Shown one piece after another: positions 1 through 64,000 of a stretch of DNA of 64,000 nt. Both the position numbers and the translations under genes were made by a program. Origin of the DNA: Kluyvera intermedia (GTDB taxonomy: Bacteria > Pseudomonadota > Gammaproteobacteria > Enterobacterales > Enterobacteriaceae); NCBI RefSeq assembly GCF_021440345.1, contig NZ_JAKCNS010000019.1, forward strand, positions 62,001 to 126,000, written 5' to 3'. The notes beneath the pieces were generated by a model, which ran no database searches, was not told the origin of the DNA, and was given only the letters and a program-made list of their open reading frames with translations. Numbering within the stretch: position 1 is the stretch's first letter; every line of letters begins with the position of its first letter.

Positions 1-1483
1 TGATGGCGGGAACGGAAAGTTCAGCCAGGGGGATCTCGGCGATCTGCTGGCGATCGCGCATGATGATCACCCGGTCGGCGTAGCCCACCAGCTCTTCAAG
101 TTCAGACGAGATCACCAGCAACGCCAGGCCGTCGGCGCACAGGGTTTCAATCAGGCGGATAATTTCCGCATGCGCCCCGACGTCAATCCCGCGCGTTGGC
201 TCATCGAGGATCAGGAACTGCGGGCGCGTCAGCAGCCAGCGGGACAGCAGCACCTTCTGCTGGTTGCCACCGGAGAGAAATTCCACCGGTTGCTCGGCGC
301 TGGGGGTGCGGATCCCCAACTGGCGGATAAAACGCTCGGCAATGTCGTTTTGCTCTTTGCGCGGGATCGGCCGCAGCCACCCACGCTGAGCCTGCAGCGC
401 CAGAATGATATTTTCCCGTACCGAGGCGGCGGCAATAATGCCGTCGGTTTTACGATCTTCGGGGCAAAAACCGATCCCCAGGCAAGAGGCCTGGTGCGGC
501 GATCGCAGAGTTTGCGGCTTGCCCTTGATCGTCGCCTGGCCGCTGTCAGCGGGACGAATACCGAAGATCACCTCGGCGGTTTCGGTGCGTCCCGATCCCA
601 ACAATCCGGCAAGCCCGACGATTTCACCAGGGCGGACCTGAAGATCGAACGGCGCAATGGTGCCTTTTTTGCCGTAGCCTTCAAACGAGGCCACCGGTTT
701 ATCACTGAGCAACGTACGCCCGGCGCGCTGCAACGCCTGGTGCTCCAGCTCACGACCCAGCATCATTTTGACCAGCTCAATCTGCGGCAGCTCGCGGGTT
801 TCCCGGCAGCCAACAAAGCTGCCGTTACGCAGGACGGTGATACGATCGCTCACCGTGTAGACCTGATCGAGGAAGTGGGTGACGAAGATCAGGCTAACCC
901 CCTGATCGCGAAGCTGACGCATCAAGGTGAACAGCATCTCCACCTCTTTGGTGTCGAGGCTGGCGGTCGGTTCATCTAAGATCAACACCTTGGCGGAGAG
1001 ATCGATGGCCCGGCAGATAGCCACAATCTGCTGCATCGCCACCGAAAAACGGTTGAGCGGTTCGCGTACGTCAAGTGAAAAGCCATAAGAAGCCATCAGC
1101 TCCGTGGCGCGTTTCTCCATCTCTTTGCGTCGCAGCAGGCCAAAACGTTTGGGCTCGCGGCCAATAAACAGGTTGTCCGCCACCGACATATTCGGCAGCA
1201 GGTTCACTTCCTGATACACCGTGCCGATGCCTAACTGCTGGGCGTGGGCGGTATTTTTCGGATTGATTTGCTGGCCTTCCAGCCAGATGGTGCCACGGTT
1301 CGCGTGGTAGACGCCGGTCAGCGCTTTAATCAGCGTCGATTTCCCAGCGCCGTTTTCGCCCAGCAGCGCCATGATTTCCCCGCGCCGCAGGCTGAAATTG
1401 ACGTTATCCAGCGCCTTTACGCCGGGGAAATACTGGCAAAGCCCCTCGGTGCGGAGGATCTCCTGGTCGGTTTCAGTGGTCAT
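1..1483 (-). CDS. ytfR: Galactofuranose ABC transporter, ATP-binding subunit YtfR (3' end outside window)
   Basis: ATPase subunit of the YtfQRT-YjfF sugar importer, which takes up galactofuranose in E. coli. The minus-strand frame is open from an ATG at 1483 to the window edge, giving about 494 codons. The E. coli protein has 500 residues, so roughly six residues and the stop are missing. It is a tandem ABC ATPase of the sugar type. The first domain has Walker A GENGAGKST at residues 42-50, the diverged signature FSVAMQQ at about 146-152 and Walker B LILDEP at 167-172. The second domain carries LSGGNQQK and a degenerate P-loop, as is normal in this family. It follows ytfQ in the same operon across a 218-bp spacer rich in repeats. 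Confidence 0.96.
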   Translation of the reverse strand, partial: MTTETDQEILRTEGLCQYFPGVKALDNVNFSLRRGEIMALLGENGAGKSTLIKALTGVYHANRGTIWLEGQQINPKNTAHAQQLGIGTVYQEVNLLPNMSVADNLFIGREPKRFGLLRRKEMEKRATELMASYGFSLDVREPLNRFSVAMQQIVAICRAIDLSAKVLILDEPTASLDTKEVEMLFTLMRQLRDQGVSLIFVTHFLDQVYTVSDRITVLRNGSFVGCRETRELPQIELVKMMLGRELEHQALQRAGRTLLSDKPVASFEGYGKKGTIAPFDLQVRPGEIVGLAGLLGSGRTETAEVIFGIRPADSGQATIKGKPQTLRSPHQASCLGIGFCPEDRKTDGIIAAASVRENIILALQAQRGWLRPIPRKEQNDIAERFIRQLGIRTPSAEQPVEFLSGGNQQKVLLSRWLLTRPQFLILDEPTRGIDVGAHAEIIRLIETLCADGLALLVISSELEELVGYADRVIIMRDRQQIAEIPLAELSVPAI

Positions 1484-1493
1484 TGTGCGCTCC

Positions 1494-1691
1494 CCCTCAC
1501 CCTAGCCCTTTCCCCGCGGGGGAGAGGGGATATATTGTGCCAACAGCCCGCTCGGAATCTGACGCCCTGCACCGCTCTGCTCCCCCTCCCTTTCAGGGAG
1601 AGAAAAACCATGGTGCTAAGGCAAGCTCTGAACCCAACCCCTTGCACCGCTCTGCTCCCCCTCCCTTTCAGGGAGAGGGTTGGGGTGAGGG
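1494..1691. repeat. Composite inverted/direct repeat element in the ytfQ-ytfR spacer
   Basis: The spacer starts with a left arm at 1494-1514 (CCCTCACCCTAGCCC...) and ends with a right arm at 1671-1691 that is its reverse complement with about three mismatches. Inside are two identical 35-bp direct copies at 1568-1602 and 1643-1677, each holding a small CTCCC-TTTCA-GGGAG hairpin. The next 5' sequence at 1500-1530 (CCCTTTCCCC-GCGG-GGGAGAGGG) is a related hairpin. It resembles the palindromic intergenic repeats common in enterobacterial genomes, but I cannot name the family. In an operon it could stabilise the upstream ytfQ message relative to ytfR. Confidence 0.7.
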
Positions 1692-1701
1692 TGTCGGCGG
1701 C

Positions 1702-2658
1702 TTAGTAGCCCATATTTTTCTTCTTCTCTAACTCTTCTTTCGCCGTATCCGGCAGGTAGAGGGTGGACTTGGTCAACGTCACTTTCTCCGGCATGGTGCC
1801 GTCTTTCTTGAATTTCTCCAGCGCATCAAACGCCGGGCCGGCCATATTTGGCGTCAGTTCTACGCTGGCGTTGGCTTCACCGGCAATCATTGCTTTGTAG
1901 ATGTCCGGTACGCCGTCAATCGAACCGGTCAGGATATCTTTACCCGGCTTGAGCCCCGCTTCTTTGATTGCCTGAATCGCGCCGATCACCATGTCGTCGT
2001 TGTGGGCGTAAACCATGCAGATGTTTTTGCCGTTGTTCTCGGCTTTGATAAAGCTCTCCATGACCTCTTTACCTTTACTGCGCGTAAAGTCACCGGACTG
2101 GGAGCGGATAATCTTGATGTTCGAGGCTTTAGAGATAGCCTCGGCAAAACCTTTTTTACGGTCAATCGCCACGCTCGCACCAACCGTACCCTGCAGTTCA
2201 ACCACGTTACATGGCTTGCCGTCTGCGGTTTTAATCAACCATTCGCCAATCAGCTGGCCTTCCAGCACGTTGTTGGCGGTGACGGTGGTCATATAGAGCG
2301 ACGGATCTTTCACATCGATGGAACGGTCGAGCAGGAACACCGGGATTTTGGCCTCTTTGGCTTCTTTCAGTACCGGTTCCCAGCCCGTTGCCACAACCGG
2401 GGCGATAAAGATTGCATCAACACCCTGAGCGATAAACGAACGTACCGCTTTGAGCTGGTTTTCCTGTTTTTGTTGCCCGTCGGCAATTTTCAGGGTGATA
2501 CCGCGTTTTTCCGCTTCCTGCTTCGCGACGTTGGTTTCCGCCGCGCGCCAGCCGGATTCAGAGCCTACTTGTGAAAAACCCACCGTTAAAGGGGCAGCCA
2601 TGACCATAGACGACATGGCTGCGGAAACTGCTGTGACAAGAAGTAAGCGCTTCCACAT
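1702..2658 (-). CDS. ytfQ: Galactofuranose-binding periplasmic protein YtfQ
   Basis: Periplasmic substrate-binding subunit of the galactofuranose importer. The 318 residues match the length and almost all of the sequence of E. coli YtfQ. Residues 1-21 form a signal peptide ending at a cleavage site around VMAAP. The rest is a type I periplasmic binding fold (Peripla_BP_4), with the sugar-binding style motifs FIAPVVATGWEP, FLLDRSID and VYAHNDDM. It is the first gene of the operon and is followed by ytfR. Control probably comes from GalR-like operators, one of which overlaps codons 1-6, and from a CRP-type promoter; both are listed separately. Confidence 0.97.
   Translation of the reverse strand: MWKRLLLVTAVSAAMSSMVMAAPLTVGFSQVGSESGWRAAETNVAKQEAEKRGITLKIADGQQKQENQLKAVRSFIAQGVDAIFIAPVVATGWEPVLKEAKEAKIPVFLLDRSIDVKDPSLYMTTVTANNVLEGQLIGEWLIKTADGKPCNVVELQGTVGASVAIDRKKGFAEAISKASNIKIIRSQSGDFTRSKGKEVMESFIKAENNGKNICMVYAHNDDMVIGAIQAIKEAGLKPGKDILTGSIDGVPDIYKAMIAGEANASVELTPNMAGPAFDALEKFKKDGTMPEKVTLTKSTLYLPDTAKEELEKKKNMGY
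2641..2656. promoter_or_regulatory. GalR/GalS-like operator inside the start of ytfQ
   Basis: The 16-mer with core GTAAGCGCTTCCAC is centred at 2648.5 and overlaps the first codons of ytfQ. It matches the GalR/GalS operator pattern (GTGnAAnCGnTTnCAC) at every fixed position except the first two. It has the same internal placement as the gal operon internal operator. The function is inferred from sequence and position. Confidence 0.55.
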
Positions 2659-2701
2659 AGAGATATCCTCGTAGGGTTATTGTTGGTTAGATATTCATCT
2701 G

Positions 2702-2750
2702 CGGAAAAACTATAGACAATGGGATATGTAACGGAATGAGTTACATCACA
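2702..2750 (-). promoter_or_regulatory. Probable CRP-dependent ytfQ promoter
   Basis: On the minus strand, TATAGT (2714-2709) can serve as a -10 element with transcription starting near 2702. A CRP-like site lies at 2735-2750: AATGA, six bases, then a perfect TCACA half. Its centre at about 2742.5 is near -41, the class II activation position. An overlapping perfect inverted repeat (ATGTAAC, seven bases, GTTACAT, 2726-2746) could bind another dimer. The start site is predicted only. Confidence 0.45.
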
Positions 2751-2881
2751 CTTCATAAAAGTAAATTATTTGTTAACCACCGACACATCGAAGAGTTCAA
2801 GAGGGAGAAGGCGTCACGCACCCATTGAGCGCTATTGGTTTTGTCGAAAAAAAACGCGAGTCAGCGTCATTTTTTGCCGTG

Positions 2882-2897
2882 ATGTAAACGCTTCCAT
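2882..2897. promoter_or_regulatory. GalR/GalS-like operator upstream of ytfQ
   Basis: ATGTAAACGCTTCCAT differs from the gal external operator (GTGTAAACG-ATTCCAC) at only three of 16 positions, two of them the outermost bases. It is centred at 2889.5, about 188 bp upstream of the predicted ytfQ start and 241 bp from the internal operator at 2648.5. E. coli ytfQ has been placed in the GalR regulon, which supports the reading. Confidence 0.65.
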
Positions 2898-3014
2898 GAT
2901 TTTATTCAGTATGCAGCTATGTTTATGGATTTTTCTGTCATAAGAAGCGGCTGAAAAAGGCGGGGTCATGGGGATGAGACGCAAAACAGGCCAAGACTTT
3001 CGCGGCGAGTTGGC

Positions 3015-3020
3015 TATAAT
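3015..3020 (+). promoter_or_regulatory. ppa promoter -10 element
   Basis: A perfect TATAAT lies 41 bp before the ppa start codon. No good -35 hexamer sits 16-18 bp upstream (CAAGAC at 17 bp is poor). Confidence 0.6.
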
Positions 3021-3060
3021 ACCGAGCACTAGTTTGCCATACATTCTAAAGGAAACAGAC

Positions 3061-3588
3061 ATGAGCTTACTCAACGTCCCTGCGGGTAAAGATCTGCCGG
3101 AAGATATCTACGTTGTCATTGAAATCCCAGCTAACGCAGATCCTATCAAATACGAAGTCGACAAAGAGAGCGGTGCACTGTTCGTTGACCGTTTCATGTC
3201 CACTGCGATGTTCTATCCGTGCAACTACGGTTACATCAACCACACCCTGTCTCTGGACGGTGATCCGGTTGACGTTCTGGTCCCAACTCCATACCCACTG
3301 GAGCCAGGTTCAGTCATTCGCTGCCGTCCAGTTGGCGTGCTGAAAATGACCGACGAATCCGGTGAAGATGCGAAACTGGTTGCGGTACCGCACACCAAGC
3401 TGAGCAAAGAATACGATCACATCAAAGATGTGAACGACCTGCCAGACCTGCTGAAAGCGCAGATCACCCACTTCTTCGAGCACTACAAAGACCTCGAAGC
3501 AGGTAAATGGGTTAAAGTTGACGGTTGGGAAAACGCTGAAGCGGCTAAAGCTGAAATCGTTGCTTCCTTCGAGCGCGCGAAGAAATAA
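3061..3588 (+). CDS. ppa: Inorganic pyrophosphatase
   Basis: Cytoplasmic family I soluble pyrophosphatase that hydrolyses PPi to two phosphates and so drives biosynthetic polymerisation. The 175 residues match E. coli Ppa (176) almost throughout. The metal-binding loop DGDPVD supplies Asp66, Asp68 and Asp71 (counting Met). The chosen ATG follows AAAGGA with good spacing and gives the family's N-terminus [10 protein letters not shown]. An in-frame codon at 2968 would add 31 unrelated residues and precede the promoter, so it is rejected. A strong hairpin terminator follows directly. The neighbour ytfP is only 131 bp away; E. coli has the chpSB toxin-antitoxin pair in this gap. Confidence 0.98.
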
Positions 3589-3607
3589 GATTTCTTTTCC
3601 TGCTTTA

Positions 3608-3638
3608 AAAACACCGCCTTCGGGCGGTGTTTTTATTT
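3608..3638 (+). terminator. Rho-independent terminator of ppa
   Basis: ACACCGCC (3611-3618), loop TTCG, GGCGGTGT (3623-3630), then a T run. It is an eight-pair stem with a stable UUCG tetraloop. Confidence 0.93.
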
Positions 3639-3681
3639 GTGGGACCGCATCGCTTCACGCCGACTGAACATCGACGAGACA

Positions 3682-3714
3682 CAAAAAAACAACGCCACCC
3701 GAAGGTGGCGTTGT
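3682..3714 (-). terminator. Rho-independent terminator of the tamAB-ytfP operon
   Basis: The 11-pair stem ACAACGCCACC / GGTGGCGTTGT (3689-3699 / 3704-3714) is followed, on the minus strand, by a T run (complement of 3682-3688). It lies directly downstream of the ytfP stop codon. Confidence 0.92.
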
Positions 3715-3719
3715 CATAT

Positions 3720-4064
3720 TCAATACTGGTCTTTGTCCAACCAGTTGCCGCTTTCTATCAGCGTGAATCCCTCAATCGGGCGCTGATAAACGTACATCCA
3801 GGCACTACCGTAAGGCGTCTGGATAAGATGGCGTGCGTATTCGCCCGCCTTGGTGCGCAGCGCATCCAGTTCGGCCAGCGTCGACGCGTCGATCCGATAG
3901 ACTTCACCGTGTACTGTGCCAACGCCTGGCACCGCGCCTGGATAGTGGCCCAGACTGTACAGTTGATAATCGGAAACGCTGTGATCGCCCAGCCACTGAG
4001 CGTTAGTCATCCAGTGGCTGTTGCCTTGTTTGCGCCGTAAACTGCCGTACACAAATATTCGCAT
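3720..4064 (-). CDS. ytfP: Gamma-glutamylcyclotransferase-fold protein YtfP
   Basis: Small cytoplasmic protein of 114 residues (E. coli YtfP has 113) with the gamma-glutamylcyclotransferase (BtrG/GGCT) fold. The substrate loop VYGSLR is at residues 5-10, and Glu75 in the AGEYAR segment is the likely catalytic glutamate by analogy with the family. Its substrate is not established. The start codon lies 2 bp after the tamB stop codon, so it is translated from the tamA-tamB-ytfP message. A strong terminator follows. The function beyond the fold is unknown. Confidence 0.93.
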   Translation of the reverse strand: MRIFVYGSLRRKQGNSHWMTNAQWLGDHSVSDYQLYSLGHYPGAVPGVGTVHGEVYRIDASTLAELDALRTKAGEYARHLIQTPYGSAWMYVYQRPIEGFTLIESGNWLDKDQY

Positions 4065-4066
4065 TG

Positions 4067-7000
4067 CTAAAACTCAAACTGATAGAGCAAATCGAGCGCC
4101 TGGTCTACGCCAGACACCGCTTCCAGATACAGCTTAGGCATCAGGCGATAGCGTAACGTGAGCGTCGCTAAAGAGTCAAAGATCCCAACGCCATATTTCA
4201 CCTGCAGACCCGGCAATACGTAACCGCTGACCACCACCTGGGAGGAATCACCCACCCCTTGCGTGTCTAAAGCCAGATTACTTACGCCAAACGTCTCGCC
4301 GATTTTACCCACAACTTGACCACTTTGTGCAACCCCCATCCCAATAAGCATAGACGTCATTGCCGCACTGTCGCTCTGACCGCTGTCCAGACCCTGTCCA
4401 CGAACGAGGTAGGAGAGCGCTTCCTGCTGCGACATCGCCGGGTCAGAGAAGACTTCTGCCTTCGGCTGATCGGCGGTACCGGTGACGCGAACGCCGGCGA
4501 TAACGTCATTTTCTGTCGACTCTGGGTTACGAATAGCCTCGATGTTGAGTAACGGCTGATCCGGTGGGCCGGAGAACAGCAGCTCGCCCTTACGGACGAT
4601 CAGATCCTGGCCGTAGGCGTGGAAACGCCCTTCCGGAATGTTGATCTGCCCGTTAAGCCCCAGCCCCTGTTTATCCTGCGCCACTTTCAGATCGCCGGTC
4701 AGACGCGCTTTCAGGCCAAAAGCATCCAGACGCACGTTGTTGCCCACGTGGATCATCAGGTTGCTGTTGATCGGAATTGACGCCGATTTAGTCTCTTCCG
4801 GCTGCAGCTGGTTGTTGAGCATCACTTCATCGCTAGAGACGCCTACCGCGCTCTCTGGCACCTCTTTCACCACGATGCGCGCCCAAGGTACATCAACGCT
4901 GCCGTCTAGCGTGAACAGGCTTGGCGTGGCGTTAAACTCGACATCCGGTGATACATCGAGACGAACCATTGGCGGCACGGTGATACGCACCCGGCTGCCT
5001 TTAGCCGCAATTCGCGCCCGCCAGTTCTCAATCTGCCGCCAGTCTGCATCGCCGTTGAGGCTAATCTGCCCCTGCTGGGTGCGGATCTCCCCTTGCAGCG
5101 TGGAGCTGGCGCCGTTGAAGTTCATGGTTATCTGGCTTGGCTGCATATCAAACGGCATAAAGTTACCGTCAACGTCGATACCGTTCAGCTGCAGTTGACC
5201 AAACATCAGCGGGTTTTGCACATCGCCGCCCAAGCGAAGATTGGCGTTCAGCTTACCGTCGGCTTTTTCCCCACGAGAGAAGATCGGGTTAATCATCGCC
5301 AACGAGAAGTTGCGAATATTGACGTTGCCGCCAAGATTACGCCGCCCTTGTGGATCGCTAACCTGCACCTGACCGTCAAGCTGGCCGTTATTGGTCAGGC
5401 GGATAAGCCAGCCCAGTTCCGCGCGATTGTTATGCAGGTCGGCGTTGAGGTTCAGCGTATCGAACGCCACCGGTAACGGCGCGTTGTTAACTATCTGCGT
5501 CACCTTCACGTTACGACCAGAGAGCGTCACTTTGCCCTGTGGAAGACCCTCTTTGGTGGTGTCCCAGGTGACATCCGCATTACCGCTAAATACGCCGCTG
5601 GCCTGAGTTTCTTCCGGCATAAACGGCTTGAGCATCGCCAGGTCGAAACGGTTAAGATTGACGATGGCATGTCCTGCGGCACCCGCATCAATGGTCTGCG
5701 GCACGCACAGTTCCGCATTCGGGTTGATCCAGCAATGCGGCCCGATACTGATTTTCTGTTCAAGGTTACGATAGTCCAGCGCAATATCGCGATTAACCGA
5801 CCACGGCCCAACCGGCGTCTGGAAGCGCGTATTGCTCAACGCCCCTTTCCAGCGTTCCTCTTTGCGATCAAAACTGCCCGACAGCGCTAGCTGGCCGGAA
5901 ACCGGCTCACCCTGAACCTGCAATTGCAGGGAGTGCTGTTTTTCATTGCCCTTCGCCGCCAGATGCACCAGCCCAATGTTGACGTCCGGCTGCACGATAC
6001 GCTCAACGCGCACGTCAAGATTACCGGCAATCTGGTCGGTGGATTTAACATCGCCATCCACCCGCACCTGGCCAATCGACAGTTCCTGCCAGCGCAGACC
6101 ACGTGCGGTGATATCCGCCAGCAGCTGCGGTGCATCCACGGTACCGCGAATTTTCACCAGACCTTTCGCCGTGCCGCCAAGGCCCGGCAGCATGTTATCG
6201 AGCTTCGGCGCATCAATGTTGGCATCGAGGTTAAGATCTTTAACCCCCAGCTCACCTTTAATGTCGGCGATGTTATTGCCCAGCGCCACGTGCAGGCCAG
6301 GGATGGTCCATTGCAGGTAGCTGTTACCACTCGCGGAGCCATCAACCAGCACTTTGTTCTGCTTGACGTTACCGGTGATTTTCATCTCCGGCACGCTCAT
6401 CTGCCAGGTGCCGCCGTACAGGCTACCGTTGGTTTTAATCAGCCCTTCCAGCTTCGACGGCCATTCTGGTGCCAGCTTCCCGGTGTTGATCCCGTGCAGT
6501 GCCAGCTCGCCGCGCCAGCTTATCGCCTGCTGCCAGTCGAGCAGCGCTTTGAACTCGGTGGTGCCGTCCAGCGCTGCAATCGCCAGCTTATCGAGACTAA
6601 CCTGTCGCTCGTTGCCTTTGGCATCAAGGGTAATTTTCGCCGGCGGTACGCCCTGCCCCTTCACCGCCGTGGCGAATGACAGGGTGTAGTCGGTCATTTT
6701 GCCGCCCAGCTTCAGCTTGAGGTCATCGGCCTGGAACTGCTTCTCACCGGTAAACGGCCAGTACAGCTGCTTGCTGTTGATCTCCACGTTAAACGGCAGG
6801 CCGGCTTCTGCCAGCTGCGCCTGCGCCCGCAGGCTCATATCCACCTGACCGGAGAGATTTACCCCCACTTCCAGCTGTTTACGCACCGCACCGCCGACCT
6901 TCAGCTTCACTTTCTCGCCCTTTAGCGGGTCGATATTCAGCGTGCTGTTAAGGGTCATATCTACCGGCCAGTCGTTGATAAGCTGCGCCGTCCCGCTGGC

Positions 7001-7843
7001 GTTGACCGTGCCCTGGCTGGAGTCGATATCCAGCGCGTCGAGCTTCATATTGCCGTCAATACTGCTCACCTTGAGCAACATTTTGTACACCGTCAGATCG
7101 GTATCGCCGGTAATACGCAGTTGTTCGCCGCTAAAGGATTCGATATTGAGGTTCAGCGGCAGATGGACATCGGTCATCTCCGGCAGCACCGGTTTGGAGA
7201 ACAGCTCGGTCATGGTTTCGCCAAGCGGTTTCTCCTGCGGCTGCGGGTTGTCAATTTTCGGTTCAACCACCTCTTTTTGCGCGACGTCGGCCACTTTCGG
7301 CAGCGCGATAAGCAGCCCCTGCAGCGAGGTTGGCGTCAGGGTCAGGTTTTTCTCCTGCCACGTCAGGCCACTGGTGAAATCCATCACCGACACCGTGGTG
7401 TCATCAATCTTGATATTGATGTTATTGAGTGCCACCCGGCTCAGGGTGATAGGGTACGGCGTCGACAGATTTAGCGGCCCCGTATCTTCTTCTTCCACCG
7501 GCGCGGCAGGCGGCATTTTACTGCTGTCGATTGCCACGTTGATGTCGCGCAGCGCCACATCATTCACGCACACGCTGCTGTGCCACAGGCAGCTCAGGTT
7601 AACCGCCAGGTGGAATTCACCCGCATCAACCGCTACGCCCGGTTGGGTATAGCGTACTTTTTTTAACGTCAGGTCGCGCCAGCCGCCGGTCACCTGGCCG
7701 ATTTCCAGCCCCGGAACCCAACGGTTAGCCGCGTTAAACAGCAGATGTAAACCCGTCGTGGTGCAGACAAGGAAGCCAACGGCCCCCACCAGCACCAGTA
7801 CAAAAATCAGAACCCCGAGGCTTATTTTTTTCCATAACGTCAT
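4067..7843 (-). CDS. tamB: Translocation and assembly module subunit TamB
   Basis: Inner-membrane-anchored AsmA-like bridge protein that spans the periplasm, pairs with TamA, and supports outer-membrane protein assembly and phospholipid transport. The 1258 residues match E. coli TamB (1259). A single N-terminal signal anchor covers residues 8-28. A very long beta-rich periplasmic segment with repetitive groove-forming sequence follows, ending in the TamB/DUF490 domain (about 920-1258) that contacts TamA. Its ATG overlaps the tamA stop codon by 4 bp (ATGA), indicating translational coupling. The final residue is Phe (YQFEF), as is typical of the TamB C-terminus. Confidence 0.97.
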
Positions 7844-9573
7844 AGTTCAGGCCCCAGTCCGATATAAAACTGCAATCCATGTTCATCTTTGTCGCCAACC
7901 GGCACGGCGAAATCGAGCTTAATCGGCCCGACGGGAGACTGCCAGCGTACGCCAACACCGGCCCCGGTTTTCCAGTCGCTCTGGCGAATATCGCTGACCG
8001 CTTCACCGCCATCGACAAACATCGCCCCCCACCATTTCCCGGTGACATTGTATTGGTATTCGAGTGAACCGGTTGCCAGCTTCGAGGCACCGATAAGTTT
8101 GCCTTTCGAGTCTTCCGGGGCAATGGATTTGTACTTATAGCCACGAATGCTGCGATCGCCACCGGCGAAGAAGCGCAGATCCGGCGGTACGCGGTCGAAA
8201 TCACCGGTTTCAATCCAGCCGAGGTTGCCGCGCATCACGAAACGGTGTTTGTCATACAGCGTGCGGATCCACACGTTCTGAGCCTGGAAGACCGAGAAGT
8301 CGACGTCCGAGCCCCAGGCGGTGTTGGAGTAATCAATCGAATAGCGCTGGGAATCGCCCCAGGTCGGCATCAGGCCGCCGCGTGAACGGGTGCGGCTGAT
8401 GGAGACACCAGGGTAGAACAGCATGGTGGTGTTGGTGACGTCGGCCTGGGTAAAGTGGTCGAGGCTCCAGCGCAGGTTAATCGCCCGCTGCCAGCCGCTG
8501 GAAAGGTCCCAGAAGCGCGAAACGGCAAGCGTGGTGGAGTCAGCCTTGGTGTCATTCAGGTCGGTGCTTTTAAAGCCGCCCTGCACCAGATAATACTGTT
8601 CCAGCGGATTCTTCAGCAGCGGCATTTTGTAGCTGAAATCAAGCTGCTGCTCCGGTGCCGAGACGCTGAGGCTGGTCGTCAGACTGTGGCCGTAGGAGTT
8701 CACCCACGGTTTTTTCCACGAGGCTTTAACCCGCGGTCCCACATCGGTGGAGTAGCCGCCACCCAGCTCGACGGTGTTTTCACTGCGCGGCGACACCACG
8801 CCGTGCAACGGCAATACTTTGGTTTCGCGGGATTTATCAAACTCTGGCGCGACAACCACCGAATTAAACCAGCCGGTGGCAGAAAGACGTCGGTTCAACT
8901 CAGCGAGGTCGCTGGACTGGTAATAGTCGCCTTTTTTGAACGGCACCAGATGCTGAAGGTACTCATCACGAATTTGCGAGCCTTCGAAGGTGACATCGCC
9001 AAAGCGATAACGCTGACCGCTATCGTAGTCGATATCCCAGAACGCCTGACGGCGTTCAAGCGCCACGCCAAGCTGACTCTTTTTAAATTCGCTGTCGAAG
9101 TAGCCTTTACGCAGCGATACGCTGGTCAGTGAGCTTTTGAAATGGTCGTAGTCGCTGTGATTCAGTATCGAGCCAATTTTCGGCCGCGTTTTCAGCAGAT
9201 CAAGATAGTCGCGGTCGTCGCGCGCACCACCACGCAGAATCACATCGGTTCCGCCAATCAGCACCGGTTCCCCCGGTGTGACTTTTGCCAGCAGTACCTG
9301 GCGGCCTTTTGCCGGCGGCGGCTTAAGTTCGAAATCGATAGTCGGTTCGTAGTAGCCGAGGGCTTTTAATCCTTCGCGGATGGCATCGTCTACGCGCGCA
9401 CGAAAGCGGCGGTCCGGCGTGACCTCATCGCTATCGATCGTAGAAAGCTGCGCTCGAACGTTTTTTCGAAGCTCGCCTGAGAGCCCCTCAACCTGTAGAC
9501 GGATGCTCGCTGCACTGGCAACACCGCTGGTCAGCAGCAAGCTCACCAAACATAACTGGCGGATTTGTCGCAC
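7840..9573 (-). CDS. tamA: Translocation and assembly module subunit TamA (Omp85 family)
   Basis: Outer-membrane Omp85-family barrel that works with TamB in inserting autotransporters and other outer-membrane proteins. I place the start at a GTG at 9573, preceded by AGGAGA at good spacing. This gives a 21-residue signal peptide and 577 residues, exactly the E. coli length. An in-frame upstream extension to 9678 would put 35 charged residues before the signal peptide and is rejected. Three POTRA domains occupy about 22-260, and a 16-strand barrel follows with the conserved Omp85 lid-lock motif RSIRGYKY. The protein ends in hydrophobic GLGPEL. It is first in the tamA-tamB-ytfP operon. Confidence 0.97.
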
Positions 9574-9842
9574 ATTTTCTCCTGAATATCCTTGTTTCCC
9601 CCCAAATGGGAAACGAAAGTCCGCTCCGCGGCCATGACTGCGTTTTGCCTTTATTTGCGCGCTTTCAGCGCCTGGCATTCAACGTCAGCTTAAAAAACCC
9701 ACTCTTTGTCGGGTTGAAATAAAGACAGAGCCCCAAATCATTCTTATGTTTAAATTTAGACGTATTCGGCGCGTTTATTGTGTTAAAAGACACGCCCGGT
9801 TACAACCTTAACGGAAATTACTGTTCCCCGGAGGCACCTCTC

Positions 9843-10487
9843 ATGAGTCTAGTAGATAAAAAACACCTTGTATCTCAATCGGATGCATTGAGCGGAAGAA
9901 ATACGCCCATGCCGGTCGCCACGCTTAATGTTGTGACCGAACACTCAATGACCCACGTTCCTGAAGGCATGGAGGTCGCTATTTTTGCTATGGGATGCTT
10001 CTGGGGCGTTGAACGTCTCTACTGGCAACTACCCGGAGTTTACAGCACCGCGGCGGGCTATACCGGCGGCTTTACGCCAAATCCTACCTACCGGGAAGTC
10101 TGTTCCGGCGAGACCGGGCACGCGGAAGCGGTACGCGTCGTGTTTGATCCGGCGGTGGTCAGCTACGCCGATTTATTGAAGGTGTTCTGGGAAAACCACG
10201 ATCCGGCACAGGGGATGCGTCAGGGCAACGACCATGGTACCCAGTACCGCTCGGCAATTTATCCCACTACGCCGGAACAGGAACTGGAAGCCAACGCCAG
10301 CCTGCAGCAATTCCAGCAGGCCATGCGAACAGCCGGTGATGAGCGCACGATTACGACCGAAATCGCTGCGGCAAAACCGTTCTATTATGCGGAAGATGAG
10401 CACCAGCAGTACCTGCACAAAAATCCGTACGGCTATTGCGGCATCGGCGGGATTGGCGTGTGCCTGCCGCCGCAGCTTCAGGGCTAA
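9843..10487 (+). CDS. msrA: Peptide methionine sulfoxide reductase A
   Basis: Thioredoxin-dependent repair enzyme that reduces methionine-S-sulfoxide in proteins and free Met-S-oxide. It has 214 residues against 212 in E. coli. The catalytic motif GCFWG puts the nucleophilic Cys at residue 52, and the recycling cysteines are in the C-terminal [11 protein letters not shown]. The ATG at 9843 gives the family N-terminus [10 protein letters not shown]; an upstream in-frame start at 9780 adds 21 unrelated residues. It is divergent from tamA. Its TAA stop overlaps the TAG of the convergent LacI-type gene, so the accessory island begins exactly at its end. Confidence 0.97.
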
Positions 10488-11542
10488 CCATCCAATGCCA
10501 CGCGCGCCGCATGCCGCGTGGCGTTCGCCACCGTCCCGTAGTCCATAACTTTCCCCTGTAATAAAAGGTTATAGACCGGCGACTGAGGCCGGTTAAGCCG
10601 CGTTTGCAGCAGATGCACAGCCTCAATACCGAGATCGCGGCAAGGGACGCGAATACCGGTCACCGGCGCGGTCAGGCTATTTTCCAGATTCCACGAAAAA
10701 TCGGTGGTGATAAGTGAAATATCCTCTGGCACGCGCAGCCTGTGACGCTGCAACGCCTTCATCACACCTTCGGTCATGCTCGTGCTGTTGGGGAAAATAA
10801 CATCAGGCCACTGGGCACGATCGTGCGTCGTCAGCCACGTATCCAGCGCCTGCTCCGCCTCTCCCGCCGTGAACCACTCAGTGACCAGCAGGTCATGCTG
10901 AGGGTTGAAAGGAACGTGGTGATAACGATAAGCCTCTTTAATACCGTCCAGCCTAGCATAGAGAGTCTCTCTACGCAGGCAGGTCATCGTCAGCACGCGT
11001 CGATGTCCTTGTTCAAAGAGATAGCGCATCGCGGTAAAGCCAATCGCCCGGTGGTCAGGCGAGACGCAATCCAGCGCCATTTCTCGGTCAATAGAGTTAA
11101 TCAGCACGCAGGGCTTATTCAGCGTACTCGCCAGCTTGAGAATCGTTGGGTCATCCGTGCCAATGATGACCACCGCATTAATGCTCTTCTGGTTGGCTTT
11201 TTCGAGGAATAATTTCACGTCCGCATGCTGTTCTTCCAAAGCGCAATGGCTGATCCAGACATCATGCGGCGCGCTGGCTTCGGCAATCCCTTTAGTGACC
11301 TCCAAATAAAAACTGTCGCCTCGCCCCTGGAACGTGCGTTCCGGCGCAAACACGGCAATGCCGTTAATCAGCAGTCGTCCGTTAGCCAAGCCATCCAGTA
11401 CCCCTAACTGGCGGGCACATTTCACAATAGCCTCTCGCGCCTTGTCGCTGGTATAGGATTTACCGCTCAGCACCCGTGAGACGGTGCTGATGGAATAGCC
11501 GGTTTGGGCGGCAATTTCATCCATTTTTAGCTTACCTGGCAT
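10484..11542 (-). CDS. LacI/GalR-family transcriptional regulator of the sugar island
   Basis: A 352-residue repressor with an N-terminal LacI helix-turn-helix at residues 6-27 ([20 protein letters not shown]) and a periplasmic-binding-protein-like effector domain. I chose the ATG at 11542 because it follows a GAGG ribosome-binding site and starts just before the helix-turn-helix; an in-frame start at 11611 adds 23 residues not typical of the family. It is divergently transcribed from four oxidoreductase genes and a sugar symporter, which implies local, probably self-limiting, control by the transported compound. I recognise no specific E. coli orthologue. The effector is unknown. Confidence 0.88.
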
Positions 11543-11731
11543 TGTGTGACCTCGCTCGCAATCATATTTTGCAAATTTTTGCAGATGCAGTTCGCTGATT
11601 TTAAAACCCATTTTCAGTTTCTCGCCCAGATTCCTTTTCTGCCTGCGAGCATTCTCACAAATTCCGTTTGTCCAGCCTGAACGCCATGCCTATTTTCAGG
11701 TATCAGTCATTCCTATCACGTAAGGTGCAAC
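11543..11731. promoter_or_regulatory. Divergent control region of the oxidoreductase island
   Basis: This 189-bp gap between the LacI-type gene and the first oxidoreductase should hold both promoters and the operators. Candidate dyads are TGCAAAT/TTTTGCA at 11570-11583 (one mismatch), ACAAA-five bases-TTTGT at 11657-11671, and CCTGAA-13 bases-TTCAGG at 11676-11700. None is a textbook CG-centred LacI-family site, so the assignment is tentative. Confidence 0.4.
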
Positions 11732-12886
11732 ATGGATAAGGTGCGTTTTGGCATTATCGGCGTAGGGAATATCGGGACCGTTCACGCCCGATACCTGCTG
11801 GCAGGAACGGTAAAAGAGGCCTGCCTGACGGCAGTGTGCGACAACAATCCCGACAAACACCCGGCCATTCGCCAGCTGGTGGGCGAGAAGGTGGCGATGT
11901 TCAGTGACGCTGAAGCAATGCTGAAAAGCGGGCTGATTGATGCGGTGATTGTCGCCACGCCGCACTACGACCACCCGGGCCTGTCGATGCTGGCAATGCG
12001 CAACGGCATTCATACGCTGTGCGAAAAACCAGCCGGCGTGTACACCGCGCAGGTACGCGAGATGAACGAATTTGCCAGCGGCTGCAATGTGGTCTTCGGC
12101 ATGATGTTCAACCAGCGTCCTAACCCGCTGTATCAGAAAGTGAAAGATCTTATCGACAGCGGCGAGCTGGGCGAGCTGCGCCGCTCCAACTGGATTATCA
12201 CCAACTGGTATCGCTCGCAGAGCTATTACAACTCCGGCGGCTGGCGCGCCACGTGGAAAGGCGAAGGCGGCGGCGTGCTGCTCAATCAGGATCCGCATCA
12301 ACTCGATCTGTGGCAATGGCTGGTGGGCATGCCGGTACGCATGCGCGCGTTCTGCCAGTTCGGCAAACACCGCCAGATTGAGGTGGAGAACGAGGTCACG
12401 GCCTATGCCGAATATGCTAACGGTGCCACCGGCGTGTTTATCACCACCACCGCCGAAGCCCCCGGCACCAATCGCCTGGAGATCGCCGGCGATCGCGGCA
12501 AAGTGGTCGTCGAAGACGGCAAGCTGCGTTTCTGGCGGCTGCGTGAATCAGAAACCGAATTTAACGCTCGCTGGGAAAACGGCTTTGGCGAACCGGAGTG
12601 CTGGGAAGTGACGATTCCCGTCGCCCCCGAGTGCAGCGATCACCACGTGATCACCGCCAACTTTGCCGCCGCCGTCCTGCACGGCACGCCGCTGCTGGCC
12701 CCCGGCAGCGACGGCATTCACGGTCTGACGCTCTCCAACGCCATGCATTTATCCACCTGGACCGACGACTGGGTCGACCTGCCGTTCGACGAAGCGCTGT
12801 TTAAAAAGCTGCTTGATGAACGCATCGCCAGCTCCATCGACAAGCAAGTTGAAAGCAAAACGCTGGATGCCTCCGGCACCTGGTAA
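11732..12886 (+). CDS. Gfo/Idh/MocA family oxidoreductase, island gene 1
   Basis: A predicted cytoplasmic NAD(P)-dependent sugar or polyol oxidoreductase of 384 residues. Rossmann motif GVGNIG is at residues 10-15, with Asp37 at the end of the second strand (favours NAD over NADP). The family Lys motif EKP is at 98-100. The C-terminal domain has NQDPHQLD at 185-192: the usual catalytic Asp four residues before His189 is Asn here, as in a known sub-group of the family. The start codon follows TAAGGTG. The next gene begins 19 bp after the stop, so the four oxidoreductases look like one transcript. The substrate cannot be assigned from sequence. Confidence 0.85.
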   Translation: MDKVRFGIIGVGNIGTVHARYLLAGTVKEACLTAVCDNNPDKHPAIRQLVGEKVAMFSDAEAMLKSGLIDAVIVATPHYDHPGLSMLAMRNGIHTLCEKPAGVYTAQVREMNEFASGCNVVFGMMFNQRPNPLYQKVKDLIDSGELGELRRSNWIITNWYRSQSYYNSGGWRATWKGEGGGVLLNQDPHQLDLWQWLVGMPVRMRAFCQFGKHRQIEVENEVTAYAEYANGATGVFITTTAEAPGTNRLEIAGDRGKVVVEDGKLRFWRLRESETEFNARWENGFGEPECWEVTIPVAPECSDHHVITANFAAAVLHGTPLLAPGSDGIHGLTLSNAMHLSTWTDDWVDLPFDEALFKKLLDERIASSIDKQVESKTLDASGTW

Positions 12887-12905
12887 TCCGCAGCAGGAGA
12901 GAATC

Positions 12906-14084
12906 ATGTTACGTATTGCGATTGTGGGAACAGGGAACATTTCTCATAACCATATTCAGGGATATCAGGAATTTGCCGACCGCTGCCAGATTGTAGCGCT
13001 GGTCGATATCTATCCGGAAAAGGCGCAGGAAAAGAAAGAACGCTATGGCCTGAATCAGGCCACCGTCTTTAGCAGCCATCAGGCGATGCTTGAGTCCGGA
13101 ATTGAGGTCGATATCGTCGACGTTTGCACACCGCCATATGTGCACGCCGAAATCAGTATCGACGCGCTGAACGCCGGCAAGCACGTGCTGTGCGAAAAAC
13201 CGATGGCCGCCTCGCTGGAAGAGTGTGATGCGATGATCGCCGCCCAACGGGCCAGCGGCAAAATCCTGTCGATCATTGCCCAGAACCGTTTTACCGATGC
13301 CTTCTGGCGGCTCAAACAGGTTGTTGATTCCGGTGAGCTCGGCAAAATTTGCCACGCCCAGGTCGACTCATTCTGGTGGCGCGGCCACTGCTACTACGAT
13401 CTGTGGTGGCGCGGCACCTGGGAAAAAGAGGGCGGCGGCTGCACCCTCAACCATGCGGTACACCACATTGACGCCATCCAGTGGATGCTCGGCTTCCCGA
13501 CGGAAGTGGTCGCCATGATGACCAACGTCGCCCACGATAACGCCGAGGTTGAAGATCTTTCCGCCGCTATTTTCCGCTACAGCAGCGGCGCGCTGACCCA
13601 GCTCACCGCGTCGGTGGTGCATCACGGTGAAGATCAGAAGATTGTCATCCAGGGCGATAAAGCGCGCATCTCTGCGCCGTGGGATGTCTGGGCCAGCGTT
13701 TCCGCTGACAATGGTTTCCCGCAGGAACAGCACGACAGCGAGCGCGAGGCGCGGCTGGACGCCCTGTTCCGCAATACGCCAAAACTGAAATACACCCTCC
13801 ACACCGGGCAAATTAACGATCTGCTGAATGCGGTTGAACAACGCGGCGAGCCGCTGATCGACGGCGTGCAGGGCAAACGCTCGCTGGAGCTTATCACCGC
13901 CATTTATCAGTCATCGATCACCGGACGGGTGGTCTCCCTCCCCGTCAATCCGCAAGAGCCCTGGTATAAAACCGGCGGCCTGGTTTCCCTCGCCCCGCAC
14001 TTCTATGAAAAGGGCGCATCGGTGGAAAACTTCAGTGAAGTGGGTGCGATCCCATTAGGTAAAGATTTGGACAAAGGAGCATAA
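12906..14084 (+). CDS. Gfo/Idh/MocA family oxidoreductase, island gene 2
   Basis: A predicted sugar oxidoreductase of 392 residues. The ATG at 12906 has a strong AGGAGA site; an in-frame start at 12813 would overlap the previous gene and is rejected. The Rossmann loop reads GTGNIS (8-13), with the third glycine replaced by Ser, Asp34 after strand two and EKP at 98-100. The catalytic segment reads NHAVHHID at 182-189, with Asn where Asp is usual and two adjacent histidines. Compared with gene 1 it has a longer C-terminus (NPQEPWYKTGG onward). The stop is 2 bp before the next start codon, which suggests coupled translation. Confidence 0.85.
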   Translation: MLRIAIVGTGNISHNHIQGYQEFADRCQIVALVDIYPEKAQEKKERYGLNQATVFSSHQAMLESGIEVDIVDVCTPPYVHAEISIDALNAGKHVLCEKPMAASLEECDAMIAAQRASGKILSIIAQNRFTDAFWRLKQVVDSGELGKICHAQVDSFWWRGHCYYDLWWRGTWEKEGGGCTLNHAVHHIDAIQWMLGFPTEVVAMMTNVAHDNAEVEDLSAAIFRYSSGALTQLTASVVHHGEDQKIVIQGDKARISAPWDVWASVSADNGFPQEQHDSEREARLDALFRNTPKLKYTLHTGQINDLLNAVEQRGEPLIDGVQGKRSLELITAIYQSSITGRVVSLPVNPQEPWYKTGGLVSLAPHFYEKGASVENFSEVGAIPLGKDLDKGA

Positions 14085-14086
14085 AC

Positions 14087-15154
14087 ATGAGTATCAAAGA
14101 CGGTATGAACTACGCCCCGGTGGGCAAACCCCAGCCGGTTGTCGCTGCGGGTGAGTTTGTTATTGCCGCCGCCGCGCTGGATCACGGCCACATCTACGGG
14201 ATGTGTAACGGCCTGATTGAAGCGGGAGCTACGCTGAAATGGGTCTACGACCCCGATCCCGCCAAGGTCGATAAATTTGTTCAGCAGTATCCGCAGGTGC
14301 AAATCGCCCCTACCCTCGACGTTATTCTCAACGATAGCGCTGTGCAGCTGGTCGCCGGCGCGGCGATTCCGTCCGAGCGCTGCGCGTTGGGGCTGAAGGT
14401 GATGGACGCCGGCAAAGACTACTTCACCGATAAAGCCCCGTTGACCACCCTGGCGCAGCTGGAAGCCGCCAAACGTAAAGTGGCCGAGACCGGGCGCAAG
14501 TACGCGGTCTACTACAGCGAACGTCTGCACGTTGAAAGTGCCGTTTTTGCCGGACAGCTGGTACAGCAAGGGGCGATTGGTCGCGTCATGCAAACGCTGG
14601 GGGTTGGACCACATCGTGAAGGCACAGGCCGCCCGGACTGGTTCTACGAGAAGGAATTCTTCGGCGGCATCCTGTGCGATATCGGCAGCCACCAGATTGA
14701 ACAGTTCCTGTTTTACACCGGCAACAGCGACGCCCGCATTGTGGCAAGCCAGGTGCGCAACGTGAATCACCCGCAGTATCCGCAGTTTGAAGATTTTGGC
14801 GATGCAATGCTGGCCGGTGATAACGGCGCCACCGGCTACTTCCGCTGCGACTGGTTCACACCGGATGGGCTCTCCAGCTGGGGCGACGGGCGTCTGACGC
14901 TGCTGGGCACCGACGGCTATATCGAAATCCGCAAATACGTCGATATTACCCGCGGTGAGCAGGACGTGGTCTATCTGGTCAACAAAGAAGGCGAATTCCG
15001 TTACCCGGTTGCCGGTCAGGTCGGTTTCCCGTACTTCGGCCAGCTGATTCTCGACTGTCTGAACCGGACGGAAAACGCGATGCCCCAGGAACACACCTTT
15101 AAAGCGGCCGAGCTGTGCGTAAAAGCGCAGATGCTGGCGAACGCCGTGGCGTAA
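14087..15154 (+). CDS. Atypical Gfo/Idh/MocA-like protein, island gene 3
   Basis: A 355-residue relative of the Gfo/Idh/MocA family with altered cofactor signatures. Where the glycine-rich loop should be it reads AALDHGHIYG (residues 29-38), and the EKP motif is replaced by DKAP (115-118). The catalytic pair is present as DIGSH (Asp198, His202). It also has about 20 extra residues at the N-terminus before the first beta strand. It may bind NAD in a different way, hold it tightly, or act as a lyase, isomerase or partner subunit. It lies 2 bp after gene 2 and 12 bp before gene 4. Family membership is reasonably sure; the reaction is unknown. Confidence 0.75.
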   Translation: MSIKDGMNYAPVGKPQPVVAAGEFVIAAAALDHGHIYGMCNGLIEAGATLKWVYDPDPAKVDKFVQQYPQVQIAPTLDVILNDSAVQLVAGAAIPSERCALGLKVMDAGKDYFTDKAPLTTLAQLEAAKRKVAETGRKYAVYYSERLHVESAVFAGQLVQQGAIGRVMQTLGVGPHREGTGRPDWFYEKEFFGGILCDIGSHQIEQFLFYTGNSDARIVASQVRNVNHPQYPQFEDFGDAMLAGDNGATGYFRCDWFTPDGLSSWGDGRLTLLGTDGYIEIRKYVDITRGEQDVVYLVNKEGEFRYPVAGQVGFPYFGQLILDCLNRTENAMPQEHTFKAAELCVKAQMLANAVA

Positions 15155-15166
15155 CGGGAGGCGGAG

Positions 15167-16189
15167 ATGAAAACACGTCAAGCGGCTATTATCGGCGCGG
15201 GTGCCATCCACACCTGTCACGTGGAGGCGCTAAGCCACGTTCCAGACGTGGCGCTACGTGCGATTGTTGATATCGACAGCGACAAAGGAAGCCGGCTGGC
15301 GGCGAACTACGGCTGCCAGTTTTATCAGGACTACCGCGAGATGCTGCTGGACGGCGCCGTTGACGTGGTGCACATCTGCACGCCGCATCACCAGCATAAA
15401 CCGATGATCCTTGCCGCGCTGGCGGCAGGGAAAGAGGTGTTCTGCGAGAAGCCCATGGTGATGAACCCGCGGGAGGTGGCGGAGATTCAAACCGCCGCCG
15501 CTGTCGCTCAACGTCACGTCGGTATCTGCTATCAAAACCGTCTTAACCCCACCAGCCTTGCGATGACGCGCTGCATTGAAAGCAATGCGCTTGGCGCCAT
15601 GCGCGCCATTAAAGCGGTGCTGACCTGGTCACGCTTTGGTAACTACTACGCCGCCAGCCCCTGGCGCGGTAGTTTCGCCACCGAAGGCGGCAGCCTGCTG
15701 ATAAACCAGGCCATTCATACGCTGGATCTGATGCAGTGGTTTGGCAAGGGCGTCAGCCGCCTGAAAGGGGTGGTCGACAGCACGCTGCTGGCCGATGAGA
15801 TTGACACTGAAGATAGCGCGATGGCGACCATGTGTTTTAACAATGGCGCCCGCGGGCTGTTTTACGCCAGCAACTGTCACGCCAGCGACTCCCCGCTGCT
15901 GCTGGAGCTGGAGTTTGAACAGGGCATGCTGCGTCTTGCAGACAACGAACTATGGCAAATCTGCGGCGATGAACGCGTGAAGCTTGCCAGCGACGCATCA
16001 CCGGACGGCATCGGCAAAAGCTATTGGGGGATTGGCCACCAGCAGGCCATACGACAATTTTATCGAGCGCTGGACAATCATGCCGATGGGCATTACTGCG
16101 GCATTGCTGAAGCCGCAAAATCATTGCAGATGGTTAATGCTATTTACCAATCGTCACTATTGAGGAAATGGGTGAATATAACAGAGTGA
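15167..16189 (+). CDS. Gfo/Idh/MocA family oxidoreductase, island gene 4
   Basis: A predicted sugar oxidoreductase of 340 residues, the shortest and most canonical in length of the four. Rossmann loop GAGAIH is at 10-15, Asp35 follows strand two, and EKP is at 94-96. The catalytic segment is NQAIHTLD at 180-187, again with Asn in place of Asp. The start has a GGAGG site. It is separated from the transporter gene by 90 bp holding a perfect hairpin. The gene is clearly a paralogue of gene 1 (shared NQ-x-x-H-x-L-D and surrounding WRG... GG.LLN pattern) but diverged enough to suggest a separate substrate or step. Confidence 0.85.
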   Translation: MKTRQAAIIGAGAIHTCHVEALSHVPDVALRAIVDIDSDKGSRLAANYGCQFYQDYREMLLDGAVDVVHICTPHHQHKPMILAALAAGKEVFCEKPMVMNPREVAEIQTAAAVAQRHVGICYQNRLNPTSLAMTRCIESNALGAMRAIKAVLTWSRFGNYYAASPWRGSFATEGGSLLINQAIHTLDLMQWFGKGVSRLKGVVDSTLLADEIDTEDSAMATMCFNNGARGLFYASNCHASDSPLLLELEFEQGMLRLADNELWQICGDERVKLASDASPDGIGKSYWGIGHQQAIRQFYRALDNHADGHYCGIAEAAKSLQMVNAIYQSSLLRKWVNITE

Positions 16190-16224
16190 TGGTCATCCAG
16201 TTTTTCCTGCTGTCAATAATATAA

Positions 16225-16246
16225 AGTGCAGAGGCAACTCTGCACT
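16225..16246 (+). other. Intra-operon hairpin with GCAA tetraloop
   Basis: AGTGCAGAG (16225-16233), loop GCAA, CTCTGCACT (16238-16246): nine perfect pairs closed by a GNRA loop. No T run follows, so it is not a classical terminator. It lies between the oxidoreductase genes and the symporter gene and could be an mRNA-processing or stability element. Confidence 0.7.
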
Positions 16247-16279
16247 GATAAACCCTACCAGTACAGGAATAATAATATC

Positions 16280-17824
16280 ATGGTAAAACCAACCGAACGC
16301 CGTGTGGGCTATGGCATTGCTATAGGCTACGGCGTAACAGATCTTTTTGGCGGCGGCGCTTTTGCCGTTATAGGAACATGGCTTTTATTTTTTTACACCA
16401 CCTATTGCGGATTAACCGTATTAGAGGCCGGTTCAATATTCGCCATTGCCCGTATTATCGATGCGATTTTAAGCCCGGTGATGGGTTACATCACTGATAA
16501 CTTTGCCCATACCTGGCTTGGACGTAGGTTCGGCCGGCGCCGTTTCTTTTTGTTGATTAGCTCCCCGTTAATGTTTCTCTATGCGTTGGTCTGGGTCACC
16601 GACATGAGCTACTGGTACTATCTCGGCACCTATCTCTCTATTGAACTGCTGTCCGCGATGGTGCTGGTGCCGTGGGAGACGCTGGCCGCCGAGATGACCA
16701 ACCGCTTCAGCGAACGGACGCGACTGTCCGGCGTGCGTATGATGTGCTCCGCGCTCGGCGGGTTTCTGGCGGTTTCCGTTCCCGGTATTATTATGCAGTA
16801 TACCGGGCAGGATAATTCCTTCACTTACACCTTAACCGGGATTGTTTTTGCAGTTATTTACTGCGTCGCGGTATTTACCACCTGGGCCTGCACCTGGGAA
16901 GCCAAAGATGTGCGTGAGGAGTATAAGTTTCAGCCCGATAATCAACGAAGCAGTGGGCTATTTAATCATTTAAAATATCTGGTTATCGATCTTATTTCGT
17001 CTTTCCGCATACGAATATTTCGCCAGCATATTCTGATTTATATCTGTTCATTTACCGCCATGGATGTATTTGGTTCGGTATTTACCTACTACGTGGTGTA
17101 CGCCTTACATCATGATGCTGGAATGGTTTCCGGGTTATTAAGTATTGCCGCTTTTGTTTCAATCCCCGGCACCTTTGGTTTTATGATGTTGATGAATAAG
17201 TTTAACCTGACGCCTTCCGGCGCGCTTAGGCTCTCTTACGGCAGCATTATGCTGGTGCTGGCCTTCCTGTTTATTACCTATATCGGCAATTTACAGGTGC
17301 CTGCTCTGCTGTTTTCCGCGGTATTTGTCCTGCTGGGGCTGGCAAAAGCCGGGCTGTATTACATTCCGTGGAATATCTATAGCTTTATCCCCGACGTGGA
17401 TGAAATCGTCACCCGTCAGCGCCGCGAGGGCATTTTCGCCGGCGTGATGGTGTTAACGCGTAAAAGCACCGTGGCGCTGGCAATTATGCTGATTGGGGTC
17501 GTGCTGCAAGAGAGTGGTTTTGTGAAAGGCGGCGGCACGCAGCCCGCAAGTGCACTGCATGCAATCATCGGCCTGATGGTATTCGCCACTGCCGGGCTGC
17601 TGGCTATCAGCTTCTACATTACCTACCGTTTCAAGCTCACGCAAAAAACACACAGCATTCTGATTAAGGAAGTAGCCCGTCGTAAGCTCGGTGGCAGCGC
17701 CCAGGACTGTGACCAGGAGACCCGCGACGTCATTCTCGCCCTGACCGGCTACCCCTACGATAAAGTGTGGGATGCGACGCCGAACGGCAGTGTGAAAACC
17801 AAGCCATTGCCGACAAACGGTTAA
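16280..17824 (+). CDS. GPH-family (MelB-like) sugar:cation symporter
   Basis: A 514-residue polytopic inner-membrane protein of the glycoside-pentoside-hexuronide:cation symporter family, with about 12 membrane segments. Family signs are the N-terminal VGYGIAIGYGVTDLFGGG, the RxxDAxxxPxxGxxxD-type motif (ARIIDAILSPVMGYITD) and the loop HTWLGRRFGRRR. I start at the ATG at 16280, with AGGA 11 bases upstream; an upstream in-frame start at 16226 lies inside a hairpin and adds 18 polar residues. It probably imports the glycoside or sugar derivative processed by the four upstream oxidoreductases. Its first half looks richer in A+T than the oxidoreductase genes, hinting at a separate origin. Confidence 0.87.
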   Translation: MVKPTERRVGYGIAIGYGVTDLFGGGAFAVIGTWLLFFYTTYCGLTVLEAGSIFAIARIIDAILSPVMGYITDNFAHTWLGRRFGRRRFFLLISSPLMFLYALVWVTDMSYWYYLGTYLSIELLSAMVLVPWETLAAEMTNRFSERTRLSGVRMMCSALGGFLAVSVPGIIMQYTGQDNSFTYTLTGIVFAVIYCVAVFTTWACTWEAKDVREEYKFQPDNQRSSGLFNHLKYLVIDLISSFRIRIFRQHILIYICSFTAMDVFGSVFTYYVVYALHHDAGMVSGLLSIAAFVSIPGTFGFMMLMNKFNLTPSGALRLSYGSIMLVLAFLFITYIGNLQVPALLFSAVFVLLGLAKAGLYYIPWNIYSFIPDVDEIVTRQRREGIFAGVMVLTRKSTVALAIMLIGVVLQESGFVKGGGTQPASALHAIIGLMVFATAGLLAISFYITYRFKLTQKTHSILIKEVARRKLGGSAQDCDQETRDVILALTGYPYDKVWDATPNGSVKTKPLPTNG

Positions 17825-17853
17825 CCCTCTGGTAGCTTTACAGTCCCTTACGC

Positions 17854-17859
17854 TATACT
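17854..17859 (+). promoter_or_regulatory. Possible ytfL promoter -10 element
   Basis: TATACT in the context CGCTATACTAGC lies 111 bp upstream of ytfL. No convincing -35 hexamer is present at 16-18 bp. If used, both leader hairpins below would be transcribed. Confidence 0.35.
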
Positions 17860-17872
17860 AGCTTCTGAAAAT

Positions 17873-17900
17873 GCCGGCCCATCTCCTTCGGGCCGGCTTT
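17873..17900 (+). terminator. Terminator-like hairpin at the end of the island / ytfL leader
   Basis: GCCGGCCC (17873-17880), nine-base loop, GGGCCGGC (17890-17897), followed by only three T residues. It could end the symporter transcript. It could equally be part of the ytfL leader, because a -10-like box lies upstream of it and its left arm can also pair with the ytfL ribosome-binding region. Confidence 0.6.
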
Positions 17901-17943
17901 CAATATGTATTTCACGCGGATTTATCCACTTCCCCTTTCGAGG

Positions 17944-17964
17944 ATCTGGCCTGACGGGCCGGAT
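17944..17964 (+). promoter_or_regulatory. Hairpin covering the ytfL ribosome-binding site
   Basis: ATCTGGCC (17944-17951) pairs with GGCCGGAT (17957-17964) across a five-base loop, with one G-U pair. The right arm contains the GGAT that lies just before the ytfL start codon. Folding would restrict ribosome access. Confidence 0.5.
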
Positions 17965-17969
17965 AAGAT

Positions 17970-19313
17970 ATGTTAAACAGTATATTCATCATAATTTGCC
18001 TGATCGCTGTCAGTGCGTTCTTCTCGATATCTGAGATTTCACTTGCCGCATCACGCAAAATTAAACTGAAACTCCTTGCCGATGAAGGCAACATCAACGC
18101 TCAGCGTGTTCTAAAAATGCAGGAAAGCCCCGGTATGTTCTTTACCGTGGTGCAAATTGGTCTTAACGCCGTCGCCATTCTCGGCGGTATCGTCGGCGAC
18201 GCGGCATTCTCCCCCGCTTTCCACTCTCTGTTCTCCCAATATATGTCTCCGGAACTCTCCGAGCAGTTGAGCTTCATCCTCTCCTTCTCGCTAGTCACCG
18301 GCCTGTTTATCCTGTTTGCCGATTTAACTCCGAAACGCATCGGTATGGTGGCGCCTGAAGTTGTGGCTCTGCGTATCATCAACCCGATGCGCTTCTGTCT
18401 GTTCGTCTTCCGCCCGCTGGTCTGGTTCTTCAACGGTATGGCCAACATCATCTTCCGCATCTTCAAGCTGCCGATGGAGCGTAAAGACGATCTGACCTCC
18501 GACGATATTTATGCGGTGTTTGAAGCCGGGGCGCTGTCTGGCGTGCTGCGTAAGCAAGAACATGAACTGATTGAAAACGTGTTCGAACTGGAATCCCGTA
18601 CCGTGCCGTCCTCTATGACGCCGCGTGAAAATGTTATCTGGTTCGATCTACACGAAGATGAGCAGAGCCTGAAAAACAAGGTCGCCGAGCACCCGCATTC
18701 CAAATTCCTGGTGTGTAACGAGGATATCGACCACATCATTGGCTACGTCGATTCGAAAGACCTGCTGAACCGCGTGCTGGCGAATCAGAGCATGGCGCTG
18801 AACAGCGGCGTGCAGATCCGTAATACGCTGATTGTTCCGGACACCCTGACCCTGTCTGAAGCGCTGGAAAGCTTCAAAGCGGCCGGTGAAGACTTCGCGG
18901 TCATCATGAACGAATATGCGCTGGTGGTGGGGATTATCACCCTCAACGACGTAATGACGACCCTGATGGGCGACCTGGTCGGCCAAGGGCTGGAAGAGCA
19001 GATTGTTGCGCGTGACGAGAACTCATGGCTGATTGACGGCGGTACGCCGATTGATGACGTGATGCGCGTACTGGATATCGATGATTTCCCGCAGTCGGAC
19101 AACTACGAAACCATCGGCGGCTTTATGATGTTTATGCTGCGTAAGATCCCGAAACGCACTGATTCGGTGAAGTTCTCTGGCTATAAGTTTGAGGTGGTGG
19201 ATATCGATAACTACCGCATCGATCAGCTGCTGGTGACGCGCATCGACAATAAGCCAACGGTTCTGGTACCCAAACAGGCTGACATGATGGAAAGCGAGCA
19301 AAGCAACGCTTAA
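17970..19313 (+). CDS. ytfL: CorC/HlyC-family membrane protein YtfL (PaeA)
   Basis: Inner-membrane protein of 447 residues, the same length as E. coli YtfL, whose Salmonella counterpart PaeA is reported to export cadaverine and putrescine. The N-terminal DUF21 (CNNM) transmembrane domain (about 1-200) carries the conserved ADLTPKRIG motif. Next come a pair of CBS domains (about 210-330) and a C-terminal CorC_HlyC domain (about 345-430). The start follows GGATAAG inside a possible hairpin. In E. coli it neighbours msrA; here the two are separated by the 7.3-kb oxidoreductase island. A strong terminator follows. Confidence 0.95.
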   Translation: MLNSIFIIICLIAVSAFFSISEISLAASRKIKLKLLADEGNINAQRVLKMQESPGMFFTVVQIGLNAVAILGGIVGDAAFSPAFHSLFSQYMSPELSEQLSFILSFSLVTGLFILFADLTPKRIGMVAPEVVALRIINPMRFCLFVFRPLVWFFNGMANIIFRIFKLPMERKDDLTSDDIYAVFEAGALSGVLRKQEHELIENVFELESRTVPSSMTPRENVIWFDLHEDEQSLKNKVAEHPHSKFLVCNEDIDHIIGYVDSKDLLNRVLANQSMALNSGVQIRNTLIVPDTLTLSEALESFKAAGEDFAVIMNEYALVVGIITLNDVMTTLMGDLVGQGLEEQIVARDENSWLIDGGTPIDDVMRVLDIDDFPQSDNYETIGGFMMFMLRKIPKRTDSVKFSGYKFEVVDIDNYRIDQLLVTRIDNKPTVLVPKQADMMESEQSNA

Positions 19314-19342
19314 ACCAGGTATTGTGCCTCGCTACAAACATC

Positions 19343-19367
19343 AACGGCTCCCTTTGGGAGCCGTTTT
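19343..19367 (+). terminator. Rho-independent terminator of ytfL
   Basis: AACGGCTCCC / GGGAGCCGTT (19343-19352 / 19356-19365) around a three-base loop, followed by TT. It lies between ytfL and the convergent ytfK and may work both ways. Confidence 0.88.
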
Positions 19368-19391
19368 AAATTCTGCCGCATCGCGCGTCGT

Positions 19392-19598
19392 TTACGCCAT
19401 TTCGGTCTGCAAACGTAACACCTGGCGGTTCACTTCAGACATCACAGATAGGTGCTGCTTGTCTCTAATTTTAGGGATGAGAATTTTCCCTTTATCAAAT
19501 TCAAAAGCGCCAACGTCCTTGATATACAACCGTCCACGAAACAGGGTCTTCACATACTTGGCTACCTGAAACGGATTGTAGCGTTGGAAAATTTTCAT
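19392..19598 (-). CDS. ytfK: DUF1107 stress protein YtfK
   Basis: A 68-residue cytoplasmic protein, nearly identical to E. coli YtfK. E. coli YtfK is reported to bind SpoT and tip it toward (p)ppGpp synthesis during phosphate and fatty-acid starvation. The whole protein is a single DUF1107 domain, rich in basic residues at the N-terminus ([17 protein letters not shown]). The start follows AGGAG. It is convergent with ytfL and divergent from ytfJ; a long 5' region upstream (19599-19921) presumably carries its promoter. Confidence 0.95.
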
Positions 19599-19921
19599 TT
19601 TAATCTCCTGCGAGTACTACGCCCTAGTTGATCCACATTTGGCTTCAACGCTCCGGGGCGCAAAGTTAAATACTCGTTAACTATAGTCCATAAAAACTAA
19701 GGGCCTCCATCATAGGGGGCCTTATTTACCAATTTATTACAATATTTCAGAACTTTCTTTTCAACCATACGATGAAGACAGTATAAGGCTTCATTTTTAC
19801 GAGATTGTGTGCGGTCCTCCACAAACTGGCACCGTCTTTGCGGGAAAAGTCTATAAATCGCACTTATGATTAAAACTATCGACCAAGTGGTCGGATCACC
19901 TGCTAATAAAAAGGAAAAACC
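19599..19921. other. Divergent ytfK-ytfJ intergenic region with hairpin
   Basis: A 323-bp gap without a credible gene. It holds a stem at 19700-19708 / 19715-19723 (GGCCTCC with GGGGGCC plus two flanking pairs), flanked by T-rich sequence on both strands. It could be a bidirectional terminator or part of a long ytfK leader. I could not identify a convincing Pho box or -35/-10 pair by eye. Confidence 0.5.
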
Positions 19922-20476
19922 ATGACTCTACGTACGCTTCTGGCGGTTTCATGCCTGTTAATGCCGTTAATGGCAACCGCACATAACTTCACAAATGGAC
20001 AACGCGTCGCCCCCGTCGGTGTCGCTGATCGAGGCGAATTGATTCTCGATAATGATAAGTTTAGCTACAAAAACTGGAATAGCGCGCAGCTGCCTGGAAA
20101 AGTGCGGGTGGTGCAACATATTGCCGGACGCTCATCCGCCAAAGAGAAAAATGCCGCACTGGTCGAAGCGATTAAGTCCGCGGGCCTGCCGCACGATCGT
20201 TATCAGACCACCACCATCGTCAACACCGATGATGCTATACCGGGCACATCAATGTTTGTTCGTAGCAGCATTGAGAGCAATAAGAAGCTCTTCCCATGGT
20301 CGCAGTTTGTAGTCGATAGCGATGGTCTGGTGCGTAAAGCCTGGCAGCTTGATGAAAGCAGCTCGGCCATTGTGGTGCTGGATAAAGAGGGGCGCATCCA
20401 GTGGTCAAAAGACGGCGAACTGACCGCCGGAGAAGTGCAGCAAGTGGTCGCCCTGCTGCATAAGCTGCTGAGTTAA
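19922..20476 (+). CDS. ytfJ: Periplasmic thioredoxin-fold family protein YtfJ
   Basis: A 184-residue exported protein, equal in length to E. coli YtfJ. Signal peptide at residues 1-20 ends at ATAHN. The mature part has a YtfJ/thioredoxin-like fold with no CxxC motif, so redox catalysis is not expected. The function is unknown. The start follows an AAGGA site. It is followed by a hairpin shared with the convergent cysQ gene. Confidence 0.93.
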   Translation: MTLRTLLAVSCLLMPLMATAHNFTNGQRVAPVGVADRGELILDNDKFSYKNWNSAQLPGKVRVVQHIAGRSSAKEKNAALVEAIKSAGLPHDRYQTTTIVNTDDAIPGTSMFVRSSIESNKKLFPWSQFVVDSDGLVRKAWQLDESSSAIVVLDKEGRIQWSKDGELTAGEVQQVVALLHKLLS

Positions 20477-20506
20477 TTATTCGATAAATACGACATGTCG
20501 TGGCGG

Positions 20507-20537
20507 GATAGCAGCAGATCGTTCACCTGCTGCTATC
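20507..20537. terminator. Bidirectional terminator-like hairpin between ytfJ and cysQ
   Basis: An 11-pair perfect stem, GATAGCAGCAG (20507-20517) with CTGCTGCTATC (20527-20537), lies between convergent genes. No strong T run follows on either side. Confidence 0.55.
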
Positions 20538-20547
20538 TACGAACGCG

Positions 20548-21294
20548 TTAGAAAATAGTCACCCGGAAACCCGGGTTAAGGAACGATTCGCGCGGGGTGT
20601 AATCCAGCGTTTTGCCCTGCCAGTCGTTGACGTGTGCGCCAGCGGCGGCAGCCACCGCATGACCGGCGGCGGTATCCCAGATGTTGGTCGGCCCAAAACG
20701 CGGGTACAGCTGAGCCTCACCTTCCGCCACCAGACAGAACTTCAGCGATGACCCAATAGACGCCGTCAGGTGCTCACCTATTTGTTGCAGATACTCTTTG
20801 AGCTCATCATCATTGGCGTAGTGTGAGCGGCTCACCACCACCTTCGGCGGGTTAGCGTCCCGCACCTGAATCGGTTTACGCACGCCGCACTCTTCCTTCC
20901 ACGCTTTGCCGTTGGCCGCGCTGTACATCACCTTCAGTACCGGCGCATACACCACGCCCAGCACCGCTTTGCCATTTTCAATCAGCGCGATATTGACGGT
21001 GAATTCGCCGTTACGTTTGATGAATTCCTTGGTGCCATCCAGCGGGTCCACCAGCCAGTAGCGCTGCCAGTGCTGGCGAACATCCCAGCCCGGAGGGTCT
21101 TCTTCTGACAGAATGGGGATTTCTGGCGTCATCGCCTTCAGACCGTTAACAATCACATGGTGGGCCGCAATATCGGCCGCCGTGACCGGGGAATCATCTT
21201 TCTTGCTGGCAACGTCTAACGGCTGTTTACCATCGTACACCTGCATGATGGCATCGCCCGCGTCGCGCGCAAGCTGACTGACTTGTTCTAACAT
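20548..21294 (-). CDS. cysQ: 3'(2'),5'-bisphosphate nucleotidase CysQ
   Basis: Membrane-associated phosphatase that removes the 3'-phosphate of PAP and PAPS, preventing PAP build-up during sulfate assimilation. It has 248 residues (E. coli 246). Lithium-sensitive phosphatase motifs are present: LSEEDPP (Glu64/Glu65), DPLDGTKEF (Asp83, Asp86) and a late WDTAAGHA. The start has an AGGTGG site. It is convergent with ytfJ and divergent from cpdB, which also acts on 3'-nucleotides, across a spacer that holds an ERIC element. Confidence 0.96.
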
Positions 21295-21630
21295 TTTCCA
21301 CCTCGTTAAGATTACAGTGGCGTTAACTTATTGTTTTACTTATATCGCATCGTCGTTAATTCCGCTATGCCCTAAATAATTCGAGTTGCAGGAAGGCGGC
21401 AAGCGAGAGAATCCCGATGAGCTTACTCAGGTAAGTGATTCGGGTGAACGAACGCAGCCAACGCACCTGCTGCTTTAAGTATGACGGGCATATGCCCATC
21501 ATTGTTCCAGATAACTGTGAACCGCTACCGATTTCGCGTCATGTTTTTCTGGCATGATTCACACCTTCGTAAGTAACAGAAAACAAATACATTTAAATCT
21601 GTGTCTTAGATCTAAAAAAGGATGCCTCTG
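21295..21630. other. cysQ-cpdB intergenic region
   Basis: A 336-bp gap between divergent genes. The central 126 bp is an ERIC element (listed separately); the flanks should hold the two promoters. I found no coding region. Confidence 0.7.
21366..21491. repeat. ERIC (enterobacterial repetitive intergenic consensus) element
   Basis: A 126-bp imperfect palindrome bounded by TATGCCC and GGGCATA. The core reads like ERIC: GAATCCCGATGAGCTTAC, then GTAAGTGATTCGGGTGAACG, then AGCCAACGCACCTGC. The length is the canonical ERIC length. Confidence 0.9.
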
Positions 21631-23574
21631 ATGATCAAGTTTAGCGCAACGCTCCTGGCTACGCTGATTGCCGCCAGCGTCAATGCGGCAACGGTGGATC
21701 TCCGCGTAATGGAAACCACCGATCTACATAGCAATATGATGGATTTTGATTACTACAAAGATACCGCCACCGAGAAGTTTGGCCTGGTGCGTACGGCAAG
21801 TCTGATTAACGCCGCACGTAACGAGGTGAAAAACAGCGTGCTGGTCGATAACGGCGACGTGATTCAGGGCAGCCCGCTCGGTGACTATATGGCGGCGAAA
21901 GGTCTGAAACAGGGCGATATCCATCCGGTCTACAAGGCAATGAACCTGCTCGATTACGCGGTAGGCAACCTCGGTAACCACGAATTCAACTACGGGCTGG
22001 ACTATCTGCACAAAGCGCTGGCCGGGGCGAAATTCCCGTACGTTAACGCCAATATCATCGACGTTAAGACTAAAAAGCCGCTGTTTACCCCGTACCTGAT
22101 TAAAGAGACCGAAGTGGTCGATAAAGACGGCAGCAAGCACCAGCTCAAAATCGGCTATATCGGTTTTGTGCCGCCGCAGATTATGACGTGGGATAAAGCG
22201 AATCTGACCGGCAAGGTGACGGTCAACGACATCACCGAAACGGCACGTAAATATGTGCCGGAGATGCGCGCCAACGGCGCTGACGTGGTGGTGGTGATTG
22301 CCCACTCCGGCCTTTCTGCCGACCCTTACCAGGCGATGGCCGAAAACTCGGTTTACTACTTAAGCCAGGTCCCAGGCGTTGACGCCATTATGTTTGGCCA
22401 CGCTCATGCGGTCTTCCCGGGTAAAGATTTTGCCAATATTAAAGGCGCGGATATTGCCAAAGGCACGCTCAATGGCATTCCTGCGGTGATGCCAGGCATG
22501 TGGGGCGATCACCTTGGCGTTGTTGATCTGGTGCTCAACAACGATAGCGGCAAATGGCAGGTCACCTCCGCCCAGGCTCAGGCGCGGCCGATTTACGATG
22601 CGGCAGCGAAAAAATCGCTGGCGGCGGAAGACAGCAAACTGGTTGATGCCCTAAAGGCCGATCACGACGCGACGCGTGAATTTGTCAGCAAGCCTATCGG
22701 TAAGTCCTCCGACAATATGTACAGTTTCCTGTCGCTGGTGCAGGACGACCCGACGGTTCAGGTGGTTAACATGGCGCAGAAAGCCTACGTTGAACACTAT
22801 ATTCAGGGTGACCCGGACCTGGCGAAACTGCCGGTGCTTTCCGCCGCCGCACCGTTTAAAGTCGGTGGCCGTAAGAATGACCCGGCAAGCTTTGTCGAAG
22901 TCGAAAAAGGTCAACTTACCTTCCGTAATGCCGCCGATCTCTATCTCTACCCGAACACGCTGGTCGTGGTTAAAGCCAGCGGCAAAGAGGTAAAAGAGTG
23001 GCTTGAGTGCTCCGCCGGGCAGTTTAACCAGATTGATGTCCACAGCAGCAAGCCACAGTCGCTGATTAACTGGGACGGTTTCCGCACCTATAACTTCGAC
23101 GTTATTGATGGCGTAAACTATCAGGTGGATATTACCCAGCCGGCGCGCTACGACGGCGAATGCCAGAGCATTAACCCGAAATCAGAGCGCATTAAAAATC
23201 TGACCTTCAACGGCAAACCTATCGACCCGAACGCCACCTTCCTCGTCGCTACCAACAACTACCGCGCCTACGGCGGCAAGTTTGCGGGCACCGGGGATAA
23301 CCATATCGCCTTTGCCTCACCGGACGAGAACCGTTCCGTGCTGGCGGCATGGATAAGCGCCGAGTCGAAGAAAGCCGGTGAAATTCACCCGGCGGCAGAT
23401 AACAACTGGCGCCTGGCCCCTATCCACAGCGACACCAAGCTGGATATCCGCTTTGAAACGTCACCGTCAGAAAAAGCGGCGGCGTTTATCAAAGAGAAAG
23501 CGCAGTATCCGATGAAACAGGTGGCGACCGATGATATTGGCTTTGCTATCTATCAGGTGGATTTGAGCAAGTAA
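21631..23574 (+). CDS. cpdB: 2',3'-cyclic-nucleotide 2'-phosphodiesterase/3'-nucleotidase CpdB
   Basis: Periplasmic enzyme that opens 2',3'-cyclic nucleotides and then removes the 3'-phosphate, letting the cell use extracellular nucleotides. From the ATG at 21631 it has 647 residues, exactly as in E. coli; an ATG at 21622 is in frame but sits too close to the AAGGA site. Residues 1-19 are a signal peptide ([19 protein letters not shown]). Metallophosphoesterase motifs [30 protein letters not shown] and GHAHAVF are all present. A C-terminal 5'-nucleotidase domain follows from about residue 350. A strong terminator follows. Confidence 0.97.
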
Positions 23575-23614
23575 TCGTCATACCGGAGAGCGCATCGCTT
23601 CTCCGGATTATCAC

Positions 23615-23645
23615 TGGCCGGGTCCTGTGACCCGGCCAATTTTTT
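23615..23645 (+). terminator. Rho-independent terminator of cpdB
   Basis: TGGCCGGGTC (23615-23624), loop CTGT, GACCCGGCCA (23629-23638), followed by ATTTTTT. It reaches the stop codon of the convergent ytfH. Confidence 0.92.
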
Positions 23646-24051
23646 ACGCCGACGCGGGAATTTCACCCTCTTCTACCGCCGGGTGATTTGCCATGACTTC
23701 AGGCAAATTAACCTCAATCCAGTCGGCCAGCGCCGCCACCTTCTCACTCACCGCCTCGCCCATCGGCGTCAGGCTATACTCAACGTGCGGCGGAACCACC
23801 GGGTAGGAGATACGGTTAATAAAACCGTCCTGCTCCAGCGCCTGTAGCGACTGGGCGAGCATTTTCTCGCTGACGCCGCCCATCTTACGGCGCAGGTCGC
23901 TAAAACGGTGGGTCCCTTCGCGCAGCGCCACCAGAATCAATACTCCCCAACGGCTGGTCACGTGTTTAAGCACGTCCCGCGAGGGGCAGCTTTCGGCAAA
24001 CAGATTGCCGTTACGCAGCTTTTGCGTCAGCGTCGGTTTTAATTCTTTCAT
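23644..24051 (-). CDS. ytfH: HxlR-family transcriptional regulator YtfH
   Basis: A 135-residue winged-helix regulator of the HxlR/DUF24 family (E. coli YtfH 126). The DNA-binding domain covers about residues 20-110 with family signatures SRWGVLILVALREGTHRFSD and VEYSLTPMGEAV. A Cys near the N-terminus (residue 19) matches the redox- or quinone-sensing cysteine used by some HxlR proteins. It is divergent from qorB, a quinone reductase, and dyads in the 84-bp gap are plausible operators. Control of qorB in response to quinones or electrophiles is inferred from this arrangement. Confidence 0.9.
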   Translation of the reverse strand: MKELKPTLTQKLRNGNLFAESCPSRDVLKHVTSRWGVLILVALREGTHRFSDLRRKMGGVSEKMLAQSLQALEQDGFINRISYPVVPPHVEYSLTPMGEAVSEKVAALADWIEVNLPEVMANHPAVEEGEIPASA

Positions 24052-24069
24052 ACTTACCTTTTTGTACGT

Positions 24070-24086
24070 ACTTACTAAAAGTTAGT
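24070..24086. promoter_or_regulatory. Candidate HxlR-type operator between ytfH and qorB
   Basis: ACTTACT-AAA-AGTTAGT is a 17-bp dyad with one mismatch, of the kind bound by HxlR regulators. It lies centrally between the divergent start codons. Confidence 0.5.
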
Positions 24087-24114
24087 TATGGTGTTAGCTT
24101 ACCACAACACCATA
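24087..24114. promoter_or_regulatory. Inverted repeat in the qorB promoter region
   Basis: TATGGTGTT (24087-24095) and AACACCATA (24106-24114) are perfect nine-base inverted arms with a 10-base spacer. This could be a second operator or a leader hairpin in front of qorB. Confidence 0.45.
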
Positions 24115-24135
24115 CGAACACGAAGGAGAATACCC

Positions 24136-24984
24136 ATGATCGCGATTACCGGAGCCACCGGCCAGCTTGGCCAGCACGTTGTTGCTAACCTGCTTAAGAC
24201 TACCGCGGCAGACCAGCTGATTGCCGTTGTGCGTAACCCGGCGAAAGCCGAAGCGCTGAGCCAGCAAGGCGTGAACGTACGTCAGGCTGACTATGGCGAT
24301 GAAGCCGCGCTGACCAAAGCGCTGCAGGGCGTGGATAAGCTGCTGATTATCTCCTCCAGCGAAGTCGGTCAGCGTGCGCCGCAGCACCGCAACATCATCC
24401 AGGCCGCAGCCGCTGCGGGCGTGAAATTCATTGCCTACACCAGCCTGCTGCACGCCGATACATCACCGCTGGGCCTGGCGGACGAACATATTGCTACCGA
24501 AAAAATGCTCGCCGATTCAGGCATCCCTTATGCGCTGCTGCGTAACGGCTGGTATACCGAAAACTATCTGGCCAGCGCACCACCGGCGCTGGAGCACGGC
24601 GTCTTTATCGGCGCTGCCGGTGAAGGCAAAATTGCCTCCGCAACCCGCGCCGACTACGCCGCTGCTGCCGCGCGCGTGATTAGCGAAGAAGGGCATGCCG
24701 GGAAAGTCTACGAACTGGCGGGCGATAACGGCTGGACGCTGAGCGAGCTGGCGGCCGAACTGGCTAAGCAGAGCGGGAAAAAAGTGATCTATCAGAACCT
24801 GAGCGAAGCGGATTTTGCCGCAGCGCTGAAAAGCGTAGGCCTGCCTGACGGGCTGGCGGATATGCTGGCCGATTCCGACGTTGGCGCATCCAAAGGCGGT
24901 CTGTTCGATGATAGCCATACTCTGAGTAAACTGATTGGCCGCCCAACCACTGCGCTTGCCGACAGCGTCAAAGGCATTCTGTAA
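24136..24984 (+). CDS. qorB: NAD(P)H:quinone oxidoreductase QorB
   Basis: Atypical short-chain dehydrogenase-type quinone reductase (NmrA-like), which uses NADPH to reduce quinones. It has 282 residues (E. coli YtfG/QorB 286). The N-terminal GATGQLG motif is at residues 6-12. The ATG at 24136 follows AAGGAG; an upstream in-frame start at 24088 lies in the operator region and is rejected. It is divergent from the HxlR-type gene ytfH. Confidence 0.94.
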   Translation: MIAITGATGQLGQHVVANLLKTTAADQLIAVVRNPAKAEALSQQGVNVRQADYGDEAALTKALQGVDKLLIISSSEVGQRAPQHRNIIQAAAAAGVKFIAYTSLLHADTSPLGLADEHIATEKMLADSGIPYALLRNGWYTENYLASAPPALEHGVFIGAAGEGKIASATRADYAAAAARVISEEGHAGKVYELAGDNGWTLSELAAELAKQSGKKVIYQNLSEADFAAALKSVGLPDGLADMLADSDVGASKGGLFDDSHTLSKLIGRPTTALADSVKGIL

Positions 24985-25020
24985 GCGTTAAAAATCGGTT
25001 AAATGTGGTAGCGCCTCCGC

Positions 25021-25050
25021 GGGCCATCTCTGATAATAAAAAGATGGCCC
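25021..25050 (+). other. Hairpin between qorB and the AraC-type gene
   Basis: GGGCCATCT (25021-25029) pairs perfectly with AGATGGCCC (25042-25050) around a 12-base A-rich loop. No T run follows. It sits 16 bases upstream of the next start codon and may attenuate or stabilise read-through from qorB. Confidence 0.6.
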
Positions 25051-25065
25051 AGGGGGAAATATCAC

Positions 25066-25890
25066 GTGCAAGGCGTACCGGAACAGTTTAACGACGAGAA
25101 AGACAGCGCGCGCTTTCGCCATCTGGCGCAGGTGCCGGGCGTTGAGCTGTATCATGCGCATATCTCGCGCTACGCTTTCGAACCGCACACCCACGAAGCG
25201 TTTGGCATCGGCGTGATTGAAGCCGGGGCCGAGCGTTTTCGCTATCGCGGCAGTCAGTATGTCGCCCCCGTCCACTCCGTTGTCACCATGAATCCCGACG
25301 AGCTGCACACCGGTGAGGCCGAAACCGCCGACGGCTGGCGCTATCGGATGATCTATCTGGAGCCGCAGCTGCTTGAAGAGGTCACCGGCATCCGCCACTG
25401 GTGGTTTGCTGATGTTACCCGCCACGACCCGCTGCGTTCACAGATGATTGGCCGCCAGATCCACGCGCTCTGGCACACCGACGATCCGCTAGCGCAGAAA
25501 GGGCTGCTGCTGGATATGATCGACACCTTCCAGCCGCTGGCCTGCCACGCACCGGTGCTACCGGAAGCGGCCCACCGCTTTGCCCGCGTGCGAGAGTACC
25601 TGTACGACAACTACATGCACTCCATTACCCTCGATGAACTGGCAAACGTCGCGGCCCTCAGCCCATGGCACTTCCAACGGCAGTTCAAGGCGCATTTCCA
25701 CGTCACTCCGCATCAGATGCTGATGGCGGTACGTCTATGGCGGGCAAAGGAATTTCTCACCTACGGCATGCCCGCCGCCGAAGTGGCTGCCGCCACCGGG
25801 CTGACCGATCAGTCTCACCTGACCCGCGCCTTCACCCAGCGCTATGGCATTACCCCTGTGCGCTACCAAAAACAGGTTGTTCGTCGCTAA
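25066..25890 (+). CDS. AraC-family transcriptional regulator
   Basis: A 274-residue regulator starting at a GTG preceded by AGGGGG. The N-terminal half is an AraC-type cupin with metal- or ligand-binding style residues (HTHEAFGIG, NPDELHTGEA). The C-terminal two helix-turn-helix motifs occupy about residues 170-268 (ITLDELANVAALSPWHFQRQ and AAEVAAATGLTDQSHLTRAF). It lies 75 bp before ytfF in the same direction and may control or be co-transcribed with that transporter. E. coli has no such gene between ytfG and ytfF, so it is an accessory insertion. The ligand is unknown. Confidence 0.88.
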   Translation: MQGVPEQFNDEKDSARFRHLAQVPGVELYHAHISRYAFEPHTHEAFGIGVIEAGAERFRYRGSQYVAPVHSVVTMNPDELHTGEAETADGWRYRMIYLEPQLLEEVTGIRHWWFADVTRHDPLRSQMIGRQIHALWHTDDPLAQKGLLLDMIDTFQPLACHAPVLPEAAHRFARVREYLYDNYMHSITLDELANVAALSPWHFQRQFKAHFHVTPHQMLMAVRLWRAKEFLTYGMPAAEVAAATGLTDQSHLTRAFTQRYGITPVRYQKQVVRR

Positions 25891-25965
25891 TCAGCAATCT
25901 CATACAATACTCAACGCATTTCCCTTCCTACACTTTGCCCATGATAAATCGATTGGGATCGGATG

Positions 25966-26931
25966 ATGATTAGCGGTGTGCTGTACGCCCTGTTAGCGGG
26001 TTTAATGTGGGGGTTGATTTTTGTCGGGCCGCTTATCGTGCCGGATTACCCGGCGGTGCTGCAGTCGATGGGACGCTATCTGGCGCTGGGGCTGATTGCC
26101 CTGCCGCTCGCATGGCTGGGGCGCGCGCGTCTGCGCCAGTTGAGTCGTCAGGATTGGTGGACCGCGCTGGCGCTGACGATGGTGGGTAACGTGGTCTATT
26201 ACATCTGCCTTGCCAGCGCCATTCAGCGCACCGGCGCGCCAGTCTCGACGATGATCATTGCCACGCTGCCGGTGGTGATCCCGATTTTTGCCAACCTGCT
26301 TTACAGCCAGCGTGATGGAAAGCTGTCGTGGATGCGGCTCATGCCTGCACTGGTGCTGATTGGCATCGGCCTGATGTGCGTTAACATTGCCGAGCTGCGT
26401 CAGGGATTGCCGGATTTCAGCGGCTGGCGCTATGGCTCAGGTATTGCACTCGCGTCTGTGTCGGTAGTGTGCTGGGCATGGTATGCGCTGCGCAATGCCC
26501 GCTGGCTGCGGGAGAACCCGGATAAACCACCGTTAATGTGGGCAACCGCCCAGGCGCTGGTGACGCTGCCGGTCTCACTGGTGGGTTACGTCGCGGCCTG
26601 TCTCTGGCTGCACCTGCAGACACCTGATTTTGCACTGCCCTTCGGCCCGCGTCCTGCCGTGTTTATCGGTTTGATGATTGCTATCGCCGTGCTGTGTTCG
26701 TGGGTCGGCGCGCTGTGCTGGAACGTGGCGAGCCAAAGGCTACCGACGGTGATCCTCGGGCCATTGATTGTCTTTGAAACGTTGGCGGGGCTGCTGTACA
26801 CCTTCCTGCTGCGCCAGGAAATGCCGCCGATGCTGACGCTGAGTGGCATTACGTTGCTGGTGACAGGGGTGGTGATCGCGGTACGGTCGAAACCGCAGAA
26901 ACCGGCGGTGGTGCCGGTTTCTGAGGCCTGA
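25966..26931 (+). CDS. ytfF: EamA/DMT-family inner-membrane transporter YtfF
   Basis: A 321-residue protein with about 10 membrane segments arranged as two EamA repeats, equal in length to E. coli YtfF. I use the second of two adjacent ATG codons (25966), which is better spaced from GGGA and matches the E. coli N-terminus MISGVLYALLAG. The substrate is unknown. The upstream AraC-type gene and the downstream chemoreceptor are not present at this locus in E. coli. Confidence 0.92.
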   Translation: MISGVLYALLAGLMWGLIFVGPLIVPDYPAVLQSMGRYLALGLIALPLAWLGRARLRQLSRQDWWTALALTMVGNVVYYICLASAIQRTGAPVSTMIIATLPVVIPIFANLLYSQRDGKLSWMRLMPALVLIGIGLMCVNIAELRQGLPDFSGWRYGSGIALASVSVVCWAWYALRNARWLRENPDKPPLMWATAQALVTLPVSLVGYVAACLWLHLQTPDFALPFGPRPAVFIGLMIAIAVLCSWVGALCWNVASQRLPTVILGPLIVFETLAGLLYTFLLRQEMPPMLTLSGITLLVTGVVIAVRSKPQKPAVVPVSEA

Positions 26932-26934
26932 TAC

Positions 26935-28584
26935 TTAGAAGGTTTCCCAGTTCGCTTCGTTGTGTGCAGCCACTTTGGCCGACGGAGCACGCGTTTTTTT
27001 CACCGGGGCTTTCTGCACCTGCTGCTGACGGGTAATTCGGAATACCGCCACCGTTTCGTTCAGACGAGCCGCCTGCTCTTCCAGCGCGGCAGCGGCCGTT
27101 GCCGACTCCTCCACCAGCGAGGCGTTCTGCTGCGTCACACGGTCCATCTCGGCTACCGCCTGACCGACCTGGTCGATACCACGGCTCTGCTCATCAGAGG
27201 CCGAGGCGATCTCCCCCATAATGTCGCTTACGCGGGTCACGGCGTTGACGATCTCAGCCATCGTTTCACCGGCCTCATGCACCAGCGCGGAACCCGCGCT
27301 AACGCGGTTGCCCGAGTCATCAATCAGCCCTTTAATCTCTTTCGCCGCCTGCGCGCTACGCTGCGCCAGCGTACGCACTTCCCCGGCGACCACGGCAAAT
27401 CCACGCCCTTGTTCACCGGCACGAGCGGCTTCTACCGCGGCGTTCAACGCCAGAATATTGGTCTGGAAAGCGATGCCGTCAATGACGTTGGTGATCTGCG
27501 CAATTTTGCTGGAACTGGCGGCGATTTCATCCATCGTCCGCACCACGCCATCGACGACATTACCGCCTTTCTGCGCGGTCTCAGACGCGTTCTGCGCCAA
27601 CTGAGTCGCCTGGCGGGCGTTATCGGCGTTCTGCTTCACGGTCGCGGTCAACTGTTCCATGCTGGCCGCCGTCTCTTCCAGCGATGCCGCCTGTTGCTCG
27701 GTACGCGATGAAAGATCGTTGCTGCCGGCAGAGATTTCGCCCGCGCCGGTATAGATAGTGTCAGCGCCTTCACGCACCACGCCAACGGTTTTGGCCAGCG
27801 ACTGCTGCATATCATTGACGTTACGCGCCAGCAGCGCCATTTCGTTGCTGCCCTCGGTATTGATGTTGTTGGTCAGGTCGCCTTCCGCAATATGGCGAAT
27901 ATGCTCCATCACCCCATGTAAAGGCTTGAGCAGCACGCGCTGCATCGCGACCCAACTCACTACGATCACCGCCACGACCAGCAGCATAATCGCCGCCAGC
28001 GTCCACAGTATACGGATATAGTCGTTCTCGTTTTGTTGAATGCCGGCGTTAGTCAGTGACGCCTGCGCGGCACGCCAATCCTGATAAACGGCCTGCATCG
28101 CCTGCTGTTTCTGTTCGGCGTTTTGTTTGAACATCTCGTCCAGCTTGCCTTCCGCCAGCAGTTCATTCATTCGCGCAAGCGTCGCCGAGTAGATGCCGTA
28201 CTGCTTCTCAAGGCTGTCCGACAGACTCCCATCCATCCCCGGGGTCTCCGGCAACGCATCGTATTTGTCATAGTGACGCTTCGCATCGGCCAGAAGATTG
28301 TTGGCGGTATCCACCAGCGATTTCAGTTCGCCGCCGTTGGTGCTGCTCGCCATCGTGCCTTGCAGACGCAACATGCCGCGGTTCAGGGTAACTCGAGCCT
28401 GGTTTAAGCTTATCCACGCGTCGGTAAACTCCGCCACGTTCTGACTGGAAAGCTGGGAAACGGTAAAGTTTTGCTTGTCGTTATTGAGCGCGCGTACGAA
28501 TACGCCCGCGGAGATAAGCTGCATCGCGCCCAGCGCGAACAGCACGATAATCAGTACGGTAATGACTTTTATTCGTTTGAACAT
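26935..28584 (-). CDS. Methyl-accepting chemotaxis protein (Tsr/Tar type)
   Basis: A 549-residue transmembrane chemoreceptor. TM1 is at about residues 6-28, a Tar/Tsr-type four-helix ligand domain follows, TM2 is at about 191-213, then HAMP, the methylation helices and the highly conserved hairpin tip ([20 protein letters not shown]). It ends in NWETF, the CheR/CheB docking pentapeptide of Tsr and Tar. I use the second ATG (28584), spaced six bases after AAGG; this numbering puts Arg64, Asn68, Arg69 and Arg73 where Tsr has its serine-binding residues, but position 156 is Ala instead of Thr. A sigma-28 promoter lies upstream. The ligand is unknown. Confidence 0.93.
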
Positions 28585-28621
28585 CATTTGCCTTTCTAGT
28601 GCAGGTGGTCTTGAAGTCTCA

Positions 28622-28648
28622 CTATCGGCAGCGCGGCGGGGTTATTTA
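28622..28648 (-). promoter_or_regulatory. Sigma-28 (FliA) promoter of the chemoreceptor gene
   Basis: On the minus strand TAAATAAC, 11 bases, GCCGATAG matches the FliA consensus (TAAAGTTT-N11-GCCGATAA) in both boxes and in spacing. It lies 38 bp before the start codon, tying the receptor to flagellar class 3 expression. Confidence 0.88.
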
Positions 28649-28767
28649 ATCGATTCAGGTCCTACCAGAGTCATTCTTAATAAGATTCAGCACCTTAAAA
28701 GAAAATAAATTTTTGTGACAGCTATCACGCAAATCCTCTCCCTCGAAAGGGGTATATCTTCGCCATA

Positions 28768-28790
28768 AAGATGCATTTAAAATACATCTT
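28768..28790. promoter_or_regulatory. NsrR operator upstream of ytfE
   Basis: AAGATGCATTT and AAATACATCTT form the 11-1-11 dyad of the NsrR operator, matching the E. coli ytfE site. The NsrR gene itself is at 43904-44329. Confidence 0.93.
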
Positions 28791-28816
28791 ATATTATTGA
28801 TGACGAGGTAACTGCT

Positions 28817-29479
28817 ATGGCCTTCCGCGACCAACCATTAGGCGAGCTGGCGCTCTCCATCCCACGCGCATCCGCGCTGTTCCGTAAATATGATATGGAC
28901 TACTGCTGCGGCGGTAAGCAGACGCTCGCGCGTGCGGCGAGCAGAAAAGAGCTGGATGTTGCGGTGATTGAAGCAGAGCTGGCGAAGCTGGCAGAAGAGC
29001 CGGTTGAGAAAGATTGGCGCGTAGCTCCGCTGGCGGAAATCATTGACCATATCGTAGTGCGTTATCATGACCGTCACCGCGAGCAGCTGCCGGAGTTGAT
29101 TCTGCAGGCAACCAAAGTCGAACGCGTTCACGCCGACAAACCGAACGTGCCAAAAGGTCTGGCGAAATACCTGACCATGCTGCACCAGGAACTGTCCAGC
29201 CACATGATGAAAGAGGAGCAGATCCTGTTCCCGATGATCAAGCAAGGTATGGGCAGCCAGGCAATGGGGCCAATCAGCGTGATGGAAAGCGAGCACGATG
29301 AAGCGGGTGAACTGCTGGAAGTGATTAAGCACACCACCCAAAACGTCACCATTCCACCGGAAGCCTGCACCACCTGGAAGGCGATGTACAACGGCATTAA
29401 TGAAATGATTGACGATCTGATGGAGCACATCAGCCTCGAAAATAACGTCCTGTTCCCACGCGCGCTCGCCGGGGAATAA
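28817..29479 (+). CDS. ytfE: Di-iron Fe-S cluster repair protein YtfE (RIC)
   Basis: Cytoplasmic hemerythrin-like di-iron protein that restores Fe-S clusters damaged by nitric oxide or peroxide. It has 220 residues, the E. coli length. The N-terminal ScdA domain carries the Cys pair DYCCGG (Cys30, Cys31). The four-helix bundle supplies the di-iron ligands in [33 protein letters not shown] and [12 protein letters not shown]. An NsrR operator lies 26 bp upstream of the start codon, so expression should rise under NO. A terminator follows. Confidence 0.97.
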
Positions 29480-29487
29480 GTTCGCTG

Positions 29488-29517
29488 TCCGCCTCCAGCC
29501 CGGAGGCGGATGTTTTA
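29488..29517 (+). terminator. Rho-independent terminator of ytfE
   Basis: TCCGCCTCC (29488-29496), loop AGCCC, GGAGGCGGA (29502-29510), then TGTTTTA. It overlaps the end of the convergent nudI. Confidence 0.87.
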
Positions 29518-29940
29518 CAGCAGACCTTTCTGGCGGAACGTTTCCCGCGTCGCCACGTTGAGATCCATACCGGCTAAGGCTTCCGGTTTGACCCACGCAA
29601 TCTCCTGAAACTCTTCATTAAATGTCACATCGCGATTGGCGCTTACGCAGTCAAAGATGAGATAAATAATATAGATCTGTTCCGTCGTCCCATCCGCATA
29701 AGTTTTCACCCGCACGTCGTCGCGAAAAGCCCACGGCTTCACTTCGGTAATATTCAGCGCATCGCCCAGCTCTTCACTGATTTCACGTCGCAGCGCCTGC
29801 TCCATGGTTTCGCCGGGTTCCATACCGCCGCCGGACAGCGCCCATTGGCCAGGGAAGACGCCGCGATCGTCGGCCATTTTACACAGCAGGTATTCGCCCT
29901 TGTTCTGAATTACCGGGCAGACAATTGTTCTCTGACGCAT
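29515..29940 (-). CDS. nudI: Nucleoside triphosphatase NudI (Nudix hydrolase)
   Basis: A 141-residue Nudix hydrolase that closely follows E. coli NudI, which hydrolyses pyrimidine deoxynucleoside triphosphates. The Nudix box [18 protein letters not shown]...EELG is intact. I start at [10 protein letters not shown] (29940), the E. coli start; the in-frame extension to 29982 is not conserved. In E. coli nudI is at a different chromosomal position, so its place between ytfE and cycA is lineage-specific. Confidence 0.9.
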
Positions 29941-30015
29941 TTCATCTCCAGATGCTTTCAGGTGTGGCGGGGAAACTAACACGTTGGTCAGGAGGGTTCT
30001 ACGAGACGGGACGCA

Positions 30016-30046
30016 AAAATAAATAAAGCGCCCCGAGGGGCGCTTT
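30016..30046 (-). terminator. Rho-independent terminator of cycA
   Basis: AAAGCGCCCC (30025-30034) pairs with GGGGCGCTTT (30037-30046). The A-rich 30016-30024 gives a T-rich tail on the minus strand. Confidence 0.9.
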
Positions 30047-30067
30047 ATCGAGCATACGAATGAACGC

Positions 30068-31474
30068 TTACTTAGCCTGCTGATTCTTACGCAGGAACAT
30101 CCAGCCCAGCCCCAGCACGATGAACCAAATTGGCGTCACGATCAGCGCTTCTCGGGTATCCGCTTCCAGCGTCAGCAGCACCAGAACGAAGGCAAAGAAC
30201 GCCATGCAAACCCAGCACATCACTTTGCCCCAAGGCATTTTGTACTTGGAAGACTCGTGCAGATGCGGGCGCTTCTTACGGTATACCAGGTAAGAGCACA
30301 GGATAATGGTCCAGACGAACATAAACAGAATCGCCGATACGGTGGTTATCATGGTAAACGCGGCAATTACGCTAGGGTTCACCATCAGCATCACCACGCC
30401 ACCCAGCAGGCAGATACAGGAGAAGGTCAGGCCTTTCGCTGGAACCGCACGTTTGGAGAGTTTGGCAAACAGGCTTGGCGCAACGCCATCCTGTGCCAGA
30501 CCGAACAGCATACGGCTGGTAGAAAACACGCCGCTGTTGGCAGACGACGTCGCGGAAGTCAGCACCACAAAGTTGATGATGCTGGCTGCGGCTGGCAGGC
30601 CAACCAGCATAAACAGCTCAACGAACGGGCTCTTATCCGGGACCACCGAGCTCCACGGTGTTACCGCCATAATGACGATCAGCGCGAAGACGTAGAACAT
30701 AATGATACGAATCGGAATCGAGTTAATCGCACGCGGCAGGGATTTCTCTGGATCCTTGGTTTCAGCGGCAGTAGTACCCACCAGCTCAATCCCAACGAAG
30801 GCGAAGACCGCTATCTGGAAGCCGGCGAAGAAACCGCTAATGCCTTTCGGGAACCAGCCGCCGTCATTCCACAGGTGCGCGAACGACGCTTCGACACCGG
30901 TTGGAGATTTGAAGTGCATCAGCACCATCACCAGGCCCACGACAATCAGCGCCACGATGGCAACGATTTTGATCATCGCAAACCAGAACTCCATCTCACC
31001 AAACATCTTCACGGTGGCGAGGTTCAGGCTCAGCAGCAGGATAACCACCGCCAGCGAGGCAACCCAATCAGAGAGTCCGGGGAACCAGAACTGGGCATAG
31101 GCGGTAATCGCCACCACGTCGGCCATCCCGGTAACGACCCAGCAGAACCAGTAGGTCCAGCCGGTGAAATAGCCCGCCCACGGGCCAAGCAGATCGGCGG
31201 CAAAGTCGCTGAACGACTTATATTCCAGATTGGAAAGCAGCAGCTCGCCCATCGCGCGCATAACGAAGAAAAGCATAAAACCGATGATCATATAAACGAA
31301 AATGATCGATGGCCCAGCGAGACTGATAGTTTTCCCCGATCCCATAAACAGACCTGTCCCGATGGCGCCGCCAATCGCGATAAGTTGAATATGTCGGTTA
31401 GTGAGGTTTCGCCGTAGCGATTGTTCAGTCGGCTCCTGCTCAGAGGCAGCAGCGACTTTGATCTGATCAACCAT
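30068..31474 (-). CDS. cycA: D-serine/D-alanine/glycine permease CycA
   Basis: Proton-coupled inner-membrane amino acid permease of the APC family, with 12 membrane segments and 468 residues (E. coli 470). It takes up glycine, D-alanine, D-serine and the antibiotic D-cycloserine. The conserved amino-acid-permease motif [14 protein letters not shown] is near the N-terminus, and [16 protein letters not shown] is in the middle. The 5' leader contains a CA-rich stretch like the GcvB small RNA targets known upstream of E. coli cycA. Confidence 0.97.
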
Positions 31475-31776
31475 GTGATTTCATTCCTGTTGTTTCTGTC
31501 TGTGTTGTGCGGGCTCTACTGGCCCTTTATGTCGTCAAGCAAGACGATCCTATCTATAGGATGCCTCGATATTAGGTAAGAATCGGAGGGATGAATACTA
31601 TGATTTAAATATAATGTTAATTTTATGTTTAAAGTGAGTGTTATATCACCTCACCTATGGGAAACAGCTCACAAAAATACACGCAACAACGGCATTTGCA
31701 AGATTAAATCCCGGGATATATCAAACTTCAGCAGTTTGTATCCTCTCCCCGGACGGAGAGAGGATAAACGTGAAAG
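31475..31776. other. cycA upstream / fklB downstream intergenic region
   Basis: A 302-bp A+T-rich gap between two minus-strand genes. It should contain the cycA promoter and leader. A nine-pair hairpin at 31739-31747 / 31758-31766 (TATCCTCTC with GAGAGGATA) directly after fklB is a weak terminator candidate. No coding region is supported. Confidence 0.6.
31486..31511 (-). promoter_or_regulatory. CA-rich GcvB-type target in the cycA leader
   Basis: On the minus strand this reads CCGCACAACACAGACAG, then AAACAACAGG, just upstream of the cycA start codon. Repeated ACAACA motifs are what the G/U-rich R1 region of GcvB pairs with in its known targets, including E. coli cycA. The gcvB gene is not in this window. 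Confidence 0.5.
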
Positions 31777-32397
31777 TTACAGGATTTCCAGTAACTCAAC
31801 GTCGAAGACCAGGGTGCTGAATGGAGGAATAGAAGCCCCCGCACCGCGCTCACCGTAAGCCAGTTCATGAGGGATAGTCAGTTCCCATTTAGAACCAACC
31901 GGCATCAGAGTCAGCGCTTCAATCCAGCCTGGGATTACGCCGTTAACCGGGAATTCAGCTGGTTCGCCGCGTGCAACGGAGCTGTCGAATACGGTGCCAT
32001 CAATCAGTTTACCGGTGTAGTGTACGCGAACATGGTCGGTACGCGCCGGGATAGCGCCTTCACCCTGGGTCAGAACGCGGAACTGCAGACCGGTTTCGGT
32101 GCTGTTCACGCCGTCTTTCTCACGGTTTTCTTCCAGGTATTTCACGCCATCTTCTGCCATTGAGGCAAAACGCTCGCGACGGACGGCATCTGCACGTTCG
32201 TGAATTTCACGCAGCGCACGGTGAACAACGTCTACCGGTACAGCAGGCTGTTTGCCTTCCAGCGCATCGGCAATGCCGGCAACCAGTGCTTCTGGCAGTA
32301 AACCCTGCAAACCGGACTCGCTCAGCTGCTGCCCTACCTGCAGGCCGATACCGTAGCTTGCTTGTGCTTCAATGGTGTCAAAAGTCGGGGTGGCCAT
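31777..32397 (-). CDS. fklB: FKBP-type peptidyl-prolyl isomerase FklB (FKBP22)
   Basis: Cytoplasmic dimeric prolyl isomerase of 206 residues, equal to E. coli FklB. The N-terminal helical dimerisation domain (about 1-100) precedes the FKBP domain with [18 protein letters not shown] and the C-terminal [24 protein letters not shown]. The start at 32397 follows AAAGGAAAG; an in-frame extension to 32505 adds 36 residues not found in the family and lies in the promoter region. It is divergent from ytfB. Confidence 0.96.
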
Positions 32398-32597
32398 CGT
32401 CTTTCCTTTCTTCGGGTATAAAGTAGCGGGCAGCATAGCAGCCACGCCGCATAGGGTAAAACTTTGTGTCAGGAAAGATGACAAATTGCCGGGAAAAAGA
32501 AACAATTAATATGACCTATGGGATATGATGAAAGGGTGCTTTACCACTTTCATCAGGCAGTTAGTTGCTAGCGAAGACACGGAGCAGGAGGAGAGCC

Positions 32598-33245
32598 ATG
32601 CCCGGGAGATTTGAAGTGAAACCTTTGCTGGAGAAGGTCTGGCACGCGCCGGATAATCTCCGCATCCTGGACCCGCTGCCGCTTGCCCATCGTCGCGGCG
32701 TGATTATCGCCGCGCTGGTCGTGGTTATCGGTTTCCTGCTGCCTTCAGCCGATGACAGCCCGCCGACGCCGGTAAGCCGCAATGCGCAGCTGGACTTCCA
32801 GTCACAGTCGCAGTCATCCCCGCAGGCTGATACTCAGCCGCTGCATGCCCAGCTGGTTACACCGTCTAACGATCTGGATCAGGTCGCGCCGGTCGAGCCA
32901 GAGCCGGTGCAGGAAGAACAGCCGACCGAACAGGCCGCGCCATCGCGTCCCCAACAGCAACCTTACCAGGAGAGCCGTAGCAGCAACGAATGGCGCACCT
33001 ACCAGGTCGAAGCGGGGAAAACGCTGGCTCAGCTATTCCGCGATAATAATCTGCCGCCAACCGACGTTTACGCCATGGCCCAGGTTGAAGGTGCGGGAAA
33101 ACCGCTCAGTACGTTGAAAAATGGTCAGAAAGTGCAGATTCGCAAGAACGCCAATGGCGTAGTGACCGGGTTAACGATTGAATCCGATAACGGACAGGTG
33201 CTGTTTACCCGTCAGGCGGACGGAAGCTTTATTCGCGCACGTTAA
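32598..33245 (+). CDS. ytfB: Cell division protein YtfB (OapA family)
   Basis: Single-pass inner-membrane protein of 215 residues (E. coli 212) that binds glycans and localises to the division site in E. coli. The cytoplasmic N-terminus (MPGRFEVKPLLEKVWHAPDN) leads to a membrane segment at about 34-51, a Pro/Gln/Glu-rich periplasmic linker, and a C-terminal LysM-like OapA domain (WRTYQVEAGKTLAQLF to FIRAR). The start at 32598 follows GGAGGAGAG; an in-frame start at 32565 precedes that site. A hairpin follows the gene. Confidence 0.93.
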   Translation: MPGRFEVKPLLEKVWHAPDNLRILDPLPLAHRRGVIIAALVVVIGFLLPSADDSPPTPVSRNAQLDFQSQSQSSPQADTQPLHAQLVTPSNDLDQVAPVEPEPVQEEQPTEQAAPSRPQQQPYQESRSSNEWRTYQVEAGKTLAQLFRDNNLPPTDVYAMAQVEGAGKPLSTLKNGQKVQIRKNANGVVTGLTIESDNGQVLFTRQADGSFIRAR

Positions 33246-33253
33246 GTCATAAG

Positions 33254-33281
33254 GCTGGATGGTGGGATTCCCCCATCCAGC
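33254..33281. terminator. Terminator-like hairpin between ytfB and the EamA gene
   Basis: GCTGGATGG (33254-33262) pairs with CCATCCAGC (33273-33281), with further G-C pairs in the loop. It separates convergent genes but lacks a clear T run. Confidence 0.55.
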
Positions 33282-33305
33282 ATCGTCCAGTAACCCAAAG
33301 CCGGG

Positions 33306-34235
33306 CTACCGTTTCACCTTATTCACCCACCAAATCCCCGAGCACACCAGCACCAGCGCCAGCGCATATTTCCATTCGAGAATGTTTTCGCCGAGGAAGA
33401 TAGCCGACAGTACCGATCCCGAGACGGGGATCAGGAAGTTAAACGGCGCAATCATCCCCACCCGGTTATATTTGAGCAAAATACTCCACAGGGCAAAGGC
33501 CACCGAGGAGAGCAGCGTCAAATAGCCAAGAATAGCCACCGAGGAGAGACCGTGGAAGGTTAACGTCCCACCACTCAGGTATCCACCCACTACCAGCGCC
33601 AATCCCCCCAGCGCTAGCTGATAGCCTGTCATCACCGTTGGATCGACCGTCTGCGAGATACGTTTTCCATACAGCGAAGCCGCGGACAGAATGAACGCCG
33701 CCAGTACCACCGAGCCATCACCCAGCAGGCTAAAGCTAAAGTCCAGCAGACCGCTGTTGAAGTTGACCACCATCACCCCGGCAAAGCCGAGAATACAGCC
33801 CAGGGTTTTGTTATAGCTGAGTCTGTCGTTCTGGTAGATAAAGTGCGCCAGCAGCACGCTAAAGAAGGTGCCGGTGGCATTCATAATCGACCCTTTCACC
33901 CCGGTGGTGAAGGCAAGGCCGATGTAGAAGAAGATGTACTGCAGTGAGGTTTGCGTCAGCCCCAGCAGCGTCAGCTGGCCGAACTGACGTGGGCTTAGCC
34001 GGGCAATGGGCTTTCGTTGCATCATCGCCAACAGCAAAAGCAGCAGTCCGGCGAACAGGAAGCGATAGCCGGCAAAAACGACTTTGGATGGAATGTCGTC
34101 GGCGGCAATCTGGAATAGCTCATAGCCGCTTTTAATCGCAGGATAGGCACTCCCCCATAGCAGACAGCAGAAGGCAGCAGAGAGGTAAACGATGTTCTTG
34201 CGGGAAAATAGCGGATGCTGGCGGAGAGGGTCCAT
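33306..34235 (-). CDS. EamA/DMT-family transporter
   Basis: A 309-residue inner-membrane protein with about 10 membrane segments in two EamA repeats (first repeat signature LLWGSAYPAIKSG; second starting near DGSVVLAAFILSAASLYGKRI). It belongs to the drug/metabolite transporter superfamily. I do not recognise an E. coli orthologue at this locus, so it is an accessory gene between ytfB and the rpsF operon. A perfect A+T inverted repeat lies just before its start codon and may be an operator. The substrate is unknown. Confidence 0.88.
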   Translation of the reverse strand: MDPLRQHPLFSRKNIVYLSAAFCCLLWGSAYPAIKSGYELFQIAADDIPSKVVFAGYRFLFAGLLLLLLAMMQRKPIARLSPRQFGQLTLLGLTQTSLQYIFFYIGLAFTTGVKGSIMNATGTFFSVLLAHFIYQNDRLSYNKTLGCILGFAGVMVVNFNSGLLDFSFSLLGDGSVVLAAFILSAASLYGKRISQTVDPTVMTGYQLALGGLALVVGGYLSGGTLTFHGLSSVAILGYLTLLSSVAFALWSILLKYNRVGMIAPFNFLIPVSGSVLSAIFLGENILEWKYALALVLVCSGIWWVNKVKR

Positions 34236-34244
34236 TCTTTCACC

Positions 34245-34271
34245 AAAAATTAAAATAATGTTTTAATTTTT
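34245..34271. promoter_or_regulatory. Perfect A+T inverted repeat before the EamA gene
   Basis: AAAAATTAAAA (34245-34255) and TTTTAATTTTT (34261-34271) form an 11-bp perfect dyad with spacer TAATG, 10 bp upstream of the start codon. It overlaps the region where the promoter or ribosome-binding site is expected, so an operator or a leader hairpin is plausible. Confidence 0.5.
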
Positions 34272-34321
34272 TGATTATCGCCAAAAGGATGAAAGATAGC
34301 CAGATGAAAAGTGCGGGGTTT

Positions 34322-34356
34322 TAAAAAGCAAAACGCCGGCACAAGGCCGGCGGTTT
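34322..34356 (-). terminator. Rho-independent terminator of the rpsF operon
   Basis: CGCCGGC (34334-34340), loop ACAAG, GCCGGCG (34346-34352). The A-rich 34322-34333 gives the minus-strand T tail after rplI. Confidence 0.88.
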
Positions 34357-34382
34357 GTTGTTACCAAAACGTGGGTTGCAGA

Positions 34383-34844
<462 letters not shown>

Positions 34845-34871
34845 TTAAAGTCGTTAATAGACGGCGGCCAA

Positions 34872-35418
<547 letters not shown>

Positions 35419-35424
35419 CAGAAA

Positions 35425-35910
<486 letters not shown>

Positions 35911-35918
35911 GACGCGTC

Positions 35919-35947
35919 ATAATACTTGCCCCCCCCTGGAAACTCAA
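35919..35947 (-). promoter_or_regulatory. Sigma-70 promoter of the rpsF operon
   Basis: On the minus strand TTGAGT (-35), a 17-bp spacer and TATTAT (-10). The spacer contains a run of eight G residues. Confidence 0.75.
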
Positions 35948-36167
35948 GCTGATTGCGCAAATAATTCGCACAAAGCGTAAAGCCTGCCTAAGTCAGTGAT
36001 TTAAAATTAAACAGCTGCGGATCTGGTAATTTTTTGAACAACTCCATCAGAAATGGTCTCGGTGGAGTTGTCGTGGAAGGATTACACTTAAGTCAGAAGT
36101 CATTCACATTACCACAGCCAGAGGAGAACCTTGAGTTAGCGTCAGGACTGTCAGTAAGGAGCAGGAT

Positions 36168-36443
36168 ATGAAAAACATCATTATTGCCGTTATGGCTGCG
36201 CTACTGGTTAGCGTCAGCGCACAGGCCGCCATTAAGATTGATGGCCGTCAGGCACGTAACATGGACGATGTGCAGAGCCTGGGAGTTATCTATATCAATC
36301 ATAATATCGCCACTGAGCAAGAGGCCGATCTGGCGCTCAGTCAGGAGAGCGATGCACAGGGGGCGAAATACTACCAGCCTATCCTGATGCATGAACCGGG
36401 AAGCGGTGGATTAATCCACGCCAGCGCCGCACTTTACCGCTGA
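36168..36443 (+). CDS. yjfY: DUF1471 (YdgH/BhsA-like) small exported protein YjfY
   Basis: A 91-residue periplasmic protein with a signal peptide at 1-20 (ending AQA) and one DUF1471 domain. It resembles E. coli YjfY, with the shared segment ARNMDDVQSLGVIYINHN. Proteins of this family are linked to stress and biofilm responses, but the role of YjfY is not known. In E. coli it lies next to the ula ascorbate cluster; here yjfP follows directly. Confidence 0.92.
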   Translation: MKNIIIAVMAALLVSVSAQAAIKIDGRQARNMDDVQSLGVIYINHNIATEQEADLALSQESDAQGAKYYQPILMHEPGSGGLIHASAALYR

Positions 36444-36458
36444 TACCCGGCCTTAGCC

Positions 36459-36482
36459 CTTCGCCCCCGCCCGGGGGCGAAG
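36459..36482. terminator. Terminator hairpin between yjfY and yjfP
   Basis: CTTCGCCCCC (36459-36468), loop GCCC, GGGGGCGAAG (36473-36482), followed by TATAAAAA. A strong 10-pair stem between convergent genes. Confidence 0.75.
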
Positions 36483-36528
36483 TATAAAAACCGCAAAACC
36501 CGACCGAGAGAGCACCGGTGATTTGCCG

Positions 36529-37266
36529 CTAAAGATGCTGCTGGAAAAATGCTACCGTGCTGGCCAGTGCTTCTGGCGTAATACGGTGACGAACCCCCGA
36601 CTGCCAGATGCAGGTCAACCGTTCATCCAACTGCGCATCGCGCAGCGCCTGCTGTAAACGGAACGTCTCACCCGCAGGCACCACATCATCCTCTTCGCCG
36701 TGCCACAGCAGCAGAGGACGGTCGGCCAGCCGCGCCAGTTGATGGCCAATATCCCATTTTTCCAGCGGTGCCAGCAGCCGTTCGCGCTCCAACGGCGTGG
36801 CGGCAGACGGCGGAAACAGCGTGTGGGAGAGCGAAGTAAAGTAGCCTGAACCCATCAGGCTTGCCACGCATTTCAGCTCCGGATGTTGCGCCATCAACCC
36901 CAGCGCGGTCATACCGCCCATTGACGCACCGGCAACCGCCAGCCGTCCATCGCTCACCAGTGAACTCGCTATCAGCGCATCCCGCAGCGCCGGAAATTCG
37001 GTAAAATTCTGCACCAGAATTTGCCAGAAATGCTGCATCCGCCCTTCGCTATCGCCGGTAAAGCGCTCGCCGTGATCGGCAGCGCTTGGCATGATGACCC
37101 GAAACCCCGCTTGCGCTAATGCCACCGCAAAATAGCTGTAAACAACGTTTGAGGAGGTAAAACCGTGATAAAAAACTACGCTGGGCAGCGCTTTTTCCGC
37201 GTATCCTTTGGGATAAGCATGCAGAATTTGTTGTCCTGCCAGGGTGCGCATTTCCAGTTCGATCAT
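36529..37266 (-). CDS. yjfP: Alpha/beta-hydrolase esterase YjfP
   Basis: A 245-residue cytoplasmic carboxylesterase (E. coli 249). The nucleophile elbow is GASMGG, the oxyanion region YHGFTSS, and the late Asp and His lie in HGEEDDVVPAGE and GVRHRITPEA. I start at the ATG at 37266, with AAGGAG seven bases upstream; a TTG two codons earlier is less likely. The physiological substrate is unknown. In E. coli it is separated from yjfY by the ula cluster. Confidence 0.92.
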   Translation of the reverse strand: MIELEMRTLAGQQILHAYPKGYAEKALPSVVFYHGFTSSNVVYSYFAVALAQAGFRVIMPSAADHGERFTGDSEGRMQHFWQILVQNFTEFPALRDALIASSLVSDGRLAVAGASMGGMTALGLMAQHPELKCVASLMGSGYFTSLSHTLFPPSAATPLERERLLAPLEKWDIGHQLARLADRPLLLWHGEEDDVVPAGETFRLQQALRDAQLDERLTCIWQSGVRHRITPEALASTVAFFQQHL

Positions 37267-37472
37267 GGGCAAACTCCTTTAGCGATGCTTATATGGCATA
37301 CAAAAATTGATGCACTAATATGACAACCATACCCCTGATTTATAACATTGAGAACCCGGTTACGGTTTCGTGGTATTTTCATTCGAAAATAGCGCTATGG
37401 TTAACAAATCAGGAACATTAACCCAAAAGGGAAATTTTTCCCCACTACACTATGGCTATCAGGAAACGGGAA

Positions 37473-37781
37473 ATGGCGATAAAACGGTTTATCCCTATGT
37501 TGTTGGCGCTCACGCTGAGCGGTTGCACCCTGCTGGAAGGTACGCCAGAAGCACCACCAGCAGCAACCGACCACCCGCAAGAGATTCGTCGCAACCAAAC
37601 GGAAGGTTTGCAGCGCATGGGTACAGTCAGCGCGCTGGTGTACGGCTCGCCGATGGACGTTGAAGAGACGATCAGGGCAAAAGCCACCGCGCAGAAAGCG
37701 GACTACTATGTGGTCGTTATGATTGATGACACGGTAGTGCCGGGACAGTGGTACTCACAGGCCATTCTTTACCGTAAGTAA
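37473..37781 (+). CDS. bsmA: Biofilm stress lipoprotein BsmA (DUF1471)
   Basis: A small lipoprotein with a short signal peptide ending in the lipobox LSGC (Cys at residue 18 from the chosen start) and a single DUF1471 domain (GTVSALVYGSPMDVEETIRA... GQWYSQAILYRK). It is 102 residues from the ATG at 37473, which has AGGAAACGGGA upstream; an ATG at 37452 would add seven residues. It resembles E. coli BsmA (YjfO), linked to biofilm formation and peroxide stress. Confidence 0.87.
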   Translation: MAIKRFIPMLLALTLSGCTLLEGTPEAPPAATDHPQEIRRNQTEGLQRMGTVSALVYGSPMDVEETIRAKATAQKADYYVVVMIDDTVVPGQWYSQAILYRK

Positions 37782-37909
37782 CCTTTATTAGCTTTACGTA
37801 GGTTTGCACCGTTTCACGTTTCCTTGATGCACAATGGCGCCAGGTCTGAATACAGGATAGGCGTCTGCTATGGAATGCCCCCACTGGGTCATATGAAATG
37901 GAGCTGACG

Positions 37910-38185
37910 ATGAAACAATCATTTACCTTATCTACCCTGCTTTTACCCGGCGGCAGGCATATCGCTGCGGCGCAATCCGCGGAATTCGCCAGCGCAGATT
38001 GTGTCACTGGGCTCAATGAGATCGGGCTGATTTCCGTCAACAACGTTACCGGTAGCCTGGAAGATGTCGAGATGGTTATCGCCCGCAAAGCGGACGAACA
38101 GGGCGCATCCTGGTATCGTATTGTTCAGATGTATGAAGAGCCGCAGCAGGATAACTGGCGTGCACAGGCGATTATCTATGCCTAA
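37910..38185 (+). CDS. yjfN: DUF1471 small exported protein YjfN
   Basis: A 91-residue periplasmic protein, equal in length to E. coli YjfN. A hydrophobic N-terminus precedes the mature SAEFASADCVTGLNEIG segment shared with E. coli, then a DUF1471 domain. E. coli YjfN has been reported to activate the DegP protease. I start at the ATG at 37910 (GGAG at good spacing); an ATG at 37898 overlaps that site. It is 114 bp after bsmA, so it may be a separate unit. Confidence 0.9.
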   Translation: MKQSFTLSTLLLPGGRHIAAAQSAEFASADCVTGLNEIGLISVNNVTGSLEDVEMVIARKADEQGASWYRIVQMYEEPQQDNWRAQAIIYA

Positions 38186-38243
38186 TATGAGCCAATAGTG
38201 GAAGATGCGTTCATGCCGTAACGCCTCTTCCACGCCTCGCCTC

Positions 38244-39866
38244 TCACCTTACTCCGCCCGTTGCCCGACCCAGAACCTCGCTAATCACCTGTTCGCTCAG
38301 CATCGCGCCACCGCGCGGATCAAGCATCATCCGACACCATGCCTGAGATATAGGCGGGGACCCATAGCGCAGCATTTGCGCGCCCACGCCGAATAAATAC
38401 AGCTGCCCGCTAATTTCACGGCCCAGCGCCTCAGATGGCTTGTGCAGTCTTTGTTGCAGCTGCCACCAGTGACGATCGAAATGGCGATCCTGACCTTTGA
38501 CTTCAGCATACTCATCCAGCAAAAGCGCCATCGTCTCGGGTTGCTTCGCCAATACACGCAACACGTCGAGGCACATGATATTGCCAGAGCCTTCCCAGAT
38601 ACTATTGACCGGCATTTCACGATAAAGGCGTGGTAGTTCACTCTCTTCACAGTAGCCAATACCGCCCAGCACCTCCATCGCCTCCGCGACAAACGGGATC
38701 CCCGCTTTGCAAATAGCAAACTTGGCCGCGGGGGTAAACAGCCGCGCCCACAACATTTGTTGCGGTGAGTGAGGCAGCCCCCAGGCGCTGGCCAGGCGGA
38801 ATATGAATGCCGTTTGTCCCTCCAGCTGTAATGCCATCCTGCCCAGAACCTGGCGCATCAGCGGAAGATCTACGAGGTTACGGCCAAATGCCTGACGCTG
38901 GAAGGCATGATACAGCGCCACGGACAGTGCGCGGCGCATTAAGCTGTGACTGCCAAGCGCACAGTCAAACCGAGTCAGCCCGCCCATTTTGAGAATCTGC
39001 CGAATACCATCGCCCTCTTCACCTATCGGCCAGCCGAGCGCCTGCTGGAACTCCACCTCGCTGCTGGCGTTGGCGCGATTGCCCAGTTTATCTTTCAGCC
39101 GCTCGAGGCGAATCGCATTGCGCGTGCCGTCGGGCAAAAGACGCGGCACAAAAAAGCAGGTTAATCCGCTGCTCGCCTGGGCCAGGACCAGGTGTGCATC
39201 GCTTTGCGGCACCGAGTAAAACCATTTGTGCCCGGTGAGCTGATAGCTATCGTCGGCCAGTCGCTCCGCGCGGGTGCTGTTGCTCAGCACATCCGAGCCA
39301 CCCTGTTTTTCGGTCATCCCCATGCCGATAAGCAGCCCGCGCTTTTGCCCTCCGGCTATCTGGTGTGAATCATAGCGATCGCTTAACAACGCCGTATGCC
39401 AGTCAGAAAATAACGGCGGCAGCGTTTTCAGCAATAGAGGCGTGGCGGCAAAAGTCATGGTAATCGGGCACAGCGTTCCCGCCTCGACCTGGGCATGCAG
39501 CATAAAGCGCGCGGCGCGGGCAACAAACGATCCGCTGCGCGCCGTCTCTTCCCAGGGAAGATTATGCACGCGGTTAGCGCACAGGCCCTGCATCAGCAGA
39601 TGCCAGGCCGGGTGAAAACGAACATCGTCCAGCCGTTGCCCCTGCGGGTCATAGCGAATCAGTTCAGGAGGATGTACGTTGGCGAGTCGCCCGAGTTCAA
39701 GAGATTCGGCGGTGCCGAGCTGTTGACCAATACTGGCCAGCAGTTCGCTATCCCAGCCCGCATCGTGGCGAGTTACCGCTTCGCACAACGCCAGGTCGGA
39801 TAGGAATAAGTTACTGTTATTTAATGGATTGGGTTGATTAAAAACGGTGTGGGTTTGCCAGTCCAT
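38244..39866 (-). CDS. aidB: Adaptive-response acyl-CoA dehydrogenase-like protein AidB
   Basis: Flavoprotein of 540 residues (E. coli 541) induced by alkylating agents. It has the acyl-CoA dehydrogenase fold with FAD-binding segments (GMGMTEKQGGSD and HKWFYSVPQSDAH) and the C-terminal DNA-binding region (NSIWEGSGNIMCLDVLR). I start at MDWQTHTVFNQP (39866), after GGAGGGAG; the extension to 39923 is unconserved. In E. coli the yjfI-M and yjfC genes lie between rlmB and aidB; here rlmB is the neighbour. Confidence 0.95.
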   Translation of the reverse strand: MDWQTHTVFNQPNPLNNSNLFLSDLALCEAVTRHDAGWDSELLASIGQQLGTAESLELGRLANVHPPELIRYDPQGQRLDDVRFHPAWHLLMQGLCANRVHNLPWEETARSGSFVARAARFMLHAQVEAGTLCPITMTFAATPLLLKTLPPLFSDWHTALLSDRYDSHQIAGGQKRGLLIGMGMTEKQGGSDVLSNSTRAERLADDSYQLTGHKWFYSVPQSDAHLVLAQASSGLTCFFVPRLLPDGTRNAIRLERLKDKLGNRANASSEVEFQQALGWPIGEEGDGIRQILKMGGLTRFDCALGSHSLMRRALSVALYHAFQRQAFGRNLVDLPLMRQVLGRMALQLEGQTAFIFRLASAWGLPHSPQQMLWARLFTPAAKFAICKAGIPFVAEAMEVLGGIGYCEESELPRLYREMPVNSIWEGSGNIMCLDVLRVLAKQPETMALLLDEYAEVKGQDRHFDRHWWQLQQRLHKPSEALGREISGQLYLFGVGAQMLRYGSPPISQAWCRMMLDPRGGAMLSEQVISEVLGRATGGVR

Positions 39867-39923
39867 CTGTCTCCCTCCGTTACCAGGCAGTACTCTAAGT
39901 ATGGACCGCGGAGGGTAATACAC

Positions 39924-39952
39924 AATAAAAAGCCACCCCGAAGGATGGCTTA
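39924..39952 (-). terminator. Rho-independent terminator of rlmB
   Basis: AAGCCA and TGGCTT (39930-39935 / 39947-39952) plus two inner C-G pairs form a stem. The A run at 39926-39931 gives a minus-strand T tail. Confidence 0.75.
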
Positions 39953-39976
39953 TGAGAGTGAGGTCTCGTTCAGCAA

Positions 39977-40708
39977 TCAGCCGCGCTGGCGTACCGCTTC
40001 AAACAGGCAGATACCGGTCGCGACTGAAACGTTCAGCGACGAAACGCTACCCGCCATCGGGATGCTGATCAGTTCATCACAGTGTTCGCGGGTCAGACGG
40101 CGCATGCCCTCGCCTTCCGCTCCCATCACCAGCGCCATCGCACCGGTCATTTTGCTCTGGAACAGCGTATGAGTGGCTTCGCCGGCGGTACCAACAATCC
40201 AGACGCTCTCTTCCTGCAGCATACGCATGGTACGCGCGAGGTTGGTCACGCGGATCAGCGGAACGTTCTCCGCCGCACCACAGGCGACTTTTTTCGCCGT
40301 CGCGTTCAGTTGCGCCGAACGATCTCTCGGGACGATAACCGCATGCACGCCGGCGGCGTCTGCGCTACGCAGGCAAGCACCGAGGTTGTGTGGATCGGTG
40401 ACGCCGTCGAGGATCAGCAGGAACGGTTTTTCGATGGAAGCGATCAGATCCGGCAGATCGTTTTCCTGATACTGACGACCTGGTTTCACGCGGGCGATAA
40501 TTCCCTGGTGCACCGCACCTTCGCTTTTCTCATCCAGATACTGACGATTCGCCAACTGGATAACCACGCCCTGCGCTTCCAGTGCATGGATCAGCGGCAT
40601 CAGGCGCTTATCGTCGCGGCCTTTCAGAATAAAAACTTCCTGAAAACGTTCAGGTGCGCGCTCCAGCAGTGCCTGCACTGCGTGGATGCCGTAAATCATT
40701 TCACTCAT
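39977..40708 (-). CDS. rlmB: 23S rRNA (guanosine-2'-O-)-methyltransferase RlmB
   Basis: SPOUT-class methyltransferase that methylates the ribose of G2251 in the peptidyl-transferase P loop. It has 243 residues, as in E. coli. Knot motifs are [30 protein letters not shown] and [15 protein letters not shown]. In E. coli it follows rnr directly; here a LacA-like gene lies between. Confidence 0.97.
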
Positions 40709-40803
40709 TAAAGATTCTCATTTTTAAGCGGGACTGGCGATATTGACCCATTATACCCGACAAAGACGACCATTCTCATTACCGCTGGCTAACGCCTTAC
40801 ACT

Positions 40804-41379
40804 TTAGAAAGTGGCCTTATCAGCTTCGGTAATTTCACGTAACACCCGGCAAGGGACGCCAACGGCGACAACATTGGGTGGAATAGATTTCGTCACCACG
40901 CTGCCCGCACCAATCACGCTGTTGCGACCAATGGTCACGCCAGGATTAACAATCACGCCAGAACCTAGCCAGACGTTATCTTCAATCGTCACCGGCAGGG
41001 AAAACTGCTGTCCGCTGGCGCGGATCTCAGCGTCAATCGGATGCCCTGCGGTAGATATCGTCACATTCGGCGCAATCAGCACATTATTGCCAATCGTCAC
41101 CGTGGCATCGTCCACTACGGTGAGATTGAAGTTGGCATAGAAATTATCGCCAATATGCGTGTGGCTACCATAGGCCACCCGTACCGGCGGTTCAATCCAG
41201 CCGTTGCTGCCAAAGCTGCCAAACAGCTTGGGCAAAAGCGCCCGTCGGCGAGCCTCTTCCGACGGACGCGTCATGTTGTAATCATAAGCCAGCTCTTTCC
41301 CGGCACAACGTTCTTCCGGTAAACCCTCACAGTGGTCGGTATACAGCATTCCCAGATTCATCCTTTCCCTGACAGACAT
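40804..41379 (-). CDS. LacA/Maa-type sugar O-acetyltransferase
   Basis: A 191-residue left-handed beta-helix (hexapeptide repeat) acetyltransferase that uses acetyl-CoA. It is close to galactoside acetyltransferase LacA and to maltose acetyltransferase. Shared segments include YANFNLTVVDDATVTIGNNV and the catalytic His113 in TAGHP. The start follows GGGAG. It lies 41 bp after rnr and 95 bp before rlmB, on the same strand, so it has been inserted into the nsrR-rnr-rlmB unit. The natural acceptor sugar is unknown. Confidence 0.88.
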   Translation of the reverse strand: MSVRERMNLGMLYTDHCEGLPEERCAGKELAYDYNMTRPSEEARRRALLPKLFGSFGSNGWIEPPVRVAYGSHTHIGDNFYANFNLTVVDDATVTIGNNVLIAPNVTISTAGHPIDAEIRASGQQFSLPVTIEDNVWLGSGVIVNPGVTIGRNSVIGAGSVVTKSIPPNVVAVGVPCRVLREITEADKATF

Positions 41380-41420
41380 GCTTTATCTCCCTTCATGTGA
41401 ACGGTTAGCTGGCTCAATCA

Positions 41421-43862
41421 TTACTCAGCGGCGTTTTTCTTCGCCGCACGTTTTGCTTTCGTGGCTGCCGCAATTTTCTGCGTTTTCGCCGATGGCTTTT
41501 TGGCTTTCCGCGCGTCTTTCTTCGCCGCTTTCGGCTTCTGCTTTTTCTCGCTACGGAAAGCGCTGTCCGGTTCGAAATTCACTTTCTTGCCCGCCTGACG
41601 ACGACGGCCATTGCTCTTACCGGCCGGTGCTTTTTTCGCTTTCTCACGCTCGGTCTTACCGACGTTACGTGGCCCGCGCTCGCTGGAGATCAGCGAGAAG
41701 TCAATTTTACGCTCATCCATGTTGACCGCTTCCACGCGGACTTCAACGCGGTCGCCCAGACGGTAGGTCTGGCCGCCGGATTCGCCGATCAGGCGCTGGC
41801 CAATCTGGTCAAAGCGATAGTAGTCGTTATCCAGCGAAGAGACGTGTACCAGGCCGTCAATGAACAGATCGTCCAGACGGACAAAGAAGCCAAAGCCGGT
41901 GACGCTGGCGATAACGCCTTTAAAGACGTTGCCCACCTGGTCCTGCATAAAGTCGCATTTCAGCCAGTCGGCGACGTTGCGCGTCGCTTCATCAGCGCGG
42001 CGTTCGGTCATCGAACAGTGCTGACCCAGCTGCAGCATCTCTTCCAGTGAATAGTGGTAGCCGCCGGTTTCAGTGCTGTTGCCTTTATGGCCCTGCTCTT
42101 TTGCCAGCAGATACTTAATGGCGCGGTGCAGCGACAGGTCAGGATAGCGGCGAATTGGCGAAGTGAAGTGCGCGTATGACTGCAGCGCCAGGCCGAAGTG
42201 ACCGCGGTTTTCCGGATCGTAAATCGCCTGCTTCATCGAACGCAACAGCATGGTTTGCAGCATCTCGGCGTCTGGTCTGTCCGCCACCGATTCCAGCAGT
42301 TCAGCATAGTCGCGCGGCTCAGGCTTGTTGCCGCCTGGCAGTTCAAGACCCAGCTCGGACAGCACCGAACGGAAGGCGGTAATCGCTTCGGTCGTCGGCT
42401 TGTCGTGAATACGGAACAGCGCGGGTTCGTTGGCTTTCTCAACGAAACGTGCCGCCGAGATATTCGCCAGGATCATGCACTCTTCAATCAGCTTGTGCGC
42501 ATCGTTACGTTGGGTCTGTTCGATACGCTCAATGCGGCGATCGGCGTTAAAGATAAACTTCGCCTCTTCGCTTTCAAACGAGATCCCGCCGCGCTCGGCG
42601 CGCGCCTGATCCAGCACCTTGTAAAGGTTGTGCAGTTCTTCAATATGTTTAACCAACGGCGCGTACTGTTCACGCAGCTCCTGGTCGCCCTGCAGCATGT
42701 GCCAGACCTTGGTGTAGGTCAGGCGCGCATGCGAGCTCATCACCGCTTCGTAGAATTTGAAGCCGGTTAAGCGCCCTTTGGTCGAGACGGTCATTTCGCA
42801 AACCATACACAGGCGATCAACCTGCGGGTTCAGCGAGCACAATCCGTTAGAGAGTACTTCCGGCAACATAGGAACAACCTGCGTTGGGAAGTATACGGAA
42901 GTACCGCGGTTGCGGGCTTCACCATCCAGCGGAGTTGGCGGACGCACATAGTAGCTCACGTCGGCAATAGCCACCCACAGGCGCCAGCCGCCGCCGCGTT
43001 TTTTCTCGCAGTAGACCGCATCATCGAAGTCACGGGCATCTTCGCCATCGATAGTCACCAGCGGCAAATCACGCAGGTCAACGCGGCCGATTTTCGCTTC
43101 TTCCGGCACCTGCTCTTTGAGCCCTGCCACCTGCGCTTCAACCGCTGGCGGCCAGACGTGAGGGATTTCATGAGTGCGCAGCGCCATTTCAACGGCCATG
43201 CCGGTACCCATATTTTCGCCCAGGACTTCAACGATTTTACCGATAGCTTTCGTGCGACGGGTTGGGCGCTGGGTCAGTTCAACCACTACCACAAAGCCCA
43301 TGCGCGCGCCCATCAGCGACTCAGGCGGGATGAGAATATCAAAGCTCAGACGGCTATCGTCCGGCACCACAAAGCCAACGCCGGCGTCGGTAAAGTAGCG
43401 GCCGACAATCTGCGCATTGCGCGGTACCAGTACGCGGACAATACGCGCTTCGCGGCGGCCTTTACGATCGGCGCCCAGCGGCTGTGCCAGCACTTCATCG
43501 CCGTGCATGCACATCTTCATCTGCTCGCTCGACAGATACAGGTCGTCTTTACGGCCTTCCACGCGCAGGAAGCCAAAGCCATCGCGATGGCCAATAACCA
43601 TGCCCTTCAGCAGGTCGAGACGTTCCGGCAGCGCGTAGCACTGACGGCGGGTAAAGACTAACTGCCCGTCGCGCTCCATGGCGCGCAGGCGACGGCGCAG
43701 AGCTTCAATTTGCTCTTCGCCTTCAATATTCAGCTCAACGGCCAACTCTTCACGGTTTGCCGGTTTTTCGCGTTTTGTTAAGTGTTCAAGGATGAATTCC
43801 CGGCTCGGGATAGGGTTGGCGTACTTTTCTGTTTCACGTTCCAGGAAAGGATCTTTTGACAT
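41421..43862 (-). CDS. rnr: Ribonuclease R
   Basis: Processive 3'-5' exoribonuclease of 813 residues (same as E. coli) that degrades structured RNA, rRNA and tmRNA-tagged messages. Domain order is a winged helix (about 20-85), two cold-shock domains, the RNB catalytic domain with [17 protein letters not shown] (the active-site Asp cluster), an S1 domain (about 645-730) and a long Lys-rich tail. It lies 41 bp downstream of nsrR in the same transcript. Confidence 0.98.
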
Positions 43863-43903
43863 GTCGGTTCCTCCGTCATCATCGCTGCCGGCGGTAGTAA
43901 TAA

Positions 43904-44329
43904 TTACTCCACCAGCAATAATTTATAAAGCGGTTGATTCTTATCAACCAAATCAGCCAGTGTGTAGTTATCCAGTTCCTTGAGAAAACTTTGCACGGCT
44001 TGAGAAAGTGCCTGTTTCAAACGACAGGCTGGCGTTATATGGCAAAACTCGCTGCTGCAGTTCACCAGTGTTAACGGTTCAAGCTCACGAACCACATCGC
44101 CCACGCGGACATCTTTTGCCGGTTTGCCCAGCCTGATGCCGCCGTTCTTGCCTCGTACCGCCATCACATATCCGGCACGACTCAGTTGGTTGATGATTTT
44201 AACCATATGGTTACGCGACACGCCGTAGACCTCGGTCACCTCCGAGATACTGGTCATCTTGCCTTCCGGCAGCGACGCCATATAAATCAGCGCGCGTAAT
44301 CCATAATCGGTAAAACTTGTTAACTGCAC
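43904..44329 (-). CDS. nsrR: Nitric oxide-sensing repressor NsrR
   Basis: Rrf2-family [4Fe-4S] repressor of 141 residues. Cluster cysteines Cys91, Cys96 and Cys102 are in [13 protein letters not shown], and Asp8 is the likely fourth ligand. The winged helix is at about 2-75 ([19 protein letters not shown]). Nitric oxide destroys the cluster and releases repression. Its own target ytfE, with a matching operator, is at 28768-29479. A REP-like hairpin lies between purA and this gene. Confidence 0.97.
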
Positions 44330-44463
44330 ATCAACCTCAGGGAAATGGGGAGTAAAAGAGTAAGCTTGTTGATATTAATTATATTGATGATAAACCAGCC
44401 AGCCGCTGAGCCGCTAATTTATTTCATGACGGGAAGGAAAAAAGCGAGGGTATAAAGCACGAT

Positions 44464-44501
44464 TAAGCCGGATAGCAACGCCAGGCGTCTTATCCGGCTT
44501 A
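44464..44501. repeat. REP-like palindromic repeat
   Basis: TAAGCCGGATA (44464-44474) and TATCCGGCTTA (44491-44501) with a GC-rich centre read like the enterobacterial REP consensus. It lies between purA and nsrR and probably acts as transcript-stabilising or terminating structure after purA. Confidence 0.8.
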
Positions 44502-44558
44502 CAGAGTCAGGAGACCTGACAAGTGCAGCGCCATCACGCGCTGCACCAGAGCCACGAA

Positions 44559-46156
<1,598 letters not shown>

Positions 46157-46237
46157 TATTCATCCCCGTGATATGCCCGTCATCATTCGTGCCGCAATTT
46201 TTGCCAGCACAGCACGAATGATGACGGACATAAAAAG

Positions 46238-46272
46238 AAAACCACCGGCTCCCAAAGGAGGCGGTGGTTTTG
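46238..46272 (-). terminator. Rho-independent terminator after hflC
   Basis: A 15-base left arm (AAAACCACCGGCTCC) and right arm (GGAGGCGGTGGTTTT) pair with one mismatch around CAAA, with A/T runs on both sides. Confidence 0.88.
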
Positions 46273-46289
46273 GTCATACATTAGCGCAA

Positions 46290-47294
46290 TTAGCGCGTGG
46301 TGGTACCCGGTGTCTTCATGTAGCGGAAGAAATCGCTATCCGGGCTAAGCACCATCACATCCTGGTTGCTGTCGAAGCTGGCTTCGTACGCACGCAGGCT
46401 ACGGATAAAGGCATAGAAGTCCGGATCCTGGCTGAATGCATCGGCAAACAGCTTAGCCGCTTCTGCATCACCTTCACCGCGCATGATACGACCCTGACGT
46501 TCTGCTTCTGCCAGCGTCTTCGTCACTTCATAGTCGGCGGTAGCGCGCAGTTTTTCTGCCTCTTCCTGACCTTGTGAACGGTGACGACGGGCAACGGCTT
46601 CACGCTCGGCGCGCATACGGTTGTAAATAGCTTCAGAAACCTCAGCCGGCAGGTTGATCTGCTTGATACGCACATCGACCACTTCAATCCCTAACGCCGC
46701 CATACTGTTCGGGTTAATGGTTGGCCCTTTGATGTTAGCCTGCTGCTCTACGCGCTCTGCGGCTTCCGCAATGGCGCTATCCGCCGCTGGGGTAGCAACT
46801 TCATCGTCTGCGCCGGAAGAACCGGAGTTCAGAGCATCACGAACTTCCAGCGTCAAACGGCCGCGGGAGTCGGTCACGATGTCTTTCACGTCCAGACGAC
46901 CAATTTCAGAACGCAGACGGTCAGAGAACTTACGTTTCAGCAGCACTTCGGCCTGGGAGATGTCACCACCGCCGGTTGCCAGGAAGTAACGGCTGAAATC
47001 GCTGATACGCCACTTGATATAGGAGTCGACGATCAGGTCTTTCTTCTCTTTGGTCACGAAGCGATCGGCCTGGTTATCCATAGTCTGGATACGGGCATCA
47101 AGCATTTTAACCGACTGAATAAATGGAACCTTAAAGTGCAGACCTGGTTCATAAATCAACGGTTTCTTATCGCCATCACGCACGACGCTGCTGAACTGGA
47201 ATTTAATCCCGCGCTCGCCTTCTTTAACCACAAAAATAGAGGTGTAAAGCACTACCAGCGCGATGATGATAATCGCGATAACTGACTTACGCAT
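46290..47294 (-). CDS. hflC: HflC, modulator of the FtsH protease
   Basis: Inner-membrane SPFH/prohibitin-family protein of 334 residues (E. coli 334). One N-terminal membrane segment (about 3-21) is followed by the SPFH domain and a long coiled coil. With HflK it forms a cage around FtsH hexamers and limits access of membrane substrates. It starts 2 bp after hflK. Confidence 0.97.
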   Translation of the reverse strand: MRKSVIAIIIIALVVLYTSIFVVKEGERGIKFQFSSVVRDGDKKPLIYEPGLHFKVPFIQSVKMLDARIQTMDNQADRFVTKEKKDLIVDSYIKWRISDFSRYFLATGGGDISQAEVLLKRKFSDRLRSEIGRLDVKDIVTDSRGRLTLEVRDALNSGSSGADDEVATPAADSAIAEAAERVEQQANIKGPTINPNSMAALGIEVVDVRIKQINLPAEVSEAIYNRMRAEREAVARRHRSQGQEEAEKLRATADYEVTKTLAEAERQGRIMRGEGDAEAAKLFADAFSQDPDFYAFIRSLRAYEASFDSNQDVMVLSPDSDFFRYMKTPGTTTR

Positions 47295-47296
47295 CG

Positions 47297-48553
47297 TTAT
47301 TCCCCCTGACGCTGGTAATCGTTACGCTGCGCGTTAGCACGGCGTTGGTCCATGATATTGCCCTGAGTGGCAGACGACGTGTTGCTTGCGCTGCTGCTGG
47401 ATGAGGACGCAGGCGGCAGGCGCAACAGGTTGTTCGCACCACTGCTATCGCTCTTTGCTGCAGGGGCGTTACCGCCTTTGAGCATTTGATCCAGCGGCAG
47501 AACCATCAGGTTGCTATTTTTGTTGTCGCTAACCAGCACTTTGCGAGTATGGCTCAACACTTTTTCCATGGTTTCGATATACAGACGCTCGCGGGTAATC
47601 TGCGGTGCGGCTTTATATTCAGGCAGGATCTTCTCGAAACGAGCCACTTCACCCTGCGCTTCCAGCACGGTTTGGGTCTTATACGCACGCGCTTCTTCCA
47701 GAATACGCTGTGCCTGACCGTTTGCACGCGGCTGTACTTCGTTGGTGTATGCTTCTGCTTCACGGATGTACTGCTGCTCGTTTTCACGTGCGGCAATCGC
47801 ATCATCAAATGCGGCCTTCACCTCTTCCGGCGGACGAGCGGCCTGGAAGTTGACGTCCAGCAGGGTAATACCCATGTTGTACGGACGAATGGTCTCTTCC
47901 AGCTCACGCTGGGTATCGCTACGAATAACGGTACGACCTTCGGTCAGGATGCGGTCCATGGTGTATTTACCGATAACGCCGCGCAGCGCGCTGTCGGTGG
48001 CCTGGCGCAGACTGTCGTCAGCACTGGTCACGCTAAACAGGTAGCGGCGAGGATCGGTGATACGGTACTGCACGTTCATTTCAACGCGTACGACGTTTTC
48101 GTCGGAGGTCAGCATCACGCCGGATGCGGCCAATTCACGCACGGCTTCAACGTTCACCGGCGTCACTTCGTCGATAAACGTTGGTTTCCAGTTCAGACCT
48201 GGCTCAACCAGATGGCTGAACTGACCAAAACGTGTTACCACGCCGCGCTCGGCTTCTTTAATGGTATAGAAACCACTGGCTGCCCAGATAACGACGACAG
48301 CAGCGGCTGCGATACCAACAATGCGACCGCCAATCGGTGCACGAGGCCCCTGAGTCGAATTGCCGGAGCCACCTTTACCGCCCCCAAAACCGCCAAGCTT
48401 TTTGCTCAGCTTACGGAAGATATCATCCAAATCCGGCGGCCCCTGATCGCGACCGCCTTTATTTCCATTTCCCCCGGAGTTGCCGCCTTGATTATTGCTG
48501 CTCCCCCACGGGTCGCGGTCTTGTCCGTTATTACCGGGCTGATTCCACGCCAT
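47297..48553 (-). CDS. hflK: HflK, modulator of the FtsH protease
   Basis: Inner-membrane partner of HflC, 418 residues (E. coli 419). A Gly/Asn-rich cytoplasmic N-terminus (about 1-75) precedes a membrane segment at about 80-98, the SPFH domain (SGFYTIKEAERGVVTRFGQF) and a Ser-rich tail. It lies 156 bp downstream of hflX in the hfq-hflX-hflK-hflC series. Confidence 0.97.
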   Translation of the reverse strand: MAWNQPGNNGQDRDPWGSSNNQGGNSGGNGNKGGRDQGPPDLDDIFRKLSKKLGGFGGGKGGSGNSTQGPRAPIGGRIVGIAAAAVVVIWAASGFYTIKEAERGVVTRFGQFSHLVEPGLNWKPTFIDEVTPVNVEAVRELAASGVMLTSDENVVRVEMNVQYRITDPRRYLFSVTSADDSLRQATDSALRGVIGKYTMDRILTEGRTVIRSDTQRELEETIRPYNMGITLLDVNFQAARPPEEVKAAFDDAIAARENEQQYIREAEAYTNEVQPRANGQAQRILEEARAYKTQTVLEAQGEVARFEKILPEYKAAPQITRERLYIETMEKVLSHTRKVLVSDNKNSNLMVLPLDQMLKGGNAPAAKSDSSGANNLLRLPPASSSSSSASNTSSATQGNIMDQRRANAQRNDYQRQGE

Positions 48554-48709
48554 GTTTATGCTCCATATTTGTTATGCGGTGATATACCTTTTCCCAGTTC
48601 AGGTCTTTTCGCTGTTAACCGCGACTCCATCCTGGTTGTCGCCGTCGCGTTGAGGCGACCTGAACCGCTGGGTGCCCAAAGGGCTATTGTTTTCAGGCAA
48701 GCTGCACGG

Positions 48710-49990
48710 TCAGACGACGTAGTCTGTCAGTGTCGGTTCTTGTTTACAGAGGCGACGCCAGTCGACAATCGGCATACGAACCTGCAATTTGACGCAGCCG
48801 TCGTCCTCCATCCACTCTTTTTCGATTGCCTGAAGCTGATAAAAGCGACTACGCAAACGCCCTTCCTTTGGAGGTAAACGCAGCGTGTGCTGCGCGACTT
48901 CGCCGGAGAGCAGTTCCGTCAACGCCTGAAAAAGGAGTGGTACCCCTACTCCGGTTTGTGCAGACAGCCACACCCGAATAGGTTTGTTCTCTTCATCTCT
49001 GTCGATACGCGGTTCAAACTCATCGAGCATATCGATTTTGTTCATCACCAGTAGAGTCGGGATCTCGTGCGCGTCGATCTCTTCAAGTACCGTATCAACC
49101 GCATCGATATTTTCCTGCACGCGAACATCTGCTGCATCGATAATATGGAGCAACAGCGTGGCTTCGCGGGTTTCCTGCAATGTGGCTTTAAACGCCGCCA
49201 CAAGGTCATGCGGCAGATGGCGGATAAAACCTACGGTATCGGCTAATACCGTTTCACCAACATCCGCGACATCAATACGACGCAGGGTCGGATCGAGGGT
49301 GGCGAACAGTTGATCGGCGGCGTACACCTCCGCCTCTGTCAGGTGGTTAAACAGCGTCGATTTCCCGGCGTTGGTGTACCCCACCAGCGATACCGTCGGA
49401 ACATCAGCTTTGACGCGCGAACGGCGTCCTTGCTCACGCTGTTTGGCAACCCTTTCGATACGGGAAAGGATTTGCATGATGCGATTACGCAGCAAACGAC
49501 GGTCAGTTTCGAGCTGGGTTTCACCCGGGCCGCGCAAACCGATTCCGCCTTTTTGTCTTTCAAGGTGCGTCCAGCCGCGTACCAGGCGGGTAGCCAGGTG
49601 GCGCAGCTGCGCGAGCTCAACTTGCAGCTTCCCTTCATGGGTACGCGCACGTTGGGCAAAAATATCTAAAATCAGACCCGTACGGTCAATAACCCGGCAT
49701 TCACACAAACGCTCAAGGTTACGTTCCTGCGCGGGGCTAAGTGCATGATCAAACAGCACAACGGAAGCGCCTGTCGCTTTTACGGCTTCCGCAATTTCGA
49801 CAGCCTTACCTTCACCAACAAAATATTTTGGGTGCGGGGCTTTACGGCTACCGGTAATCACCTGCAATGCTTCGACACCAGCAGAAGAGACCAGAGATTC
49901 AAACTCCTGGAGGTCTTCCATGTCTTTGTCTTGCGTAAAATAGATGTGTACCAGCACCGCCTGCTCACCGGCGTCATAACGGTCAAACAA
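48710..49990 (-). CDS. hflX: Ribosome-splitting GTPase HflX
   Basis: GTPase of 426 residues, as in E. coli, that splits stalled 70S ribosomes during heat and other stress. An N-terminal HflX-specific domain with a long helical hairpin precedes the G domain: GYTNAGKST (P-loop), [10 protein letters not shown] (switch II) and NKID. An ERIC element separates it from hfq. Confidence 0.97.
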
Positions 49991-50026
49991 GCGTTATATC
50001 TCCTGAAATACCAGCGGGGAACCTAA

Positions 50027-50150
50027 ATGCTCGTCGTCTTTCAAGCCTCAGCTGCGTTGGCTTTCCTCGCTCACCCCAGTCGTTTACTGACGTAAACTTC
50101 TGGGGATTCACTGCGCGCCGTCTTGCTGCAACTTAAAAGTCATAGAGCAT
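50027..50150. repeat. ERIC element between hfq and hflX
   Basis: A 124-bp imperfect palindrome bounded by ATGCTC and GAGCAT. The core reads as the reverse ERIC consensus: GCGTTGGCTTTCCTCGCTCA, then CCCCAGTC, then CTGGGGATTCACTGCG. It lies inside the presumed hfq-hflX transcript, 36 bp after the hflX start (on the genome) and 37 bp from the hfq stop codon. Confidence 0.92.
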
Positions 50151-50187
50151 AATCCGGCTCCCCGACATGGATTAACAGCCATCAACC

Positions 50188-50505
<318 letters not shown>

Positions 50506-50625
50506 TTATATGCTTATTTGTACTTATACACTTCGTCTTTCAGGCTACGCAGGCGCAACCCGTTCGATTTGCGTATGAACCTTACGATTCGAAAATTGCG
50601 CACGATACGACTCAATTGTACACAT

Positions 50626-51576
50626 TCAGTCTACACTAGCACCCACTACCTGCATTACCTGGCTAAACGACTGCTCCGGCTGCTCACTATCTAACCAGTG
50701 AACACCTTCCCAACCGCGTAACCACGTCACCTGGCGTTTCGCTAGCTGTCTCGTGGCACAAACTCCTCTATAAACCATTTCATCATAAGGAATCTCGCCT
50801 TCAAGGTATGACCACATCTGGCGATATCCCACACAACGAATGGAAGGCATATCCGTATGCAAATCTCCACGGGCAAATAGCGCCCGCACTTCTGCTTCAA
50901 AACCTGAAGCTAACATCTGATGAAAACGCTGCTCAATGCGTTGATGGAGCAGTTCACGGCTCGCCGGGGCGATGGCGAACTGATGCACCTTGTAGGGTAG
51001 AGCGTCTCCTGACGTTTGTGTCAGCTCCGTTAAAGTTTTACCCGAAATGAAAAAAACTTCCAGTGCTCGGGAAAGTCTTTGCGGATCATTTGGATGAATA
51101 CGCTCAGCGGCGACGGGATCTATCTCCCGCAACTGCTGATGCAGCGCCATCCATCCTTGCTCTGCCGCCTGCTGCTCAATCCGCGCCCGAACGTCCGGGT
51201 CAGCAGAAGGTAGCGGCGATAACCCTTCTAATAACGCTTTGAAATATAACATTGTGCCACCGACCAGCAGGGGGATTTTCCCTGCTGCGGTGATTTCCGC
51301 CATCTGCGCGAGCGCATCACGACGAAAATCCGCCGCCGAATAGGCCTGCGACGGATCAAGAATATCCAACAACCGGTGCGGTGCCGCATGCAGCTCTTCC
51401 GCAGTCGGCTTGGCGGTACCGATGTCCATCCCTCGATAGATAAGGGCGGAATCAACACTAATCAACTCTACTGGCAAAACTTTACGTAATTCAATCGCCA
51501 GCGCCGTTTTGCCCGAAGCGGTTGGTCCCATTAAAAAAATTGCCTTAGGCAGGCTCGCCTCGGTTACATCACTCAT
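50626..51576 (-). CDS. miaA: tRNA dimethylallyltransferase MiaA
   Basis: Adds dimethylallyl to N6 of A37 in tRNAs that read U-starting codons. It has 316 residues (E. coli 316). P-loop GPTASGKT is at 17-24, with [18 protein letters not shown] and [15 protein letters not shown] further on. Its start codon lies inside the end of mutL (8-bp overlap), which indicates coupled translation. Confidence 0.97.
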
Positions 51577-53431
51577 TTCTTAGGGCGTTCATCGCAGAAT
51601 CTAAATCAACAGGTTGTAACAGGCCGCCCGGTGGTGCTTTGACCAACTGTGGGCAAAGACGTTCAACGTCTGCCAGCATGGCTATCGCCTGCGCGGTATT
51701 CCACTGCGCGTGGTCACTCGCCAGATTGCGGGCTAACCATTGCGCCACATTACCGGCATCGACGTTAGCCTGACCCACCAGGTAGCCTATCAGTTCAGGA
51801 ATCAAGATTTGTAAATTTTGTTGTCGTAAGGGTAAAGGCACCGCGCGAATCGTCGCATGTTGCCCTTCCAGCAATATTTCAATACCCAGCGTATTCAACG
51901 TAGCCTTCGCGCCTTCCAGCGTTTGCTTTTCGGCCTCAGTCACCTTAAGACGCAATGGAATAAGCAGCGGTTGAGCGCAAATGGTCGTTTCCCCCGGCGT
52001 CAGCTGCGCCTGGCGCAGCCAGCGCTCGGCAACGGGTAACGCCAGCAGGCTTAGTTTGCCACTACGTTCCAGCAGGGCGCACTCATCGGCAATAATCGCT
52101 AGTACGCGGCCGAAACTCTGGCTATGTCCCGCCAGGTTTTCTACCACCGGTTTCGACGGTTCCGTGCGGCTGGCCGGAGTATCCAGCAGTTGACGGTAGA
52201 GCGCCCCCTGCTGTTTTTGGTAGCCGGGCTGTGCATTCGGCCAGCTTGCGCCGCCGCTACTGCCGCTCGAACGAGGAGCCGCATCAGCGGTAGACTGCTG
52301 ATAGCGAGGTGCCGCAGGCTCACGCGCCACCGCGGGCTCAGCAAACTGATTGCGTCCGGCGGCGACACGGTTTTCCGGCAGCGCACGCGGCGCCGGTTCA
52401 TCCTCTTCTGCCAGCGGCAAAGGTGCGTCCAGCTGTTGCTGCAGCACGCTCAGTACGCCCTGGTAAATAAAATCATGCACCAGCCGCGACTGATGGAAAC
52501 GCACTTCATGCTTGGCCGGGTGGACGTTGACATCCACCTGGTGCGGGTCGATGTCGAGATACAGCACGAACGCCGGTTGTTGATCCGCACCCAGCTTGTC
52601 CTCACACGCCTGACGAATGGCGTGGTTAATCAGCCGGTCGCGCATCATACGCCCGTTCACGTAACAATACTGAATTTCCGCCAGCGCCGTAGTGGTGTGT
52701 TTCGGATCGGCCACCCAGCCATGCAGCGCCAAATCGCCATGCTGCCACTCAATCGCCAGCGCCTGCTCAAGGAACGGCACGCCGCAGATAGCGCCAAGGC
52801 GACGCTCTTTCGACGCCCCCTCAGCCACCGCCCGATACTGGCGGATAGCTTTGCCATTGTGGGTCAGGTTGAAGCTCACATCGAAGCGCGCCAGCGCAAT
52901 GCGGCGAATGATTTCATCAATGTGGTTAAATTCGGTTTTTTCGGTGCGCATAAACTTGCGCCGCGCCGGGGTGTTGTAGAACAGATCCAGCACTTCAAGC
53001 GTGGTCCCGACCGGGTGCGCCGCAGGTTTGACCGTCACCGCCTGATCGCGGCCTTCGGCATAGGCCTGCCAGGCTTCCGGCTGTTCCGCCGTCCGCGAGG
53101 TCAAGGTCAGACGGGCGACTGAGCTGATACTTGCCAGCGCTTCGCCACGGAAACCCAGGCTGACAATCGCTTCCAGATCGTCGAGCGAGGCAATTTTACT
53201 GGTCGCGTGACGCGCCAGCGCCAGCGCCAGCTCGTCTTTTTTAATCCCGCAACCATTGTCACGAATGCGGATCAGCTTGGCACCGCCGCGTTCAATATCA
53301 ATATCAATGCGGGTTGCCCCCGCATCGAGACTGTTCTCCACCAGCTCTTTCACTACCGATGCAGGACGCTCCACCACTTCACCCGCAGCAATCTGGTTGG
53401 CAAGCTGTGGCGGTAAAACCTGAATCGGCAT
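51569..53431 (-). CDS. mutL: DNA mismatch repair protein MutL
   Basis: GHKL ATPase of 620 residues (E. coli 615) that links MutS to MutH and UvrD in mismatch repair. N-terminal ATPase motifs [18 protein letters not shown] and [10 protein letters not shown] are present. A variable Pro/Ala/Ser-rich linker (about 345-430) joins the C-terminal dimerisation domain. The endonuclease motif of non-enteric MutL proteins is absent, as expected for a MutH-using species. Confidence 0.97.
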
Positions 53432-53440
53432 GAAAACTCC

Positions 53441-54811
53441 TTAGTTAACGAGTGTCCGGGTGGATGCTGCAGCGCTGGCGGTCTGCGACTGTTCGTCATG
53501 AGGACCGGATTGTATCGGATGCGCCGTAAAATAGTTACGTAAACCGGTATAAATGGCTTCCGCTATTTTTTGCTGGTAGTCATCGCTACCCAGCAGGCGT
53601 TCTTCGCCGCTGTTACTGATAAAGCCTGTTTCAACGAGGATCGACGGAATATCCGGCGAGCGCAGTACGCCAAGGCTGGCATGCTCAGGACGACGTTTAT
53701 GCAAATTACCAACCCGCTGCAGCTGACCGATAACGCTGGTCGCCACATCATACCCTACGCGTTGAGAGTGGCCGAACTGCAGATCCAGCACCGCCTGGCT
53801 CAGGTAGGGATCCGCCTGGCTGTTGGCCAACACATCACCGGCACCACCCAGCAGTTCGGACTGCTTCTCATGCTGCTCCAGCCAGCCGGCCATTTCGCTA
53901 TTAGCACGGCGGTTAGACAGCACCCACACCGAAGCGCCGGTCGCATCGCGGTTTGGTGCCGCATCCGCGTGGATTGACACCAGGAAATGCGCATTTTGCT
54001 TACGCGCAACGTCTGAACGCCCCATCACCGAAATAAAGTAATCGCCGTCGCGGGTCAGTACGCCGCGGAACATCGGATCGTCGTTCAACAATGCTCTGAG
54101 CTTACGCGCAATAGCGATAGTGACGTTTTTCTCCCGCGTGCCACCAGGGCCAATAGCGCCCGGATCCTGCCCACCATGACCGGCATCGATAGCGATAATC
54201 ACTTTATCACCCGGCGCACCGCTCGCACGTGCCGCCGGACGCGGCGTTGGCGTTACGTTGTTAACAATCGCTGGCTGGCGTTCACGGGTAAAACTGCCGC
54301 CGTTGCTATTACTGTTGCTGCTACCGCCGCTAAACGGATTACGCGCAGGCTGGCTCGGTGTTGGAGCAATAACCGGTGTCTCCACTCGCTTCACCACAAC
54401 CGGAGGCGGCGGTGGCGGAGGTGGAACATCGGCATTAATGGTGAATACCACCGTATAGTTCGCGCCGTTTTGCTGTTTCACCGCGCGGGTTTTGCCGTTC
54501 TCCGTCAGATCGACCACCAGCCGTAGCGTCTGATCGTCCTTCGGCGTCGCAGAGCGAATGCCTTTTACCAGATTGTTACCGCTAAAACGCAGCGGTAGCC
54601 CCTGAATGACGCCCGTTTGCTTGATATCCAGTATCACGCTACGTTTATCATCCTGGCTGAAGTTATATTCTGGATCGCCCATAAAACTAAACGTGATACG
54701 CGCCTGCGTTTCACTGTTCGCCACCTGAATATCAGACAAGCTCGCCGCCATTACCGGTGTACAAACCAGCATCAGCGCGGCTATCAACCACCCTTTTGCG
54801 CGAATAATCAT
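53441..54811 (-). CDS. amiB: N-acetylmuramoyl-L-alanine amidase AmiB
   Basis: Periplasmic amidase that splits septal peptidoglycan during cell separation, activated by EnvC. It has 456 residues from the ATG at 54811, against 445 in E. coli. Signal peptide at 1-22, then an AMIN domain, a linker with a run of eight prolines after NADVP, and an Amidase_3 domain with zinc-site segments [15 protein letters not shown] and [10 protein letters not shown] start at 54859 would precede the signal peptide by 16 residues and overlap the region next to tsaE. Confidence 0.95.
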
Positions 54812-54827
54812 CCTGCGATCCCTTAAA

Positions 54828-56806
<1,979 letters not shown>

Positions 56807-56808
<2 letters not shown>

Positions 56809-57946
56809 GTCACAGCCCCTCGATCTCAATCAATTAGCGCAACAAATCAAACAATGGGGCACTGAACTCGGTTTTCAGCAGGTCGGTATTACCGATACCG
56901 ATCTCAGCGAGGCCGAACCTAAACTACAGGCATGGCTGGACAAACAATACCACGGCGAGATGGATTGGATGGCACGCCACGGAATGATGCGCGCCCGTCC
57001 CCACGAACTGCAGCCCGGAACGCTCCGGGTGATTAGCGTTCGTATGAACTATCTTCCCGCCAATGCGGCATTTGCCCGCACGCTGAAAAACCCCGAGCTC
57101 GGATACGTCAGCCGTTATGCCCTTGGGCGTGATTATCATAAGCTGTTGCGTAACCGCCTTAAAAAGCTCGGGGAAATGATCCAGGAACAGTGCGTCTCGC
57201 TGAATTTTAGACCGTTTGTCGACTCTGCGCCTATTCTTGAGCGCCCATTAGCCGAAAAAGCCGGAATTGGCTGGACCGGTAAGCACTCACTTATCCTTAA
57301 CCGCGACGCCGGATCGTTCTTTTTCCTCGGTGAACTGTTGGTTGATATACCGCTACCTATCGACCAGCCGGTAGCCGAAGAGTGCGGGCGATGCGTCGCT
57401 TGCATGACCATCTGCCCGACCGGCGCTATCGTTGAGCCGTATACCGTCGACGCCCGTCGCTGCATTTCCTACCTGACTATCGAACTGGAAGGCGCAATCC
57501 CGGAAGAATTTCGCTCGCTCATCGGCAACCGTATCTACGGCTGCGATGACTGCCAACTGATTTGCCCATGGAATCGTTTTTCACAGTTAACCGATGAGGC
57601 TGATTTCAGCCCGCGCAAAGCGCTGCATTCGCCCGAACTTGTCGAACTGTTTGCCTGGACTGAGGCCTGGTTTCTGAAAGTGACTGAAGGTTCGGCGATT
57701 CGCCGTATTGGTCACCTGCGCTGGCTGCGAAATATTGCCGTCGCGCTGGGCAACGCCCCGTGGAGCGAAGCCGCGCTTAACGCCCTGGAAAGCCGCCGAG
57801 GTGAGCACCCACTACTCGATGAACACATTGAGTGGGCTGTAGCGCAGCAAATTGCTCGCCGTAATGAGGGAGTGATTGAGGTACAGCTCCCGAAGAAACA
57901 GCGTCTGGTGAGAGTGGTCGAAAAAGGCTTACCGCGCGATGCCTAA
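56807..57946 (+). CDS. queG: Epoxyqueuosine reductase QueG
   Basis: Cobalamin-dependent iron-sulfur enzyme that makes queuosine in tRNA from epoxyqueuosine. It has 379 residues, the E. coli length. Two [4Fe-4S] motifs are CGRCVACMTICPTGA and CDDCQLICPWNR, and RPFVDSAPILERPLAEKAG precedes them. I start at MSQPLDLNQLAQQIKQ (56807). An in-frame frame extends back to 56594 but lies antisense to nnr and is not conserved. Confidence 0.96.
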
Positions 57947-58215
57947 GATACTCACAGCCTGTGAGTAAAAATAAAAACACATTGCGTTTCAACACGCCAA
58001 AGTTCGTCAAGCGATCGCGCTAACATTTTGAAACGATATATTCTCTTATATTTCAACAAGATAAATAAACACGTAAAAATCTTACGAAAATTAGCATGCT
58101 AATAACGCGATGACAGGCTGTGGATAACTCTGTTTACAAGAGTATTTCAGGAACGAAAAAAACAACCTCAACGAATGATTTCATTGTGGAAGTATTTTTG
58201 TTTTGGAAGAAAATT

Positions 58216-58291
<76 letters not shown>

Positions 58292-58324
58292 TTGGGTGTG
58301 TCTACTGCGACTACTTTCAAATTT

Positions 58325-58400
<76 letters not shown>

Positions 58401-58434
58401 TTGGGTGTGTCTACTGCTACTGCTTTCAAATTTT

Positions 58435-58510
<76 letters not shown>

Positions 58511-58570
58511 AAAATCTGGCAATTTTTGTTGCTGTCGTAATTCGCATTTCTGCTTCGTTACGGGAGGCGC

Positions 58571-58599
58571 ATTATACGAGAATTCTTTCCCCCTGCAAC
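58571..58599 (-). promoter_or_regulatory. Promoter of the tRNA-Gly operon
   Basis: Minus-strand TTGCAG (58598-58593), a 16-bp spacer and a perfect TATAAT (58576-58571), followed by the GC-rich discriminator GCGCCTCCC. Such discriminators are typical of stable-RNA promoters under stringent control. Confidence 0.82.
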
Positions 58600-58690
58600 C
58601 CCCCTTGAAGCGATTTTTTAATTTTTTCGTTCAAGTGCTGGATAAATCGGCAGATTGCCTATTTTAGCGCCAATTCATCCCTTTAGCACG

Positions 58691-59236
58691 TTAAAGCTGA
58701 ATAAAATGTTCGCGATAGTAGGCTAACTCGGCCACCGACTCGCGGATATCATCCATCGCCTGGTGAGTACCCTGTTTTTTAAAGCCCGGCAGAATTTCCG
58801 GCTTCCAGCGACGCGCCAACTCTTTTAAGGTGCTGACGTCCAGATAGCGGTAGTGGAAATAGGACTCCAGCTCCGGCATGTATTTAAACAGGAAGCGACG
58901 ATCCTGACCGATACTGTTGCCACAGATTGGTGATTTGCCTTCCGGCACCCACTGTCTCAGAAATTCCAGCGTTGCCAGTTCCGCTTCACGATCGCCCAGA
59001 GTACTGGCCTTCACGCGTTCAACCAGTCCGCTACCGGTATGGGTACGGACATTCCAGTCGTCCATTAACGCCAGCTGCGCATCCGACTGATGGACAGCGA
59101 TGGTTGGCCCTTCCGCCAGGATATTCAGCTGTGCATCGGTCACCAGCGTGGCGATTTCAATAATGCGATCGCGCTCGGGATCCAGACCCGTCATCTCCAG
59201 ATCGATCCAAATCAGGTTGTTTTCATCTGCACTCAT
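58691..59236 (-). CDS. orn: Oligoribonuclease
   Basis: DEDDh 3'-5' exonuclease of 181 residues, as in E. coli, that degrades two- to five-residue RNAs and is essential there. [10 protein letters not shown] carries Asp12 and Glu14; [11 protein letters not shown] and [10 protein letters not shown] carry the other acidic residues and His. The ATG at 59236 follows GGTGG; a GTG four codons upstream (59248) lies in that site. Confidence 0.97.
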
Positions 59237-59342
59237 GTTATTTTCCACCCTTCTGTCTTACCTGCCGCGGTAGGTTAACTAGTATTAATTAGCGTGTATC
59301 ATAGAGGTTTTGCCCAACATGGGCGACCAGGAGTCAGCACGA

Positions 59343-60398
59343 TTGAGTAAAAATAAACTCTCCAAAGGTCAGCAGCGCCGCGTAAAAGCCAACCATGAGC
59401 GCCGCCTTACAACAACTGCGGAGAAGCCAGATTACGACGATAACCTGTTTGGCGAAGCCGCCGAAGGTATCGTCATCAGCCGCTTTGGTATGCATGCCGA
59501 CGTGGAGTCCGCCGATGGCGAAACCCACCGCTGCAACATCCGCCGGACTATCCGTTCACTGGTTACTGGCGACCGCGTCGTCTGGCGCCCGGGTAAAGCC
59601 GCCGCGGAAGGTGTCAGAGTTAAAGGCATCGTCGAAGCAGTACATGAGCGCACATCAGTGCTTACCCGTCCGGACTTTTACGATGGCGTAAAACCGATCG
59701 CCGCCAATATCGATCAAATTGTTATCGTTTCCGCCATTTTGCCTGAACTGTCGCTCAATATTATCGACCGTTACCTCGTGGCCTGCGAAACGCTCGACGT
59801 TGAGCCTCTGTTGGTGCTCAATAAGATCGATTTGTTGGACGAAGAAGGCATGGCTTTCGTCAACGAACAGATGGATATCTATCGCCGCATCGGCTATCGC
59901 GTCCTGATGGCGTCCAGCCATACTCAGGATGGCTTAAAGCCGCTAGAAGAAGCGCTCACTAACCGAATCAGCATCTTCGCCGGGCAGTCCGGTGTCGGTA
60001 AATCCAGCTTGCTGAACGCGCTGTTAGGGTTGAGCGATGACAGTATCCTCACCAACGACGTCTCCAACGTTTCAGGGCTGGGGCAACACACCACCACCGC
60101 GGCGCGTCTGTATCACTTCCCGCACGGCGGCGACGTTATTGACTCCCCGGGCGTTCGTGAATTTGGCCTGTGGCATCTCGAGCCAGAACAAGTGACCCAG
60201 GGTTTTGTCGAATTCCATGATTACCTTGGCCATTGCAAATACCGCGACTGCAAGCACGATACCGATCCAGGCTGCGCTATCCGTGAAGCCGTGGAGAACG
60301 GAAAGATTGCCGAATCACGTTTCGAACACTATCACCACATTCTGGACAGTATGGCGCAGGTAAAAACGCGTAAAAACTTTTCAGAGACCGATAAATGA
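59343..60398 (+). CDS. rsgA: Ribosome small-subunit maturation GTPase RsgA
   Basis: Circularly permuted GTPase of 351 residues (E. coli 350) that checks late 30S maturation. An N-terminal OB fold is followed by the permuted G domain (NKIDLLD before [12 protein letters not shown]) and a zinc knuckle ([14 protein letters not shown]). I start at a TTG at 59343, nine bases after AGGAG, which gives the E. coli N-terminus (M)[12 protein letters not shown]. An ATG at 59310 lies ahead of that site. It is divergent from orn. Confidence 0.96.
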
Positions 60399-60518
60399 GA
60401 ACTATGATTTTGCCGACTGACATTTTTGCTAACAATCGCTAGAATCGGCCGCTTTTCTCATTGAGATCCGACGCCCGTCGTCGGGTCAGGAACGACACAT
60501 ATTGGCCTGGAGGCTACC

Positions 60519-61514
60519 TTGTTAAACTCGTTTAAACTTTCACTGCAATACATTCTGCCTAAACTGTGGCTTACGCGTCTCGCAGGCTGGGGTGCAAGCA
60601 AACGAGCGGGATGGCTGACCAAATTGGTTATCGATCTGTTCGTCAAATTCTACAAGGTCGACATGAAAGAGGCGCAGAAGCCGGATACCGCCAGCTACCG
60701 CACTTTCAACGATTTCTTTGTTCGTCCGCTGCGTGAAGATGCCCGCCCGGTCAACACAGACCCAAGCGTTCTGGTGATGCCAGCCGATGGCGCTATCAGC
60801 CAATTGGGTGCTATTGAAGGCGATAAAATTCTGCAGGCCAAAGGTCACGACTACTCGCTGGAAGCGCTGCTGGCCGGTAACTACATCATGGCCGACCTGT
60901 TCCGTAACGGTACCTTTGCCACCACCTATCTCTCCCCACGTGACTATCACCGCGTCCACATGCCGTGCAACGGTATCCTGCGTGAGATGATCTACGTGCC
61001 GGGCGATCTGTTCTCCGTGAATCATTTGACGGCGCAGAACGTACCAAACCTGTTTGCCCGTAACGAGCGCGTTATCTGCCTGTTCGATACCGAATTCGGC
61101 CCAATGGCGCAAATTCTGGTTGGCGCGACCATCGTCGGCAGCATTGAAACCGTCTGGTCCGGCACCGTCACGCCACCGCGTGAAGGCGTGATCAAGCGCT
61201 GGACCTATCCGGCAGGCGATCAGGAAGGTTCTGTGGCACTGCTGAAAGGCCAGGAAATGGGCCGCTTCAAACTGGGTTCAACGGTGATTAACCTGTTTGC
61301 GCCGGGTAAAGTGACGTTGGTTGAAGCGCTGAAAAATCTGTCGGTGACTAAACTGGGTGAACCACTGGCTATCTCCACCGAAGTCGTGGCTGAACCAGAA
61401 GCCGCGGTTGAACCAGAAGTCGTCGTTGAGCCGGAAGTTATCGTTGAGCCAGCCACCAAACACGTTGAGCAGGACGTTGCTCCGCAGGCTGACGAAAAAA
61501 AAGAGCAAAGCTAA
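60519..61514 (+). CDS. psd: Phosphatidylserine decarboxylase proenzyme
   Basis: Membrane-associated enzyme making phosphatidylethanolamine. It has 331 residues (E. coli 322). The self-cleavage site LGST is at 252-255, so Ser254 becomes the pyruvoyl group; Asp90 and His147 complete the triad. It starts at TTG, with GGAGG four bases upstream and the family N-terminus (M)[14 protein letters not shown]. The C-terminal tail holds tandem VEPE-like repeats (about residues 288-311) that are absent from the E. coli protein. It is 20 bp upstream of mscM. Confidence 0.97.
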
Positions 61515-61534
61515 TTACTGAATAAGGGTCTGAT

Positions 61535-64000
61535 GTGCGCCTGATTATCACTTTACTGATGGCCTGGTGCCTCAGCCAGGGGGCGTACGCAGCGACGCCC
61601 CTCAATGCTCGACAAATAGCCCAGGAACTGGAACAGGCGAAAGCGGCCAAGCCCGCTCAGCCTGAAACCGTCGAAGCATTACAAAACGCCCTTACTGCGC
61701 TCGAGGAGCAAAAAGGCTCCCTCGAGCGCACCGCGCAGTACCAGCAGGTTATCGACAATTTCCCCAAACTCTCCCAGACGCTGCGCAGCCAGCTTAACAA
61801 CCTGCGTGATGAACCACGTCAGGCACCGGAGGGAATGAGCTCTGATGCGCTAAATCAGGAGATTTTGCAGGTTAGCAGCCAGCTACTGGAAAAAAGCCGC
61901 CTGGCCCAACAGGAACAGGACCGCGCCCGCGAAATCGCTGATTCCGTCAACCAATTACCGCAACAGCAGACCGACGCCCGTCGTCAATTGAACGACGTTG
62001 AGCGCCGCCTCGGAACCAGCACCGGCAATTCACCGCTGGCGCAGGCGCAGGCTCTCAGCCTGCAGGCCGACTCCAGCAAGCTGAAGGCATTGGTCGATGA
62101 ACTGGAGCTGGCGCAGCTTTCCGCTAACAATCGTCAGGAGCTGGCGCGTATGCGCTCGGAGCTGGCGCAGAAACAGAGCGAACAGCTCGACGCTTATCTA
62201 CAGGCACTGCGTAACCAGCTCAATAGCCAACGCCAGCGCGAAGCGGAACGGGCGCTGGAGAGCACCGAACTGCTGGCCGAAAACAGCGAGAATCTGCCAG
62301 TCGGGATCGTTGACCAGTTTAAAATTAACCGCGAGCTTTCCCAGGCGTTGAATCAACAGGCCCAGCGCATGGATCTGGTCGCCTCCCAGCAGCGTCAGGC
62401 CGCGAACCAGACCCTACAGGTCCGCCAGGCGCTCAACACGCTGCGCGAGCAGTCACAGTGGCTGGGAGCATCGAATCTGCTCGGCGAAGCGCTGCGTGCC
62501 CAGGTGGCCCGCCTGCCTGAGATGCCAAAGCCGCAGCAGCTGGATACCGAAATGGCGCAACTGCGTGTGCACCGCCTGCGCTATGAAGATCTACTGAACA
62601 AGCAGCCGCAATTACGCCAGATCCACCAGGTTGACGGCCAGCCGCTCACCGGCGAGCAAAACCGCATTCTTGAGGCCCAGCTGCGCACCCAGCGTGAACT
62701 GTTAAACTCCCTACTTCAGGGCGGCGACACACTGATCCTTGAGCTTACTAAGCTGAAAGTCTCCAATAGTCAGTTGGAAGATGCGCTAAAAGAGGTGAAC
62801 GAAGCGACGCACCGCTATCTGTTCTGGACCTCCGATGTACGCCCTATCGACTTTAGCTGGCCGATTGAAATCGTGCAGGATCTGCGTCGGCTGATCTCGC
62901 TGGATACCTTTAGTCAGCTAGGTAAAGCCAGCGTCATGATGGTCACTAGCCGCCAGACGTTATTCCCGCTCTTTGCCGCGTTACTGTTGGTTGGCTTTAG
63001 CATTAGCTCGCGTAAACACTTCACGCGTTTTCTGGAGCGCTCCAGCGCCCGCGTAGGCAAAGTCACCCAGGACCACTTCTGGCTAACGATGCGCACGGTG
63101 TTCTGGTCGATTCTGGTGGCCTCACCGCTGCCGGTACTGTGGGCAACTTTGGGCTACGGTCTTCAGGAGGCTTGGCCTTACCCACTGGCGGTGGCTATCG
63201 GCGATGGCGTCACCGCCACCGTGCCGCTGCTGTGGGTGGTGATGATCTGCGCCGCCTTCGCCCGCACTAACGGTCTGTTTATCGTCCACTTCGGCTGGCC
63301 GCAAAACCGTGTCGCCCGTGCCATGCGCTATTACCTGATGAGCATCGGACTCATCGTGCCGCTTATCATGGCGCTGATCATGTTCGATAACCTCAACGAC
63401 CGGGAGTTCTCCGCATCGCTAGGCAGACTCTGCTTTATCCTGATCTGCGGTGCGCTGGCGGTGGTTACACTCAGCCTGAAGCGCGCGGGCATTCCACTGT
63501 ATCTCGACAAAGAGGGCAACGGTGATAATCGGGTCAACAGCATGCTGTGGAACCTGATGATTGGCGCGCCGCTGGTCGCTATTTTTGCCGCCGCCGTCGG
63601 CTATCTCGCCACATCGCAGGCTCTGCTGGCGCGTCTGGAAACCTCGGTTGCCATCTGGTTCCTGCTGCTGGTGATTTACCACGTCATCCGCCGCTGGATG
63701 CTTATCCAGCGCCGCAGACTGGCGTTTGAACGAGCCAAACACAAACGCGCTGAAATGCTGGCGCACCGTGCCAGAGGTGAAGAAGAAGCCCACGCCACCA
63801 GCCTCGAAGGAACCGCAGAGATGGAGGTGAGTGAGGTCAATCTCGACACTATCAGCGAACAGTCTCTGCGTCTCGTCCGCTCGATTCTGATGCTGATTGC
63901 GCTGGTATCGGTGATTATCCTGTGGTCGGAAATCCACTCGGCGTTTGGCTTCCTCGAGAACATCTCGCTGTGGGATGTCACCTCTACCGTGCAGGGCGTT
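61535..64000 (+). CDS. mscM: Miniconductance mechanosensitive channel MscM (YjeP), 3' end outside window
   Basis: Large MscS-family channel that opens on hypo-osmotic shock. The frame is open for 822 codons from a GTG at 61535 to the window edge; E. coli MscM has 1107 residues, so the C-terminal MscS pore domain lies outside. A signal peptide (residues 1-20, MRLIITLLMAWCLSQGAYA) leads to a long periplasmic coiled-coil domain (to about 465). Membrane segments then begin near 62940. AAGGG lies 7-11 bases before the GTG. It is co-transcribed with psd, as in E. coli. Confidence 0.95.
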   Translation, partial: MRLIITLLMAWCLSQGAYAATPLNARQIAQELEQAKAAKPAQPETVEALQNALTALEEQKGSLERTAQYQQVIDNFPKLSQTLRSQLNNLRDEPRQAPEGMSSDALNQEILQVSSQLLEKSRLAQQEQDRAREIADSVNQLPQQQTDARRQLNDVERRLGTSTGNSPLAQAQALSLQADSSKLKALVDELELAQLSANNRQELARMRSELAQKQSEQLDAYLQALRNQLNSQRQREAERALESTELLAENSENLPVGIVDQFKINRELSQALNQQAQRMDLVASQQRQAANQTLQVRQALNTLREQSQWLGASNLLGEALRAQVARLPEMPKPQQLDTEMAQLRVHRLRYEDLLNKQPQLRQIHQVDGQPLTGEQNRILEAQLRTQRELLNSLLQGGDTLILELTKLKVSNSQLEDALKEVNEATHRYLFWTSDVRPIDFSWPIEIVQDLRRLISLDTFSQLGKASVMMVTSRQTLFPLFAALLLVGFSISSRKHFTRFLERSSARVGKVTQDHFWLTMRTVFWSILVASPLPVLWATLGYGLQEAWPYPLAVAIGDGVTATVPLLWVVMICAAFARTNGLFIVHFGWPQNRVARAMRYYLMSIGLIVPLIMALIMFDNLNDREFSASLGRLCFILICGALAVVTLSLKRAGIPLYLDKEGNGDNRVNSMLWNLMIGAPLVAIFAAAVGYLATSQALLARLETSVAIWFLLLVIYHVIRRWMLIQRRRLAFERAKHKRAEMLAHRARGEEEAHATSLEGTAEMEVSEVNLDTISEQSLRLVRSILMLIALVSVIILWSEIHSAFGFLENISLWDVTSTVQGV

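Follow-up and report, generated by a model that had tools for sequence, protein, structure and literature searches.

Two probable GalR/GalS operators bracket the ytfQ promoter of Kluyvera intermedia

Introduction

The galETKM operon of Escherichia coli carries two GalR operators around a CRP-activated promoter, an external one (OE) at -60.5 and an internal one (OI), in the first codons, at +53.5. Their centres are 113 bp apart, and the CRP site lies 19 bp from OE and 94 bp from OI. Repression of gal is best at operator spacings of 103, 113, 123 and 133 bp, is lost at 108, 118 and 128 bp, and is reduced above about 19 helical turns (PMC4693257). The galP gene of E. coli likewise has two GalR operators, 182 bp apart (PMC5110547, Table 1).

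GalR also binds at E. coli ytfQ, with a ChIP-chip score of 22 for a region confirmed by ChIP-qPCR, from which one operator, at 4449964-4449979, was assigned (PMC5110547, Tables 3 and 4); in expression arrays of the same study, the newly found GalR targets showed little or no regulation by GalR (PMC5110547). The ytfQRTyjfF transporter, whose binding protein takes galactofuranose and L-arabinose, is coordinated with mgl by GalR and GalS and is also stated to be under AraC control (PMC10191376), and arabinose raises ytfQRTyjfF expression in EHEC (PMC11127945). The ppa<>ytfQ region is among the CRP targets predicted by genomic SELEX (PMC3105977), and a cya mutant has reduced levels of ytfQ and ytfR (PMC4512719). 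Here we compare these systems with the ytfQ locus in a 64-kb stretch of K. intermedia DNA (64,000 nucleotides, hereafter the window) and with its counterparts in relatives.

Results

In the direction of ytfQ, an AraC-like repeat is followed by OE, a spacer, a CRP-like site, the hexamer TATAGT, the putative transcription start and OI (Table 1). OE reads ATGTAAACGCTTCCAT (centre 2889.5) and OI reads AAGTAAGCGCTTCCAC (centre 2648.5), so that the two centres are 241 bp apart, as the original prediction had it.

Table 1 Features of the ytfQ promoter region, in window coordinates
Feature	Position	Strand	Basis
ytfQ, galactofuranose-binding protein	1702..2658	-	ORF; annotation of E. coli orthologue
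OI, very probable internal GalR/GalS operator, ytfQ codons 1-6	2641..2656	-	PWM score 14.5; E. coli counterpart in PMC5110547
-10 hexamer TATAGT	2709..2714	-	putative start at 2701 or 2702
CRP-like site TGTGATGTAACTCATT, centre 2742.5	2735..2750	-	conserved in relatives; published CRP listing and cya data
OE, very probable external GalR/GalS operator	2882..2897	-	PWM score 17.6, best in window; conservation
AraC-like direct repeat TGACAGAAAAATCCATA-AACA-TAGCTGCATACTGAATA, 5 bp upstream of OE	2903..2940	-	TCCATA conserved; by-eye comparison with araBAD
ppa, inorganic pyrophosphatase, divergent neighbour of ytfQ	3061..3588	+	ORF listed from 2968; internal start ATG 3061 by likeness to E. coli ppa

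With a position weight matrix (PWM) built from nine published GalR operators, OE and OI obtain the two highest scores in the window, the third being 12.4. In 200 first-order Markov sequences, the mean number of chance matches per 64 kb is 0.285 at a score of at least 14.5 and 0.015 at 17.6 or above. Both sites also obey the published operator rule, a 16-bp dyad GTGNAANC.GNTTNCAC in which positions 3, 5, 9 and 15 are intact and no more than two others mismatch (PMC5110547): on the + strand they carry G, A, G and A at these positions, and their mismatches fall at positions 1 and 2 in OI and at 1 and 16 in OE. OE departs from the E. coli gal OE at three of 16 positions, exactly the number first claimed, and the second site does lie within the first ytfQ codons, with the second-best score.

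The host genome encodes the corresponding regulators, namely a GalR that is 90% identical to that of E. coli and a second protein that shares 57% identity with the same E. coli GalR and agrees with E. coli GalS at its N-terminus. The pattern TGTAANCGNTTNCA occurs exactly seven times in this genome: once as OE, once by galE, twice around galS, twice by a GalP-like ORF and once at C154, the genes being named by likeness to E. coli sequences. The GalP-like ORF is presumably galP, judged by its N-terminus; its operator pair, 182 bp apart as in E. coli, is more closely spaced than the ytfQ pair. The gal locus also retains an OI, 113 bp from the site beside galE, and galR has a site with one mismatch to TGTAANCGNTTNCA beside it. 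OI of ytfQ matches TGTAANCGNTTNCA with one mismatch too, a level at which the pattern is unspecific in the genome (67 matches vs 35 for a reversed control pattern). Two further GalR-like palindromes occur in the same genome, at L229 506-521 (score 16.5) and L233 541-556 (score 15.7), the latter near an ORF that presumably encodes a glycosidase.

Conservation of both sites was followed in 134 loci, which remained of 135 drawn after one without a full start (L010) was dropped. They comprise E. coli K-12, three further same-genus loci and 130 of 182 family matches; the 52 others include some among the matches listed, many of them from genera already sampled, as well as lower-scoring ones. K-12 is counted apart from g140, although g140 is its own genus, and L223 is the same contig stretch as L054 of g140. 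Since the loci are related, their counts are not counts of independent events. OE and OI occur together in 111 loci from 41 genera, OI occurs alone in four, all of one genus (g142), and neither occurs in 18; one g79 locus has an OE-like match at a different place and no OI. Of the 115 examined loci with OI, 111 thus also have OE, admitted at a score of at least 11. Across its ten inner consensus positions, only two of 650 cells differ (65 distinct sequences), while the N and outer positions vary freely.

Among the best 80 of 382 named loci, which overlap the 134-locus set and are no independent sample, both operators are present in 78. The closest named relative among them is Kluyvera cryocrescens, with a 99% identical YtfQ. 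The two exceptions are Klebsiella sp. BIGb0407 (L219), which has neither operator, and Enterobacter sichuanensis (L206), whose ytfQ has a stop at codon 2 that also brings the OI score down to 10.3. This TAG codon (L206 1201-1206) may be a natural mutation or a sequencing error.

The conservation of OI is less telling than that of OE, since OI is present in all 115 loci whose peptide starts with MWKRLL and the coding of this peptide already forces half of the operator (GTGGAARCG). TTA at codon 5 is found in operator-less relatives as well, and we therefore rejected codon conservation as a proof of OI. Loss of the regulator was likewise rejected as the cause of missing operators: 22 of the 23 sampled genomes without OE or OI have a GalR relative at E <= 1e-60, the match in G351 being interrupted by two stops, and G151 has none at this threshold.

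E. coli itself has the external site as well. It lies at 4449817-4449832 (L001 918-933), reads TTGTAATCGCTTTCAT and is 147 bp from OI. Searched for by coordinate and by sequence, it is absent from the main text of PMC5110547, which gives one operator for ppa/ytfQ, in the same gene and at the same internal position as OI here, where we find two sites. Because OI corresponds to the operator assigned by ChIP in E. coli and OE is conserved, both are very probably selected GalR/GalS operators. Genome context, the strong conservation of OE and published GalR ChIP data for the orthologous E. coli gene (PMC5110547) back the claim that such operators lie on both sides of the promoter.

Between the operators, the CRP-like site combines a good left half, TGTGA, with a weak right half, and its spacing to TATAGT would fit a class II CRP promoter. 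Both elements recur in the ppa-linked loci: of 94, 86 have TGTGATGTAAC and 87 have TATAGT no more than 140 bp from the start codon; a simple sigma-70 scan of 2500-3100 found no promoter. If the centre of the CRP-like site is taken as -41.5, +1 falls at 2701 and OI at +53.5, exactly its gal position; if TATAGT is taken as -12 to -7, +1 falls at 2702 and OI at +54.5. The predicted placement of OI near +53.5 is accordingly borne out, relative to a putative start. A perfect inverted repeat, ATGTAAC-N7-GTTACAT, lies at 2726-2746 over the -35 region and overlaps the CRP-like site; it is the sole match in the genome at up to one mismatch, and the version ATGTAAC-N7-GTTACA is present in 81 of 94 ppa-linked loci.

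The AraC site I1-I2 of araBAD follows a consensus of two half-sites, (T)AGC-N7-TCCATA, in direct orientation and separated by 4 bp. The element beside OE has the same layout, TAGC-N7-TCCATA followed by 4 bp and a second TAGC half-site in the direction of the gene. It differs from araBAD in lying far upstream of the CRP site, beside a GalR operator, and in that both half-sites are imperfect, although the TCCATA half is conserved. TCCATA precedes OE by exactly 32 bp in 91 of the 94 ppa-linked loci, the other three matching at five (two loci) or two (one locus) of six positions, and in 79 of the best 80 of 382 named loci. It is absent from this place in all 17 loci that lack ppa, defined as those without a tblastn match in the stretch read, up to 1.2 kb upstream; there the sequence matches at zero to three of six positions, and in six of nine such loci aligned by eye TCCATA lies between OE and CRP instead. 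Several loci without ppa (L103-L123) have a ATGACAGAAGTTTACG-like motif upstream of OE, at the position of the AraC-like element in ppa-linked loci. A strict AraC repeat pattern gave 20 matches genome-wide, vs 30 for its reversed control, and the window site is not among them. Because this pattern is unspecific and misses the window site, the case for AraC binding is built on conservation, resemblance to araBAD and the published AraC and arabinose effects.

The distance between the operators falls into two classes among the 111 loci: 37 have 132-148 bp and 74 have 230-257 bp. In several genera it is 133 bp. One genus, g66, contains both classes. Of 56 genus-distinct values of CRP-OI, 54 fall within 93-98 bp; apart from g42, the classes differ between OE and CRP. 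The other two values, 207 and 218 bp, come from the g42 loci L085 and L088, which have an insertion between promoter and ytfQ with both operators persisting; the other g42 loci have 94-95 bp. OE-OI shows no conserved helical phase among genus-distinct distances (R = 0.27 at 10.5 bp).

OE-CRP distances were obtained for 167 of 214 loci (140 distinct) and amount to 39, 50, 136-138 or 145-153 bp. In ppa-linked loci these distances looked quantised (39, 50, 136-138 and 145-149), and one parsimony assignment gives 20 changes, of which five measure 9-11 bp and none falls within 3-8 bp, with an ambiguous root state. Loci without ppa fill the interval 147-153, and the periodicity of R = 0.61 at 10.8 bp is nearly matched by 0.58 at 12.0 and 0.54 at 9.8. 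The quantisation is suggestive only.

Discussion

Based on the above data, we propose that ytfQ is transcribed from a CRP-activated promoter that is controlled by GalR or GalS via two genuine operators, with loose bridging between OE and OI, a reading in which we have moderate confidence. Our own evidence consists of the sites, their conservation and the regulators in the genome; from E. coli, others have reported GalR binding at the ytfQ promoter region (PMC5110547), lower ytfQ in a cya mutant (PMC4512719) and increased ytfQRTyjfF with arabinose in EHEC (PMC11127945). OI, within the first codons, keeps a constant distance from the promoter, and OE lies far upstream, next to the AraC-like site. 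Without galactose, GalR or GalS on OI would hinder transcription, and GalR dimers on OE and OI would bridge, raising occupancy and repression. Galactose would release the repressors, and arabinose-bound AraC would activate ytfQ. Across the 241 bp found here, the bridge would be a loose cooperative loop and not the tight, phase-dependent gal repressosome; such a looser bridge is possible because the Lac repressor does form out-of-phase loops of about 150 bp (PMC2553838). That OE and OI act jointly in this manner is plausible, the balance being about level.

The two operators may also act separately. OI would then be a downstream block, and OE would mainly control the AraC site, GalR disturbing either AraC itself or the contact of AraC with RNA polymerase and thereby creating a galactose/arabinose switch. 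The rigid 32 bp between TCCATA and OE, set against an OE-OI distance that varies by more than 120 bp, speaks for such a division of labour, as do the arabinose response (PMC11127945) and the AraC control (PMC10191376) reported for the operon. However, OE is independent of the AraC half-site, since the 17 loci without ppa keep it with no such half-site at that place, and the strict repeat pattern misses the window site. We regard separate action as possible but rather unlikely. A related idea, doubtful though in keeping with the acceptance of both galactofuranose and L-arabinose by the transporter's binding protein (PMC10191376), is that OE and the AraC site form a rigid composite element that has shifted by about 100 bp relative to the promoter in evolution, the GalR bridge holding AraC away from the CRP-bound promoter or delivering it there.

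A gal-type repressosome, in which GalR on OE and OI together with HU would close a tight, phase-dependent loop that shuts the promoter, is unlikely in this species. Such a loop requires negative supercoiling besides HU, and repression through both operators. The operators do flank the promoter, and OI stands 94 bp from the CRP centre in both systems, so that this half of the gal-like arrangement originally described holds; the other half does not, OE-CRP being 147 bp here vs 19 bp in gal, with OE adjoining the AraC-like site. The remark that 241 bp is close to 23 helical turns holds as arithmetic but says little, as relatives share no common phase across their two spacing classes. Moreover, 241 bp lies outside the range in which gal looping works well, because repression falls above about 19 turns (PMC4693257), and the two stretched g42 loci keep both sites despite the insertion downstream of the promoter. 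A loop in this species is therefore probably not gal-like. E. coli, with 147 bp or about 14 turns, and the genera at 133 bp, an optimal spacing for gal repression, could nevertheless form a gal-type loop, since these spacings fit the published range (PMC4693257).

Two further readings are highly improbable. The distance of OE from the ppa start is 166.5-172.5 bp in 93 of the 94 ppa-linked loci (145.5 bp in one), and OE might serve divergent ppa instead of ytfQ. We rejected ppa as its target: the 17 loci in which the stretch read shows no ppa retain OE, as do nearly all loci having OI, and OE so goes with ytfQ. That the main binder is another LacI-family repressor, as 38 first-look candidates for GalR relatives in the genome and the CG pair usual at the centre of LacI-family motifs (PMC4052901) would allow, is opposed by the ChIP signal of GalR at ytfQ in E. 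coli (PMC5110547) and by the exact TGTAANCGNTTNCA matches, six of seven being OE or sites by galE, galS and the GalP-like gene.

OI is already known in E. coli, and OE is apparently an unreported second operator. Among the papers listed by full-text searches on GalR or GalS with ytfQ, no title or abstract concerns a ytfQ operator pair; an earlier report is possible, for example in subscription journals.

Returning to the two-operator reading, a conserved second operator is hereby added to a GalR target at which binding was seen with little or no regulation (PMC5110547). The natural series of spacings, with OE-CRP at 39, 50, 136-138 and 145-153 bp and OE-OI from 132 to 257 bp, supplies ready-made variants for asking how GalR bridging depends on distance, and these variants also suit the question whether the signals from galactose and arabinose converge on the OE/AraC element. 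Should the composite reading prove true, ytfQ would integrate galactose and arabinose through a movable loop.
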